Position numbers and translations under genes: made by a program
The notes under the pieces: generated by a model
Told to the model about the DNA's origin: nothing
What the model saw: only the letters and a program-made list of their open reading frames with translations
Database searches by the model: none
In this document: positions 1 to 48,829 of the stretch, in pieces
Position numbering within the stretch: position 1 is the first letter of the stretch
Layout: every line of letters starts with the position of its first letter
Origin: Elusimicrobiaceae bacterium
Lineage (GTDB): Bacteria > Elusimicrobiota > Elusimicrobia > Elusimicrobiales > Elusimicrobiaceae
Length of the DNA: 48,829 nucleotides
Direction of reading: 5' to 3'
NCBI GenBank assembly: GCA_017417005.1
Contig: JAFQAA010000014.1
Coordinates: 1-48,829 of the forward strand

Positions 1-160
1 GTATACAAAGGAAAGAAAGGTTTTTTGTGTTGCGTGGAAAGGCAAATACCCCACACCTTCCCTCTCCCCTCTTTAAAAAAGAAGGGCGAGGAATAAAGGA
101 AAAAGTATGCCTGTATATGCTGAGTATCGCTGAGAAAATTTGTGTAGTAGCAAATAAAAT

Positions 161-213
161 AAAACCCTTGGAATATTTTTTTCTTTTTTTTGAAAAAATA
201 TTCCAAGGGTTTT
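161..213. terminator. Perfect 21-bp hairpin, probable bidirectional terminator
   Basis: Bases 161-181 (AAAACCCTTGGAATATTTTTT) pair perfectly with 193-213 around an 11-base T-rich loop. A-runs and T-runs at the two ends give a U-tract for either strand, so it could end transcription from either side. The gene it serves on the left lies outside the window. Confidence 0.7.
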
Positions 214-222
214 TCTATTGTC

Positions 223-247
223 ATGCTGAGATGTTTTTGCTCAGCAT
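223..247. repeat. Small palindromic repeat, module B copy 1
   Basis: An 8-bp stem ATGCTGAG (223-230) and CTCAGCAT (240-247) closes a loop ATGTTTTTG. A second copy at 36834-36858 has ATACTGAG/CTCAGTAT, so one base pair has changed from G-C to A-T on both arms while the loop is almost identical. The paired change argues that the stem matters. Confidence 0.6.
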
Positions 248-332
248 CTCTTCCGCTTATTTTCTCCCCTGCCACTTAGTTGCGGGGGAGAAGTAAAGAG
301 GGGGTGGTAAAAAGAATATATTTTATTATTAC

Positions 333-388
333 ACCCCACCCTTAATCCCTCCCCTAATTTTTTGGCAAAGCCAAAAAAGTCAAGGGAG
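333..388 (-). repeat. Palindromic repeat, module A copy 1
   Basis: The stretch CACCCTTAATCCCTCCCCTA followed by a TTTTTTGGCAAAGCC hairpin and AAGTCAAGGGAG is the reverse complement of the element at 36763-36820, which shows CCCTTGA, then a T-rich hairpin, then TTAGGGGAGGGAT and GGGTGGGGT. It is therefore a dispersed intergenic element present in both orientations. Confidence 0.55.
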
Positions 389-459
389 AGCAAAGCGGTC
401 TAGATTAAAAACAAAAACACTTTGAATGATAAATAAAAAATAAAAAGGAGAATTAGTTT

Positions 460-1710
460 ATGAGAGATAAAAAAAGAAATAAGAAAAAGGGTTTTACCCT
501 TATAGAAATACTTGTAGCGGTTCTTATTATAGGTATTTTGGCAGCCATTGCTTTACCTAGTTATAATAGAGCGGTGGAAAAGAGCAGGGCTTCCGGGCCA
601 ATGGCAAACCTTGCCTCAATAGCAAAGGCGCAAAACGCACAAAAACTTGGCACAGCGCATTATACGGATAATGTAGGCAATTTAGATATCTCTTTAACAG
701 ATGAGGCAAGCGGGCAAAGAGCAACGGGCAGCACTTTTGAAAGCGAATATTTTACTTATAAAATATACGGAGATGATGAAGAAGCGGCAGTAGCAACGCG
801 CAAAAATGTTGATGAAGATAAGAAATATGAACTTTCAGTAGAATATGGTTCGGGTAGGATATATTGCCGTCCTGTAGATAATAAAACCTGTATAGATTTA
901 GGGCTTGAAGAAGGGCAAGATTATAATACACAAGAAGACGATAGTGATTGGCCAAATTGTTCTGATAATTTGGGCGCTATAGCAGAAATGTTTGGTGTTC
1001 CGCCCGAAGAAGTAGACGATTTTGCAGCAGTACTTCCCAGTCTTAACTATTGTAAATTAAAAGATAACAAATTAAAATATGGTATGTGTGAAGAACTTGA
1101 TGGAGAAACAGCAGCAGTAGTTGGAGCTTCGTACTATTGTATAGACATGGTGCAAGAAGGTGGTTCATCATATCAAGGATATCAACAAACGGAATGCTAT
1201 TCTATTGATGGGGAAACTTGTTTTCAATATGTAGCTTATGCTGAAGGCGAGATGATGGATAATGGGGATATGGCAATGTATTGTGAAGCTGAACACATGA
1301 ACCAAGATCATACCTGCAATACTTACGATTATATGCATTATTATAAAGGTTTTGAGAACGGAGCATACTTGAATGAATCTTGCACAAGATTTAATGGCCT
1401 GGAATGTCTAGAGTGGCAAAGATCATTAGATTATTTGTCAGATGATCAAAGTACTCGTGCAACTTGTTATAATGACCATATCGGAACAAATGGCGAATGT
1501 AATTATTATGATTATTATCGCGTTGACAGAATTGTTGACGGAGGACACTATAATGGATTATTTTGCGAGAATGGCTATTGCCGGGAAGATCCGGGCAATA
1601 ATTCCGGGAATTTAGCTTGTGGCGGTCCTTGCGGCGGTGTCGTAAACGAAAGAGGCAATGGCTGTTTAACCTATGTTAGAGAAAGTTATGACGGACGTTG
1701 TCTAGATTGA
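460..1710 (+). CDS. Type IV pilin-like protein with a large Cys-rich C-terminal domain
   Basis: This is a secreted, pilus-type subunit of 416 residues, much longer than usual major pilins (about 150-170). The N-terminus is a classic class III signal: a basic leader, cleavage expected after Gly11 in KKKGFTLIEILVA, Glu at mature position 5 (residue 16), then a hydrophobic helix to about residue 34. A conventional pilin core seems to end near residue 135. The rest carries 20 cysteines and many Tyr/Asp residues. Between residues 246 and 369 the cysteines fall in a regular alternating ladder, suggesting tandem disulfide-bonded repeats. The start is fixed by AAGGAG a few bases upstream of the ATG. 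The gene is monocistronic, followed by a terminator at 1734-1766. The C-terminal half uses GGA and TCA codons more freely than its neighbours, which may indicate rapid evolution. Whether it is a pilus subunit or a pseudopilin is not decidable here. Confidence 0.85.
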   Translation: MRDKKRNKKKGFTLIEILVAVLIIGILAAIALPSYNRAVEKSRASGPMANLASIAKAQNAQKLGTAHYTDNVGNLDISLTDEASGQRATGSTFESEYFTYKIYGDDEEAAVATRKNVDEDKKYELSVEYGSGRIYCRPVDNKTCIDLGLEEGQDYNTQEDDSDWPNCSDNLGAIAEMFGVPPEEVDDFAAVLPSLNYCKLKDNKLKYGMCEELDGETAAVVGASYYCIDMVQEGGSSYQGYQQTECYSIDGETCFQYVAYAEGEMMDNGDMAMYCEAEHMNQDHTCNTYDYMHYYKGFENGAYLNESCTRFNGLECLEWQRSLDYLSDDQSTRATCYNDHIGTNGECNYYDYYRVDRIVDGGHYNGLFCENGYCREDPGNNSGNLACGGPCGGVVNERGNGCLTYVRESYDGRCLD

Positions 1711-1733
1711 TATAAATTATCTTTTTAGAATAA

Positions 1734-1766
1734 AAAACCCCCTCTCTTAAAAAGAAAGGGGGTTTT
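1734..1766. terminator. Rho-independent terminator between convergent genes
   Basis: AAAACCCCCT (1734-1743) pairs with AGGGGGTTTT (1757-1766). It sits between the rightward pilin gene and the leftward gene ending at 1780, and the A/T runs at both ends suit both directions. Confidence 0.85.
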
Positions 1767-1779
1767 AAATAAATAAGAT

Positions 1780-2331
1780 TTATTTTATTTCGGCTTTTGC
1801 CTTGTTAAATAAATCATACCTTGCGGCATCTTCCAGGAAGGTTTGCCAATCTTCGTGGGTAAAATCATATCTGTCTATAATTTGTTGAGCGGCTTTTTGC
1901 TGGTAGTCCGCGTCGCCCTGAGCTTTAAAGGCTTCTTCAGCTTCAACATATTCTTTGGCAATTAACATAAGGGCTTCTTCGTCGCTTATTTCTTCTGGAT
2001 TGGTTTTTGTTTCCTGGGTAGCGGCGGAGAGGTTATTGTCCACTTGGGTAGGAGTTTTTTCTTCTTCTTGCAAGGGGGTTTGTTCTTTAACTTCTTCTTG
2101 GGTTTTATCTAAAGAAGTTTCCTCATGTATAGTTGGGATAGTTTTAAAGTGCAACCTATTGCCTTTTTGGTGGCCTAAAATAACAAATAAAACAACGATA
2201 ACCGTAAACAAAATTAAAACGGTTAAAGCGATATTTGCCCAGCCGTGAAATTCCTTGCTTATCAAAAGCGGATAGGCGGCATAGATTATTAAAAGTATTA
2301 TAATTATTGCGGCAAGTATTGGTGCTAACAT
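1780..2331 (-). CDS. Small membrane protein, two N-terminal TM helices and acidic tail
   Basis: I do not recognise this 183-residue protein. Residues 5-22 and about 32-53 are strongly hydrophobic and should form a membrane hairpin. The remainder is soluble, rich in Glu/Gln/Thr from about 65 to 120, and ends in a more ordered segment with Tyr/Phe/Trp residues (for example DRYDFTHEDWQTFLEDAARY). It is the last gene of the operon that starts at 6467, with only 7 bases between it and the gene upstream, so it is probably translated with that gene. A role in the envelope is inferred only from the context. Confidence 0.7.
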   Translation of the reverse strand: MLAPILAAIIIILLIIYAAYPLLISKEFHGWANIALTVLILFTVIVVLFVILGHQKGNRLHFKTIPTIHEETSLDKTQEEVKEQTPLQEEEKTPTQVDNNLSAATQETKTNPEEISDEEALMLIAKEYVEAEEAFKAQGDADYQQKAAQQIIDRYDFTHEDWQTFLEDAARYDLFNKAKAEIK

Positions 2332-2338
2332 AATATCC

Positions 2339-2920
2339 TCACTTGGAGCGTTCCTGCTCCGGTTGATTTATATAATTTATAAACCCGGTCATAATGGCTG
2401 GGTCCTGCATCATTTGCTTTACGGCTTTTCTGAAAGCAGGGTCTTTACTATATTGAAGCAAAATTTTTTGTGTTTGTGTAGAGGTCATTTGCTTTTTAAA
2501 CTCTTCCACTGACGGCAGAGAGTTAAAATCTAACTCCTCTTTACCAAGAGCCTTATTCATATCTCTTACAAAATTTTGTATAGCGGGGTCTTTGCCGTAA
2601 AAGGCAATTTTTTCGGCCATTTCCTTGGCATTGGGTGTTTTTACAAAAGGTTGGGTGCTATATTGAATTTGCAAAAAGGCTTGCGGGTTTAAATTAATTT
2701 TAGAAATAGAGCCTTGTGGTTGTTGTTCTTGGGCAGGGGTATCTTGTGGGTCGGCAAACTCAAATTGATTTATAGGAGAATCCCAAGAATTTTCCTGACT
2801 TTCCTGTACCTCAATTTGAGTTTGCTTAAACTCTGTAAAGTATTTAAAAGTCATAATAAGGGCGCTTAGCGTTAGAAAACTTATTATTAAAATTATTTTT
2901 ACTTTTACAGATTTTGTCAT
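2339..2920 (-). CDS. Membrane-anchored hypothetical protein
   Basis: This protein of 193 residues is not recognised. One hydrophobic segment at about residues 7-26 looks like an uncleaved signal anchor, leaving most of the protein on the periplasmic side. After a Gln/Pro-rich linker (about 35-70) comes a helical region with two similar stretches, DPAIQNFVRDMNKAL and DPAFRKAVKQMMQDPAI, so it may contain a short internal repeat. It lies 5 bases downstream of the FKBP gene and 7 bases upstream of the next gene, inside the lpoB-like envelope operon. Confidence 0.7.
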   Translation of the reverse strand: MTKSVKVKIILIISFLTLSALIMTFKYFTEFKQTQIEVQESQENSWDSPINQFEFADPQDTPAQEQQPQGSISKINLNPQAFLQIQYSTQPFVKTPNAKEMAEKIAFYGKDPAIQNFVRDMNKALGKEELDFNSLPSVEEFKKQMTSTQTQKILLQYSKDPAFRKAVKQMMQDPAIMTGFINYINQPEQERSK

Positions 2921-2925
2921 AATAG

Positions 2926-3585
2926 TTAATTTTCAACACCTAAAAGTTCAACATCAAAAATAAGCAAGCTTCCTGCCGGGATAGGGCCGGCCTGTCTATC
3001 GCCGTAAGCAGTTGCCGGCGGGCAATAAAGTTTTGCTTTAGAGCCAACTTTCATTTCCTGTAAACCAAGAGTCCAACAACTTATAACTTGGTTCAAGGCA
3101 AATTCTGCTGCTTGACCTCTTTTTATGGAGCTATCAAACACTTTACCATCCGGCAAAGTGCCTTCATAATGCACTTTAACTTTATCTGTTGCTTTTGGTT
3201 GTTTGCCTTTGCCCTTTTGGGTTATTTTAATAACGGCTCCGTTAGCAAGTTCTTTTGAAGTTTTTTCCTTTTTAATTTTATCCATTAGTTGATTTTGCTG
3301 GATTTTGCGCTGATTTAAGACTTTTTTGGAGTCTGCTTCATAACGCGCTTGGATAGCCTGCTGATAATCTTCCAATTTAACTTTTGGATTTCTTTTAAGT
3401 AAAGAATCAAGCATACCTTGGGAAAGGGCTTTATATTCTTCATTAGAAGAAATTACAAATTGTTCCCTTACATTATTGCCAAGCTGGTAGCCAAGGGCGT
3501 ATAAAGTTTCATCTTCTTTTTGATTTTGCGCAAAAACAAAAGGGGCGGCAAAAACAAGAATAGATAAGATAAGTATTTTTTTCAT
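2926..3585 (-). CDS. Periplasmic FKBP-type peptidyl-prolyl isomerase (FkpA/Mip-like)
   Basis: This is a predicted periplasmic prolyl cis-trans isomerase and chaperone of 219 residues. A cleavable signal peptide (MKKILILSILVFAAPFVFA) is followed by a helical dimerisation region (about 20-110) typical of FkpA and Mip. The FKBP fold occupies about 115-219: VKVHYEGTLPDGKVFDSS, the VISCWTLGLQEMKVGSKAK strand-helix, the AYGDR loop and the IPAGSLLIFDVELL ending. The start has a Shine-Dalgarno sequence just upstream (AGGAG on the coding strand). Its neighbours are lipoproteins and an LpoB-like activator, so it probably helps fold envelope proteins. A cysteine at VISCW and one at KLYCPP are unusual but not diagnostic. 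Confidence 0.92.
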   Translation of the reverse strand: MKKILILSILVFAAPFVFAQNQKEDETLYALGYQLGNNVREQFVISSNEEYKALSQGMLDSLLKRNPKVKLEDYQQAIQARYEADSKKVLNQRKIQQNQLMDKIKKEKTSKELANGAVIKITQKGKGKQPKATDKVKVHYEGTLPDGKVFDSSIKRGQAAEFALNQVISCWTLGLQEMKVGSKAKLYCPPATAYGDRQAGPIPAGSLLIFDVELLGVEN

Positions 3586-3594
3586 TTTTTTCTC

Positions 3595-4521
3595 CTATTT
3601 TTTATTTATGTATTGGACTAATTTTTCCCGTACTATCGGGGCGCAGGCTTGGCCTGCGGCAATTTGGCTTCTTCTTTGGGCTTCTTCGTGTCTAAAAGTG
3701 CCTACTTTTTGAGATTCGCTTAGCGTTGCAAAAATATTACCGCTGGGGGCTTCTTTTAAGTTTACATTAGCTGTTGAAGTGCACCAATAAAGGCCGTTTG
3801 TTGTTTGGGAAGGGAATTTATCTAATACGATATTTATGTGCAAAATAATATCGCTTTCTTGGGGTTTTTCACTTACGCCAAAGCCTAAATCATTAAGGGC
3901 TTCAATAACTTTGCTTTTAACGATTTTATCTTCAAAGCCTTCAAATTCATAGACAATTTTTATATTATCAAAGGCTTTTGCATGGCTGTTTTTAAAATCA
4001 TTTAAGGAATTTTCTTGATAGGCAATTTCATTATGGGAAACAAGGGCATATTCTTCATCTAAGGCTTGGCGTTCTTTAAAAAGTTCTTCCATAGCAAAAG
4101 CATATTGCACGGCGCGCCATTTGTTTGGCTCTTGCTCTATTTTTTCGGCCATATTTTTTAATTTCCCGTCAATTCGGGTGTAGGCCGGCTCTGTAATTTT
4201 TTTTGCTTGTTCTCTATCAATAGCGGCCATAGCATAATATTTTCTATTTATTTTATCTTTCCAAGTTTCTACGATTTTTGCGCTGTCTAAAACGGCTTGT
4301 CTTCTGGCTTGGGTGTAGGTGTCGCCTTCAGGTAAAGAGGCGTAGAGGGTTTTTATATCTTTTAAAGCCTGCTGCTTTGCCTGGTCTTTTTTGCTTGCGT
4401 AAGCAACTTTAGTAATATACTTATCAGCGGGGTATTTTTCCGCATTTTTCACTAGTATATGTTTGTTTGAGCAAGCGCTGATTAAAAGCAGAGCAAAACT
4501 CAAAGTAAGTAGTTTTTTCAT
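3595..4521 (-). CDS. Outer-membrane lipoprotein of the LpoB-linked operon
   Basis: This predicted lipoprotein of 308 residues has signal and lipobox LLLISACSNK, with lipidation at Cys17. Residues 20-190 are largely helical and charged. Residues about 200-308 resemble small alpha/beta periplasmic domains: a KIVKSKVIEALNDLGFGV helix-strand unit, an IILHINIVLDKF strand and a final helix after a CAPIV motif. This is reminiscent of lipoproteins found beside LpoB and COG3014 genes, but I would not assign a family. It is separated from its neighbours by 17 and 9 bases, so it is part of one transcript. Its function is unknown. Confidence 0.8.
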   Translation of the reverse strand: MKKLLTLSFALLLISACSNKHILVKNAEKYPADKYITKVAYASKKDQAKQQALKDIKTLYASLPEGDTYTQARRQAVLDSAKIVETWKDKINRKYYAMAAIDREQAKKITEPAYTRIDGKLKNMAEKIEQEPNKWRAVQYAFAMEELFKERQALDEEYALVSHNEIAYQENSLNDFKNSHAKAFDNIKIVYEFEGFEDKIVKSKVIEALNDLGFGVSEKPQESDIILHINIVLDKFPSQTTNGLYWCTSTANVNLKEAPSGNIFATLSESQKVGTFRHEEAQRRSQIAAGQACAPIVREKLVQYINKK

Positions 4522-4538
4522 TTTTATTCCTCCTAATT

Positions 4539-5858
4539 TTATTTAGAACTATAACGCCACAGGTAAGTGCGCTGGCCTTTTTTAATTTTTACCTTATCAA
4601 AGTGGTAAGTGTCAATAGGCATACCTGCGTTGTTATAATTATAAAAATCTATATCATATTCTCCAGGTTCTAAAAAGACATTTGCCATTTTTATTTGTGC
4701 CGGCAAAGTAAACCAGGAGCGAGTATCGGCCTGTTCTGTTGCAGTATTAAAAATAGTTGTTGCCAAATCTATAAGTAAAGTGGCGTTTTTATTATCAGTG
4801 TTTTTATTTGCAATATCGTGGGCTTGTTTAGATAAAATAAATTTTGTTGCTACTCTGGTTGCAGTTCTTGCCCAAATAGCGTTGCTTTCTTCTTGCAAGG
4901 TTAATTTGGCGGCACTGGCAAGATCGGCAACATTTTTGGTGGCTATTTTTTGTCCGTTTGGCAAAACTATGGCAGAAGATCTGCCAAAATAAGGGTTATC
5001 TATATAACTTGGGTAAGAAATTGCAATAGTTCTTCCGTATAAACCAGAAAAGACGGCATCAATAGTTTGTTTAGGGGTGCCCTGTAAGGAATTATTATTA
5101 TTTAAAATAAAACCAAGCCTATCCCAAGAAACGCTTACTTGGCTGGAAATTTTTATAGGGCTTTTACCGCTGTAATGAATAAAAATAAGTTCGCCGAGTT
5201 CTTTATAATTTGGGGGTAAGGCGCTGTTTGGGGCCCAAGCCTCAAAATAGCCTTTTAGTTTTTCATAAGCATTTAAAGCATTTGTTCTGGCGATTCTGGC
5301 AGAAGAAAGCTGGCCTATATCTTCAAAAACCATACTTGCAAAATATTGCACAAAAGGTTCATCATTATAAACTTTTTTGGTGCTTTCTCTATATCTATCT
5401 AAAAAGAAAACTGCTTTACGCATTTCAACAGCGGCATCTTCAAAATTATCTTGCGCCAAAAAGTTCATAGCGGTAAAAAAATAAGTAAAGGCCTGTTCAT
5501 ACATTTGCATTTTGTAAGGCAAAGTATTATCGTTTATTATTAAAGTGCCGAGGTTCTGAGAAATGCTTTTTGTAAAAAGATCCTCATTTAATTTTTGCGC
5601 TTCAAGAAAATTTGCCGTAGAGTTTTTTGTATCGTAAGCGGCTTGCTCTACAAGGGCTAAATCCAAGTTGTATAAAACGGCATTTTTTTTGCCATATTGC
5701 TTTTTTTGGTTATTTTTTATTTTTGCGCTTGCATTTTCAAAATTTTGGTTTGCCATTAATTTCGAAATATCTTTTTTATATTGCAAAGAAGGCCCCGCAC
5801 AAGCGCAAAGCAAGCTTGTTAAAACTAGGATGAAAAAGCGGGGCCTTTTAATAATCAT
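4539..5858 (-). CDS. COG3014-like lipoprotein with helical repeats
   Basis: This 439-residue lipoprotein (lipobox LLCACAGPS, probable lipid site at Cys20) resembles the COG3014 family of uncharacterised envelope proteins, which often sits next to LpoB. The first 220 residues are TPR-like helices, for example AFTYFFTAMNFLAQDNFEDAA. The C-terminal half has a beta-rich domain with a conserved-looking YPSYIDNPYFGRSS stretch and an end module that describes a strand-rich tail (VFLEPGEYDIDFYNYNN). Only 15 bases separate it from the LpoB-like gene upstream. I infer that it works with LpoB in peptidoglycan or outer membrane assembly. The family name rests on my memory of this gene pairing. Confidence 0.78.
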   Translation of the reverse strand: MIIKRPRFFILVLTSLLCACAGPSLQYKKDISKLMANQNFENASAKIKNNQKKQYGKKNAVLYNLDLALVEQAAYDTKNSTANFLEAQKLNEDLFTKSISQNLGTLIINDNTLPYKMQMYEQAFTYFFTAMNFLAQDNFEDAAVEMRKAVFFLDRYRESTKKVYNDEPFVQYFASMVFEDIGQLSSARIARTNALNAYEKLKGYFEAWAPNSALPPNYKELGELIFIHYSGKSPIKISSQVSVSWDRLGFILNNNNSLQGTPKQTIDAVFSGLYGRTIAISYPSYIDNPYFGRSSAIVLPNGQKIATKNVADLASAAKLTLQEESNAIWARTATRVATKFILSKQAHDIANKNTDNKNATLLIDLATTIFNTATEQADTRSWFTLPAQIKMANVFLEPGEYDIDFYNYNNAGMPIDTYHFDKVKIKKGQRTYLWRYSSK

Positions 5859-5873
5859 TTTATTATTTTATGT

Positions 5874-6467
5874 TTAGAATTTTAAAGAATTCTTTGCGAC
5901 ATATTTTTTAAGTTTTTGCTGCCCGTTCCAAACGATTTGATTTGTTTGGATATTTATTAACTTTAAGTTGATTTGATAATAAATAACGGACTTTCTGCCT
6001 TCTTGGTCAACAATAGAATCCAAAACGCCGCTTAACATATAATCAGCGCCGACTTCTCGGCCGAACTCTTTTCTAGTTTCTTCGCTGGAATATTCTTGTT
6101 GCTCAAGTCTTTCATCGCGAACTTCGCCGCGTTCTTCTTTAGAAGCAACAAATTCCACTTTTCCGCTGTTGATTAAAGCGCGTTGCATTTCTTCTACAAA
6201 GGTAGAGGTATTAATATGTTCCATAGTGTTATTTTTGATTGTTCCTACAATAACAACAGGTTCATTGCCCCCTTTTGCTTTAAGGGCTTTATTATACCAG
6301 TTGCCTTCAAGGCAGTCTTTAATCATTGTTTCAGCAGTCATCCTGGAATCAGCATCGTTCCATTTGCCACTTAAATCTTTGGTTGTGTTTGCATCCATAC
6401 GCTCTACTTTTGTGCCACAAGCAATAAGCATTGGTAAAAGTAAAGTGAAAACTAATAACTTTTTCAT
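5874..6467 (-). CDS. LpoB-like peptidoglycan synthase activator lipoprotein
   Basis: This outer-membrane lipoprotein of 197 residues (lipobox LPMLIACGTK, Cys17) has the LpoB fold pattern: a short N-terminal linker with DLSGKWNDADSRMTAETMI, the PVVIVGTIKNNTMEHINTST strand, a helix containing EEMQRALINSGKVEFV, then EFGREVGADYMLSGVLDSI and a final IQTNQIVWNGQQ strand. Known LpoB activates the bifunctional penicillin-binding protein PBP1b from the outer membrane. It is the first gene of the six-gene leftward operon and has a good Shine-Dalgarno site (AAGGAG at 6475-6480 read on the minus strand). Its promoter is an extended -10 at 6501-6509. No matching PBP lies in the window. Confidence 0.88.
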   Translation of the reverse strand: MKKLLVFTLLLPMLIACGTKVERMDANTTKDLSGKWNDADSRMTAETMIKDCLEGNWYNKALKAKGGNEPVVIVGTIKNNTMEHINTSTFVEEMQRALINSGKVEFVASKEERGEVRDERLEQQEYSSEETRKEFGREVGADYMLSGVLDSIVDQEGRKSVIYYQINLKLINIQTNQIVWNGQQKLKKYVAKNSLKF

Positions 6468-6500
6468 ACTCGTTTCTCCTTATTAAGTCTATAATAAACT

Positions 6501-6534
6501 ATTGTAGCACTTTTAGGCCCGTATGTGCTAAAAT
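6501..6534. promoter_or_regulatory. Symmetric divergent promoter pair for lpoB-like gene and coaX
   Basis: ATTGTAGCAC (6501-6510) and GTGCTAAAAT (6525-6534) form a near-perfect inverted repeat. Read rightward, TGC-TAAAAT at 6526-6534 is an extended -10 placed 6 bases before the coaX ATG. Read leftward, TGC-TACAAT at 6509-6501 is an extended -10 for the lpoB-like operon. Each promoter's -35 position falls on the other's -10, so they may exclude each other. Confidence 0.6.
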
Positions 6535-6540
6535 AATAAT

Positions 6541-7311
6541 ATGATAATGGTTTTTGATATTGGTAATACCCATATAACAATAGGATTTGTAAAAGAGGGC
6601 AAAGTTCTTTGTGAGCTTCGCTATCCATCGGCAAATTTTTTGCCGGGTGATTTTTTAAAATATATTAAAGAGCAATTTTCTTTAAAAAAAATAAAAAAGA
6701 ATCAAATAAATTCTTGTGCAATTTCAAGTGTAGTGCCTGCTTTAACGGAACCTATTAAATCTTTTTGCAAAAAAGAATTTAAAAAAGAGCCTTTTATAGT
6801 TGACAATAAAAATACAATTTTAAAAATTAAAAAAGGCAGTATTGCCGATCTTGGTGCAGATAGAATTGCCGATATTGAGGCCGCTTTATTTTTATATCCA
6901 AAGCGCGATTTTATTATTTTAGATTTTGGCACGGCAAATACTTTTTGCGCCGTTAGTAAAGAGGGCTATTATCTTGGCGGGGCAATAAGTGCGGGTTTAA
7001 ATCTTATGATGAAAGCCCTTGCCCAAGGGGCAGCTCAACTGGGCGAAGTTCCTTTGACGGAAGCAAAATTTGCTGCTGGTTTAACAACTCAAACACAGAT
7101 ACAGGCCGGGCTTTATTTTACCTTGCTTGGCGGGGCAAAGGAAATAACTAAAAGATTAAAAGAGGAAGTTTTTCCAAAATCAAAGGCCCTTGTTATAGGC
7201 ACCGGGGGGATAGCAAATCTCTATACAAAACAAGGCATTTTTGATGTTTTTGAACCAAATTTAACCCTTATAGGTATTGCTTATTTAGCGCAAAAATATA
7301 AAAAGGGTTGA
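6541..7311 (+). CDS. coaX: Type III pantothenate kinase
   Basis: CoaX phosphorylates pantothenate in the first step of coenzyme A synthesis. At 256 residues it has normal length. Visible motifs are the N-terminal phosphate loop FDIGNTHITIGF, the PxxLGADRIADIEAA-type motif (IADLGADRIADIEAA) and the DFGTANTF block followed by GGAISAGLNLMMKAL. There is no Shine-Dalgarno sequence before the ATG, and the predicted -10 ends only 6 bases upstream, so the mRNA may be leaderless. A second ATG two codons in is possible. The tpiA promoter overlaps its stop codon. Confidence 0.95.
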   Translation: MIMVFDIGNTHITIGFVKEGKVLCELRYPSANFLPGDFLKYIKEQFSLKKIKKNQINSCAISSVVPALTEPIKSFCKKEFKKEPFIVDNKNTILKIKKGSIADLGADRIADIEAALFLYPKRDFIILDFGTANTFCAVSKEGYYLGGAISAGLNLMMKALAQGAAQLGEVPLTEAKFAAGLTTQTQIQAGLYFTLLGGAKEITKRLKEEVFPKSKALVIGTGGIANLYTKQGIFDVFEPNLTLIGIAYLAQKYKKG

Positions 7312-7336
7312 GAAAGTCGGTTAAAATTTCTATAAT
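7308..7336 (+). promoter_or_regulatory. Promoter of tpiA-deoC
   Basis: TTGAGA (7308-7313) and TATAAT (7331-7336) are 17 bases apart, a near-consensus vegetative promoter. The -35 overlaps the coaX stop codon. The tpiA start is 34 bases downstream with an AGAGAGG ribosome-binding site. Confidence 0.75.
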
Positions 7337-7369
7337 AAGAATAATATTTAATATCAGAGAGGTTTTTAT

Positions 7370-8125
7370 ATGGCAAGAAAATCATTTATTGCAGGTAATT
7401 GGAAAATGCATAAAACTATTGCGGAGTCTAAGGCACTGGCCCAAGCAATTAAGGAAGCTCAAAATAAAAATAATGCCGATATTATGGTGGCACCCGTTTT
7501 TACCAGTTTAAATGCCGTTGCCGAAGTTTTAAAAGGCAGCAATGTTATTGTTAGCGCCCAAGATTGTTTTTATGAAGAAAAGGGGGCGTTTACTTCTCAA
7601 ATTGCCCCAAATCAAGTTAAAGATGCCGGGGCTACTTGCGTAATTTTAGGCCATAGCGAAAGAAGAAGCCTATTTGGTGATACTAACGAAATTTTAAATA
7701 AAAAAGTTAAAGCCGTTCTTGCCCAAGGTTTAAGAGTTGTTTATTGTGTAGGGGAAACTTTGCAAGAAAGAGAAAGCGAAAAAACTATTTCTGTTATTCA
7801 ACAACAAATTGAAGGTGGGCTAAAAGGTTTTACAACGCAAGATTTAAAAGATTTAGTTATTGCTTATGAACCTGTTTGGGCTATTGGCACAGGCAAAACA
7901 GCCACTCCGGAACAAGCCCAGGAAGTGCATAAGGCTATTAGAAATATTTTAGAACAAAAATTTGATAAAGATTTTGCCCAGCAAGTGCGCATTTTATATG
8001 GCGGCAGCGTAAAAACCGATAATGTGGACGCCATTATGGCAAAAGAAGATGTTGACGGCGTTTTGGTAGGCGGTCAATCTCTTGTTGCAGAGCAGTTTAT
8101 CAGAATAATAAACTATAATAAGTAG
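7370..8125 (+). CDS. tpiA: Triosephosphate isomerase
   Basis: This glycolytic enzyme interconverts dihydroxyacetone phosphate and glyceraldehyde 3-phosphate. At 251 residues it has the usual length. The substrate residues are Asn10 and Lys12 (AGNWKMHK), the catalytic His95 lies in ILGHSERR, the catalytic Glu167 in [11 protein letters not shown], and the phosphate loop is YGGSV followed by [11 protein letters not shown]. The ATG follows an AGAGAGG ribosome-binding site. deoC begins 4 bases after the stop, so the pair is probably cotranscribed, linking triose metabolism to deoxyribose breakdown, which releases glyceraldehyde 3-phosphate. Confidence 0.97.
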
Positions 8126-8129
8126 TTTT

Positions 8130-8765
8130 ATGAATATAGCAAAATATATAGATCATACCCTTTTAAAACCGACGGCAGAACGCAAAGATATAGAACAACT
8201 TTGCAAAGAAGCAAGAGAATATAATTTTGCCTCTGTCTGTGTAAATCCGTTTTGGGTTTCCTATGCAAGCAAATTGCTAGAAGGTTCTTCTGTAAAAGTT
8301 TGCACGGTTATAGGTTTTCCTTTAGGGGCAAACACTTCTGCTGTTAAGGCTTTTGAAGCAAAAACTGCCATCCAGGAAGGTGCTAGCGAAGTTGATATGG
8401 TTATAAATATCGGTGCTCTTAAAGCCGGCCAGTATGATATTGTAAAACAAGATATCAAAGCCGTAAGAGAGGCTAGTGCCGGTAAAATCTTGAAGGTTAT
8501 TATTGAAACCTCTTACCTTACCGATGAAGAAAAACAAAAAGTTTGTAAAATTTGTGCTGAAGAAGGGGCTGACTTTGTAAAAACCTCTACGGGTTTTTCG
8601 GGTGGCGGCGCAACCGCGCAAGATGTGGCTTTGATGGCTAAATCTGCCGGCGATAAGGTAAAAGTTAAAGCTTCTGGTGGGATAAGAACCCGCGAGGACG
8701 CTTTAAAAATGATAGAAGCCGGCGCAAGCCGCTTGGGAACGAGTTCAGGTATAAAAATAGTATAG
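8130..8765 (+). CDS. deoC: Deoxyribose-phosphate aldolase
   Basis: DeoC splits 2-deoxyribose 5-phosphate into glyceraldehyde 3-phosphate and acetaldehyde in nucleoside salvage. The 211-residue protein is of normal length for the short DeoC type. The Schiff-base lysine is Lys151 in FVKTSTGF, the second active lysine is Lys180 in [11 protein letters not shown], and the proton-relay Asp89 lies in EVDMVINIG. It follows tpiA by 4 bases. The thymidine kinase gene downstream (21688) gives a second nucleoside-salvage function in the same region. Confidence 0.96.
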
Positions 8766-8776
8766 GTAAGAAAATT

Positions 8777-11689
8777 ATGATTAAACATTGGGAAATTTTA
8801 GAAAATAAATGGACACAAAATTCTGCTTATGTTCTTGGCATACAGGGGGAAGATAGCGACTCTCAACTTATTTTGGGTGAACTTTCCTCTTTTTGTTCTT
8901 TGGTAGATGTAAAAGTTTCTAATTTTACCCATATCTTTGAACTTCTAAATGTGACAGATGATGATATTTTGCAGAAAATTCGCGCTAAGATAGAAGAAAT
9001 AGTAAAGAAAAGTTCTTTAAATAATAAAGACCAATCTTTAAGTTCTACTCCCTTACAGGCAAGTAGTGGTAGCCTTGATTTTGAAACAGAAGGGGCTCCG
9101 TTGGATATCATTATTCACAAAGATAATTTAAAGAGTGATTTAACTTCTTCAACTGATGGAACCCATATAAATTTAAATGTAGAGTCCACTCTTCATTTAG
9201 AAGATACCAAAACAAGTAATATTCCCGAAGTAAAATCTCAAGAAAATAAGCAATTTAAAGAGGAAATATTTTCCGCTAAAGAAAGCAAAAATAATGAGGT
9301 TAAAAAACAAGAACTCAAAAAGGAAGAGAAAGTTCCCTCTGCCAAAAAAGAAGGTTTTTTTAAAAGGCTTTTTTCCTTTGGTAAAAAGAAAAATAAAGTT
9401 AAAGAAGAAGTCTCATTAGGTCCTTTACCCATAGAGCAAGTTGCCGCTAAAGAAGCCGATATATCTAAAAACGAACAAAAATCTAAAGGTTTACAAACCC
9501 CTCAAGCCCCACAAGAGAAAAATCAAAAAGATGATAAAAATATGCATGGGGTTATCGTAAAGGGAACGGCCTTCCCGGCAGAAGAACTTGGGGCTCAAAA
9601 GATTAAAGAAGTTTCTTTAGAAACAAAACCTCTTTTTGAAAAAGAACACGGCGAGGTTTTGCAAGCGCAAGTTCCGCTTGATGATATCTTTGCGGCGGAA
9701 ACTATTTGTCAATTTTACGATGATCAAAATCCTTCAGAGCCTAAAATAGAAAAAATTGAAGATCCAACCCCTATGCCAACCCCAAGAGTTATTACCATAA
9801 CTCAAAATAAAATATTAGAGGAAAATTTGAAGCAGGGGGCTAAGCAAGAAGGGGTAAAAGAAGAAGTTTTTGCTCCTAAGGAAGAAACTAAAGAAACACC
9901 TAAAAAAGAAGTTTTACAAGAGAAAGAAGAACAAGATAAAGGAGCGCAAATGCCTGCTGCTTCACTTGATAAAGGTGCAAAAGTTGTTGAACCCAGCGCT
10001 CCGGTAATGTCTGCTGCTAAAGTTGTTGCAAAACAAACCGCTGATATGCCCGTTTTACCTAAGCAACCTGCAGCCCCAATACTTAAAAAGGAAAATCAAA
10101 ACGCGCCTCAAGCATCTTTACAACAGAAAGATCTTTCTTCCAAAGTTATAAAGACTGAAGAGGAAAATTTCAGTAAATCTAAGGATACCGCTGACAACAA
10201 AACTAATATGAATTTAGATAAACAGGAAAACAAAATGCCTAAGATCTCCGTTTCCGAGGAAGAGGTTTTAAAAATGAAAAATGCGGCAAAGGCTTCTAGC
10301 CAAGATAAAGTTATGCCTAAAGAACAAACAGATAGCAAACAGACAGCACTAAAACAGGGGGCAAAGCAAAACAAACCACAAGCTGCTTTGCCTAAAGCGA
10401 CTCCTAAACCAATAGTTATGCCGCCCATAGATAAAACGCAAATTGACGGCTTTGACCACACTATCCAAACAACCTCTATTCCTGTATATAAAAAGAGTAA
10501 TTGGCCTATAGAAATGCCGATAGTTCCTTCTTATACTTTGGAAAATATGGATATGTCTTCTAATCGTTTTGCTCACGCAACGGCTATGTCTATAGTAGAT
10601 AACCCGGGGACTATGTATAACCCTTTCTTTGTTTTTGGCGAGGGCGGTTGCGGCAAAACACATTTCTTAAATGCTATTGGTGTGGAATTTGCAAAAAAGA
10701 TTTCACAAGATAAAATTTTTATTACAAACGGCGTTCGTTTTTCAAGAGGCGTGCAAAGGGCTATTGAAAACGGGACAATAAATAAAGTTAAAGACTTTTT
10801 AGATTCTGCCCAAGTGCTTATAATAGACGATATTCATTTGACGGCCGTAAACGAAACAAACAGGGAGTTTATTTCCCAGGTTTTAAATGACTATGTTGCA
10901 AAAAGAAAACAACTTGTTATTGCCTCAAAATATCCGCCGCAAGGGTTATCAAGGTTTGAAGAATTAACTAATTTCAAACTCAGCCAGGGTTGGATTTCCG
11001 AGTTAAAACCTTTAAGGCCTAACCACTTCTTAAAGGCTTATGTTAAAATGGCTTTGGATGCTCAGGTAGATTTGACGGAAGCCCAGTGTCGCGGTTTCTT
11101 TGGAAGAGAAAACTTGACTCTTGGTATGATTGATAAAGATATTAAGAGAGCAAAAGTTTTGAGAAGACGCATAAAAGATAGCGGAAGTCTTTCTATTTCT
11201 TATGAACAATTATTAAATTATATTACCGCAATTTCAGGGGAAGATACCACAAGCCAGCTTGAAAGTTTGGATTTGTCAAGTCCACTTTCAATTCGCCGGG
11301 GGGAAAATACCAACTGGGGCAATTTCGGCTTTTTCTTTCCTAAAGAAAGTGCAGATAAGTTTAAATGGATAGTTTATGCCACTATGCAACGCGCAAAAGA
11401 ATTGGGTATTAAGGGCGGTTTTAATTTCGCTTTGAAATCGGCCTATTCAACGGAACATATTATTGCCTCCGCTTTTAAAATTGCCAATGTTTGTGATAGT
11501 AAAAACTTAAAAGCTGCCATAATTTTGGGGCCTGATCCCAAAATAATACAACCGGCAATTAGGGATAATTTCTGCGATATTTTATCCCATATGTTAGAAG
11601 TTATGATGATCCGTTGCGCCATAATTTCTTATGAGGATATCAAAAAACCAAGCAGTTATGTTAGGGTTTTGGGCGATGTCCTTAAATAA
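8777..11689 (+). CDS. DnaA-like AAA+ ATPase with long charged linker and unknown C-terminal domain
   Basis: This 970-residue protein joins three parts. Residues 1-80 are a small unrecognised domain. Residues about 80-575 are low-complexity, Lys/Glu/Gln/Pro-rich and probably disordered, interrupted near residues 190-207 by an amphipathic basic segment (GFFKRLFSFGKKK) like those that target FtsY to membranes. Residues about 590-800 are a DnaA/Hda-type ATPase: YNPFFVFGEGGCGKTHFLNA (Walker A at 621-628), VLIIDDIH (Walker B at about 680-687), and SRFEELTNFKLSQGW. The arginine-finger position appears to be Lys, and the sensor II RELEGAL motif is replaced by MIDKDIKRA. The remaining 170 residues are not a DnaA DNA-binding domain IV. 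It is thus unlikely to be the replication initiator. A lipoprotein gene follows 14 bases later. The function is unknown; a localisation or regulatory role is inference. Confidence 0.8.
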   Translation: MIKHWEILENKWTQNSAYVLGIQGEDSDSQLILGELSSFCSLVDVKVSNFTHIFELLNVTDDDILQKIRAKIEEIVKKSSLNNKDQSLSSTPLQASSGSLDFETEGAPLDIIIHKDNLKSDLTSSTDGTHINLNVESTLHLEDTKTSNIPEVKSQENKQFKEEIFSAKESKNNEVKKQELKKEEKVPSAKKEGFFKRLFSFGKKKNKVKEEVSLGPLPIEQVAAKEADISKNEQKSKGLQTPQAPQEKNQKDDKNMHGVIVKGTAFPAEELGAQKIKEVSLETKPLFEKEHGEVLQAQVPLDDIFAAETICQFYDDQNPSEPKIEKIEDPTPMPTPRVITITQNKILEENLKQGAKQEGVKEEVFAPKEETKETPKKEVLQEKEEQDKGAQMPAASLDKGAKVVEPSAPVMSAAKVVAKQTADMPVLPKQPAAPILKKENQNAPQASLQQKDLSSKVIKTEEENFSKSKDTADNKTNMNLDKQENKMPKISVSEEEVLKMKNAAKASSQDKVMPKEQTDSKQTALKQGAKQNKPQAALPKATPKPIVMPPIDKTQIDGFDHTIQTTSIPVYKKSNWPIEMPIVPSYTLENMDMSSNRFAHATAMSIVDNPGTMYNPFFVFGEGGCGKTHFLNAIGVEFAKKISQDKIFITNGVRFSRGVQRAIENGTINKVKDFLDSAQVLIIDDIHLTAVNETNREFISQVLNDYVAKRKQLVIASKYPPQGLSRFEELTNFKLSQGWISELKPLRPNHFLKAYVKMALDAQVDLTEAQCRGFFGRENLTLGMIDKDIKRAKVLRRRIKDSGSLSISYEQLLNYITAISGEDTTSQLESLDLSSPLSIRRGENTNWGNFGFFFPKESADKFKWIVYATMQRAKELGIKGGFNFALKSAYSTEHIIASAFKIANVCDSKNLKAAIILGPDPKIIQPAIRDNFCDILSHMLEVMMIRCAIISYEDIKKPSSYVRVLGDVLK

Positions 11690-11703
11690 TTAAAAGAGGG
11701 TTT

Positions 11704-12807
11704 ATGAAAAAGTTATCACTTTTAGTAATTGCAAGTTTACTTATATGTGCTTGCCAAAGGATGAACCTGGGCCCAAAAGGCGAAGGGGAATATGTTATTG
11801 GCAAAGCCGAGGTCCCCTATAATGCAAAAAACCTTTCCGGTATGAAAAAAGAAGCTTTTAAAATTGCAAAACAAGATGCTTTAAAAAATGCCGTAGATGT
11901 CTTTTTATCTTCTAACAGCAATATGGATTATCCTAAAAAGGTTGAAGAAGAAATTCTGGCCAAACCGGATAATTATATAAGAAAAGCCTATATCAAACAC
12001 GGCGAGCAGATGGGGGAAAATTATATCCTTGAAGCACGAGTGATGATTTTAGTTAGCAATTTGGCAACAAAAATTAAAAATTTGCAAGATTCTTCTTATG
12101 TCAAAAAAACCAGTATTTTTATTGCAACCAGAGAACTTGAAAAGGAAGAAGTTTCTTTAAACCAATATTGCAAACAAGGTATTTATAAAGCATTTAAAAA
12201 CCAGCCTTATACTTTAATTGACGGCGGTAATTTAAGTCAAAATAATATAGACAATAATGCTTCTATTGTTGATAAAGCAAAAAAAGAAGGTTCGCGTTTT
12301 GCTATTATTGCAGATGCTTCTGCCAGCAATATTGAAAGTGCGGCCCAGCTTTCAACAACCTTTAAGCCCGTTAGGGCAAAAGTTAATATTATTGCCCTTG
12401 GCACAAATAATTATAAAGTTATTGATCAAACTTCCCAAAGTGCCAGTGGCCTTGATGCCGATGAAACGATGGCTTATCAAAAAGCCTTAAATAATGCTTG
12501 TTTTGAAGCGGCTTCCCAGTTGATAGAGCCTATGAACGCCGCCATTAACAGCGCAAAAACTTTCAAGTTTATCATTAAAGAGGTAAACACTATCAAAAGG
12601 CTTGAAAAATTGCAAACTATTTTAAGAGAGTTAAAAGAAGTTGAAGATTTTGTTTTAATTAAATATGTTAACTCCAATGCTACTTTTGAAGTACAGGCTA
12701 ATGTAAATACTTCTGAAGAATTTTCCGCTAAAATTATTAGGAAATATTATAATAACTTTACTATTTTAAACACAACTCCAGATGCTGTGGAGATGGTTTT
12801 TATCTAA
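11704..12807 (+). CDS. Lipoprotein, LPP20/FlgT-like domain pattern
   Basis: This predicted lipoprotein of 367 residues has lipobox SLLICACQRM, lipidation at Cys16. The stretch from about residue 45 to 125 (AFKIAKQDALKNAVDVF, then DNYIRKAYIKHGEQMGENYILEARVMI) matches the helix-strand pattern of LPP20 and FlgT N-terminal domains. The centre is another alpha/beta domain (RFAIIADASASNIESAAQ, INIIALGTNNYKVIDQ). The C-terminus ends FTILNTTPDAVEMVFI. It lies 14 bases after the DnaA-like gene and 3 bases before comM, with GAGGGT as a possible ribosome-binding site. The family assignment is by pattern only. Confidence 0.75.
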   Translation: MKKLSLLVIASLLICACQRMNLGPKGEGEYVIGKAEVPYNAKNLSGMKKEAFKIAKQDALKNAVDVFLSSNSNMDYPKKVEEEILAKPDNYIRKAYIKHGEQMGENYILEARVMILVSNLATKIKNLQDSSYVKKTSIFIATRELEKEEVSLNQYCKQGIYKAFKNQPYTLIDGGNLSQNNIDNNASIVDKAKKEGSRFAIIADASASNIESAAQLSTTFKPVRAKVNIIALGTNNYKVIDQTSQSASGLDADETMAYQKALNNACFEAASQLIEPMNAAINSAKTFKFIIKEVNTIKRLEKLQTILRELKEVEDFVLIKYVNSNATFEVQANVNTSEEFSAKIIRKYYNNFTILNTTPDAVEMVFI

Positions 12808-12810
12808 AAT

Positions 12811-14352
12811 ATGCTTTGCTCAATTACTTCGGCCTGTTTAAAAGGAATAGAGGGCTATATCGTTAATGTTGAAGTTGATATAGCTGCCGGTATGCCTTCT
12901 TTAACTTTGGTGGGCTTGCCGGACCAAGAAGTAAAAGAAGCAAAGGATAGGGTTCTTGCCGCAATTAGAAACAGCGGTTTTGATTCCCCTATAAAAAAAA
13001 TAACAATAAATTTAGTGCCTGCTGAAATTAAAAAATCAGGCACTCATTTTGATTTGCCTATTGCCCTTGGTATTTTGGGGGCAAGTGGTCAATTATCTGA
13101 CACGGCAATAGCAAATTTAAAAAAATATATTTTTATAGGTTCTTTAGGTTTAACAGGCAAAGTGCATGGCTGTGCGGGTGTTTTGCCTATGCTAATAGCC
13201 TTAAAACGCAAAGGTAAAGAAAAAGCCATAATTTCCCAAGATAATTTAGAAGAGGCAAAATATGCTGCTATGGCTTATTTTAGCGCGCAAAATTTAAAAC
13301 AGGTTGTTGATTTACTGGAAGAAAAAATACCTTTTGAACAGGAACTAAAGGATAACTCTGAAAATTTATCTATCCAAGAAGTTTACACAGAAGATTTTAG
13401 TGAAGTTAAAGGCCAAACCTTAGCTAAAAGGGCTTTAGAAATTGCCGCTGCCGGTGGTCATAATGTTTTAATGATGGGGCCCCCCGGAACAGGCAAAAGT
13501 ATGCTTGCCAAAAGATTTGCCACCATTTTGCCACCGCTTGAAAAAGAGGAAATGTTGGAAATTTTGCAAATTTATTCTGTTTGCGGTCTTTTAAATAAAA
13601 GAAAAGGCAATTTCCAAAGACCTTTTAGAGATCCGCACCATACAATTTCAAACATTGCTTTAATTGGCGGTGGGCAAAACCCAAGACCGGGCGAAGTAAG
13701 CCTTGCCCATAACGGCGTTTTATTTTTGGATGAATTTGCTGAGTTTTCAAGAACTTCGCTTGAAGTTTTAAGGGAACCTTTGGAAACTTTTAAAGTTACT
13801 ATTGCGCGCGCAAAGGAAACGCTGACTTTTCCTGCCAAATTTACGCTTATTGCCGCTATGAATCCTTGCCCGTGCGGCTATCACGGACATAATGTTAAAG
13901 TTTGCAACTGCACGCCTGTTCAGATAAGCCGCTATAAAGCAAAAATTTCAGGTCCGCTTTTAGATAGAATTGATTTAACCGTTAATCTTTTGCCGGTTAA
14001 TTTCAGCGATTGGGAAAAGAAGGCCCAAGGCCCGACAAGTAAAGAAATCAGAGAAAAAGTTATAGCCGCCAGAAAAATACAAAAAGAGCGTTTTAAGAAT
14101 TCTACTACAACAGCAAATGCCTTTATGAGTGTAGCGCAAATAAAAGAGTTTTGTGCCTTACCAAAAGATGGTGCGCAAGTTTTGGAACTTGCCATGAAGA
14201 AACTTGGCCTTTCGGCAAGAAGCCTTGATAAAATTTTAAAAACAGCGCGCACGATTGCTGATTTGGAAGGTTCTAAAGATATAAAAAAAGAACATCTTAT
14301 GGAAGTTTTTCAATATAGGCCTTTAGATAGAAAAGGGGTAAGAGATATATGA
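12811..14352 (+). CDS. comM: ComM/YifB family Mg-chelatase-like ATPase
   Basis: ComM is a hexameric AAA+ helicase that extends branch migration when transformed DNA is integrated. The 513-residue protein has the full family layout: an N-terminal Lon-like ChlI domain (VDIAAGMPSLTLVGLPD, LVPAEIKKSGTHFDLPIALG), the ATPase domain with Walker A GPPGTGKSML near residue 223, HNGVLFLDEFAEF as Walker B, the Cys-rich loop CPCGYHGHNVKVCNC, and the C-terminal helical domain ending FQYRPLD. It precedes dprA with a 4-base overlap. Together with dprA and the pilins it suggests that natural transformation is possible, although comEC and pilus motor genes are not in the window. Confidence 0.96.
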   Translation: MLCSITSACLKGIEGYIVNVEVDIAAGMPSLTLVGLPDQEVKEAKDRVLAAIRNSGFDSPIKKITINLVPAEIKKSGTHFDLPIALGILGASGQLSDTAIANLKKYIFIGSLGLTGKVHGCAGVLPMLIALKRKGKEKAIISQDNLEEAKYAAMAYFSAQNLKQVVDLLEEKIPFEQELKDNSENLSIQEVYTEDFSEVKGQTLAKRALEIAAAGGHNVLMMGPPGTGKSMLAKRFATILPPLEKEEMLEILQIYSVCGLLNKRKGNFQRPFRDPHHTISNIALIGGGQNPRPGEVSLAHNGVLFLDEFAEFSRTSLEVLREPLETFKVTIARAKETLTFPAKFTLIAAMNPCPCGYHGHNVKVCNCTPVQISRYKAKISGPLLDRIDLTVNLLPVNFSDWEKKAQGPTSKEIREKVIAARKIQKERFKNSTTTANAFMSVAQIKEFCALPKDGAQVLELAMKKLGLSARSLDKILKTARTIADLEGSKDIKKEHLMEVFQYRPLDRKGVRDI

Positions 14353-15467
14353 ATTTTGAAGAAAAACTTGCCCGCATAAAAGTAAATTCTTTTAGTTATT
14401 TGCGTTCTGATTGGCTGCTTGAAATGATAAAAATTTTTGGTAGCGCAAGTGAGTTTTTAAAACAAGATGCCAAAACTATTAGTAAAGAGGGCAAAATTTC
14501 CCTTGAAAGTGCACAAGCCTTTTTAAAATCTTGTGCTATGCTTGACGCTCAAAAAGAGATGGAAAAAACAGAAAAAGTGGGTGGCAAAATTTTATTTAAC
14601 GGGGAAGAAGATTTTCCAACTAGACTAGCCGAAATTAAGGAAGCTCCTCTTTTAATTTATGCCCGTGGCGATTTGGGGGATACTCAAAGAGCCTCTGTCG
14701 GTATGGTTGGCACGCGCAAAATATCGCCTTACGGCAGGCGCGCAGCTACGCAACTTGCCGGGGATTTAGCCCAAAGCGGAATTGTTTTAGTAAGCGGACT
14801 TGCGCGTGGCATTGATAGCGTAGTTCACGCACAGGCAGTTAAGAACCAAAGTGCCACTTGGGCTTTAATTGGCACAGGTATCGGGCGTTGTTATCCGGCA
14901 GAAAATCGCGAACTTGCAAGAGCAATTTTAGATACCGGCGGTGCCATAATTTCAGAGCTACCTTTTGATGCAGCCCCTTTAGCGCATCACTTTCCTAGAA
15001 GAAACCGCCTTATTGCCGGTCTTTCAGATTTAGTTGTGGTTGTTGAAGGGGAAGTTAAAAGCGGTGCTTTGATAACTGCAAAAATGGCTTTAGATCAAGG
15101 GCTGGATGTTATGGCTGTTCCAGGCCCAATAGATAGTCCAACCTCCGGCGGACCAAATAAATTAATTAAGGAAGGGGCAGGGATGGTTCTATCGGCAAGT
15201 GATATAATTGATGCCATACCAAGCAATAAAAAATTTGGCCTAAAGGTAAAAAAACTCTATAATGAAAGTAAGGCCCCAAGTGAGCCTTTAACCCAGCAAG
15301 AACAAAAAATAATTGATTTAATAGGCGAAGGTTCTAAAAATATTGACGAGCTATCCCTAGAATCTAGTTTTGATATAATGCAGTTAAGCGCAATTTTATT
15401 TAGTTTAGAAGTGGCAGGCGTGCTAATCTGCACAGACGGCAAATACAGCCGCAGTAAATTTAATTAA
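14349..15467 (+). CDS. dprA: DNA processing protein DprA
   Basis: DprA loads RecA on incoming single-stranded DNA during transformation. The 372 residues include a small N-terminal helical region, the Rossmann fold with MVGTRKISPYGRRAA, SGLARGIDSVVHAQAV and FPRRNRLIAGLSDLVVVVEGEVKSG, then GPIDSPTSGGPNKLIKEGA. The last 70 residues form a winged-helix-like domain (LTQQEQKIIDLIGEGSKNIDELS). The ATG overlaps the comM stop by 4 bases, and topA follows 14 bases after the stop, so the three genes are probably cotranscribed. Confidence 0.96.
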   Translation: MNFEEKLARIKVNSFSYLRSDWLLEMIKIFGSASEFLKQDAKTISKEGKISLESAQAFLKSCAMLDAQKEMEKTEKVGGKILFNGEEDFPTRLAEIKEAPLLIYARGDLGDTQRASVGMVGTRKISPYGRRAATQLAGDLAQSGIVLVSGLARGIDSVVHAQAVKNQSATWALIGTGIGRCYPAENRELARAILDTGGAIISELPFDAAPLAHHFPRRNRLIAGLSDLVVVVEGEVKSGALITAKMALDQGLDVMAVPGPIDSPTSGGPNKLIKEGAGMVLSASDIIDAIPSNKKFGLKVKKLYNESKAPSEPLTQQEQKIIDLIGEGSKNIDELSLESSFDIMQLSAILFSLEVAGVLICTDGKYSRSKFN

Positions 15468-15481
15468 GGAAGATAATATTT

Positions 15482-17779
15482 ATGGCTACAAATGCAAAAA
15501 CAGCTGCTAAAACAGCAAATAAAACAACCGGCAAAGCCCTGGTTATAGTGGAATCACCCACAAAACAAAAAACTATAAGTAAAATACTTGGCCCTAATTT
15601 TATTGTTAGAAGTTCTTTTGGCCATGTTAGAGATTTACCTTCAAAAGAAATCGGCGTTGATGAAAAAAATAATTTTACCCCTACTTATGTAGTAAGTGGC
15701 AAACCGCGCATTATTGCCGAGTTAAAAGATGCTTTAAAAAAAGTTAGCGAAGTTTACCTTGCTACCGACCCTGATAGAGAAGGGGAAGCTATCGCCTGGC
15801 ATTTGCAGGAACTTTTAAAATTAAAACCGGAAAACACAAAAAGAATTTTCTTTCACGAAATTACACCGACAGCTGTTAAAGATTCTTTTGCCCATGCAAG
15901 AGGTATTGACCATAATTTAGTTGATGCCCAACAAGCTAGGCGCGTTTTAGATAGGCTTGTGGGTTATAAATTATCGCCACTACTTTGGCGCAAAATAACT
16001 AGCGGGCTTAGTGCCGGCAGGGTGCAATCTGTGGCAGTGCGCTTGCTTGCCGAACGCGCAAAAGAGATTGCCGATTTTAAAGAGCAGCCCTATTGGTCTT
16101 TGAAAGTTAAACTGGAAAAACCAAACGAGAAACCTGCTTTCTTTGCTCGTGCTTATAAATGGGAAGGCAAAAATGTGGAAAGAACCACCACTTATAAATT
16201 ATTTGCCGAAGATTATAAAGTTAAAAACACAATTTTTGATTCTAATGAAAGTTTGGCCGCCCTTAACGGCGTTTTAAGGCAAGGCCCCCTAAAAGTAGAA
16301 AAGATAGAAAAAAAGGAAGTTAAACAGAAACCAAAACCGCCTTTTATTACAAGTTCTATGCAACAAGATGCTTATAATAAACTTGGTTTTTCTTCCCAAA
16401 AAACAATGTCGGTAGCACAAAGTTTATATGAAGGGGTGGAAATTGCCGGGCAAATAACCGGTCTTATAACTTATATGAGAACCGACTCTTTTAATGTTTC
16501 AACGCAACTTCAAACCCAAACCAGTGCATTTATTAAGGCAAAATACGGCGCAGCCTATGCTCCGGCAAAACCGCCTGTCTATAAAAGCAAAGTTAAAGGC
16601 GCGCAGGAAGCTCACGAGGCTATCCACCCGACCGATGTAAATAAAACACCGCAAGATATTAAAAAATATTTAACGCCGGAACAATTTAAACTTTATGAGT
16701 TAATTTGGCTTAGGTTTGTTGCCTCCCAAATGGCAGAAGCGGTGTTTAATACAATTTCAATAGATATTTCTGCTGTGAGTGCAGATAAATGCCTGCTTAG
16801 AGCAAATGGCAGAACTATCAAGTTTAACGGCTATTTATCTGTTTATCAAGATGAACCGGAAGAAGAAAAAGCTGACGAAGATAAAGACGATGCCCTTTTG
16901 CCAAATATGGAAGAAGGCGATACTTTAAATCTTTTAGATATACAAACAAAAGAACACAAAACAACTCCGCCGCCTTGCTATAACGAAGCAAGTCTTATTA
17001 AAACATTGGAAAAGCACGGCATCGGCCGTCCTTCCACTTATGCACCAACTATCAAAACTATTATGGATAGAAAATATGTGGCAAAGCAACCAAAAACAAA
17101 CAAACTTGTTGCAACGGATTTGGGCATAGTTGTTACCGAGCAATTAAAAGAATTTTTTAAAGATATTATGGACCTTTCTTATACAGCAGGCGTAGAGGAA
17201 ACCTTGGATGATATTGCCGAAGGTTCTAAAGGCTGGGTTAATGTTATAAGTAAATTCCACGAGGGCTTTGTTAAAGATCTTGCCAATGCCGCACAGAATA
17301 TGAAAAAGCCCGCACCAAAGGCTGTTGAAGGCGAAAAATGCCCCCTTTGTGGAGGGCCGATGCTTGAGCGTCAAAGCCGTTTCGGTAAATTTTTAACTTG
17401 TGCTAATTACCCCACTTGTAAAGGTAAAAAAAGTTTAAGCGGTGCAAATACTTCCGTTGAACAAACAAATGAAAAATGCGAAAAGTGTGGCAGCCCTATG
17501 GTAATTAGAAACGGCAAACGCGGACGCTTTATGGCTTGCAGTGCTTATCCAAAATGCCGCAACACCTATTCTATTGATGAGCAAGGCAATAAAATTGCCT
17601 CTAGTGGCCCTATTGATTCCGGCAGAAAATGCGAAAAATGCGGCAAACCTTTAGTGCTAAGAAAAAGCGCTAAAGGGGAGTTTTTGGGTTGCAGCGGTTA
17701 TCCAAAATGCAAAAATATCGTGCAAATAACACCCGAAGAAGCCCAAAAAATAAAAGAAAATAGCGAAAATAAAAAATAA
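15482..17779 (+). CDS. topA: DNA topoisomerase I
   Basis: This type IA topoisomerase relaxes negative supercoils. At 765 residues it carries the Toprim domain (ALVIVESPTKQKTISKIL, then TDPDREGEAIAWH), the active-site Tyr331 in LITYMRTDSF and the EAHEAIHPTDV motif. The C-terminus has three four-cysteine zinc ribbons: CPLCGGPM with CANYPTC, CEKCGSPM with CSAYPKC, and CEKCGKPL with CSGYPKC. The N-terminus has an Ala/Lys-rich leader before the Toprim fold. The ATG follows a GGAAGA-type ribosome-binding site, and its stop codon overlaps the start of the recombinase gene. Confidence 0.98.
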   Translation: MATNAKTAAKTANKTTGKALVIVESPTKQKTISKILGPNFIVRSSFGHVRDLPSKEIGVDEKNNFTPTYVVSGKPRIIAELKDALKKVSEVYLATDPDREGEAIAWHLQELLKLKPENTKRIFFHEITPTAVKDSFAHARGIDHNLVDAQQARRVLDRLVGYKLSPLLWRKITSGLSAGRVQSVAVRLLAERAKEIADFKEQPYWSLKVKLEKPNEKPAFFARAYKWEGKNVERTTTYKLFAEDYKVKNTIFDSNESLAALNGVLRQGPLKVEKIEKKEVKQKPKPPFITSSMQQDAYNKLGFSSQKTMSVAQSLYEGVEIAGQITGLITYMRTDSFNVSTQLQTQTSAFIKAKYGAAYAPAKPPVYKSKVKGAQEAHEAIHPTDVNKTPQDIKKYLTPEQFKLYELIWLRFVASQMAEAVFNTISIDISAVSADKCLLRANGRTIKFNGYLSVYQDEPEEEKADEDKDDALLPNMEEGDTLNLLDIQTKEHKTTPPPCYNEASLIKTLEKHGIGRPSTYAPTIKTIMDRKYVAKQPKTNKLVATDLGIVVTEQLKEFFKDIMDLSYTAGVEETLDDIAEGSKGWVNVISKFHEGFVKDLANAAQNMKKPAPKAVEGEKCPLCGGPMLERQSRFGKFLTCANYPTCKGKKSLSGANTSVEQTNEKCEKCGSPMVIRNGKRGRFMACSAYPKCRNTYSIDEQGNKIASSGPIDSGRKCEKCGKPLVLRKSAKGEFLGCSGYPKCKNIVQITPEEAQKIKENSENKK

Positions 17780-18654
17780 TGTTAAGGCAAATAGAAAATT
17801 TTAAAATTCATATTAAAGGCAGGAACTTATCAGAACATACTATCCGCGCTTATAGCACGGATTTGCAAGACTTTCTTGCTTTTATGAATTCTAAAAATTT
17901 ACTTAATATTAAAGATTTTACCTTGGCAAATATAAGGTCCTATCTTGCGTGGCAAAATAATAAAGGGCTTTCGCGTCAGGCGATGCTACGCAAAATAAGT
18001 TCGCTTAGAAGTTTTGCCAAATTTCTTGCCAATAGAGGTATTATTGAAGCAAACCCTTTTAAACTTTTTAATGCGCCGCGAAGGGAAAAACTTTTACCCA
18101 AATTTTTAACTCCAAAAGAAGCAACCGATTTAATGCAAGCGCCAAGCACTTCCAGATTTGCTTTAAGAAACCAGGCAATTTTAGAACTTATGTATTCAAG
18201 CGGTCTTAGACGGAGCGAAACTATCGGCCTTAATATCGGTGATGTTAATTTTGCGCAAGGGATAGTAAGGGTTTTTGGTAAAGGCGCAAAAGAAAGAATG
18301 GTGCCTGTTACCGATATTGCTTTAAGTTGTATAAGTGATTATTTGGCAACAAGAAAAGATACTTCTTATCAAGCACCTTTATTTTTAGGTTCCAGGGGAA
18401 AGCGCCTTAGCGGCGAAGGTCTGGCCCAAATAGTTAAACAAAGCGCAATTAAAGCAAATTTAGCGCATAAAATAACTCCGCATAGTTTAAGGCATTCTTT
18501 TGCTACTCATTTACTAAATAACGGGTGTGATTTAAAAAGTTTACAGGAAATGTTGGGACACAAAAGTTTATCTGCTACACAAGTCTATACCCATGTTTCC
18601 CTTGAACATTTAAAACAGGTTTATGATAAAGCCCATCCTAAGGGGGAAAAATGA
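17779..18654 (+). CDS. xerC: XerC/XerD-family tyrosine recombinase
   Basis: This chromosome-dimer-resolution type recombinase has 291 residues. All six catalytic positions are visible: Arg144 (GLRRSE), Lys168 (FGKGAKERMVP), His235 and Arg238 (HSLRHSFATHLL), His261 (LGHKSLSATQ) and the nucleophile Tyr270 (VYTHV). The N-terminal SAM-like DNA-binding domain covers about residues 1-95. It overlaps topA by one base (TAATG), the standard neighbourhood for a housekeeping Xer protein. I cannot tell XerC from XerD by sequence reading alone. Confidence 0.9.
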   Translation: MLRQIENFKIHIKGRNLSEHTIRAYSTDLQDFLAFMNSKNLLNIKDFTLANIRSYLAWQNNKGLSRQAMLRKISSLRSFAKFLANRGIIEANPFKLFNAPRREKLLPKFLTPKEATDLMQAPSTSRFALRNQAILELMYSSGLRRSETIGLNIGDVNFAQGIVRVFGKGAKERMVPVTDIALSCISDYLATRKDTSYQAPLFLGSRGKRLSGEGLAQIVKQSAIKANLAHKITPHSLRHSFATHLLNNGCDLKSLQEMLGHKSLSATQVYTHVSLEHLKQVYDKAHPKGEK

Positions 18655-19598
18655 TTGCTGTTGGCATTGATATTGGTGGCACTTTTACAAAATTTATAGC
18701 CGTTGACCAAAAAGGGAAAGTATTAAAAAACATTCAACTACCCACTAATATTAAACTTAATAAAAGTGCTTTTATAAATCAACTGGCTAATCAAGTTAAA
18801 ATTTGGCAAAAAGATTTTAAAGGACAAAAGCTTGCCCTTGGCGTTGGCATAGCCGGCGATACGGATGATAAAAAAGGAATTTTACATTTTGCGCCCAATA
18901 TCCCTTGGCATAATTTTGAAATTGCAAAATTATTAAAAGCAAAAACAGGCTTTGCTTGCTTTGTCTGTAATGATGCAAATATGGCAGCTTGGGGTATTTA
19001 TGCTTATGAATTTAAAAGAAAATATAAAAACCTTATTATTATCACCCTTGGCACAGGTGTTGGAAGCGGTTTTATTATTGAGGGCAAACTTTATCAAGGC
19101 TCTTGTGGCTCCGCCGGAGAAATCGGCCATTTAAAAGTAGATTTTTCAAAAGAAGCCCTTAAATGTGCCTGTGGCCATAAAGGGTGCCTTGAAGCCTATA
19201 TAGGCACAAACGGACTAAAAACCCAAATGCAATTTGCAGCAAAAAATGCCCCAAAAAGCATTCTTGCGAAGTTATTAAAAGAAAATAAATTTTCAGTAAA
19301 ACTTCTTTCCGAAGCGGCAAGTTTAGGCGATAAAAATGCCCTTAAAATATGGCATAATTTTGGCAGTTATTTGGCGCAGGCTTTAAGTGATGCTGTTTTG
19401 CTGCTTAATCCTCAAGTTATAGTTCTTGCCGGCGGTATTGCCAAAGGTTCAAAATATTTTAAACCGGCTATGCAGGAAGTTTTTAAAAAACAAGTTATAA
19501 AAAGACCTTTTAAGAATTTAAAAATTTTGCTTGCAAAACAAAAAGATATTGGTGCTTTAGGCGCGGCCTTATATGCTTTATCAAAATATGAAAAATAA
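18651..19598 (+). CDS. ROK-family sugar kinase (glucokinase-like)
   Basis: This 315-residue protein phosphorylates a hexose, probably glucose or N-acetyl sugar. The N-terminal phosphate loop is GIDIGGTFTKFIAVD. The ROK signature includes ITLGTGVGSGFIIEGKLYQG, GEIGHLKVD and the zinc motif CACGHKGCLEAYIGT (CxCGxxGCxE). The ATG overlaps the recombinase stop. Its own stop codon lies inside the first codons of lptD (ATG at 19588), so translation is probably coupled. The exact sugar cannot be told from the sequence. Confidence 0.92.
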   Translation: MIAVGIDIGGTFTKFIAVDQKGKVLKNIQLPTNIKLNKSAFINQLANQVKIWQKDFKGQKLALGVGIAGDTDDKKGILHFAPNIPWHNFEIAKLLKAKTGFACFVCNDANMAAWGIYAYEFKRKYKNLIIITLGTGVGSGFIIEGKLYQGSCGSAGEIGHLKVDFSKEALKCACGHKGCLEAYIGTNGLKTQMQFAAKNAPKSILAKLLKENKFSVKLLSEAASLGDKNALKIWHNFGSYLAQALSDAVLLLNPQVIVLAGGIAKGSKYFKPAMQEVFKKQVIKRPFKNLKILLAKQKDIGALGAALYALSKYEK

Positions 19599-21675
19599 AA
19601 TTTTTACCCTCTTAGTTTTATTTTTTTTGCCTCTTACTATTTGCGGGCAAAGTAATGTTTTGCCAACTCCCACAAAAGAAGATTTTATTTATTTTACCGC
19701 GGACGAAGTTATTTATGATAAAGAGCAAGGCCTTGCTGAACTAAGCGGAAATGTTGAAATCGTTTTAGATCAAAATAAAACGCAAGGCCAAATAGCCAAA
19801 ATCAAAGCGGGTAAAATACAAGTTTTAACAGAACAGCAAATTTTGATGACTGAGGGCCCAACAATAATAGAGCAAGAAGGCTCTTTTGTTGAAGTTAGGG
19901 ATATCCATTTTGATATACCTTCGCGCAAACTTATTATGAAAGGGCTTAGTGCCGACTATGGCCCAATTAGGGTTTTAGAAGCGCGTGAAGTTGACGCCGA
20001 AAAAAACCAGTATCTTTTAAAGAAGGCGGAGTTAACCTGCTGTTCTATTGAAAAACCGCATTATACTTTGTATGTCGGCAAGGCAGATTTAATACCTGAG
20101 GATAGAATAATCGCCTATAATGCTGTTTTAAAAATCGGCAAAGTGCCGGTATTTTATTTTCCTATATTTTACCGCTCTTTAAATACGGATAGGCTTTTTA
20201 CCACCTATCTTGATTTTGACCAAAGTGGCAATACCGGTTTTGGTTTTTTAACTTCCACCGTCTATGCAAAAAATAATTTTAGGGCGGCAGCAAATTTAGA
20301 TTACTATACAAAATCCGGCTTTGGCTATGGTTTAGATATTGGTTATTTAGACCCGCAAAAATTCCGCGGTTCTCTGCAAACTTACACAATTTATGATAAA
20401 GAAAAAGATGAGCAACGCTGGGGTATTGACGGCGGCTATTGGTGGCAAATGCACGATAGTTCGGATAGTTTAAATAATCAAGGCGGGGCAATTTATTTTA
20501 GCCAGCTGGAAACGCGTAATGTTTCCGATGCAGATTTTAATGACGATTTTTTTAGGTCTAATCCTTATGTCGTTTCTCCCGATAAATTAACGCGTGCTTC
20601 AATAGTTCGCCAAACGCGCAAAAGCACTTTTAGGGTAAGTTATTCAAACAGGCGTCAGCTTAACCCCGAGGATAAAACCTATTCCAATTCCCAAGAAATT
20701 TTGCCTAAAGTTGACTTAATTTTTAACCCCTTTGTTTTGCCTTATACCGGCGGTGTAGTTAATAATTTTTCTGTTTCCTTTAACAATACTAAAATAGAAG
20801 ATTATGATTTTGTGCAGTATTTCCAGGCCAAATGGAACAGCGCAAAAGATTTTAAATTGCATAAAAATTTCACTTTAACGCCAAGTGTGTTTTATGACCA
20901 GGAAATTATTTTAAAAGATCCGACCAACAATAACGAAGATAAATTTGTCGGCCGTTATGGCGGGCAACTTAATTTGCGTTCTAATTTGATAACCGGTATG
21001 CTTGATATAGGATACCGCTACACAAGGCGTAATCAGGATGGCGCTTTAACCTCTGATACCCCTTTTGATACCAAGGAAGAAGAAAATTTAGTTTATATCC
21101 AAAATTATTATCTACCTACACCAAATCTTTATTTTAAACTTGGCAGCGGTTATAATTTGCAAAACAGCCAAGATAGTTGGCAGGCAAAATACAGAATAGA
21201 ACCCCTACTTGCCGAAGTTGGCTATTTTTCCCAAAAAACAGGTTCAAGTATTTATATACAAAATTTATATGATGTCCACACGGCAAACCAGGCCTTTGTA
21301 ATTGATGCAATTTTAAAAAATCTTTATGGCAGCAGCGCAAAATTCGGCGTGGTTAATTATAGCACCGATAGGGATAGTTTTTTGTTTAATACCCAGTTTA
21401 CTCTTGCCCCGCGCAATATAACCTGGCGCGCTGATATGGGGCTTGATTTTGAAGTTAAAGACTCTACTATTCACGCTTATTCAAAGCATATAAAAATTTA
21501 TAAAGATTTCCATGATGTTTCTTTAATGGTAGGTATTAGAGATAGAAATAAAAATTTATCTTTTTCTTTTAGAATAAATGTAATGTGCGGCGGGCAAGAT
21601 ACGCGCCAAACGCAAAAACAGGCAGCAGCAGAACAAGCTTACCCCTGGCACGATAACAGAATGTTAAGAGATTAG
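19588..21675 (+). CDS. lptD: LPS-assembly protein LptD (OstA-like)
   Basis: LptD is the outer-membrane barrel that inserts LPS. The mature protein starts after the signal peptide MKNKIFTLLVLFFLPLTICG. An OstA/LptA-like jelly-roll domain (FIYFTADEVIYDKEQGLAEL, then MTEGPTIIEQEGSF) occupies about residues 25-135. The barrel follows, recognisable from PVFYFPIFYRSLNTDRLF and many short amphipathic strands with Tyr/Phe endings. A Cys-Cys pair (LTCCSIEK) could form the disulfides that E. coli LptD needs. I chose the ATG at 19588 rather than 19573 because the signal peptide begins there. About 695 residues, slightly short for the family. The companion LptE is not visible here. Confidence 0.88.
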   Translation: MKNKIFTLLVLFFLPLTICGQSNVLPTPTKEDFIYFTADEVIYDKEQGLAELSGNVEIVLDQNKTQGQIAKIKAGKIQVLTEQQILMTEGPTIIEQEGSFVEVRDIHFDIPSRKLIMKGLSADYGPIRVLEAREVDAEKNQYLLKKAELTCCSIEKPHYTLYVGKADLIPEDRIIAYNAVLKIGKVPVFYFPIFYRSLNTDRLFTTYLDFDQSGNTGFGFLTSTVYAKNNFRAAANLDYYTKSGFGYGLDIGYLDPQKFRGSLQTYTIYDKEKDEQRWGIDGGYWWQMHDSSDSLNNQGGAIYFSQLETRNVSDADFNDDFFRSNPYVVSPDKLTRASIVRQTRKSTFRVSYSNRRQLNPEDKTYSNSQEILPKVDLIFNPFVLPYTGGVVNNFSVSFNNTKIEDYDFVQYFQAKWNSAKDFKLHKNFTLTPSVFYDQEIILKDPTNNNEDKFVGRYGGQLNLRSNLITGMLDIGYRYTRRNQDGALTSDTPFDTKEEENLVYIQNYYLPTPNLYFKLGSGYNLQNSQDSWQAKYRIEPLLAEVGYFSQKTGSSIYIQNLYDVHTANQAFVIDAILKNLYGSSAKFGVVNYSTDRDSFLFNTQFTLAPRNITWRADMGLDFEVKDSTIHAYSKHIKIYKDFHDVSLMVGIRDRNKNLSFSFRINVMCGGQDTRQTQKQAAAEQAYPWHDNRMLRD

Positions 21676-21687
21676 GAGCAAAAAAAT

Positions 21688-22236
21688 ATGAAAAAAGTCC
21701 CCTATGGCAGAATAGAAGTTGTTTGCGGTTGTATGTTTTCGGGCAAAAGCACCGAACTTATAAGACGCGTTGAAGTTTGCCTAAATGCCGGGCAAAAAGT
21801 GCAGGTTTTTAACTCTACTCTTGATAAACGCTATGCCCGGCGCGGTATAGCCACGCACGATTTAAAAAAACTTGACGGCATACCCGTTGATAAAGCAGAA
21901 GAAATTTTGCCCTTAGTTAAAGAAGATACAGAAGTTGTTGCTTTAGATGAAGTTAATTTTTTTACTAAAGAAATTGTTAATGTAGCCCAAGAACTAGCTA
22001 GGCGCGGCAAACGCGTAATTTGTTGCGGGCTTGATATGGACTACCAGGCCGTTCCCTTTGAAAGCACGGCAAAACTACTTGCCGTTGCTGATAGCGTTTT
22101 AAAACTTTCCGCCCGTTGTGTTTGTTGCGGTGCACCCGCCAGAAGAACGCAAAGAAAAGTTAATATTAAAAGTAGGATTTATGTGGGCGGGGCACAGGAC
22201 TATGAAGCCCGCTGCGCCGACTGCTTTAAACCTTAA
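21688..22236 (+). CDS. tdk: Thymidine kinase
   Basis: Type II thymidine kinase of 182 residues for salvage of thymidine. It has Walker A GCMFSGKSTELIRR (residues about 14-27), the ALDEVNFF Walker B-like block, and a zinc site from CVCCGAPARRT with the distal CADCF. The lasso region contains KSRIYVGGAQDYEARC. It follows lptD by 12 bases with AGGAGC as a good ribosome-binding site. With deoC it supports deoxynucleoside salvage. Confidence 0.95.
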   Translation: MKKVPYGRIEVVCGCMFSGKSTELIRRVEVCLNAGQKVQVFNSTLDKRYARRGIATHDLKKLDGIPVDKAEEILPLVKEDTEVVALDEVNFFTKEIVNVAQELARRGKRVICCGLDMDYQAVPFESTAKLLAVADSVLKLSARCVCCGAPARRTQRKVNIKSRIYVGGAQDYEARCADCFKP

Positions 22237-22264
22237 CTACGGCTTTTTTCCTCTTTTTTATTTT

Positions 22265-22323
22265 TTTAAGACTTCGGATAGTTCCGCCCTAGCGGGCGTG
22301 GTCCCCTACTATACCTTGTCTTA
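22265..22323. repeat. Hairpin related in plan to the structured repeat
   Basis: TTTAAGAC and GTCTTAAA form the outer stem, GGATAGT with ACTATACC a middle stem with one bulge, and CGCCC TAGC GGGCG the tip. The plan (outer stem, TTC spacer, middle stem, GC-rich tip) matches the 22393-22514 element although the bases differ, consistent with structure-preserving drift. It may also end tdk transcription. Confidence 0.5.
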
Positions 22324-22392
22324 AAGAAAATAAAAAATAGGTCGGTGTGGTTTTGCCGCACCTAAAAAATCCTTGTAAGGCAATGTGTTCTG

Positions 22393-22514
22393 TTTGGGTT
22401 ATTTTTAATTTTTTAGAAATTTCGTATACTCGGGACTGCCGTCCCCTCGTGGTATACCTCATTTCTAAAATCATTTTTTCTGAAAGAAAAAACTAATTAA
22501 AACTAGCTCCAAAA
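22393..22514 (+). repeat. Structured intergenic repeat, copy A
   Basis: Nested inverted repeats: TTTGG/CCAAA at the ends, TTTTAATT/AATTAAAA next, then an inner hairpin with TTTAGAAAT/ATTTCTAAA, GTATAC/GTATAC and GGGAC/GTCCC stems, followed by a TTTTTTCT/AGAAAAAA hairpin. Copies B (36525-36656) and C (37719-37840, opposite strand) share the layout and most of the bases. Confidence 0.8.
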
Positions 22515-22675
22515 TTCTCGTAAGGTAATTTGCCCTGCTTTGGCTATATTTTCTTAAAAAATCTTCGTAAGGCAATTTAGTCTTTAGATTTTCACAGAAA
22601 ACAATTGCAAAACTATATTTTGGGTTTATTTTGAGAATAAAAATACAAAGACTTATAAAAAATCTCATAATATTG

Positions 22676-22681
22676 TATAAT
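22676..22681 (+). promoter_or_regulatory. -10 box of the rpmE promoter
   Basis: TATAAT stands 34 bases before the rpmE start, preceded by TTG. No clear -35 is visible at the normal distance, so confidence is moderate. Confidence 0.45.
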
Positions 22682-22715
22682 ATATAAGAACTAATTTTTT
22701 TGAGGTATATAAAAA

Positions 22716-23087
22716 ATGAAAGAAAAAATACATCCTAAATACGAAGTCGTAGAAGTCGTTTGCGCCTGCGGTGCAAAATTTCAAACCCGCTCTACGATGA
22801 AAGCTGTTAAATTAGATATTTGTTCTGCCTGCCACCCTTACTTTACCGGCAAGCAAAAAATGCTTGATACCGAAGGCCGTGTGGAGAAATTTAACAAAAA
22901 ATTTGCCGCTACCAAAGGGCAAATGGTGGTTCGCAAACCCAAAACCGAAGTTAAACTTAAAAAGAATACTAAAAGATCGTCTAGCAAAAAAGTAGTTCTT
23001 TCCACAGCACCGGTTAAAAATCTTGTAAAAAAGACAACCAAAGCTGCAAAAGAAACTAAAACTGCTGATAAAAAAGAAGCTAAATAG
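22716..23087 (+). CDS. rpmE: Ribosomal protein bL31 with Lys-rich extension
   Basis: bL31 of the large subunit. The first 75 residues carry the family pattern [26 protein letters not shown], and [15 protein letters not shown], with four candidate zinc ligands (Cys residues of CACG and CSAC). Unlike typical bL31 of about 70-80 residues, this one has a Lys/Thr/Ala-rich tail of about 45 residues. Low complexity in the tail suggests an unfolded basic extension that may contact rRNA. The promoter lies just upstream and the gene ends with a strong hairpin at 23102-23143 before prfA. Confidence 0.94.
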
Positions 23088-23101
23088 CTAAAGAAAATCT
23101 G

Positions 23102-23143
23102 ACGGCAGGCCCTCACTTAAATTTTTGAGGGCCTGCCGTTTTT
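23102..23143 (+). terminator. Rho-independent terminator between rpmE and prfA
   Basis: A perfect 14-bp stem ACGGCAGGCCCTCA (23102-23115) and TGAGGGCCTGCCGT (23126-23139) is followed by TTTTT. The prfA ribosome-binding site AAGGAA (23146-23151) starts 3 bases after the T-run, so there is no room for a separate promoter. It is either an attenuator or prfA depends on readthrough. Confidence 0.88.
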
Positions 23144-23156
23144 CAAGGAAATAAAA

Positions 23157-24221
23157 ATGGAAATGGATACAAGCAAATTTAAAGAGGAATTTTTAAATAT
23201 TGAGCGCGAACTTGCCCAGGGCAATATTGCGCCCGAAGTTTTTAAAGAAAAAACAAAACGCCACGCCTTCTTGCAACCGATAATTGAAAAAATCGCCGAA
23301 CTTGAAAAAGTGCAAAATGCAATTAAATAAGCAAAAGAAATTTTGGAAGACGCCAGCGATAAAGATATGTGCGAACTCGCCGCCGCTGATTTAGCCGAAC
23401 TTGAAGGCAAACCGGAACAACTTATGCAGGAGTTGCGCGTTTTAATTATTCCGCCCGATCCAAACGATTCCAAAAATATTTACCTTGAAATTAGGCCTGG
23501 CGCCGGTGGCGATGAAAGTGCCATTTTTGCCGCGGAACTTTTAAGAGTTTACCAGCATTTTGCCGATGCTCGCGGTTGGAAAACCGAAATTTTAGAATAT
23601 ACCCCAACCGGTTTAAAGGGTTGTAAATACGCAAGTATGTTTATTAAAGGTGAGGGCGCTTATTCCTGGCTTCGCGATGAGGCCGGCACACACCGCGTGC
23701 AAAGAGTACCCGATACCGAAACTTCCGGCCGGGTGCATACTTCAACTATCACCGTTGCCATTATGCCCGAAGCCGAGGATATTGATATCCAAATTAACCC
23801 TGCCGATATTGAAATGGAAACCTGCCGCAGTGGCGGGGCAGGCGGCCAAAATGTTAATAAAGTTGAAACGGCTGTTCGCCTTATCCATAAACCAACCGGC
23901 ATAGTTGTTAGCTGCCGCGAAGAACGCCACCAGGGCGCAAACCGCGAAAAAGCAATGCGTATGCTTAAAGCAAAACTTTATCAGATAGAAGAAGAAAAAA
24001 GAAATAAAGAAATTTACGACGCACGCAAAAGCCAAGTGGGTACAGGCGATAGGTCAGAAAAAATCAGAACTTATAACTTCCCGCAAAGCCGCGTTACCGA
24101 CCACCGCTTAAATGAAAACTTCCACAATATCGCTGAAATTATGGAAGGCCAAATTGATGAAATTTTGGAACATTTACGAAAACTTAGAGTAGAAGAAAAA
24201 CTTAAAAATCTTTCCTTATGA
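23157..24221 (+). CDS. prfA: Peptide chain release factor 1 with in-frame TAA at codon 58
   Basis: RF1 reads UAG and UAA and frees the finished peptide. The frame from the ATG at 23157 (ribosome-binding site AAGGAA) gives a normal RF1 N-terminus up to codon 57 (KVQNAIK), then TAA at 23328-23330, then continues in the same frame with [13 protein letters not shown] and the rest of RF1. The total of 354 codons including the TAA position matches the family (about 355-360). The anticodon-like PDT motif (RVPDTET, RF1-type PxT), [12 protein letters not shown] and the catalytic GGQ ([10 protein letters not shown]) are all present. An alternative short start is TTG at 23343, giving 292 residues. I treat it as one gene with readthrough or a disrupted codon. 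prmC follows with a 4-base overlap. The stop could be a mutation, sequence error or regulatory device. Confidence 0.85.
23328..23330 (+). other. In-frame TAA inside prfA
   Basis: Both 23157 and 23328 are in the same frame (difference 171, divisible by 3), and both the upstream 57 codons and the downstream codons read as RF1. This is therefore a nonsense codon, not a frameshift. Its context is AAA-TAA-GCA. Confidence 0.9.
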
Positions 24222-25060
24222 TAACTATTGCCCAACTTATTGAAGAGGGAACAAAAAAATTAACTTCCGCCGGTATTGACGAGCCGGATGTTCACAGCGA
24301 ACTTATTTTGGCTTTTGTTTTAAACCAAAGCCGTCCTTATTTGCGCGCTTTTAACCAAAATCTAGTGGGGGATAAAGAAGAAAAATTATTCAATACCATT
24401 TTGGAAGAAAAACTTAAAGGCCGTCCGCTTGCCCATATTATCGGTTCTTGCGAATTTATGGGCAGAATTTATAATGTTAGCCCAACGGTCTTAATACCAC
24501 GCCCGGAAACAGAAGAATTAATAAGCGAAAGTTTAAAACAACTTAAAATGCGCCTGCCAAACACTATTCTTGATTTATGCACCGGGTCTGGCTGCGTGGC
24601 AATAAGTTTGGCGTTTTTATTTCACCATGCGCAAGTGAGCGCGGTGGATATTTCGCCTGAGGCCCTTGATACCGCTTTAACAAATGCGCGCAACTTAAAT
24701 GTGGCAAAAAGAATTAATTTTATTAAAAGCGATTTATTTGAAAATATTGATAAATCTTTTGATTTTATTATTTCTAATCCGCCTTATATTGCAAGTGATG
24801 TTATTGAAACCCTTTCCCCGGAAGTCCGCTGTGAACCGCGCCTTGCCCTTGACGGCGGCAAAGACGGCCTTGCTATTATTAAAAGAATTTCTAAAGAAGC
24901 CCCAAATCACCTAAACCCAAATGGCCTGCTTGCTTTAGAAATTGGGTGCGCCCAGGCGCCAAAAGTGGTAAAATTTTTTAAGGCAGATACTTGGCAAACC
25001 CCGCAAGTAGTTAAAGATTTTGCCGGTATTGAAAGATTTATTTTTGTGCGCAAAAAATAA
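24218..25060 (+). CDS. prmC: Release factor glutamine methyltransferase
   Basis: PrmC methylates the Gln of the GGQ motif in RF1 and RF2. The 280-residue protein has a helical N-terminal domain, the SAM-binding motif [15 protein letters not shown] and the substrate-binding NPPYIAS. It overlaps the prfA stop (ATGA), the usual arrangement, so its translation may depend on ribosomes that finish prfA. If the TAA in prfA stops most ribosomes, prmC would also be coupled to that event. Confidence 0.96.
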
Positions 25061-25082
25061 TTTTTAAAGAAGGAGATTTTTT

Positions 25083-26351
25083 ATGGATAAATTTATTATT
25101 CAAGGTGGCAGAAAATTAAAAGGCAGTGTTGAAATAAGCGGTTCTAAAAATGCCGCTTTGCCAATTTTAATGGCAACTCTTTTAACTGATGAAGAGTGCG
25201 TTATTAATCGCGTGCCGAGTTTGCGCGATATCCGCACAACCATAAAAATTCTTGAAGAACTTGGCAAAAAAGTTTCCTATGATAACGGCACTTTAATTGT
25301 TAAAGCAAAGCGCAAATTAAAAACCAGCGTTTCTTATGATTTAGTTAAACAAATGCGTGCAAGTTTTTGGGTGGCAGGCCCACTGCTTGCCAGGTTTAAA
25401 AAGGCGGAAGTCCCTTTGCCGGGCGGTTGCGCAATTGGGCTTAGACCGGTTGATATTCACTTGAAAGGTTTTGAAAAACTTGGCGCAAAAATTACTATGG
25501 ATAAAGGCAATATCATTATTAAAACGCGCAAGTTAAACCCGGCTAAAATTATTTTAAGTTTCCCAAGTGTAGGCGCAACGCAAAATTTAATGATGTGTGC
25601 TTCTTTAATACCGGGCAAAACTATTATTGAAAATGCCGCACGCGAACCCGAAGTTCAAGATTTAATAACGGCTCTAAATTCTATGGGGGCAAGTATAATT
25701 ATTGATAATCGCGGCAGAATTGTTATTGAAGGTAAAGAAAAACTTGGTTCTATGAACCACACTATCGTGGCAGATAGAATTGAAACGGGTACCTATCTTT
25801 TAGCGGCCGCTGCAACGGGCAGTTCTATAACCATTAAAGAGTGCGTGCCAAGCCACAATGAAATTTTACTTGAATACCTTGGCGAAGCCGGTTTTAAAAT
25901 AGAAACAACGGAAACAGAAATTAAAATTTCCAAAAAAACAAAAAAGATAAAACCTGTTAATATTAAAACAGCTCCTTTCCCCGGTTTTGCAACAGATTTA
26001 CAGGCGCCTTTTATGGCTTTAATGTGCCTTGCCAGCGGCAAAAGTGATATAAGCGAAGATATTTTTGAAAACCGCTTTATGCACGCAGCAGAACTTATAA
26101 GAATGGGGGCAAATATCTCTTTAGAACATAATTGCGCGCATATTATAGGAGTTAAAAATTTTACGCCGGCAGTTGTAATGGCTTCTGATTTAAGAGGTGG
26201 CGCAGCTTTAGTTATTGCTGCTTTATGCGCCAAAGGCACAAGCGAAGTTCAAAGAGTTTACCACATAGACCGCGGTTATGAAATATTTGAAGAAAAACTA
26301 ACTGCCCTTGGCGCAAAAATTAAAAGAGTTAACCCCGCCCCTTTTGAATAA
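25083..26351 (+). CDS. murA: UDP-N-acetylglucosamine 1-carboxyvinyltransferase
   Basis: MurA carries out the first committed step of peptidoglycan synthesis, using phosphoenolpyruvate. At 422 residues it has normal length. SKNAALPILMATLL marks the substrate site, and the catalytic Cys116 is in PLPGGCAIGLRPVD, so the enzyme should be sensitive to Cys-directed inhibitors like fosfomycin. The C-terminal domain has FPGFATDLQAPFMAL, ENRFMHAAELIRMGA and DLRGGAALVIAAL. It follows prmC by 22 bases with AAGGAG as ribosome-binding site. Confidence 0.97.
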   Translation: MDKFIIQGGRKLKGSVEISGSKNAALPILMATLLTDEECVINRVPSLRDIRTTIKILEELGKKVSYDNGTLIVKAKRKLKTSVSYDLVKQMRASFWVAGPLLARFKKAEVPLPGGCAIGLRPVDIHLKGFEKLGAKITMDKGNIIIKTRKLNPAKIILSFPSVGATQNLMMCASLIPGKTIIENAAREPEVQDLITALNSMGASIIIDNRGRIVIEGKEKLGSMNHTIVADRIETGTYLLAAAATGSSITIKECVPSHNEILLEYLGEAGFKIETTETEIKISKKTKKIKPVNIKTAPFPGFATDLQAPFMALMCLASGKSDISEDIFENRFMHAAELIRMGANISLEHNCAHIIGVKNFTPAVVMASDLRGGAALVIAALCAKGTSEVQRVYHIDRGYEIFEEKLTALGAKIKRVNPAPFE

Positions 26352-26352
26352 T

Positions 26353-27546
26353 ATGATATTTGCTGAACTAAAGGAACTTTTAGATAAAAGAAGTTCCGGC
26401 GGTAAAAAAGGTTCTTTACCTTCCTTAAATAAAACGGCAAAAAAACTTGGCCTTTTGCCTGCTTCTTACAAAACGGCTTTAATTGCCGGCACAAACGGCA
26501 AAGGCACAACGGCTTTTTTGCTTGCCAAAATAGCCCAAGAAAACGGGCTTAAAGTTGGGCTTTTTACTTCTCCGCACCTCTTTGATATAAGAGAAAGAAT
26601 TTGTGTAAACGGCAAAAAAATATCTAAAGAAGATTTTTGCTTTTGTTTAAATAAAGTGCTTTCTGCCGAAGGAAAACCTTTAAAATTTTTTGAACTTTTA
26701 ACTTTAACAGCTCTAGTTTATTTTAAATTTAAAAAAACTGATTTTGCCGTTTTTGAGTGCGGTATTGGCGGGCTTAAAGACAGCACAAATATTATTAATT
26801 CTGATATCAGTATAATAACTTCTGTTGCAAAAGATCACGAAAAACTTTTAGGTAATACCCTTGAAGAAATTGCCGCCCAAAAGGCCGGTATTATAAAAAA
26901 AGGCAAGCCTTGTGTTTTGGGGCAAGTTTCGCCAAAAGTATTAAAAATTATTGAAGATACTTGTATCAAAAAAAATGCGCCTTTGATTGTGCCTAAATGC
27001 AAAAATATTAAATTAAATTTTGCTAAAAATACAACGGAATTTATACTTTATGATAAAAAATATACTTTAAATATGCTCGGCAGTAAGGCTGCTGCTAACG
27101 GCGCTTTGGCAATAAGCGCTGCTAATATTTTAGGGCTTAAAAAAGCGATAAAGTATATTAATGCGGAAAATTTTAAAGGTCGTTTTGAAGTTAAAAAAAT
27201 AGGTAAAAAATATTTAATTTTAGATGGGGCGCATAACCCGGCTGCAATTTTGGAGTTTTTAAATACTTACCAAAAAAGCCCTTACTTTAAAAAAGAGAAT
27301 ATTTTAATTTACGGCGTTTCTTGTGAAAAAGATTTTAAAACCTGCACGAAACTTTTAAACCCCTATTTTAAAAAAGTTTGTCTTGTAGATTTTAAAAACT
27401 CCTATCCTAAAGAAGAATTAAAAAAGTATTTTAAAAATTGTTCTTTTGTTGAGTTGGAAGCTTTGCCAAAAATAAAGGCAAATATTATCCAAGTAGGTAG
27501 TTTTTACCTTTTTAATAAACTTAAAAAATATTTGCCTAAAAATTAA
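26353..27546 (+). CDS. folC: Folylpolyglutamate/dihydrofolate synthase
   Basis: FolC adds glutamate residues to folates and may also make dihydrofolate. Translated from the ATG at 26353 (one base after the murA stop) it has 397 residues. The P-loop is AGTNGKGTTAFLLAKI, and TSPHLFDIRERI, FECGIGG and LDGAHNPAAI mark the ligase core. An earlier ATG at 26308 in the same frame would overlap murA and lacks support. The gene ends tail to tail with lpxI, sharing 4 bases. Confidence 0.93.
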   Translation: MIFAELKELLDKRSSGGKKGSLPSLNKTAKKLGLLPASYKTALIAGTNGKGTTAFLLAKIAQENGLKVGLFTSPHLFDIRERICVNGKKISKEDFCFCLNKVLSAEGKPLKFFELLTLTALVYFKFKKTDFAVFECGIGGLKDSTNIINSDISIITSVAKDHEKLLGNTLEEIAAQKAGIIKKGKPCVLGQVSPKVLKIIEDTCIKKNAPLIVPKCKNIKLNFAKNTTEFILYDKKYTLNMLGSKAAANGALAISAANILGLKKAIKYINAENFKGRFEVKKIGKKYLILDGAHNPAAILEFLNTYQKSPYFKKENILIYGVSCEKDFKTCTKLLNPYFKKVCLVDFKNSYPKEELKKYFKNCSFVELEALPKIKANIIQVGSFYLFNKLKKYLPKN

Positions 27547-28361
27547 ATTGCCACAATACAAATGCCGTTTTTATCGGCAAGTTTGCACACTTCTTCAAGG
27601 TCTAAAACAATAGTTTTATCAGCTTCAATAGCAAGCACTTTTGCGCGGGCTTCAATCATAGATTTTATAGTGCCTTTGCCGATAATGGGCAAATCGTATC
27701 TATCATCTTGTTTTGGGCGCGCTACTTTAACAACTACTAAAGAATTATTTTTGCCCGGGTTTTTGGCAACAATCTGGCCTGCCCTTAAAATACAATTATC
27801 GGTGCCTTCCATACCCTCAACAGCCACAACAGCCTTATCACAAATAACACTTGTTAGACCAACATCTAAACTGGCAAGAGTTTTGGAAATTTTTAAACCA
27901 AGTTCAATATTTTTTTCTTCTTCTTCGGTTGGTTTTCTTTTGGTAAGAACGCTTTTTTGGGGGATAAACTTTTCCAAAAATAAAGCAGAAGAGGCAAACT
28001 CAATACCTTCTTTTTTAAACTCGTTTATAGCAGCTTCCAAAATGCTTTTTGCGCGCATATCTCTAAGGCTGGCTAGCACTTTTGCCGTTCTTAAATCAGG
28101 TATTAAATTAAAGATATTAAAATGCTCCACACGCCCTGCCATAACGGCTTTACTTACGCTGTTTTCTTTAAAAAATTTTAAAGCCTTACCCAGTTGTCCT
28201 AATTTTAAGGTAATAATTTTAACAGCATAAGAGTTAAAGTCTTCTTCTTTACTATTACCTTTTGCACAGATGACAAAAACTTCTATCCCTTTAGAAGCTG
28301 CTTCTTTTGCTATTAGGATAGGAAATTTGCCTTCCCCTGCAATAAGGCCTAGTTTATTCAT
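27543..28361 (-). CDS. lpxI: UDP-2,3-diacylglucosamine pyrophosphatase LpxI
   Basis: LpxI cuts UDP-diacylglucosamine to lipid X in lipid A synthesis and replaces LpxH in many bacteria. The 272-residue protein begins GLIAGEGKFPILIAKEA and has the middle and C-terminal pattern of the family: VMAGRVEHF, LGLKISKTLASLDVGLTSV, KAVVAVEGMEGTDNCI, VVKVARPKQDDRYDLPIIG. It is the last gene of the bamA operon and overlaps lpxA by 8 bases. Finding LpxI next to LpxA, LpxC and LpxD completes the early pathway. Confidence 0.93.
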   Translation of the reverse strand: MNKLGLIAGEGKFPILIAKEAASKGIEVFVICAKGNSKEEDFNSYAVKIITLKLGQLGKALKFFKENSVSKAVMAGRVEHFNIFNLIPDLRTAKVLASLRDMRAKSILEAAINEFKKEGIEFASSALFLEKFIPQKSVLTKRKPTEEEEKNIELGLKISKTLASLDVGLTSVICDKAVVAVEGMEGTDNCILRAGQIVAKNPGKNNSLVVVKVARPKQDDRYDLPIIGKGTIKSMIEARAKVLAIEADKTIVLDLEEVCKLADKNGICIVAI

Positions 28362-29172
28362 CCTCTTCTCCGCTATTTACTACTTTACGCATTCTGGCAC
28401 TGGTCATACCGCGTTTTGTATTGCGGCAAAAATCAATAAGTTCTTTAACTTCCGGGGTGGGATTTTCCTTTTCAAGAATATCTAAAGTTTCCTTCAAAGT
28501 ATGTTCTGTGTCTAGGAAAAGTTTTTTATAGGCAGTTTTTACGGCGCTTATTTGCTCTCTAGTCCAGCCGGCTCTTCTTAAACCTATTGTGTTAAGCCCA
28601 ACAAGTTTTGCTCTTGGCCCACTTGCACGGCAAAAAGGTGGCATATCAAGGGTGAGACCGCTTAAACCTGAAAGCATTGAAAATCTGCCAATACGCACAA
28701 ATTGGTGCACTGCCGTCATACCTGAAAGAATTGCATTATCGCAAATGTGCACATGGCCTGCCACGCCGCAGTTATTAACTAAAATTATATTGTTTCCCAA
28801 AACGCAATCATGGGCCACATGGGAGTTTGCCATAAGCAAGCAATTATTGCCAATGGTGGTAGGGGTTTCAAGGCTGGTTGCTCTATGAATTGTTACATTT
28901 TCGCGTATTTTGTTGTTATCGCCTATTATTACTTGGCTTTCAAGCCCGTCATAACTTAAATCTTGCGGTTTTACGCCAATAAAAGCACTGCCGATAAGGT
29001 CATTATTTTTACCCATTTTTGTATTTTCAATAACACAAAAGGGACCAATTTTGGTATTATCGCCAATCTCGGTATTTTTGCCGATAATTGCGTAAGGCCC
29101 AACTTGCACATTTTTGCCTATCTTGGCAGAGGGGTCTATAATAGCACTAGGGTGTATAGTTGTTTCTTGCAT
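28354..29172 (-). CDS. lpxA: UDP-N-acetylglucosamine acyltransferase
   Basis: LpxA adds the first 3-hydroxyacyl chain to UDP-GlcNAc. The 272 residues show the left-handed beta helix hexapeptide repeats ([20 protein letters not shown] and so on), the catalytic His121 in NSHVAHDCVLGNN, and the helical C-terminal domain with LNTIGLRRAGWTREQI. The start ATG at 29172 has AGGAG upstream (GGAGATTATTTT on the coding strand). It lies 18 bases after lpxC in the same operon. Confidence 0.96.
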   Translation of the reverse strand: MQETTIHPSAIIDPSAKIGKNVQVGPYAIIGKNTEIGDNTKIGPFCVIENTKMGKNNDLIGSAFIGVKPQDLSYDGLESQVIIGDNNKIRENVTIHRATSLETPTTIGNNCLLMANSHVAHDCVLGNNIILVNNCGVAGHVHICDNAILSGMTAVHQFVRIGRFSMLSGLSGLTLDMPPFCRASGPRAKLVGLNTIGLRRAGWTREQISAVKTAYKKLFLDTEHTLKETLDILEKENPTPEVKELIDFCRNTKRGMTSARMRKVVNSGEEDE

Positions 29173-29190
29173 AAAATAATCTCCTAAAAA

Positions 29191-30015
29191 TTAAATTTGT
29201 TCCGTAAGTTTTTTGGCAAAAGCCACATTGGTTTTATGGCCGCCAAAATGGCAAGTAATATGCATAGGGCCTAAAACTTTGCCGGTTAATTTAAGGTCGC
29301 CCAAAATATCAAGTATTTTATGGCGCACCATTTCATTATCAAATCTTAAAGGAACGCTAAAAGAGTCCTTTTTAATTACGACGCAATTTTCAAGATTTCC
29401 GCCTTTAGCTAACCCATTTGCCTGAAGATAGGCAATTTCTTCTTCAAAGCCAAAAGTTCTGGCCGGGGCAATTTCTGTTAAATAATTTTCCGGTGTTAAA
29501 GTAAAAGTATATTCCTGGTGGGCTACAAGAGGGTGGCCTTTTCTTTCATAAACAAAAGTTATTTTAAAATCTTCACTGGGTTTTGCGGTATAAGTTATAT
29601 CGCCATCCGTAAAAGAAATTTCTTTATTTAAAGTTAAAATTTCGGCTGTTTCGTCAATTTCGTTTAATTCGCCTTCAAGCATAGCTTTTGCATAAGGTAG
29701 GGAAGAGCCGTCCATAATCGGCGGTTCCGGGCCATCCATTTCAATAATTAAATCTGTAATACCAAGCCCATGAGCCGCACTTAAAACATGTTCTATGGTG
29801 TGGACTTCGGCTGTATTATTGGCAATATTGGTTCCGCGTAAAGTGGAAGAAACATTTTGTGCAAGAGCAACAATAGGTTCTGAGTTTTCAATATCTGTTC
29901 TTGTAAAGGAAATATAACCTTGGGTGCTTGGCTTAAAGGTAATAGAACAGATTTCCCCTGTATGTATGCCAACGCCTTTTAAAGTTTGCTCTGTTTTGAT
30001 AGTTTTTCTTTTCAT
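29191..30015 (-). CDS. lpxC: UDP-3-O-acyl-N-acetylglucosamine deacetylase
   Basis: LpxC is the zinc deacetylase that commits the cell to lipid A. At 274 residues it is a stand-alone LpxC, not the LpxC-FabZ fusion seen in some phyla. Zinc ligands are visible in HTIEHVLSAAHGLG and VRHKILDILGDL, and the catalytic His in CHFGGHKTN. It has GVGIHTGE at the N-terminus and DGPEPPIMDGSSLPY. It is 9 bases from lpxD. There is no fabZ between lpxC and lpxA, unlike the common order. Confidence 0.97.
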   Translation of the reverse strand: MKRKTIKTEQTLKGVGIHTGEICSITFKPSTQGYISFTRTDIENSEPIVALAQNVSSTLRGTNIANNTAEVHTIEHVLSAAHGLGITDLIIEMDGPEPPIMDGSSLPYAKAMLEGELNEIDETAEILTLNKEISFTDGDITYTAKPSEDFKITFVYERKGHPLVAHQEYTFTLTPENYLTEIAPARTFGFEEEIAYLQANGLAKGGNLENCVVIKKDSFSVPLRFDNEMVRHKILDILGDLKLTGKVLGPMHITCHFGGHKTNVAFAKKLTEQI

Positions 30016-30024
30016 AAATTTTCC

Positions 30025-31050
30025 TTATTTAAAGAACTTAAATTTCTTTTTTAAAGCAAGAAGTTCTTTATAAAATTCCGGCAGTTTACCCATAATGGCG
30101 GCAATTCTCATATATTCGCCGTAAGGTCTGGCCGGCGAGCCAAGCAGTTTTTCGCCCGGTTTAACATTGCCAAGAATACCTGCTTGCGGGCCTAAAACAG
30201 CTCCATCGCCAATATTTAAGTGGCCGCTAACGCCCACCTGGCCTGCCATAATAACGCCGTTGCCAACTTTTGTTGAGCCTGCAATACCCACTTGGGAAAC
30301 AAGAATAGTAGCCTTGCCTATTTCAACATTATGGGCAATTTGCACCAGATTATCAATTTTTGTGTTTGCACCAATAATGGTGCTATTTAACTTGGCTCTA
30401 TCTATGGTTGTATTTGCGCCGATTTCAACATCATCTTCCAAAATAACATTGCCGATTTGCGGTATTTTATTATGCATACCATTTTCAAAAACATAACCAA
30501 ATCCATCTGAACCGATAACCGCACCTGGTTGCAAAATAACTTTATTTTTTAAGATACAATTTTCTCTTATAACTACATTGGGGTATAAAATACAAAGTGC
30601 CCCTATTTGCACATTTCTGCCTACATAAACATTGGGGTAAATTATGGTGCCATCCCCGATAACTGCCCCTTCTTCAATAACGGCATAAGCACCAATAGAA
30701 ACCCCTTTTCCTATTTTTGCGCTTGGGTCAATAACTGCCTTATCGCTGATTTTGGGAGCTTGCTTATTTAAGGTTTCAATATCTCTTAGAACTTGGGTAA
30801 AGGCCCACTCGGGATTTTTGACATATAAAATATTTCCTTTAAAGGGGAGTTCTGTATCTTTTAATTTTTCATTAACTATCAAAGCACCCAAAGGCAAAGC
30901 TGCCAGATTATCAAATCTTTCGGTTTGGTTAGTATAAGCTATTGCGCCTTCTTTAATTTTATCTAGGCCGCAAACACCTGTGGGGGTAAAAGTTTCCTCT
31001 CCTTTAAGTTGGGCTTGGCACATTTCAGCTATTTGCTTTAAGGTTTTCAT
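30025..31050 (-). CDS. lpxD: UDP-3-O-acylglucosamine N-acyltransferase
   Basis: LpxD adds the second acyl chain to the glucosamine. The 341-residue protein has the N-terminal uridine-binding domain (about 1-95), hexapeptide repeats [20 protein letters not shown] onward, the active-site His in [13 protein letters not shown], and a C-terminal helix ([18 protein letters not shown]). The ATG at 31050 has GGAGAG upstream and lies 26 bases inside the ompH reading frame, so the genes overlap and are probably coupled. Confidence 0.95.
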
Positions 31051-32002
31051 ATAACTCTCCGTTTTTCTTGATATATTTTTTATGATAGTTCTTCATCCAT
31101 TTTACAAATTCTTGCGTGGCATCTAAAGGTTTGCCGTAAATAAGTTCGGTTTTATCTACCACTACACCGACATTTCTAAGCGTTGCATATTCTTCAATAC
31201 CGCTATAAATTTCTTTTAAAATCTGCTGGATAATAAAATCTTGACGGCTTAAAAATTCTTCACTGGAGCGGGCCTTAAAATTAAGTAAAAAAGATTGTTT
31301 ATCAATAATTTCCTGTTTAGTTTGGGCAATTTGTTCTTTTAAAAAATCTTCTTCTTTGGGTAGATTTTTTGGAGTATTTTTTAAAGCTACCCAAGAGCCA
31401 AAGCAAAGTTCATTAAGCAGAGGTTTTACTTTATTTTCTTTAAAATAGGGGTAAAGGTTTTTTTGCGGTAAAATATAATCGTTTTTTTCATAAAAAGGCA
31501 CACTTGTAATAAAGGTGTTTTGCAAGATTTCAAGCTCTTTTTGCAAAGAAGCAATTTGTTTATTTAACTGGGCATATTCCACTTGTTTATTATCTAGGGC
31601 AAGCTTCATATTTTTTTTTGCTTCAATAGTCCAGGGGTTTTTATTAAAAGCTTCTTGCATATCAATATAAATTGCCACGGGGGAATCTTTTTTAACTTCT
31701 TCCTGCTCGCTTGAGTTTGCTTTAAAACCTATTAGGGCTTTACTTGTGCTGGCTGGCCCCGTAAAATCTGGTGTTCCCTGGGGGGCGTTTTTATTAATTT
31801 TAGGGCTAAAGGCAGGGGCTTTGTGCTCTTCACTATTATCTGAGGGAACAGGTACAATAGCGGTAGTATCATATTTTTCAAGCGGTATTTGGCTTGCGCC
31901 GGCAAGTTCATTTTCTGCGGCTTTTGTGGCAATACTTTCCTGTGCTGCTATAATAGCAGGGCTAAAAAGTATTAAAAATAGGATATACCAAAAATGCTTC
32001 AT
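31025..32002 (-). CDS. OmpH/Skp-like periplasmic chaperone
   Basis: This secreted protein of 325 residues begins with the signal peptide [21 protein letters not shown] low-complexity region (about 20-110) with Pro/Ser/Asn follows. The Skp/OmpH-type core runs from [19 protein letters not shown] through a long coiled coil ([19 protein letters not shown]) to a beta-rich return. Known Skp prevents aggregation of outer membrane proteins. It lies directly after bamA, as in many bacteria. It is longer than usual Skp (about 160) because of the N-terminal extension and a mid-coil insertion. Confidence 0.8.
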
Positions 32003-32009
32003 ACCTTAA

Positions 32010-34466
32010 TTAAAACAAGTTTGCCATTGAAAAGTAAATATAGCTTCTCTTTTCTCCCGGTTTATGATTTAAGCCGTATCCCCAGTCAAGCCTAATAGGC
32101 AGGGTCGGTGTAACAAGCCTAAGCCCAAGGCCAACGCCCATTTTAAACTCATCTAAAGCGGTGCCTGTTTTTAGTTTAATATCATCAAAATTTTTCCAAG
32201 AATTGCCAATATCAAAGAAAGCAGCCAGTTGGGCAAGCGTTCTTCTGCCTTCTCTAGCAAGGGGGAATTTTAATTCAATATTTGCCATATAGTAAAGCTC
32301 GCCGCCTCTTTCAGGGCCGATTTGGCCTGTATTATCATAACCTCTAATGGTATCTGCTCCGCCAAGGAATATTCTTTCATAAGTTGGCACGATATCGGTT
32401 CTGCCATAAGGCTTAACAATGCCTGCCCTATTTGCAATCATTAAAACGATAGGATAGTCTTTGCCTATATTAACTAAGGTCTTATTGTAAGAAGATTTGA
32501 AATTGATTTCATAAAGGTCAAGATCGCCCATCATTGGTCCGCCGGAAAGTTCTATACCGATAGAGTTTCTTGAACCGCAAGTCGGGTCCCAATAGTTATC
32601 CCTTGTATCAATGGCAAAGCTAACGCCGATTGTTGACATATTTGTTTTGCCTTCCACAAGGCCATCATCCACGCCGACAAACTCGGTATCAATATCATAA
32701 ATATCAATATTTTTAAACGAGTAGGAAAAACCTAAATTATAAATATCGTCATTAAATCTTGGACCAATGTTTATTCTGCCACCTTTGCGTTTTTCTGTAT
32801 AAGCAGAATAAGTGCCCATATAAGAGCGGTAGCGTCTGGTATTAAATAAATCAACGCCAAAAGATATAGGTTTATCATAAATCCACGGGGTTGACCAACT
32901 TAAAGTATAATCGGTTATCCTTTTACCAAATAAACCCCTTAAAGAAAGCCTTTGCGCTTTTCCAAACAGGTTCATATGGGTAATAGAAACATCGCCGTAT
33001 AAACCATCCAGGGAGGACATAGCAATACCCGCTGTAAACATACCCGGTCTGCCTTCAACGATATTATAGCCCACATCAACTTTGTTTATATCATTAGTTG
33101 GTGTAATATCAATTTGGGCATCGTTTACAAAGCCAAGGTTCATAATTTTGCTTTGTCCGCGGCGTATTTTTTCATAACTAAAAATATCGCCTTCTTTAAA
33201 AGGAACTTCTCTTGCAAAAATATAAGTTTTTGTTGATTCATTGCCGGTAATATCAATATGGTCAATAAACACGGTGTTATTTTCAGTTATTTCATAGTCA
33301 ATATCAAGGGTGTTATCTTCGTTTAATTTTCTAACCGGTTGGATTTGCGCCCTTAAGAAACCTTTATTTGCATAACTTTCCTGCATATCGCGGATAGTGG
33401 CGTCAAATTTTTGCTGGTTAAAGCGTTTACCCTTTTTATAAAAGACCATATTATCCAGTTCTTCTTGGGTAAAAAGGGTATTTCCGCTAAAAGTTGTTGT
33501 GCCAAAAACGGCATTATCGCCTTCGTGTAATTTATAGGTTAAAACGACTTCGCTTTTATCGTCGTTAAACTCTTGGGTAAAATCAGTTATTTTAAAATCG
33601 TAAAAGCCCTCGTTTCTAGCGTATAAAGTGGCTTTATATTGGTCTTGGGGCAATAGTTGTTCTTTATAAATTTTACCGGGGCGGTTTTTTGTTTGTTTTA
33701 AAAATTTCTTTTGGTTTAATTTGTCAGCCCCTTCAATAATAACTTCCTTAACTTTTGTTCTTGTACCTTCGTCAATATCAAGGGTAATAATTACGATATT
33801 TTTTTGCGGATCAAAATCTTCTGTGTAAGATACTTTTGCATTAATATAACCTTTTTGGGCATAAGCATCAATAATTTTTGGGATATCGGCTTGCATTTTT
33901 GCAGAGCTGTAAGGGTCTTTAATTTTTAAAGCCATTGCACTGGTAATTGAAGTTTTGGATAGTTTTTTTCTGCCTTTATAGAGTATTTTTTCAAGTATGG
34001 GCTTTTCTTTAACAATTAAAGTTATAGTATGGCAGGGATAAGTTTGGGCATCCTCTTCGTCTGCTTTGTTTAGTCTTGAGCCTTCTTTTGAAGAAATATC
34101 AACTTCTATATCATCAAAATTGCCAAGAGCCATTAAAGAGGCGGTATCATCTTGAACGGAAGATTTTTCGTATAAATGGCCGATTTGGGCTGTAATATTT
34201 TTTGTAATAGTTTTTTTGCGGATATTTTTTAAGCCGTCAACCTTTATATCGCAAATCATCCAAGGGCCATTTGGGTCAATATCGCTGTGCTCTTTGGTAG
34301 AGGTGTCGTCTTCTTTAGGGGCTACATAATTATCTCTTGCCCAATTAACAGAGTTCTTGGGGGCCAAACTTTCATTTGAAAGATTGGTTCCTTGCGCAAA
34401 AGCAAGGGAAGAAAAAAGCATAGTAAAAGTTAAAGAATAAAAAATCGGAAATAGTTTTCTTTTCAT
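32010..34466 (-). CDS. bamA: Outer membrane protein assembly factor BamA
   Basis: BamA (Omp85) is the essential barrel that inserts outer membrane proteins. The 818-residue protein has a signal peptide (MKRKLFPIFYSLTFTMLFSS, cleaved near AFA), a linker, five POTRA domains (about 70-430, starting MICDIKVDGLKNIRKKTITK), and a 16-strand barrel ending in YIYFSMANLF with the terminal Phe needed for barrel recognition. The conserved VRGY-like loop reads RGYDNTGQIGPERGG, and LRLVTPTLPIRLDWGYG marks the last strands. It has no Shine-Dalgarno site; TATAAT at 34475-34480 (minus strand) ends about 8 bases before the ATG, so the operon may start leaderless. It leads the lpx operon. Confidence 0.97.
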   Translation of the reverse strand: MKRKLFPIFYSLTFTMLFSSLAFAQGTNLSNESLAPKNSVNWARDNYVAPKEDDTSTKEHSDIDPNGPWMICDIKVDGLKNIRKKTITKNITAQIGHLYEKSSVQDDTASLMALGNFDDIEVDISSKEGSRLNKADEEDAQTYPCHTITLIVKEKPILEKILYKGRKKLSKTSITSAMALKIKDPYSSAKMQADIPKIIDAYAQKGYINAKVSYTEDFDPQKNIVIITLDIDEGTRTKVKEVIIEGADKLNQKKFLKQTKNRPGKIYKEQLLPQDQYKATLYARNEGFYDFKITDFTQEFNDDKSEVVLTYKLHEGDNAVFGTTTFSGNTLFTQEELDNMVFYKKGKRFNQQKFDATIRDMQESYANKGFLRAQIQPVRKLNEDNTLDIDYEITENNTVFIDHIDITGNESTKTYIFAREVPFKEGDIFSYEKIRRGQSKIMNLGFVNDAQIDITPTNDINKVDVGYNIVEGRPGMFTAGIAMSSLDGLYGDVSITHMNLFGKAQRLSLRGLFGKRITDYTLSWSTPWIYDKPISFGVDLFNTRRYRSYMGTYSAYTEKRKGGRINIGPRFNDDIYNLGFSYSFKNIDIYDIDTEFVGVDDGLVEGKTNMSTIGVSFAIDTRDNYWDPTCGSRNSIGIELSGGPMMGDLDLYEINFKSSYNKTLVNIGKDYPIVLMIANRAGIVKPYGRTDIVPTYERIFLGGADTIRGYDNTGQIGPERGGELYYMANIELKFPLAREGRRTLAQLAAFFDIGNSWKNFDDIKLKTGTALDEFKMGVGLGLRLVTPTLPIRLDWGYGLNHKPGEKRSYIYFSMANLF

Positions 34467-34474
34467 ATAAATAT

Positions 34475-34480
34475 ATTATA
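34475..34480 (-). promoter_or_regulatory. -10 box of the bamA operon
   Basis: TATAAT on the minus strand ends 8 bases before the bamA ATG. No good -35 is visible. The placement puts the transcription start at or within a base or two of the start codon. Confidence 0.45.
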
Positions 34481-34513
34481 TTAAATATAGGGCAATAAGA
34501 ATAGCTTAAATAA

Positions 34514-34539
34514 AAAGCCCTCTTTTTTAAGAGGGCTTT
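34514..34539 (-). terminator. Rho-independent terminator after the Cys/His-rich protein gene
   Basis: AAAGCCCTCTT (34514-34524) pairs with AAGAGGGCTTT (34529-34539). Read on the minus strand it is followed by TTTTTATTT. It ends the sigma factor operon ahead of the bamA promoter. Confidence 0.85.
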
Positions 34540-34560
34540 AGTTCGGTAAAGGAAAAAATT

Positions 34561-35166
34561 TTATTTTTCTTTTACTTCCGGCTTTACGGGCAAAATTTCC
34601 TCTGCTTTGCCCCCTTTCATTTTATCTTTGCAGGGGCAGTCTTTGTGGTCTTTTGCGCCGTCTTTCATAAAGGGGCAAGTTTTGCCGTCTTTATTTCCTT
34701 CTTTCATACAAGGGCAACCTTTATGGTGGTCTTTATCACCTTTCATACCTTTGTGATGGCCGTCTTTCATTTTTTTCATATCAGCCGGCGGAACACCAAA
34801 CATAGGTTTACGTTTGCCGGAAAGGATACCTTCGGTAATTTCAGCGATATGTTTTGCTTTATATTCAGGTTTTTTACCTTCGGCAAGTTTTGCTTTTGCC
34901 TCTGCAAGTTTCTTTTGGGAATCTTCAAGGCGTTTTTCCATTCTTTCAAGGTGTTTATCGTAGTTAGCGGCAACTTTTGCCTGGATTTTTGCCTTAATTT
35001 CCTCTTTTTTCTTATCGCTGGTTGCTTTGTTATATTTTTCTACCAGCTGGGTCATTTCCTGCTTTTCTTTTTTCATCTTTTCCATTTCTTTTTTATCTAC
35101 TTGGGCAAAAGCCATAACAGATAAAGCAAATAAGAAGGAAAAAGATAAGGCCATAACTTTCTTCAT
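34561..35166 (-). CDS. Secreted coiled-coil protein with Cys-Pro-Cys metal-binding tail
   Basis: This 201-residue protein starts at the ATG 35166 (MKKVMALSFSFLFALSVMAFA, a clean signal peptide, with AAAGGAG upstream). Residues about 20-110 are a charged coiled coil (KEEIKAKIQAKVAANYDKHL). The tail is rich in His, Asp and Lys and holds three Cys motifs: GCPCMKEG, TCPFMKDG and DCPCKDK. These look like metal ligands, although the protein is not a known metallothionein. It is the last gene of an operon with an ECF sigma factor and its anti-sigma factor, so it is probably a target or sensor of that regulon. A general resemblance to Spy/CpxP-type periplasmic helpers is only in layout. Confidence 0.75.
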   Translation of the reverse strand: MKKVMALSFSFLFALSVMAFAQVDKKEMEKMKKEKQEMTQLVEKYNKATSDKKKEEIKAKIQAKVAANYDKHLERMEKRLEDSQKKLAEAKAKLAEGKKPEYKAKHIAEITEGILSGKRKPMFGVPPADMKKMKDGHHKGMKGDKDHHKGCPCMKEGNKDGKTCPFMKDGAKDHKDCPCKDKMKGGKAEEILPVKPEVKEK

Positions 35167-35179
35167 AATATTTCTCCTT

Positions 35180-35605
35180 TTATAAACTATTGATATCTTG
35201 TAGCAAGCTATCAATATCCGCTTCAACAAGACCCACTTGGTCGTAAATTGAATCGGCAAAATATATATAGCCATTGCTTGCCGGTTTGTTTAGTTGGAAA
35301 AAACCCACAACCACAGCCAGGCAGCATGCCGCCGCACCCCCTAAAAGAAGCGGACGGGAAAATTTTGTATTTCTAAACAAATCACTAACATTAGACCACC
35401 AGGGCTTGCCTAAAATCTTGCGCATATTTAAAGTCGGGGCGATATATTCTTCCAAGGCCACATTTGTTAAAGAAATCGTGTTTATGGTGGCTTGGCATTT
35501 TTTGCAAGTTTCCAGGTGTCTTAAAAAAGCCTTTTCTTTAGAGTCTTCAAGTTCGCCATAAGCATAAAGCAAGGCTTGTTCTTCAAAGATTTTACTATGC
35601 GGCAT
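35180..35605 (-). CDS. Zinc-binding anti-sigma factor, membrane-anchored
   Basis: This 141-residue protein has the ZAS motif His30-x3-Cys34-x2-Cys37 (RHLETCKKCQ) in its N-terminal half, which in related proteins clamps an ECF sigma factor. A hydrophobic segment at about 86-103 (LLLGGAAACCLAVVVGFF) would anchor it in the inner membrane, leaving a short acidic periplasmic tail (YDQVGLVEADIDSLLQDI). The ATG at 35605 overlaps the sigma factor stop by 11 bases and has GGGAGAAG upstream, the standard coupled arrangement. Confidence 0.88.
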   Translation of the reverse strand: MPHSKIFEEQALLYAYGELEDSKEKAFLRHLETCKKCQATINTISLTNVALEEYIAPTLNMRKILGKPWWSNVSDLFRNTKFSRPLLLGGAAACCLAVVVGFFQLNKPASNGYIYFADSIYDQVGLVEADIDSLLQDINSL

Positions 35606-36125
35606 ATTCTTCTCCCAAAGATTTTTGTATCTTTTTAATAGCCCTATTTAAACGGGCAAGCACCGTGCCTAAGGGGCAATCAAGCACTGCGGCAATTTCC
35701 TTAAAACTTAGGTATTGGCGCAATAAAACAACTTCTTTTTGCTCAGTTGGCAAATTTTCAATAATGCTTTCAATATGGCTAAGTTCAAGTTTGCTAAAAG
35801 CTTTTTTGGAAGTTTCATCGCCCTGGTTAAGATTTAGGGCCTCCTCTTCCAAAGGAACAATTTTGCCCGCCTTTCTGTAAAAGTCCATAACTTTGTTTCT
35901 GGCAATAGTCCAAAGCCAAGCTTTAAATTTGCCTTCCTCTTTATATTTATCAATTTCTTTAAGCGCTTTTATAAAAGTTTCCTGTAAAATATCTTTAGCG
36001 CTAGCCTCATCTCTAAGGCTGTAATAAATAAAAGTAAAAAGCGTATCTTGGTATTTTTCAACAAGCAGGCTAAATTTTTCTTTATTGCCGCTTTTTACTT
36101 CTTTTATAATAAGCTCGTCTTGCAT
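35595..36125 (-). CDS. ECF RNA polymerase sigma factor (RpoE-like)
   Basis: Starting at the ATG 36125 (AAGGAAAAT upstream), the protein has 176 residues. Region 2 is visible as EKYQDTLFTFIYYSLRDEASAKDILQETF with KAWLWTIARNKVMDFYRKAG. Region 4 is the helix-turn-helix LPTEQKEVVLLRQYLSFKEIAAVLDCPLGTVLARLNRAIKKI. It is the first gene of a three-gene operon with its anti-sigma factor and a secreted Cys/His protein. A TTG start 18 bases upstream is possible but the ATG has the better ribosome-binding site. The stress signal is unknown. Confidence 0.93.
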   Translation of the reverse strand: MQDELIIKEVKSGNKEKFSLLVEKYQDTLFTFIYYSLRDEASAKDILQETFIKALKEIDKYKEEGKFKAWLWTIARNKVMDFYRKAGKIVPLEEEALNLNQGDETSKKAFSKLELSHIESIIENLPTEQKEVVLLRQYLSFKEIAAVLDCPLGTVLARLNRAIKKIQKSLGEEYAA

Positions 36126-36212
36126 ATTTTCCTTAGCCCTCAACTATATAACGCAGAAAGTTTAAAATTTATTGCATTTATTTTTATATTTTATAAAAAA
36201 TTACAATAAAAA

Positions 36213-36233
36213 ACCCCTGCTTTAGGCAGGGGT
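36213..36233 (-). terminator. Rho-independent terminator of rpmB
   Basis: ACCCCTGC (36213-36220) pairs with GCAGGGGT (36226-36233). On the minus strand the T-run TTTTTT follows, so it ends the leftward rpmB transcript. Confidence 0.85.
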
Positions 36234-36257
36234 ATAAAAAGTTTTTTACTCGCGAAC

Positions 36258-36452
36258 TTATTTTGTCGGTTTTACAACTTTACCGGACTTAATGCATTTG
36301 GAGCAAACATAAGCTGTTTGAGTTTTACCTTCAAGCACAACTTTTTGTTTATGAAGGTTGGGCTTAAAAGTTCTTTTTGTTTTCATGTGGGAATGGCTGT
36401 AAGAATTACCTGTAACAGAGCCTTTTCCGCAAATTGAGCATTTATATGACAT
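36258..36452 (-). CDS. rpmB: Ribosomal protein bL28
   Basis: bL28 of the large subunit, 64 residues, the usual length. It begins MSYKCSICGKGSVTGNSYSHS and has a CSKCIKSGKV end, giving two Cys pairs for a zinc site. TKRTFKPNLHKQKV is the conserved core. It is monocistronic, with a near-consensus promoter at 36483-36511 and its own terminator. Confidence 0.97.
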   Translation of the reverse strand: MSYKCSICGKGSVTGNSYSHSHMKTKRTFKPNLHKQKVVLEGKTQTAYVCSKCIKSGKVVKPTK

Positions 36453-36482
36453 AGTATTTCTTCCTAAACTTTAATTTTAAAT

Positions 36483-36511
36483 ATTGTAGCAAAAATTTAA
36501 GTAAGTTGCAA
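36483..36511 (-). promoter_or_regulatory. Promoter of rpmB, extended -10
   Basis: On the minus strand TTGCAA (36511-36506) and TACAAT (36488-36483) are 17 bases apart, and TGC precedes the -10. The -35 is inside the direct repeat at 36504-36556. Confidence 0.78.
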
Positions 36512-36556
36512 ATTTTACTTCGGCTTTTGGGTTATTTTTAATTTTTTAGAAATTTC
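36504..36556 (+). repeat. 53-bp direct repeat, copy 1
   Basis: The unit begins AGTTGCAAATTTTACTTCGG and ends TTTTTTAGAAATTTC. It matches 36704-36756 with a single difference (T at 36532 against C at 36732). The second half is the left arm of the structured repeat. Confidence 0.85.
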
Positions 36557-36656
36557 GGATACTCGGGACTGCCGTCCGCTCTAGGTATACCTCATTTCTA
36601 AAAGCGTTTTTTCTTTCTTTTTTTAAAGAAAAAACTAATTAAAACTATCACCAAAA
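36525..36656 (+). repeat. Structured intergenic repeat, copy B
   Basis: Same order of stems as copy A: TTTTGG/CCAAAA ends, TTTTAATT/AATTAAAA, TTTAGAAAT/ATTTCTAAA, GGAC/GTCC tip, then the TTTTTTCT/AGAAAAAA hairpin with a longer T-rich loop. The flank after it reads CAAAATCCTTGCAAAAACAT, also found beside copy C. Confidence 0.8.
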
Positions 36657-36703
36657 TCCTTGCAAAAACATTTACTATACTTTAGCAAAATTAAATAAAA
36701 AAT

Positions 36704-36756
36704 AGTTGCAAATTTTACTTCGGCTTTTGGGCTATTTTTAATTTTTTAGAAATTTC
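36704..36756 (+). repeat. 53-bp direct repeat, copy 2 with a broken structured repeat
   Basis: Copy of 36504-36556. Right after the GAAATTTC arm it loses the structured repeat and continues into module A at 36763, so it looks like a half element joined to another repeat. Confidence 0.8.
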
Positions 36757-36762
36757 TTATTA

Positions 36763-36820
36763 TTTCCCTCCCTTGATTTTTGTTTTACAAAAATTAGGGG
36801 AGGGATAAAAGGGTGGGGTA
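36763..36820 (+). repeat. Palindromic repeat, module A copy 2
   Basis: CCCTCCCTTGATTTTTG and CAAAAATTAGGGGAGGG form a hairpin, followed by GGGTGGGGTATT. It is the reverse complement of the element at 333-388. Confidence 0.6.
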
Positions 36821-36833
36821 TTAATAAATCGTC

Positions 36834-36858
36834 ATACTGAGAAGTTTTTGCTCAGTAT
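36834..36858 (+). repeat. Small palindromic repeat, module B copy 2
   Basis: ATACTGAG (36834-36841) pairs with CTCAGTAT (36851-36858) around AAGTTTTTG. Compared with 223-247 the third base pair changed from G-C to A-T. Confidence 0.6.
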
Positions 36859-36873
36859 CTCTCCTCCTATTCC

Positions 36874-37635
36874 CTAATCAAAAATAAAACTTATTTGCTC
36901 TTTTAATATTTCCCAGGCGCGCTTTATATAATTTTTTATGTTTTTAGCTAGGGAAATATCTGTTTTTTCTTCAGTTATTGGGGCGTTAAATGGTATTTTG
37001 TTTTCATTTATCAAATCAATAAGATAATTAGATGGCACAGCAAAATTTATATTTTGGTTCTCTTCACCTTTTAAAGAGGATAAAGCAATGGCTATAACCT
37101 GGCCTTCTTTATTAAAAACGGGGCTTCCGCTTGAACTTGGTGAAATAGGCGCACTTATCTGAAACCAAACAACTTCCGGCGAAACTTGGCGCACTTGCGA
37201 AATAAGCCCGTTTGTTATAGTGTTTTGCAAGCGGCGCGGATTACCGATAACACTGATTTTTTGTCCGGCAAGAACTTGGCTTGAATCGCCCAAAATTGCA
37301 TAAGGCAAATTGATATTTGGTATTTTTAACAAAGCTAGGTCAATAGCTTCCTCTTTACTTAGGGCAAGCAAAGTTGCTTCTTTAGAAACAGCTCCGTTTT
37401 TAAAAGTAAAATTTACCAAAAGAGCATCTTTTACCACATGGCCGGCGGTGGCAACAAGGCCGCTAGAATCAATAATAAACCCTGTTCCGTTATAAATGTT
37501 GCCGTCTTTTTTTAAAACATTTACGCTAACAATGCTATCCCCATAAAGCTCTGCAATTTGTATATAAGATTTGCCCTTGGCAAAAGCAGCAAGTGTAAGT
37601 ATTATAAATAAAAGAAAAGTTGAAAATTTTTTCAT
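36874..37635 (-). CDS. Secreted trypsin-like serine protease (S1C/HtrA-like, no PDZ)
   Basis: This 253-residue protein has a signal peptide (MKKFSTFLLFIILTLAAFA) and a trypsin-type protease domain. The catalytic triad is His66 (VATAGHVVKD), Asp99 (AIDLALLKI) and Ser169 in SPSSSGSPVF, where the usual GNSGGP is changed to SSSGSP. The strand GTGFIIDSSG precedes the histidine. Unlike HtrA/DegP it lacks a PDZ domain and ends in a short helical tail after residue 215. It is flanked by repeats on both sides and appears monocistronic. The substrate is unknown. Confidence 0.87.
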   Translation of the reverse strand: MKKFSTFLLFIILTLAAFAKGKSYIQIAELYGDSIVSVNVLKKDGNIYNGTGFIIDSSGLVATAGHVVKDALLVNFTFKNGAVSKEATLLALSKEEAIDLALLKIPNINLPYAILGDSSQVLAGQKISVIGNPRRLQNTITNGLISQVRQVSPEVVWFQISAPISPSSSGSPVFNKEGQVIAIALSSLKGEENQNINFAVPSNYLIDLINENKIPFNAPITEEKTDISLAKNIKNYIKRAWEILKEQISFIFD

Positions 37636-37857
37636 ATTATTAAAACAGGATATATTTTTTGCAAATATTTTTGGGTAAATTTTAATTAATTAAAACCCAG
37701 CAAATATTTTTGCAAAGATTTTGATGATAATTTTAATTAGTTTTTTCTTTAGAAAAAACGCTTTTAGAAATGAGGTATACCGCGAGGGGATGAGAGTCCC
37801 GAGTATCCGAAATTTCTAAAAAATTAAAATTAGCCCAAAATCTGTAGCAAAAAATAT
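37636..37857. other. Spacer between protease start and tRNA-Thr
   Basis: The stretch holds GCAAATATTTTTG twice (about 37661 and 37700) around the palindrome TTTTAATTAATTAAAA, and then the structured repeat copy C (37719-37840). No gene is seen. Confidence 0.6.
37719..37840 (-). repeat. Structured intergenic repeat, copy C
   Basis: Reverse-complement orientation. Read on the minus strand it shows TTTTGG, TTTTAATT, TTTAGAAAT, GGATAC, GGGA/TCCC, GTATACC, ATTTCTAAA, TTTTTTCT/AGAAAAAA and AATTAAAA, as in copies A and B, with changed loop bases (GGGACTCTCATCCC). Confidence 0.8.
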
Positions 37858-37929
37858 AGCCGAGGATGGGATTTGAACCCACAACCTACGGTTTACAAAA
37901 CCGTTGCTCAACCATTGAGCTACCTCGGC
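37858..37929 (-). tRNA. tRNA-Thr (anticodon TGT)
   Basis: The minus strand folds into a full cloverleaf: acceptor GCCGAGG/CCTCGGC, D arm GCTC/GAGC, anticodon stem ACGGT/ACCGT with loop TTTGTAA (anticodon TGT, reading ACA), T arm with GGTTCAAATCC loop. The CCA end is not encoded (ATA follows the discriminator T). Confidence 0.95.
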
Positions 37930-37952
37930 ATAATAAATCAAACTTATACTAA

Positions 37953-37981
37953 ATTATAGCAATTTTATTGTTGTAGAGCAA
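37953..37981 (-). promoter_or_regulatory. Promoter of tRNA-Thr, extended -10
   Basis: On the minus strand TTGCTC (37981-37976) and TATAAT (37958-37953) are 17 bases apart, and TGC precedes the -10. Confidence 0.75.
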
Positions 37982-37985
37982 ATAT

Positions 37986-39140
37986 CTATTTTGTATAAGG
38001 TGCGCTGAAAGAGCGAAACTCCAAAGTTTCGTTTATATTTTTAAACAGCCAGCCTTTTTGGTTATCGTCGTATAAAGAATCAAAATCTTTAAAATTATTT
38101 TTCATCGCGGCTTGCAAATTGGCATACATATTCTTTTTATCTTTTTTCGCCGTCCAGTAATAGCCTGCCGTGTTTATTAAAGTTGTGGGTGCTTTGGGGG
38201 CAAGTTTTAAAGAAGTATCCAAATCTTTTTTTGCCTCTTTAAAGTTTTTTAATTTCATTTTAGAGTAGGCTCTGTTATTATAAGGCACAGCCCATTTGGG
38301 CGCAAGTTCTATTGCTTTATTATAATCTTTTATGGCTGCGGGCCAATCTTTTAATCTTTCATAGGCAATACCGCGCCTATTATAAGCGGCAGCATCGGGG
38401 GAAAGTTCTATTAAAGCGGTATAATCTTTAATAACTTCCTCATCTAAATCAATTTCTTTAAATGCGTTGGCCCGTGCTTTTAAAGCGGGGATATTGTTTG
38501 GCTCTTGATTTAAAATGTGGCTAAAATAGCTGATAGCTTCGTCATAAAATTCTATATCAGTATTTATTTTGCCAAGATAGAATAAAACTTGCGTATTGTT
38601 TGGGTTTTGCTGCAAAAGTTCTTCCAGCAAAGTTGCAGCCACGCGGTAATTGTGAAGTTCATAATTAGCCTTTGCCTGTAAAAATTTGGTATCGGTTTTT
38701 TTAACTTTTTCAAAATCATTTAAGGCAAGTTTATATTTACCTGTTTGCATATAACAAGTGGCGCGTTTTAAATAAAAATCTTCAAAATCTCTTTTAAGGC
38801 TGATAGCTTTTGTTAGGTCTTCCATAGCGGGCGAATAACTGCCCTGTTCCATATAAATTAAAGCTCTTGCATAGTATTTAAAGGGGTCTTTGGGGGTTAA
38901 TTTAATTGTACTTGTGTAATCTTCAATGGCTTTTTTATAGCGTTTTTGTTTTTTATAGACATCGCCTCTTTGGTGATAGGCTAAAGCCCAGCGCGGTGCT
39001 TTATTAATAGCTTTTGTATAAAGTTTAATTTTTTCCGGCAAGGAAGATTCTTTGCCTGCCTTATCATAAAAATATCTTGCGCTTTGGGCAAAAAGCGCAG
39101 GCGAAAGAAAAATTAAAAATAGGAATAAATACTTTTTCAT
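37986..39140 (-). CDS. Secreted tetratricopeptide repeat protein
   Basis: This 384-residue protein has a signal peptide (MKKYLFLFLIFLSPALFAQ) followed by TPR units from about residue 25 to 330, such as WALAYHQRGDVYKKQKRYKK, PFKYYARALIYMEQGSYSPA, and AAYNRRGIAYERLKDWPAAI. Such repeats bind partner proteins, probably in the periplasm. The stop of the upstream gene is one base from its start codon, so it is the last gene of the operon beginning at 41816. No enzymatic domain is visible. Confidence 0.9.
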   Translation of the reverse strand: MKKYLFLFLIFLSPALFAQSARYFYDKAGKESSLPEKIKLYTKAINKAPRWALAYHQRGDVYKKQKRYKKAIEDYTSTIKLTPKDPFKYYARALIYMEQGSYSPAMEDLTKAISLKRDFEDFYLKRATCYMQTGKYKLALNDFEKVKKTDTKFLQAKANYELHNYRVAATLLEELLQQNPNNTQVLFYLGKINTDIEFYDEAISYFSHILNQEPNNIPALKARANAFKEIDLDEEVIKDYTALIELSPDAAAYNRRGIAYERLKDWPAAIKDYNKAIELAPKWAVPYNNRAYSKMKLKNFKEAKKDLDTSLKLAPKAPTTLINTAGYYWTAKKDKKNMYANLQAAMKNNFKDFDSLYDDNQKGWLFKNINETLEFRSFSAPYTK

Positions 39141-39141
39141 C

Positions 39142-39954
39142 TTACATTAAACACAAAACAAACAAGGTTTGTAAAAGCAAAATACCAATACCTAAAAATA
39201 CCCCAAGCCACAAAACTATTTTAGTAAATAAAGTTAAATTTAAAACTATGGCAACAAACAAACTTGTTCTTGCTGAAATTAGGGCAAAAGCTTCTGTTTT
39301 ATTTTTTATTGCGCCAAAACTTCTTATAATAAAATGTCTAGCAAAAAATAAGACGGAAGTTATTATCCCTATTGCCACAAAACCAAGGGCTGTTTTTTGG
39401 GCGTATTTTCTAATTTTATAATTAAAATCGTTAAAAGCCTGGCCTACTAAATTTGAAAGTTCTTTTTTGGAAAACATTTCAAAGGAAAGGCTATTTATTT
39501 TATTTTCAATAGAGCCTTTTAAGCTATTTAAAGCCTGGCGTATAAGTAAGCTGAAGTTTTGGGAAAAAACTTTTAAACTTGCCACCAGCCCCATAAAAAG
39601 CCCGTAAATTATGCCCAAAAATAAAAAGAAACCAAAGTTGATAATACCAAAAACTATTTTAAACCAAAGAGGCGTATAATAGCTGGAAATAAGAGCATCA
39701 AAAACAAAATATCCACCGATTAAAAATAGTATTGTCGGCACGATAAGCCAAGGTAGCATAACTTTTATACTTTTTGAAAGCATCTTTGTAAAATCTTGCG
39801 CTACTTTTTGTTCGTTTGTTTGTTTATGATAATGCTTTCTGCGGAAAAATCTTTTTACCGCGGGTACTTTTTTTTGTTCTTGCACTGGGACAAGGGGCGT
39901 ATTTTCTGCTTTTTTAATTTGTTTTATTTTATTATTTTTCTTTTCTTCTTGCAT
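39142..39954 (-). CDS. Multi-pass membrane protein of unknown function
   Basis: This 270-residue protein is not recognised. A basic, hydrophilic N-terminus (about 1-62, with KRFFRRKHYHKQ) precedes hydrophobic segments at about 67-87, 98-125, 193-213 and 228-270, which gives four or five TM helices. The region between (about 130-190) is amphipathic. It is 9 bases after the M20 peptidase gene and one base before the TPR gene, so the three proteins may work together. Confidence 0.75.
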   Translation of the reverse strand: MQEEKKNNKIKQIKKAENTPLVPVQEQKKVPAVKRFFRRKHYHKQTNEQKVAQDFTKMLSKSIKVMLPWLIVPTILFLIGGYFVFDALISSYYTPLWFKIVFGIINFGFFLFLGIIYGLFMGLVASLKVFSQNFSLLIRQALNSLKGSIENKINSLSFEMFSKKELSNLVGQAFNDFNYKIRKYAQKTALGFVAIGIITSVLFFARHFIIRSFGAIKNKTEAFALISARTSLFVAIVLNLTLFTKIVLWLGVFLGIGILLLQTLFVLCLM

Positions 39955-39963
39955 AAAGAACCT

Positions 39964-41388
39964 CTATTTTTTCTGTGCGGCAAAATCTAAAATAATTGCC
40001 AGCGTTAATTTCAGTTGTTGGTAAAAATCTTCTAAGGAAATATTTTCGTTACTTTGGTGCGGACCGCCACTTTCGCCCGAATTTATAAGCGGGCCAATGC
40101 CATAAGTTTTAATGCCGTGGCGTCTTAAAACTTCACTTTCGCTAGAGGCTGGGCTCATAGCCTGCAAAGTTAAGGTGCCCGGCAAAGTTTTTTCCACAGA
40201 ATTTTTTATTGATTTAAAAAGTTCATCTTCCTGTTCTTGCACCTGAGGAAAGGGCATTTCCGGTTTTTCAATAATTGATAAAATAATATCCTCATCTTCC
40301 TTAAAAAGATTATTTATTTCTTCAAAAAATTTATCGGGTGAGACCCACGGCAAAAGACGGCAATTTAAAACGGCACTTGCCTTAGTTTGAACGGAGTTTG
40401 CCTCGCTTCCGCCACTTAAAACGCTGGGAGTTATGGTGTTTACAAGTTGAGTTTTAAAAAAGTCATCTTCCATAATAATATTTGCGGCTTGGGTGGCAAG
40501 TTTTTCATCTTTGCCAAGTAGCATATCAATAGTTGTTTTTGCATCGTCATCTTGTAAAGGATAAATTTGTTTAAAAAAGTTTTTTGTCCACGCGGTTATT
40601 TGCGGTTCTTGTTTATGATTTTCTATAGTTTGTAAAGCTTGGGAAAGTTTATAAATAGCATTTTCTTGGTTTGGGGTAGTTGCGCTGTGGCCTTCTTCGC
40701 CAATGGCACTTACCAGAATATCCATATACATTTTTGAAGCACTTTCAACAAAAAAGATATCTTTGCCACTTTCGCCTTTAATTAGACCGCCCCCTTCGTT
40801 TAAGGCATATCCGGCTTTAAGTTTGCTCGGGTATTTATCAAAAAGATATTTTAGGCCTTTTTCGCCGGTGGCCTCTTCGTCTGCGGTAAAAACAAAAATA
40901 ATATCTCTGTTTAAAGCAATATTGTTTTGTTTAAGCCAAGTTAAAATAGTTAGGTTTATGGCCGCATAATTTTTTGCATCGCTTGAGCCAAGGCCATAAA
41001 CTTTGCCATCTTTTATAAGGGCTTGTGTGGGTGGTGTTTGCCAGTTATCAGCAATAGCGGCCGTATCTAAATGGGCAATTAAAATAAGGGGTTCTAAAGG
41101 GGTTTTGGTATCCGCTTTTAAAGTGGCAATTAAATTTGCTCTTGGTTTTTCCATACGATAAATCTGCCAATTAATTTTATTTTGTATGAGATTTTTATAG
41201 ATATAGCGCTGGGCTAAAATTTCTTTTGGTTCCGGTTGGGCGGTATCAATATTTATCAAATTGACAAGGTGGTTTAAAGCTTGGGCGTTCAGGTTTTCAT
41301 AGTTTGGCGTTGGTTCTTGCGCAAAAATAAAACAATTGAAACCAAGCAGGGCGGATAATAAAACTGATAATGGAATAGCTTTTTTCAT
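39964..41388 (-). CDS. Exported M20-family metallopeptidase
   Basis: This 474-residue protein has a signal peptide (MKKAIPLSVLLSALLGFNCFIFA). The M20 dizinc core is clear: LIAHLDTAAI (first ligands), LGSSDAKNYAAI with the bridging Asp, and FVFTADEEATGEKG with the catalytic Glu pair. The lid domain includes HSATTPNQENAIYKL, and the C-terminal catalytic half has SGGSEANSVQTKA and SPASSESEVLRRHG. It overlaps the DUF192 gene by 4 bases (ATGA). It probably cleaves peptides in the periplasm; carboxypeptidase or deacetylase activity cannot be separated here. Confidence 0.92.
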   Translation of the reverse strand: MKKAIPLSVLLSALLGFNCFIFAQEPTPNYENLNAQALNHLVNLINIDTAQPEPKEILAQRYIYKNLIQNKINWQIYRMEKPRANLIATLKADTKTPLEPLILIAHLDTAAIADNWQTPPTQALIKDGKVYGLGSSDAKNYAAINLTILTWLKQNNIALNRDIIFVFTADEEATGEKGLKYLFDKYPSKLKAGYALNEGGGLIKGESGKDIFFVESASKMYMDILVSAIGEEGHSATTPNQENAIYKLSQALQTIENHKQEPQITAWTKNFFKQIYPLQDDDAKTTIDMLLGKDEKLATQAANIIMEDDFFKTQLVNTITPSVLSGGSEANSVQTKASAVLNCRLLPWVSPDKFFEEINNLFKEDEDIILSIIEKPEMPFPQVQEQEDELFKSIKNSVEKTLPGTLTLQAMSPASSESEVLRRHGIKTYGIGPLINSGESGGPHQSNENISLEDFYQQLKLTLAIILDFAAQKK

Positions 41389-41816
41389 TTTATTTTTAGG
41401 ATTAACCTATCCCCCGCTTTAAGATTATATTTATCTGCAAGGCCGGCGTTTATTTCCAAAACATATTTGCCAAAACCGGCAATTTGGGCAATTTCTTCTT
41501 CCGGTGCGCCTATATAAGAATGTGGCACCTCTTTAGCAATACTTGTAATCTCGCCTGTTGAATCAATAAACACCATATCCAAATCTATAAGGGTATTTTT
41601 CATCCAAAAAAGGCGGATATCATCTTTTGGAAAAACAAATAACATACCCTCATTTTCGACAAGATATTGCCTAAACATAAGGCCACGCTCGGTTTCTTCT
41701 TCTGTTTTGGCAAGTTCTACTTTTATAACCTTACCATTAGGCAAAAGGATTTGATTGTGAACGCAACCAAGCAATATAAAAGCACAAATTAAAATAGATA
41801 GTAAAACCCTATACAT
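41385..41816 (-). CDS. DUF192 family lipoprotein
   Basis: This 143-residue protein has lipobox AFILLGCVHNQ (Cys18) and the DUF192 pattern: VELAKTEEETERGLMFRQYL, GMLFVFPKDDIRLFWMKNTLIDLDMVFID, and a C-terminal VLEINAGLADKYNLKAGDRL. The function of the family is not known, but members are often small secreted proteins. It is the first gene of the operon ending at 37986. Its ATG has no Shine-Dalgarno site. Confidence 0.9.
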   Translation of the reverse strand: MYRVLLSILICAFILLGCVHNQILLPNGKVIKVELAKTEEETERGLMFRQYLVENEGMLFVFPKDDIRLFWMKNTLIDLDMVFIDSTGEITSIAKEVPHSYIGAPEEEIAQIAGFGKYVLEINAGLADKYNLKAGDRLILKIK

Positions 41817-41899
41817 ACTTATAGTTTACTAAAAAAACACAAAAGGGGGTTGATTTTTCTTAATAAATTAATAAAATATAAGTATTGGAGGTTTCTGAT

Positions 41900-42553
41900 A
41901 TGGAAAATTTTAAACACTATTTTATATCCTTTTTGTTCTTATTTGTTTTCGCTGTTTTATCTTATGCGCAAACGGTTAGATATGTTGCTTATTTCCCAGT
42001 GCCTTATGTCTCTCACCAAACTATTCAAGCCGATAAATCCCTTTTTGCCGGTAAAGATGGCGCAAAAGTTGAGGTAGCAGGGAATTTCCAAGCGAACAAT
42101 CTAAATACAAGTAGAGATTTGGAATTAAAAAGCACCGCTGCATCTTCGTTTAATGTAAAAGAACTTAATGTGGGCACTCTTGACTCCGGTTTTGGGGATA
42201 CTGCTTGGGTTGCCTCTGGCGATTTTGTTGTGGATAAAGAAGATGGAAAAATAATTTTGCAGAACCTTCCGACCCCGTATTCAACAGGAGCGGTAAATGC
42301 TAATGAAGTAAAGGCAGATGAGCAATTAGATATTAAAAATATATTATGGAAAGGCACCGGTACTGGCGACGATTCTGAGTATGATGGTTTTAAAAGGGGA
42401 AATATAAGTTTTAGTACTACTGCATTACATAGCAATCATCCTGGATTTCCGATGGAAACTAAGAGGTTATGTTGGGTTCCGTTAAGATTAAAAGGCAGCT
42501 ATGAATACCAATATTATTTAATTGCGGTTAACTCTAGCACTTGCCCTAACTAA
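41900..42553 (+). CDS. Secreted protein of unknown function
   Basis: From the ATG at 41900 (GGAGG 8 bases upstream) the protein has 217 residues. An N-terminal signal peptide ends near SYAQ. The mature start TVRYVAYFPVPYVSHQTIQ is striking and unlike any family I recognise. The middle (about 55-150) is rich in beta-turn residues with strands like KVEVAGNFQANNLNTSRDLE and may form a repetitive beta structure. Two cysteines near the end (LCWVPLRLKG and SSTCPN) could form a disulfide. It is monocistronic, ending in a strong terminator. Confidence 0.78.
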   Translation: MENFKHYFISFLFLFVFAVLSYAQTVRYVAYFPVPYVSHQTIQADKSLFAGKDGAKVEVAGNFQANNLNTSRDLELKSTAASSFNVKELNVGTLDSGFGDTAWVASGDFVVDKEDGKIILQNLPTPYSTGAVNANEVKADEQLDIKNILWKGTGTGDDSEYDGFKRGNISFSTTALHSNHPGFPMETKRLCWVPLRLKGSYEYQYYLIAVNSSTCPN

Positions 42554-42578
42554 TTGTTATTTTGTTTTTTAGCTTAAT

Positions 42579-42609
42579 AAAAAACCTGTCTTTTATAAGA
42601 CAGGTTTTT
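42579..42609. terminator. Bidirectional terminator overlapping the spoIID-like stop
   Basis: AACCTGTCTT pairs with AAGACAGGTT around TTAT, with A-runs and T-runs on both sides. The stop codon and last codons (KKPVL) of the leftward TPR-SpoIID gene lie inside the stem. It also ends the rightward gene at 42553. Confidence 0.85.
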
Positions 42610-44662
42610 TTGTGCGTATATCTTGGATATCAACATCTGTATAATAATGCTTTAGTATTTCTTTGTAATCTTGTCCGGCATCAGCCCTGCCACCGCTGCC
42701 TGTTTGGCAAAGGCCAACGCCATGGCCCCAGCCGCCCCCATAGAAAATGAAAGATTTTATTTCGCCTTTTTCATAGTTTGGTTGGACTATAAAATAGGTG
42801 CTTCTAAGCATACCGGTAGCAAGATATTTTTTTATTTCGTGCTCTTTAGTTAAAATTAAAGTATTTTTCTTGCCTACAATTTTAACCCCGTGCACATAGC
42901 CCGAACGCCCCCTTTTTAAAGGAATTATTGCTTTTATCGGGCCAATATCTTTTTTGCGATTTGCGACCTCGCGCAGTTGCTTTTCTTCAAGCACTCTGGT
43001 CCATCTAAAAGTGGCAGGGCTTACATTTTTAAAATATCTGCTATAAGCAGGGCGGCTGTGTTCCAATAACTCTTTAAAATGATAGGGCTGCAAAGTTTCT
43101 TCGTTTAAGTCATAATAATCTGAAACGGGTTTTAAATAATTATGTTTAAACCAGCCGGCCTCAGTGCTGCTTTGGGTATAACCTCCGCAGTTAGAAGAAA
43201 AAACCGCTTCAATAGGTTTATCATTATAAGTTAAAATTTGTCCGCAAGTGGCATCGGTTGCGCTGGAGGTCCTTTCTCTTTCTGCTCTAACTCCGCCGTA
43301 AACTTGGCAGTTTTGGGTGTCGCAAATATCATAGCCCCACCTTTTATGTTTGCCTAAAGATTTTATTGCATAAGTTCTTGCGATAACAGCTTGTGTTTTA
43401 AGGGCTTCAATAGGGAAAATACTTGGCATTTCGGAGGGAGCAACCCCGTAAACATATTCTTCAATATTTACGATATTTACCGGTATAATGCCGTTTAATT
43501 TTTTGTTAAAAATAAATTCTATTTCTCCGCGGTATTCATTATCTTGGCGACTTATCCAGGTTGTTCCGTGGCCTACAAGTAAATCTTTAATTATTATAGT
43601 GTGGCCTTCATTATCTTGTGATTGTGGAATAATTCTTGCCGAAACGGAAACATATATTTTTTTGTCTTTAGAATCTACTAAATACATGGAGTCGTTTTCT
43701 ATAATAGCCTTCCACCAGGTTTTTGCTTTGCCGTTTGCCAGTAGTTTGCCGCGGTTATCAACAATTTTAAAATCGTGCGAGGGGGAAAATTTGATTTCTT
43801 TTAACCCGATAGGTCCACCGCTTATTTTTGCCCCAAGGCCAACGCGGATAAGCGGCAGTGGGCCTTCAAAAGAAACAGGTTTTTGGACATAGGTGTGTGT
43901 TTTTATTTGGTTTTTTTTATCTAAGGGCAGTTCTACTTGTTGTTCTTTTTTTAAATAGGGGCGGGTTTGTTCTATCATTTGGTTTATGTGGTTATCGTTT
44001 TGTTCAACAGCGCGGACACTTAAATAATTTTTGTAGGCTTGGTTATAATCTTTTAATTTGGCAAGAACATCAGCATATCTTTTTTTTGCTTCAATAAATT
44101 GATTATCATATTCTAAAACTTTTTTGTAAGCATTGCGTGCTTTTTTATACTCTTTTTGTTGTTCGTAAAGTTCACCAAGCAAAAAATTTGCAAGAGGGAT
44201 ATGATTTTCAAATTTGGCTGCAAGTTGTAAATTTTTAATGGCAAGTTTTGGCATATTAAGCCCGATTTGCGCTCTTGCCAGATTAATATAATAAAAATCT
44301 GTTTTAGTTTTTTGGCCTACAAGACGCGTAAAAATATTTTCCGCATTAAGATAGTAGCCCGCATTTAAATAGGCTTGGCCTGCAAATTCAAGGATAGTTT
44401 GGTCTTGCGGGAATTTCTTTAATGCGGCAGAAGAAGTATCAATAGCAAGTTTGTTTTGTCCCAGTTCAAGGGCAATATAGATGGCATTTAAAAAGGCTTC
44501 CCTGTCGCCATCGGTTTTGGAAAGTTCTAAAAATTCATTTAGGGCTTCTTGCTGTTTTCCTTCAAAATATAAAGCAGACGCTTTTTGTATGGCATTTGCT
44601 CTAGCAAAAAGCGCTAAAAATATAAAAGAAAAACAAAATAAAAGTGCTTTTAATCTTTGCAT
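42593..44662 (-). CDS. TPR-SpoIID/LytB domain protein
   Basis: This exported protein of 689 residues has a signal peptide (MQRLKALLFCFSFIFLALFA), about seven TPR-like helices to residue 240 (ENIFTRLVGQKTKTDFYYIN, YKKARNAYKKVLEYDNQF), then a SpoIID/LytB-type domain from about 280 to 685. The domain shows VNIEEYVYGVAPSEMPSIFP (with the candidate catalytic Glu in SEM), AVIARTYAIKS, CDTQNCQVYGG and SSNCGGYTQSSTEAGW, and the C-terminal GHGVGLCQTGS. SpoIID is a peptidoglycan lytic transglycosylase, so this is probably a wall-cutting enzyme with a TPR docking arm. It diverges from lipA across 19 bases and has no Shine-Dalgarno site. Confidence 0.9.
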   Translation of the reverse strand: MQRLKALLFCFSFIFLALFARANAIQKASALYFEGKQQEALNEFLELSKTDGDREAFLNAIYIALELGQNKLAIDTSSAALKKFPQDQTILEFAGQAYLNAGYYLNAENIFTRLVGQKTKTDFYYINLARAQIGLNMPKLAIKNLQLAAKFENHIPLANFLLGELYEQQKEYKKARNAYKKVLEYDNQFIEAKKRYADVLAKLKDYNQAYKNYLSVRAVEQNDNHINQMIEQTRPYLKKEQQVELPLDKKNQIKTHTYVQKPVSFEGPLPLIRVGLGAKISGGPIGLKEIKFSPSHDFKIVDNRGKLLANGKAKTWWKAIIENDSMYLVDSKDKKIYVSVSARIIPQSQDNEGHTIIIKDLLVGHGTTWISRQDNEYRGEIEFIFNKKLNGIIPVNIVNIEEYVYGVAPSEMPSIFPIEALKTQAVIARTYAIKSLGKHKRWGYDICDTQNCQVYGGVRAERERTSSATDATCGQILTYNDKPIEAVFSSNCGGYTQSSTEAGWFKHNYLKPVSDYYDLNEETLQPYHFKELLEHSRPAYSRYFKNVSPATFRWTRVLEEKQLREVANRKKDIGPIKAIIPLKRGRSGYVHGVKIVGKKNTLILTKEHEIKKYLATGMLRSTYFIVQPNYEKGEIKSFIFYGGGWGHGVGLCQTGSGGRADAGQDYKEILKHYYTDVDIQDIRTKKPVL

Positions 44663-44666
44663 TTAC

Positions 44667-44676
44667 TATAATTATA
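44667..44676. promoter_or_regulatory. Palindromic TATAATTATA, shared -10 region
   Basis: The ten bases are their own reverse complement, so each strand reads TATAAT. Rightward it ends 9 bases before the lipA ATG (44682). Leftward TATAAT covers 44676-44671 and ends 8 bases before the spoIID-like ATG (44662). Both transcripts would begin close to the start codon. Confidence 0.55.
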
Positions 44677-44681
44677 CTATT

Positions 44682-45569
44682 ATGAGAGAAATTCCAAAAT
44701 GGCTAAAAGATTTGGCCGCCCAAAAAAAAGCGGCTTTTCATACACAAAAAGCCCAGTTATTAAAGCAAACTTTAGAAGATAATTTTTGCACTGTTTGTAA
44801 AGAAGCAAAATGCCCAAACCGCGGGGAATGTTTTTGCAATGGAGAAGCAACAATAATGATACTTGGCGCAATTTGCACGCGCTCTTGCCGGTTTTGTTCT
44901 GTGCCAAAACACATAAAACCGAAAGAACCGGATATAAACGAACCTAAAAAAATTGCAGATTTTGTAAAACAAAGAAATTTGAAATATCTGGTTTTAACTA
45001 TGCCTACCCGCGATGATCTAAAAGACGGCGGCGCGACCCATATATTCTCAGTTTTAAAGGAAGTTAAAAAACAAAATCCTGATTGTTTAATAGAACCTTT
45101 AATTTCCGATTTGCAAGGCAACTGGGAAGCTTTAAAAATAATTTTATCGGCAAAGCCAGAGGTATTAGGACATAATATGGAAACAACACCTTCCCTTTAT
45201 ACAAAAGTGCGTGTTGGGGCTTCTTACCCGCGCTCTTTGGAACTTCTAAAAAAGGCTAAAGAATTTGCTCCTGATATCTTAACCAAAAGCAGTTTAATGC
45301 TTGGTCTTGGTGAAACAAAAGAAGAACTAAAAGAGGTCTTTAGAGATTTGCGTAAAGTTGATTGCGATATTTTAACTTTGGGGCAATATTTGGCACCTAC
45401 AAAAGAACATTTAGAAGTGCAAAGTTATCCCACTCAAGATTATTATGAGGAACTAAAAGATTTTTGTTTGTCTATCGGCTTTAAAGCAGTTTTGGCCGGC
45501 CCTTTTGTTAGAAGTTCTTATAAAGCAGGTTCTTTATACCAAGAAGCAATAAAAAAACGCGCCGTTTAA
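44682..45569 (+). CDS. lipA: Lipoyl synthase
   Basis: LipA is a radical SAM enzyme that adds two sulfurs to octanoyl groups to make lipoate. From the ATG at 44682 (MREIPKWLKDLAAQKK) it has 295 residues, normal length. Auxiliary cluster ligands are Cys39, Cys44 and Cys50 in TVCKEAKCPNRGEC, with an extra Cys36; the radical SAM cluster is Cys65, Cys69, Cys72 (CTRSCRFC). The C-terminal VRSSYKAG carries the serine that completes the auxiliary cluster. A longer frame from 44481 would overlap the divergent gene and is not used. No lipB or lipoate ligase is visible nearby. Confidence 0.96.
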   Translation: MREIPKWLKDLAAQKKAAFHTQKAQLLKQTLEDNFCTVCKEAKCPNRGECFCNGEATIMILGAICTRSCRFCSVPKHIKPKEPDINEPKKIADFVKQRNLKYLVLTMPTRDDLKDGGATHIFSVLKEVKKQNPDCLIEPLISDLQGNWEALKIILSAKPEVLGHNMETTPSLYTKVRVGASYPRSLELLKKAKEFAPDILTKSSLMLGLGETKEELKEVFRDLRKVDCDILTLGQYLAPTKEHLEVQSYPTQDYYEELKDFCLSIGFKAVLAGPFVRSSYKAGSLYQEAIKKRAV

Positions 45570-45582
45570 GAACAGCGCGCTT
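45550..45582 (-). terminator. Terminator of the glyQS-pilin operon, inside the lipA end
   Basis: On the minus strand AAGCGCGCTGTT pairs with AACGGCGCGTTT apart from one mismatch, followed by TTTTATT. The hairpin covers the last codons and stop of lipA (45567-45569). Confidence 0.7.
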
Positions 45583-45605
45583 ATTTATAAAACAAGTAAA
45601 TGCCT

Positions 45606-46145
45606 TTAATCGTTTACGCCTAACTGATAACAGGCTGTTACCGATGCAAAAGCATAGGGTATAAAAGCCGGTAAGTTGGCATTTGGTAATAAATTATCCC
45701 CATTAGCTAAATTAGCACAGACTCTTTGGGCTCTTGTTGTATTATTTCCATCTGACCAACAACAATAAACATTGTGGTCAGTTCCCAATATATCATATAA
45801 AGCATTTCTTCTTGTTAATCTAGCTACGGAAACAGTAGGATTGGTTCCATTAGAATAGTCGGTAGCAGTGAGTACGAAGTTAGTAAAATTAGGGTTACTT
45901 TCTAATCCTAAAAGCTCTAAGCTGGCTGTTGCAGCGGGTATAGTTTCATTTTCTGCAATATAAATTGCTCTTGCTGCTTGCCATTGGCGGACAAAATCAA
46001 TAGCTTCCCTTGCTTTGGCAGTTTCTAGGTTAGAAAAATAAGAAGGAGCAGCAATTGCGGCTAAAATACCTATCATTATTATTACTGTTAAAAGTTCTAT
46101 TAAGGTAAAACCTTTTTTAAAGTTATTTCTTGTGCGTTTAAACAT
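45606..46145 (-). CDS. Type IV pilin-like protein
   Basis: A pilin subunit of 179 residues. The leader is MFKRTRNNFKKG, cleavage after Gly12 expected, mature Phe-Thr-Leu-Ile-Glu (Glu17 is mature Glu5), and a hydrophobic helix to about residue 35. Four Cys appear in the second half: an adjacent pair in NVYCCWSDG, then RVCANL and ASVTACYQ. The ATG has AAGGAG 6 bases upstream and starts 9 bases after the glyS stop, so it is probably cotranscribed with glyQ and glyS, an odd partner. A terminator lies at 45550-45582. Confidence 0.9.
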   Translation of the reverse strand: MFKRTRNNFKKGFTLIELLTVIIMIGILAAIAAPSYFSNLETAKAREAIDFVRQWQAARAIYIAENETIPAATASLELLGLESNPNFTNFVLTATDYSNGTNPTVSVARLTRRNALYDILGTDHNVYCCWSDGNNTTRAQRVCANLANGDNLLPNANLPAFIPYAFASVTACYQLGVND

Positions 46146-46154
46146 AATTTCTCC

Positions 46155-48236
46155 TTATTTTATTTGAAGTGCGCTTAAATCTGCAATATTCTCGGTAAGC
46201 AGAGTGTGAATAGAACTTAGCAAAGATAAGCGGTTATTTTTTATTTCAACTTCTTTAACATTTACCATAACTTCTTTAAAGAAATCTTCAAGCGGTAAAG
46301 CAAGAATAGAGAAAAGATCAAAAACCTCCAAATAATCTTTTTCCTTTTCTAAAATTTTACCGGTCAATTTATTTTTAATATCTCTTAAAGTATTATATAA
46401 AACTTTTTCTTGATTACAAGAGAAAAGATTTTCTTTTACTTCGCCAAGGGGTTTACCCTCTGTTTTTTTAAGAATATTAGAAATTCTTTTTGTTGCTTGG
46501 GCTGCTTGCATTAGCGCAGGGCTATTTTTGGCACTATTTAGGGCTTTTGCAATAATTACCAGTTGGTTTAAGGTTTTGTTTTTTAAAGGTTTTATTGCTT
46601 CTATTACATCAGAAGAAATATTTTCCTGTTCAAGCAAAAGGGCAAATCTTTGCCACATAAAATCAAAAAGCTCTGCAGTTCTTGAATTTTCAATTTTAGG
46701 TAAAAGTTCTATTGCCTTGTTTATTAAATCATTTAAAGGTATAGCAATATTTTTATCTAAAATAATTCTGACAGCTCCCATAGCTTGCCTTCTTAAAGCA
46801 AAAGGATCTTGACTGCCACTGGGCACTTGGCCTGCTGCAAAGTTGGCAGCAAGGCTATCTAATTTGCCGGCCAAACTTACTATTGCACCGCATAAGGTTT
46901 TAGGTAAAGCAGAAGAGGCACTTAAAGGCAAATAAAACTCGCCGATAGCGTTTGCACTTTCTTTTGGAAAGTTTGCTTTCCCGGCGTAAACACCGCCCAT
47001 ATAACCTTGAAGTTCGCTAAACTCATAAACAACACTGCTAGCTAAATCAGCATAGCAATATTTTGCGGCTTTTTGTATATTTTCTTTTGTTTCTTTGGGC
47101 TGGTCTTTAGCGATAAATAAAGAAAGGTCTTCAACCCTTTTTGTTTTCTCAGCCATATTACCAAGGCCGTCAATAAAATTAATAGAGACAAGTTTAGAAG
47201 CCATTTTATCAAGACCTGTTTTGATATCGTTTTCAAAGAAAAATACGGCGTCGGTCAAGCGGGCTGTCATAACATTTTTAAAGCCGTGGCGCACTTCATC
47301 TTGATTTACACTGATACCATCCCTAACGGCAAGAAAGTGCGGCTCAAGATCACCTTTTTCGTTAACAACGGGGAACATTCTTAATTGTTTTTTAAAAACA
47401 TTGGTGATAAGTTCTTTAGGTAGTTTTAAGAATTTAATATCCATATCACCGCTTAAAACAACAGGGTGTTCTGTAAAAGAAATTGTTTCGTTTACCAAGG
47501 CTTCATCTAAATCTGCTTTATAGCCGAGTTTTGCGGAAACGGAATTTAAGGCTTTTATTAAAGTTTGTTTTCTTTCTTCAATATCTGCCAGTATTGGTTG
47601 TTCAAGATTTCTTAAAGCAGGTATATAATCTTGGGGTTCATTTATTTTGACTGGTTTTGCACCAAAAGAAAGCATAGGTAAACTGGTTTTTGCGCTCTTT
47701 ACACCGGCAATTTCAAATTTTATTAACTTATCTCCGTATAAGGCAACGATATTTCTTATAGGACGGGCAAAGTGCAAACAAGAATCTTCCCACACCATAT
47801 TTTTAGGGAAAACCAAACTTTTTATAATATTCTCAAAAATATTAGGCAAAAGATTTTTTGTTTCTTGACCTTTTACCACACATTTTGCATAAAGAAAAGG
47901 CCCTTTGGGTGTTTCAACAATAATCAAATCCTTGGCTTTTAAGCCATTTTTTTGGGCAAAACCTTCGGCCTGTTTTGTATAGTTGCCCTCTTTATCTTTA
48001 AGTAAAGCAGCAGGCGGGCCTTTGACTTCTTTTTGTATGTCGGCAGATTTAGCGGCAAGGTCTCTAATTTCAACAACGAGCCTTCTATAAGTGCCAAAGG
48101 TGTTAAGGGTAGAATATTCTAAATTATTTTCTTTTAAAATATTTTCCGTATTATTTTTTAACTGCTCTAACGCGCCAAATAAAAAGCGGGCAGGCAAGTG
48201 TTCTGTTTCAATTGCTAAAAGGGCTGTTTTGGTCAT
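46155..48236 (-). CDS. glyS: Glycine-tRNA ligase beta subunit
   Basis: The beta subunit of the alpha2beta2 glycyl-tRNA synthetase. From the ATG at 48236 (overlap ATGA with glyQ) it has 693 residues, normal length. Family landmarks: ALLAIETEHLPARFLFGALEQL, VKGPPAALL, AEGFAQKNGL, the VLSGDMDIKFLKLPKELITN region, and the C-terminal anticodon-binding-like domain. An upstream in-frame extension would overlap glyQ and is not used. Confidence 0.96.
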   Translation of the reverse strand: MTKTALLAIETEHLPARFLFGALEQLKNNTENILKENNLEYSTLNTFGTYRRLVVEIRDLAAKSADIQKEVKGPPAALLKDKEGNYTKQAEGFAQKNGLKAKDLIIVETPKGPFLYAKCVVKGQETKNLLPNIFENIIKSLVFPKNMVWEDSCLHFARPIRNIVALYGDKLIKFEIAGVKSAKTSLPMLSFGAKPVKINEPQDYIPALRNLEQPILADIEERKQTLIKALNSVSAKLGYKADLDEALVNETISFTEHPVVLSGDMDIKFLKLPKELITNVFKKQLRMFPVVNEKGDLEPHFLAVRDGISVNQDEVRHGFKNVMTARLTDAVFFFENDIKTGLDKMASKLVSINFIDGLGNMAEKTKRVEDLSLFIAKDQPKETKENIQKAAKYCYADLASSVVYEFSELQGYMGGVYAGKANFPKESANAIGEFYLPLSASSALPKTLCGAIVSLAGKLDSLAANFAAGQVPSGSQDPFALRRQAMGAVRIILDKNIAIPLNDLINKAIELLPKIENSRTAELFDFMWQRFALLLEQENISSDVIEAIKPLKNKTLNQLVIIAKALNSAKNSPALMQAAQATKRISNILKKTEGKPLGEVKENLFSCNQEKVLYNTLRDIKNKLTGKILEKEKDYLEVFDLFSILALPLEDFFKEVMVNVKEVEIKNNRLSLLSSIHTLLTENIADLSALQIK

Positions 48237-48829
48237 AGTTTTTCTTCCGGTGTATTTGCTTTCACATATTCTTGCGCGCAAAGCTTTGCAAGAGAGCGAA
48301 TTTTCGCTATGATATTTGTTCTATCCGAAACGGAAATTGCCCCGCGCGCTTCTAAGATATTAAAATAGTGGGAAACTTTCATCGCGCAGTCATAAGCCGG
48401 CAAATAAAGTCCAAGTTTGCAAAGTTTTTTGCATTCTTCTTCGTTTTCGGCTACATAGCGGCGCAAGTTTTCAATATCAGCCTGTTCAAAGTGGTAATGG
48501 GAAAATTGCCTTTCACTTTCTTTTACCATTTCTCCGTAGGTTGTGGTATCGTTCCACATAACATCAAAAACATTATCTTTCTTTTGGCTAAACATAGCAA
48601 TTCTTTCAAGGCCGTAAGTTATTTCGGCCGTAATGGGTTTTAAGGTATAGCCGGCCATAATCTGAAAATAGGTAAATTGCGTAATTTCCATACCATCAAG
48701 CCAAACTTCCCAGCCAACGCCACTTGCGCCTAAAGTTGGTGATTGCCAGTCATCTTCAATCCAGCGCACATCGTGTTTTTTAGGGTCTAAATCAAGAGCT
48801 TTTAGGGAATCTAAATAAAGTTGTTGCAC
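48233..48829 (-). CDS. glyQ: Glycine-tRNA ligase alpha subunit, C-terminal part
   Basis: The alpha subunit that activates glycine and charges tRNA-Gly with GlyS. Only the last 198 residues or so are in the window; the 5' end lies beyond 48829. The sequence LDPKKHDVRWIEDDWQSP, GASGVGWEVWLDGMEITQFT and ITYGLERIAMF is highly characteristic. Its TGA stop overlaps the glyS start. Confidence 0.97.
   Translation of the reverse strand: MQQLYLDSLKALDLDPKKHDVRWIEDDWQSPTLGASGVGWEVWLDGMEITQFTYFQIMAGYTLKPITAEITYGLERIAMFSQKKDNVFDVMWNDTTTYGEMVKESERQFSHYHFEQADIENLRRYVAENEEECKKLCKLGLYLPAYDCAMKVSHYFNILEARGAISVSDRTNIIAKIRSLAKLCAQEYVKANTPEEKL

What the first reader, a model, noticed from the sequence alone, without database searches (positions are those of the whole stretch)
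8777..11689. DnaA-type ATPase rewired: long charged linker, membrane-like amphipathic motif, new C-terminal domain
The ATPase core is DnaA/Hda-like but the arginine-finger position looks like Lys and sensor II RELEGAL is absent. DNA-binding domain IV is missing. About 500 residues of Lys/Glu/Gln-rich linker carry GFFKRLFSFGKKK, similar to FtsY membrane-targeting segments. The last 170 residues are unrecognised. It may be a DnaA-derived positioning or regulatory ATPase particular to this lineage.
Basis: partly seen in the sequence, partly recalled or inferred. Interest (0 to 1): 0.65.

Follow-up and report, generated by a model that had tools for sequence, protein, structure and literature searches.

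The report
DnaA relative retooled beside pilus motor
A whole bacterial phylum carries a second copy of the replication starter DnaA that has lost its DNA-reading end, gained a new kind of end domain, and usually sits in one string of genes with a pilus-retraction motor and a sensor kinase, so part of the replication machinery seems to have been reused for another job.

Summary
The gene is real and is not the replication initiator. It encodes 970 aa: an N-domain, a ~490-aa charged linker, a DnaA domain III AAA+ core, and a ~125-aa C-terminal domain (CTD) that matches no library searched. Domain IV is absent; a canonical dnaA lies elsewhere in the genome. It is not lineage-specific: it occurs in 25 of 28 sampled families of Elusimicrobiota and forms one clade apart from DnaA. 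The CTD is predicted as a four-stranded Rossmann-like domain, and a homologous domain ends a second protein often encoded just upstream. In 20 of 23 families examined the gene adjoins pilT, a GAF histidine kinase, or both; the window keeps only a remnant (deoC, lipoprotein). Outer branches keep all DnaA motor residues. The window's clade keeps the Walker motifs but lost sensor I and nearly always sensor II; the finger position varies (Lys here). The FtsY-like motif recurs in the genus, but membrane binding is unproven. Best explanation: an ATP-binding scaffold of a PilT/histidine-kinase module. Family and architecture are well supported; the function is inferred from gene context. Presence outside the phylum was not testable.

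The parts
8777..11689 (+). whole gene, 970 aa: N-domain, linker, DnaA-type AAA+ core, CTD
8777..9016 (+). N-domain, residues 1-80, conserved start MxKW across the class and outer families; no Pfam match
9017..10492 (+). K/E/Q/P-rich linker, residues 81-572, very variable in length between species
9353..9391 (+). GFFKRLFSFGKKK motif, residues 193-205; type conserved in the genus
10532..10993 (+). DnaA AAA+ ATPase core, residues 586-739 (Bac_DnaA)
10637..10660 (+). Walker A GEGGCGKT
10820..10837 (+). Walker B IIDDIH
10922..10939 (+). sensor I region ASKYPP (Asp of DnaA is Lys)
10976..10978 (+). codon at the arginine-finger position, Lys734 (in NFKLSQG)
11120..11155 (+). sensor II region LGMIDKDIKRAK, RELEG motif lost
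11309..11686 (+). CTD, residues 845-970, new Rossmann-like domain homologous to the C-terminal domain of upstream protein c6 of relatives
8130..8765 (+). deoC, conserved upstream neighbour (11 bp away)
11704..12807 (+). lipoprotein-like gene c3, conserved downstream neighbour in f1, f2, f7, f8, f10 (14 bp away)
12811..17779 (+). comM, dprA, topA: conserved downstream block in the class (names from sequence and neighbourhood, by eye)

Best explanation
Shown: the gene belongs to an ancient DnaA paralogue family of Elusimicrobiota in which the DNA-binding domain IV is replaced by a new Rossmann-like domain and the usual N-terminus by another small domain. Inferred: it no longer acts on the origin but is an ATP-binding scaffold or switch of a signalling module. 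In the ancestral form ATP-bound subunits would assemble through the intact DnaA motor, the CTD would dock a partner that carries a homologous domain (c6), and the module would couple a multi-GAF histidine kinase to a PilT/PilU-family motor, for example by recruiting, placing or gating it at the envelope. In the window's clade the hydrolysis and assembly residues have decayed while ATP binding is kept, and in the window's family pilT, c6 and the kinase are gone from the locus; there the protein would work as an ATP-dependent tether with a long flexible linker and possibly a membrane contact.
For: Family separated from DnaA in the tree, 98/99 support. Domain IV absent here and in outer members; CTD predicted with pLDDT 90.9. 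CTD homologous to the C-terminal domain of c6: hhalign 97.6% and 97.7%, control with the N-domain 0.2%. Gene order deoC-pilT-c6-gene-kinase: pilT upstream in 14 families, kinase downstream in 15, either in 20 of 23; coding frames overlap by 4 bases with the kinase gene in L069 and L077. The operon pilT passes the PilT/PilU cut-off; the kinase has GAF, HisKA and HATPase domains. Walker motifs kept while sensor I is lost in all rows of the window's clade.
Against: Several f15 genera have PilT but lack the protein, so it is not required for type IV pili. The window's family has lost pilT, c6 and the kinase from the locus. In f17 neither neighbour was found. No interaction, localisation or ATPase data exist; co-location alone does not prove a joint function.
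Confidence: 0.42

Rival explanations
1. It regulates replication: it joins the true DnaA through domain III and, having no DNA-binding domain, caps or inactivates the DnaA filament, as Hda or a dominant-negative DnaA would.
For: DnaA domain III fold; outer members keep every motor residue and pass the DnaA equivalog cut-off; a true DnaA is present in the same genome.
Against: Scores far below the Hda cut-off; finger, sensor I and sensor II are not conserved in the window's clade, although Hda-type stimulation of hydrolysis depends on the finger (general knowledge); neighbours are a pilus motor and a kinase, not replication genes.
Confidence: 0.2
2. It serves DNA uptake or competence: an AAA+ protein that works with a PilT-type motor and with the products of the neighbouring comM and dprA genes on incoming DNA.
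For: pilT upstream in 14 families; comM-dprA-topA downstream in f1, f2, f7, f10 and others.
Against: The comM-dprA-topA block is not seen next to the gene in the outer families, while pilT and the kinase are; no DNA-binding domain was recognised.
Confidence: 0.15
3. It is a decaying duplicate of DnaA without a function of its own.
For: Motor residues are lost or variable in the window's clade, which sits on a long branch; it is absent from f15 and some others.
Against: Present in nearly all genomes of the window's family and order with open frames; Walker A and the first Walker B Asp kept in every row; CTD conserved to the C-terminus.
Confidence: 0.04
4. It is a spatial organiser (positioning ATPase) anchored to the membrane by the GFFKRLFSFGKKK motif.
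For: The motif type is conserved in the genus although the linker around it is not; long flexible linker.
Against: The motif is absent from f2, f7 and outer members; its hydrophobic moment is not above shuffles; no localisation data.
Confidence: 0.15

Closest known systems
DnaA, chromosomal replication initiator
   Same: AAA+ domain III with lid; outer members keep Walker A/B, sensor I, arginine finger and sensor II
   Different: No domain IV; new CTD and N-domain; in the window's clade sensor I and II lost and the finger variable
Hda (regulatory inactivator of DnaA)
   Same: DnaA-type AAA+ core without domain IV
   Different: 46 bits against a cut-off of 195; extra N-domain, linker and CTD; finger not conserved as Arg
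DnaC/DnaI helicase loaders and IstB
   Same: Related AAA+ core, weak profile matches
   Different: Scores far below cut-offs; none of their extra domains; different gene context
PilT/PilU-family motor with regulator genes
   Same: A PilT/PilU-family gene is the upstream neighbour in 14 families
   Different: No known pilus regulator is a DnaA-type AAA+ protein (own knowledge; none found in the papers searched)
FtsY membrane-targeting segment
   Same: Short GFF-type hydrophobic stretch between Lys-rich flanks (resemblance from memory)
   Different: Lies inside a long linker, limited to the genus, moment not above shuffles
Argonaute MID domain and other Rossmann-like domains
   Same: CTD fold: 4p1z_D TM 0.69/0.77, rmsd 2.6
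   Different: 7% identity, weak E-value (7e-3); I read it as generic fold likeness

Membership tests
DnaA | AAA+ domain III of DnaA type with Walker A and B | tested here: met
   Bac_DnaA E 3.4e-30; Walker residues kept
DnaA | DNA-binding domain IV | tested here: not met
   No match; C-terminus is a Rossmann-like domain; the genome's real DnaA has domain IV
DnaA | Arginine finger, sensor I and sensor II | tested here: not met
   Window: Lys, Lys and Gly at the three positions; outer members have all three
DnaA | Score above the DnaA equivalog cut-off | tested here: not met
   124 against 344 bits; an outer member does pass, 365 bits
Hda | Score above the Hda equivalog cut-off | tested here: not met
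   46 against 195 bits
Hda | Stimulates ATP hydrolysis by DnaA; binds the sliding clamp | not testable with these tools
   needs biochemistry
Helicase loader DnaC/DnaI | Score above family cut-offs | tested here: not met
   DnaI model 32 against 228 bits
PilT/PilU module (works with) | Conserved adjacency to a PilT/PilU-family gene | tested here: met
   14 families; not in the window's own family
PilT/PilU module (works with) | Physical or functional interaction | not testable with these tools
   inferred from context only
FtsY-type membrane-targeting segment | Amphipathic helix that binds lipid | tested here: inconclusive
   Motif conserved in the genus; moment not above shuffles; lipid binding not tested
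Argonaute MID domain | Residues that bind the 5' phosphate of the guide | not tested
   Only the fold was compared

The most novel reading that the evidence does not exclude
A bacterial phylum turned a duplicate of the replication initiator into a dedicated ATP switch of a PilT/histidine-kinase envelope machine, by exchanging the DNA-binding domain for a new domain shared with a neighbouring partner protein; one clade later silenced the motor while keeping ATP binding.
Probability: 0.38. Interest if true: 0.8.

Novelty: new variant of a known kind. Interest (0 to 1): 0.62.

Why it matters
It would be a case in which the core of the bacterial replication initiator was recruited away from DNA, with intact and decayed versions preserved side by side in living lineages. 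It offers a new conserved domain and a conserved gene module to test. It also warns annotators: a homologue without domain IV passes the standard DnaA cut-off, so counts of DnaA in this phylum can be wrong.

Tried and rejected
Rejected: a hidden domain IV at the C-terminus (no Pfam or NCBIfam match, Rossmann-like fold). Rejected: this is the only DnaA. Rejected: invention of this lineage only. Rejected: strict dependence on type IV pili (several f15 genera have PilT but no homologue). First c6-CTD comparison was weak (39%) and became strong when more families were added (97.6%). The A2-A5 comparison shares rows between both sides and is not used as evidence; that the window's CTD and the outer CTD are one domain rests on an outer-only profile that finds 37 rows of the window's clade. 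The genome-contig scan used a pattern typical of the window's class and kept the best 80 hits, so presence outside the phylum is not excluded.

Full report
Source. The window is contig C63 of a 1.19-Mb genome. Contigs of its relatives have the same lengths as records titled Elusimicrobia or Elusimicrobiota (for example the 3,802,950-base contig of G294 and CP096137.1), and one relative is a single contig of 1,643,562 bases, the length I recall for Elusimicrobium minutum.

Observation. The open frame 8777-11689 gives 970 residues. Residues 586-739 match Pfam Bac_DnaA at E 3.4e-30, and the best solved relatives are DnaA domain III structures. The NCBIfam DnaA and Hda models score far below their cut-offs. 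There is no domain IV, while a 456-aa DnaA with the domain IV sequence lies on contig C95.

Architecture. Orthologues show a short N-domain that begins MxKW, a linker of very variable length, the AAA+ core and a C-terminal domain, CTD. In outer families the long linker lies between core and CTD; in the window's clade it lies between N-domain and core. AlphaFold2 gave pLDDT 86.7 for residues 560-970 and 90.9 for the CTD alone: strand and helix four times over, a Rossmann-like sheet. Foldseek's best matches are Argonaute MID domains, lumazine synthase and a lipoprotein fragment, which I read as generic fold likeness. GFF-type motifs occur in 11 of 18 genus rows against 0.1 from shuffled linkers; the rows are related, so this is conservation and not repeated invention. 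The hydrophobic moment does not exceed shuffles.

Distribution. All 40 nearest genomes gave a match, one incomplete genome only to the N-domain. Across 295 genomes of the phylum strong matches run through f1, f2 and many other families. A closer search of other families found the AAA+ core with the CTD, or a clear second homologue, in most, and only DnaA in f15, f5, f11 and one f4 genome. That makes 25 of 28 family codes. In a tree of the core rooted on E. coli DnaA, the family stands apart from DnaA with support 98/99, and the window's clade with f10 is one group with support 100/99 on a long branch.

Stepwise change. The 18 outer sequences (f3, f4, f6, f9, f16-f28) all keep Walker A, Walker B, sensor I, arginine finger and sensor II. 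The 70 rows of f1, f2, f7, f8 and f12 (62 different genes, because eight were fetched twice) all keep Walker A and the first Walker B Asp; all have lost the sensor I Asp; all but two lack Arg at sensor II. The finger position is Lys or Arg in the window's genus, Gln or Glu in f2, and mostly Ser or Thr in f7 and f8. The one f10 sequence is intermediate: finger Arg kept, sensors changed. The exchange of domain IV therefore preceded the decay of the motor.

Gene context. The usual order is deoC, pilT, an unknown gene (c6), this gene, a GAF histidine kinase (c8), then in the window's class a lipoprotein gene (c3), comM, dprA and topA. Within 4.5 kb and on the same strand, pilT lies upstream in 14 families, c6 upstream in 11, deoC upstream in 14 and the kinase downstream in 15; pilT or the kinase adjoins in 20 of 23. 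In L069 and L077 the kinase frame overlaps this gene by 4 bases. The window keeps only deoC (11 bp upstream) and c3 (14 bp downstream), and no c6 was found in eight f1 genomes. The operon pilT passes the PilT/PilU cut-off, and in G126 the best PilT lies on a different contig, so the operon copy there is a paralogue. An outer kinase has three GAF domains, HisKA and HATPase.

A shared new domain. The C-terminal domain of c6 and the CTD align over about 120 columns: hhalign 97.6%, P 4e-12; 97.7% for A5 against A6; 93.5% for A2 against A6. The N-domain as a control gives 0.2%. Neighbouring proteins with homologous domains often pair; here that is inference.

Mechanism. Shown: descent from DnaA, loss of domain IV, the new CTD, the conserved module, and loss of motor residues with ATP-binding motifs kept. 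Inferred: ATP-dependent assembly in the outer clade, CTD-c6 docking, and coupling of the kinase to the PilT-family motor. Against it: several f15 genera have PilT without the protein, and the window's own family has lost pilT, c6 and the kinase from the locus. Control of replication, DNA uptake and membrane positioning remain rivals.

Novelty. Seven searches of an open-access paper library found no description of such a family; subscription papers are not covered. I rate it a new variant of a known kind: a DnaA-clade AAA+ protein with a new architecture and a new context. Whether it exists outside Elusimicrobiota could not be tested here.

Noticed in passing
L220:7645-9513 (and similar outer homologues): A homologue without domain IV passes the NCBIfam DnaA equivalog cut-off (364.9 against 343.9 bits), so such genes are probably annotated as DnaA in public genomes.
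   Followed up: partly
window 460-1710 (+) and 45606-46145 (-): Two genes with type IV pilin N-termini (GFTLIEIL/GFTLIELL); the first encodes a long Cys-rich pilin-like protein of 416 aa.
   Followed up: no
L074-L078, L080 (f7): Upstream of the operon lie deoC and genes that look like bacterial microcompartment shell proteins and aldehyde dehydrogenase (read by eye), so the deoC next to the window's gene may be a relic of that block.
   Followed up: partly
genomes of f15 and f5, f11, G080: The second DnaA-like protein is missing; many small f15 genomes lack PilT too, but several f15 genera keep PilT.
   Followed up: partly
G201:C50:16200-17421: The gene is split between two frames in this genome (matches 1-211 and 211-410): frameshift, assembly error or decay.
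   Followed up: no
L218 and L219 (f17, f18): Short homologues (451 and 453 aa open frames) that begin at the AAA+ core, without the N-domain in the same frame.
   Followed up: no

What the first reader, a model, noticed from the sequence alone, without database searches (positions are those of the whole stretch)
34561..36125. ECF sigma, anti-sigma and a secreted CPC-rich protein
The secreted protein combines a coiled coil with three Cys motifs (CPC, CPF, CPC) among His/Asp clusters. As the third gene of the sigma operon it may sense or buffer a metal or thiol stress in the envelope.
Basis: partly seen in the sequence, partly recalled or inferred. Interest (0 to 1): 0.5.

Follow-up and report, generated by a model that had tools for sequence, protein, structure and literature searches.

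The report
Envelope-stress sigma operon with coiled-coil partner
A three-gene switch in uncultured Elusimicrobia (gut and rumen bacteria) makes a sigma factor, its membrane-bound inhibitor and a small exported positively charged helical protein, and appears to turn on an efflux pump and outer-envelope proteins; the cysteine motifs that drew attention are a recent, variable add-on rather than the core of the system.

Summary
In detail: on the minus strand lie an ECF sigma (35595-36125), a zinc-finger-type membrane anti-sigma (35180-35605) and an exported 201-aa protein (34561-35166) with a helical core and CPC/CPF/CPC in a Lys/His/Cys tail. The metal/thiol reading is only partly supported. In relatives the helical core and the triad order persist, but CP[CF] occurs in 12 of 14 same-genus proteins and 0 of 15 others; in the window the tail is a 39-nt tandem repeat. 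A promoter motif, TGCAATAA-N14-GNGTT, precedes the sigma gene in 27 of 28 loci read and defines a regulon: 60 exact sites against 3 in the reversed control over 36 genomes. Its most constant outside target is a tolC-macA-macB efflux operon (site forward in 20 of 30, reversed in 8 of 30; the 2 without it also lack the triad). Others are lipoproteins, an OMP, LpoB and candidate small RNAs. Best reading: an order-wide envelope-stress response. The basic exported protein probably works with the acidic periplasmic tail of the anti-sigma, as CpxP or CnrX do, as feedback inhibitor or sensor; that step is inference. New variant of a known kind.

The parts
36144..36176 (-). ECF-type promoter of the operon: TGCAATAA -35-like box, N13, TGCGTTATA -10-like box
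   Evidence: Conserved upstream of sigma: first box in 28 of 28 loci (one as TGTAATAA), second in 27 of 28 (read by eye); matrix score 34.4, next best in the window 10.0 (the matrix includes this site)
35595..36125 (-). ECF sigma factor, 176 aa
35180..35605 (-). membrane anti-sigma factor, 141 aa, HxxxCxxC motif
35297..35353 (-). transmembrane segment of the anti-sigma (residues 85-103)
   Evidence: helix 85-104 in the model
35183..35296 (-). short acidic tail of the anti-sigma (residues 104-141), inferred periplasmic
   Evidence: net charge -5 here; -5 to -10 in the 29 of 29 read; C-terminal helix only at pLDDT about 40
34561..35166 (-). exported basic protein, 201 aa, third gene of the operon
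34819..35094 (-). conserved helical core of the third protein (residues 25-116)
34630..34716 (-). Cys repeat tail CPC/CPF/CPC (residues 151-179); 39-nt tandem repeat at 34632-34717
34514..34539 (-). intrinsic-terminator-like hairpin between the third gene and the bamA-like ORF
36213..36233 (-). intrinsic-terminator-like hairpin between the rpmB-like ORF and the operon promoter

Best explanation
The locus is the regulatory core of an envelope-stress response of the order that holds Elusimicrobiaceae. The membrane anti-sigma holds the ECF sigma at the inner membrane. When the envelope is disturbed, sigma is released and transcribes from TGCAATAA-N14-GNGTT promoters its own operon, a tolC-macA-macB efflux operon and a set of exported proteins. 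The third protein is exported to the periplasm, where its basic helical core acts with the acidic periplasmic tail of the anti-sigma: most likely as a co-inhibitor or chaperone that is titrated away by stress and rebuilt by the response (CpxP-like feedback), or as the sensor itself (CnrX-like). The Lys/His/Cys tail is a genus-level addition that may bind metal or form disulphides. Shown by sequence: triad, promoter motif, its gene neighbours, co-occurrence, charge pattern. Inferred: that this sigma reads the motif, contact between third protein and anti-sigma, the direction of its effect, and the signal.
For: Triad order kept across the genus, genus g6, g2 and sister family f2. Motif upstream of sigma in 27 of 28 loci. 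Exact sites against reversed control: 60 v 3 in 36 genomes; 25 v 1 with a longer pattern in 21 g6 genomes; by my sums of the table, 121 v 8 in 44 f1 genomes and 17 v 3 in 14 f2 genomes (site sums rechecked). tolC orthologues of f1: 28 of 30 have a site nearby, 20 of them forward (looser pattern); the two without, G009 and G013, also lack anti-sigma and third gene. In 22 f1 genomes site and triad agree 17/17 and 5/5 (Fisher p 3.8e-5, not corrected for kinship). tolC-macA-macB stands 1.1-3.3 kb upstream of sigma in three of three g6 loci read through. In f2, 5 of 17 sites directly precede the anti-sigma, three of them seen at the sigma/anti-sigma junction, so anti-sigma and third gene would be induced together, as feedback requires. 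Anti-sigma tails are acidic in 29 of 29 and third proteins net positive in 28 of 29. g6 targets include LpoB (E 9.5e-46) and an OMP beta-barrel (4.4e-12).
Against: No expression, binding or knockout data exist here. In 8 of 30 f1 genomes, the window's among them, the site by tolC points away from tolC, so control of tolC there is unproven. G009 and G013 are only 83% and 69% complete, and only about 230 nt upstream of tolC are held for G013, so their lack of site and triad is weaker than it looks. 10 of the 85 sites lie in genes or face nothing that I could name. In G044 (f2) the third protein has no net charge. Opposite charges alone do not prove contact. The window's third protein reaches no Pfam or NCBIfam cut-off, and its fold search is uninformative.
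Confidence: 0.5

Rival explanations
1. The third protein is a metal or thiol sensor or buffer: the CPC/CPF/CPC and His residues bind Cu, Zn or Ni, and binding relieves the anti-sigma.
For: CP[CF] in 12 of 14 same-genus proteins, three motifs beyond chance, His/Pro-rich lipoproteins and Cys-rich exported proteins in the regulon. Four of 12 g6 homologues match PF13801 Metal_resist weakly (best E 3.4e-4, 21.2 bits against cut-off 29.2).
Against: CP[CF] in 0 of 15 proteins outside the genus, six of 12 g6 proteins without Cys, copy number varies by tandem repeat, and no metal transporter noticed among the regulon genes read by eye.
Confidence: 0.15
2. The third protein is only an output of the response: a Skp- or Spy-like holdase or an envelope-stabilising polycation, with no part in signalling.
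For: It sits in the operon behind the motif; it is basic and helical; two of 12 g6 homologues match OmpH/Skp weakly (best E 3.2e-3); Skp is among the structural neighbours (Z 6.3, within the range expected for helical models).
Against: Linkage to the anti-sigma rather than to the effectors in the triads read, and the opposite charge of the anti-sigma tail.
Confidence: 0.28
3. Third protein or the small exported regulon proteins are substrates of the MacAB-TolC pump, which exports small proteins in E. coli.
For: Shared motif with tolC-macA-macB; E. coli MacAB-TolC supports export of a small protein (passage of PMC5985334).
Against: Nothing in the sequences points to export by the pump; several regulon proteins read as lipoproteins.
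Confidence: 0.04

Closest known systems
CnrYXH (Cupriavidus metallidurans ECF sigma CnrH, anti-sigma CnrY, periplasmic sensor CnrX)
   Same: ECF sigma, membrane anti-sigma and a periplasmic partner (CnrX as sensor acting on CnrY: passage of PMC4598750; the gene linkage and helical fold of CnrX are recalled).
   Different: Here the anti-sigma has the HxxxCxxC zinc-type domain, unlike CnrY as described in that review; the regulon is MacAB-TolC and envelope proteins, not Co/Ni resistance; third protein not recognised as CnrX family at the curated score.
CpxP/Spy with CpxA (E. coli)
   Same: Small exported protein, induced by the response it belongs to; CpxP damps its own sensor, likely by contact with the periplasmic domain (passages of PMC6737893).
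   Different: Output is an ECF sigma, not a two-component system; no Spy/CpxP Pfam match among the families listed for the window protein or its same-genus homologues (25 of 59 families shown).
sigma-W/RsiW and other zinc-type anti-sigma systems
   Same: ECF sigma with membrane anti-sigma of the HxxxCxxC class (passages of PMC4598750).
   Different: An extra exported partner and a different regulon.
MacAB-TolC tripartite efflux pump
   Same: Outer membrane factor, adaptor and MacB-type ABC transporter in one operon.
   Different: Under PhoPQ in Salmonella and E. coli (passage of PMC5985334); here behind an ECF-type promoter motif in relatives, and MacB is split into ATPase and permease.

Membership tests
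ECF sigma factor | sigma region 2 and region 4.2, little else | tested here: met
   PF04542 E 4.5e-19, PF08281 E 2.2e-10, both above cut-off; 176 aa
ECF sigma factor | transcribes its own operon from a dedicated promoter | tested here: inconclusive
   conserved motif upstream of sigma in 27 of 28 loci; no transcript measured
Zinc-type (ZAS) anti-sigma factor | HxxxCxxC motif in an N-terminal domain | tested here: met
   H30, C34, C37 invariant in 13 of 13; zf-HC2 matched in 13 of 13 at E <= 0.1, window protein 22.0 bits, just under the cut-off of 22.2
Zinc-type (ZAS) anti-sigma factor | binds zinc and the cognate sigma | not testable with these tools
   needs protein
Spy/CpxP/CnrX-type (PF07813 LTXXQ, PF13801 Metal_resist) | Pfam match at the curated score | tested here: not met
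   not among the 15 families at E <= 1 for the window protein; PF13801 weak in 4 of 12 g6 homologues, best 21.2 bits against cut-off 29.2
Spy/CpxP/CnrX-type (PF07813 LTXXQ, PF13801 Metal_resist) | same fold | tested here: inconclusive
   13-sequence model, pTM 0.38; fold search without significant match
OmpH/Skp | PF03938 match at the curated score | tested here: not met
   not among families at E <= 1 for the window protein; weak in 2 of 12 g6 homologues
Metal-sensing or metal-buffering protein | metal ligands conserved across orthologues | tested here: not met
   CP[CF] in 12 of 14 genus members, 0 of 15 others
Metal-sensing or metal-buffering protein | binds metal | not testable with these tools
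   needs assay
MacAB-TolC pump (regulon target) | OEP, HlyD-type adaptor, ABC ATPase and MacB_PCD/FtsX permease in one operon | tested here: met
   own genome G000:C8, locus L229 (OEP was scored on the G002 orthologue P0004, to which the own one is 62% identical)

The most novel reading that the evidence does not exclude
A previously undescribed order-wide envelope-stress response in which a basic exported helical protein, without recognisable sequence kinship to CnrX or CpxP, directly gates an ECF sigma through the acidic periplasmic tail of its anti-sigma, drives MacAB-TolC efflux and, in one genus, expresses small regulatory RNAs from the same promoter, paralleling the sigma-E and Cpx responses of E. 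coli by convergence.
Probability: 0.3. Interest if true: 0.65.

Novelty: new variant of a known kind. Interest (0 to 1): 0.5.

Why it matters
Envelope-stress responses are known mainly from a few well-studied phyla (recalled). Here a promoter motif readable in dozens of uncultured genomes gives a testable regulon in Elusimicrobiota, ties a MacAB-TolC pump to a dedicated ECF sigma, and offers a clear candidate for a third, periplasmic signalling part that can be tested by heterologous reporters. It also corrects the view of the CPC tail as the key feature.

Tried and rejected
Metal/thiol sensing as the shared function: set aside because the Cys tail is not conserved outside the genus and no metal transporter was noticed among the regulon genes read by eye; kept as a rival for this genus.

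Pfam, NCBIfam and PDB sequence searches of the third protein gave only sub-threshold coiled-coil noise. Foldseek gave no match at E <= 0.001 and VIA-align none at Z >= 8; CnrX, CpxP and Spy were not in the rows shown, which excludes nothing.

Homology of the third protein between families: g1 v g6 99.5% probability; g1 v f2 92.6%, E 4.6e-7; g6 v f2 only 17.4%. The f2 profile reaches the g1 third gene itself only in G014 (E 7e-6); its six other g1 matches are a second, unlinked ORF of about 150 aa. Coiled-coil composition can inflate such scores, so f2 homology is likely, not certain.

Two-mismatch sites in the own genome are near background (28 matches with 0-2 mismatches, of which 4 with 0-1, against 15 in the control) and were not used. 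'UPF0242' (7 of 12 g6 members, best E 6.2e-3) and other coiled-coil Pfam names were dropped as noise.

The terminator scan also tried to call genes by a ribosome-binding site; it missed known genes with leaderless or unusual starts, so its 'no ORF' is not evidence of absence. Its terminator count was controlled afterwards (9 of 77 sites against a mean of 0.1 in 20 rounds of base shuffling).

Literature: no held paper has 'Elusimicrobi', 'ECF sigma factor' and 'anti-sigma' together. In the search for MacB, TolC, ECF sigma, anti-sigma and efflux (4 of 5 terms), none of the 10 papers shown of 23 was, by title or start of abstract, about an ECF sigma driving MacAB. The ECF reclassification paper in NAR (recalled) is not held. 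One search returned no paper.

Full report
What is there. The finding's coordinates hold one operon on the minus strand. The ECF sigma runs from 36125 to 35595 (176 aa), the anti-sigma from 35605 to 35180 (141 aa), the exported protein from 35166 to 34561 (201 aa). Sigma and anti-sigma overlap by 11 nt, and 13 nt separate anti-sigma and third gene. Terminator-like hairpins lie on either side (36233-36213 and 34539-34514, 4 found against a shuffle mean of 2.8). Upstream is an ORF I read as rpmB (ribosomal protein L28), downstream ORFs I read as bamA, a Skp/OmpH-like protein and lpxD (these names are my reading, no family search was run on them). Sigma has regions 2 and 4.2 above Pfam's cut-offs. 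The anti-sigma has HxxxCxxC (H30, C34, C37, invariant in 13 of 13), zf-HC2 at 22.0 bits, just under the cut-off of 22.2, and a transmembrane helix at 85-103. The third protein reaches no cut-off of Pfam or NCBIfam.

The third protein. With 12 relatives from records of Elusimicrobia and one unnamed 'uncultured bacterium', rumen MAGs among them, AlphaFold2 gave helices at 25-47, 51-97 and 100-116 with block pLDDT 84-94 over residues 31-120 (72 over 21-30), and a disordered tail from about residue 130 (mean pLDDT 66, pTM 0.38). Invariant and near-invariant residues of 14 same-genus proteins lie almost all in that core; of the Cys only C151 is near-invariant. CP[CF] is present in 12 of 14 proteins of genus g1, 0 of 12 in g6, 0 of 1 in g2 and 0 of 2 in f2; six of the 12 g6 proteins have no Cys from residue 23 on, and five of 12 have another CPx triplet. 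In the window the tail is a 39-nt repeat of 2.2 copies, and in G007 a 75-nt repeat of 2.3 copies. The Cys motifs are therefore real (0 of 200,000 shuffles reach three) but, by inference, recent and repeat-borne.

Conservation of the triad. A match to the third protein was found in 26 of 60 relatives, among them 15 of the 18 genus g1 genomes (own included), and to the anti-sigma in 36 of 60. Not all weak hits are the operon gene: L028 and L031 carry a similar ORF away from an anti-sigma, and L026, L027, L030 and L033 were not read. In the loci that I read with both genes, the third gene lies directly downstream of the anti-sigma; G004 has only a truncated ORF and was left out of alignments and of the charge count. 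Profile comparison links g1 and g6 proteins firmly (99.5%), g1 and f2 probably (92.6%), g6 and f2 poorly (17.4%). The f2-type protein was found in 24 of 149 genomes of the phylum: 13 of the 14 f2 genomes drawn, G021, G134, G156 and G083, and 7 g1 genomes, of which only G014 by its operon gene.

Promoter and regulon. Sequences upstream of sigma in 28 loci share TG[CT]AATAA (28 of 28) and, 14 nt on, GNGTT (27 of 28, G018 deviating), read by eye. The boxes often lie so close to the start codon that the mRNA would be leaderless. In the window the site is 36144-36176, matrix score 34.4; the next best window site scores 10.0, though 3 of 20 shuffled windows held a score of 8 or more, up to 18.2 (the matrix was built with this site). 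Exact sites number 60 against 3 for the reversed pattern in 36 genomes, 25 against 1 with a slightly longer pattern in 21 g6 genomes, and, summed by me from the table, 121 v 8 in 44 f1 genomes, 17 v 3 in 14 f2 genomes, 3 v 0 in 13 genomes of other families of the class, and 74 v 13 in 78 others of the phylum (a few genomes there carry many). These sets overlap: the f2 and many f1 genomes are those.

Targets. By my reading, the 43 f1 sites are: 15 before sigma and 1 before a third gene (G018), 6 before tolC-macAB, 7 next to tolC but pointing away from it (four of these towards rfbD), 6 before lipoproteins, 2 before other genes (an exported Lys-rich protein and a prepilin-like gene, both G018), and 6 in genes or unclear. 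The 17 f2 sites are: 6 before tolC-macAB, 5 directly before the anti-sigma (at the junction with sigma in G036, G043 and G047; in G039 and G045 the stretch upstream was not read), 1 before sigma, 3 before Cys-rich-repeat exported proteins (one scored: PF00839 E 1.2e-12), 2 unclear. The 25 g6 sites: 11 before sigma, 1 tolC, 2 lipoproteins of one family, 3 multi-Cys exported proteins, 1 other exported protein, 5 before the short RNA described below, 2 unclear, one of which (L181) also ends in a terminator. The 15 further regions were picked by me, so they are not a random sample. They hold, by eye, 4 lipoproteins, one of them LpoB (E 9.5e-46), 2 OMP-like proteins (one scored, 4.4e-12), 2 Cys-repeat proteins, 1 exported 576-aa protein, 1 glycosyltransferase-like gene, 4 RNA-like intervals and 1 unclear (scores; the other lipoproteins tested there, the own-genome one included, had no Pfam match at E <= 0.05).

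The efflux operon. Taking the best tolC orthologue of 30 f1 genomes with a locus and a looser pattern, a site lies forward upstream in 20, reversed in 8, and is absent in 2, G009 and G013 (a position limit in that script did not fit G013, rechecked without it, where about 230 nt upstream are held). Those two lack anti-sigma and third gene. In 22 f1 genomes, site and triad are both present in 17 and both absent in 5 (G018 counted by third gene and ORF reading, G021 by a weak anti-sigma hit and); Fisher p 3.8e-5, uncorrected for kinship and for the incompleteness (64-88%) of several of these genomes, three of the five negatives among them. In three g6 loci read through, tolC-macA-macB lies 1.1-3.3 kb upstream of sigma. 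The window's own genome has tolC, adaptor, ATPase and permease on contig C8, with the nearby site reversed. Its other sites precede a lipoprotein (C85) and, with one mismatch, a small Pro/His-rich lipoprotein (C97).

How it may work. Anti-sigma tails beyond the membrane are acidic in 29 of 29 (net -5 to -10), third proteins from residue 23 on basic in 28 of 29 (+4 to +26; G044 zero; one start codon, G028, was set one codon early). The anti-sigma model shows a C-terminal helix but at pLDDT about 40. In 5 of the 6 f2 operon sites the motif stands before anti-sigma and third gene. An induced negative pair with complementary charge suggests CpxP-like feedback: CpxP is strongly induced by the Cpx response and damps CpxA (passages of PMC6737893). 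The alternative is a CnrX-like sensor, where metal binding to periplasmic CnrX is thought to switch CnrY (passage of PMC4598750). MacAB confers resistance to macrolides, colistin and bacitracin and in Salmonella and E. coli is under PhoPQ, which senses antimicrobial peptides (passages of PMC5985334); envelope-active peptides are therefore my first guess for the signal. I put about 0.85 on the regulon, about 0.55 on a signalling role of the third protein, and 0.5 on the whole statement.

Small RNAs. Several g6 sites face no clear gene but, within about 50-110 nt, a strong intrinsic terminator (7 of 77 distinct sites scanned: L170, L171, L176, L181, L251, L254, L255). Counting all, 9 of 77 sites have such a terminator against a mean of 0.1 in base-shuffled controls. 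Four of four folded are more stable than the shuffle mean (z -2.4 to -6.5; for the weakest, 3 of 200 shuffles do as well). One family shares a TTCATGCGTATC-like stretch; a pattern for it occurs in 7 of 41 g6 genomes, 7 matches against 3 in the control, so the pattern alone is weak, but 5 of the 7 lie just behind a site listed. These look like sigma-dependent small RNAs, as sigma-E and Cpx have (the Cpx case, CpxQ, is in passages of PMC6737893; the sigma-E case is recalled). I did not see one at the four sites of the window's genome.

Noticed in passing
L170, L171, L174, L176, L180, L181, L244, L251, L254, L255 (genus g6): Sites of the same promoter motif facing no clear gene but short intervals that mostly end in strong intrinsic terminators: candidate sigma-dependent small RNAs.
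   Followed up: partly
L197:1328-1360 (own genome C8) and L190-L195, L198: In 8 of 30 f1 genomes the motif beside tolC points away from tolC; in G000, G006 and G007 I found no gene right behind it, and in the window's genome it faces the 3' end of a convergent glycosyltransferase-like gene.
   Followed up: partly
L025 / L233 (G018): The anti-sigma of genus g2 lacks the HxxxCxxC motif, and an extra exact promoter site lies inside its gene, upstream of the third gene.
   Followed up: no
G012:C1:198442, G007:C4:65618, G017:C11:8909, G008:C10:231753, G001:C3:22922, G006:C25:4091: A second, unlinked ORF of about 150 aa resembling the coiled-coil core occurs in six g1 genomes.
   Followed up: no
L152, L156, L159 (f2); L163, L175, L182, L253, L256 (g6): Exported Cys-rich repeat proteins behind the same promoter motif; the L156 protein matches PF00839.
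   Followed up: partly
G108, G113, G115 (f10): Distant phylum members with 10, 4 and 5 exact sites of the motif and none in the control: perhaps the same or a similar regulon.
   Followed up: no
L011:51-365, L012:24-395, L015 (minus strand): In three g1 genomes the gene just upstream of the sigma promoter reads, by eye, like a ferritin-like protein; it is not behind the motif.
   Followed up: no
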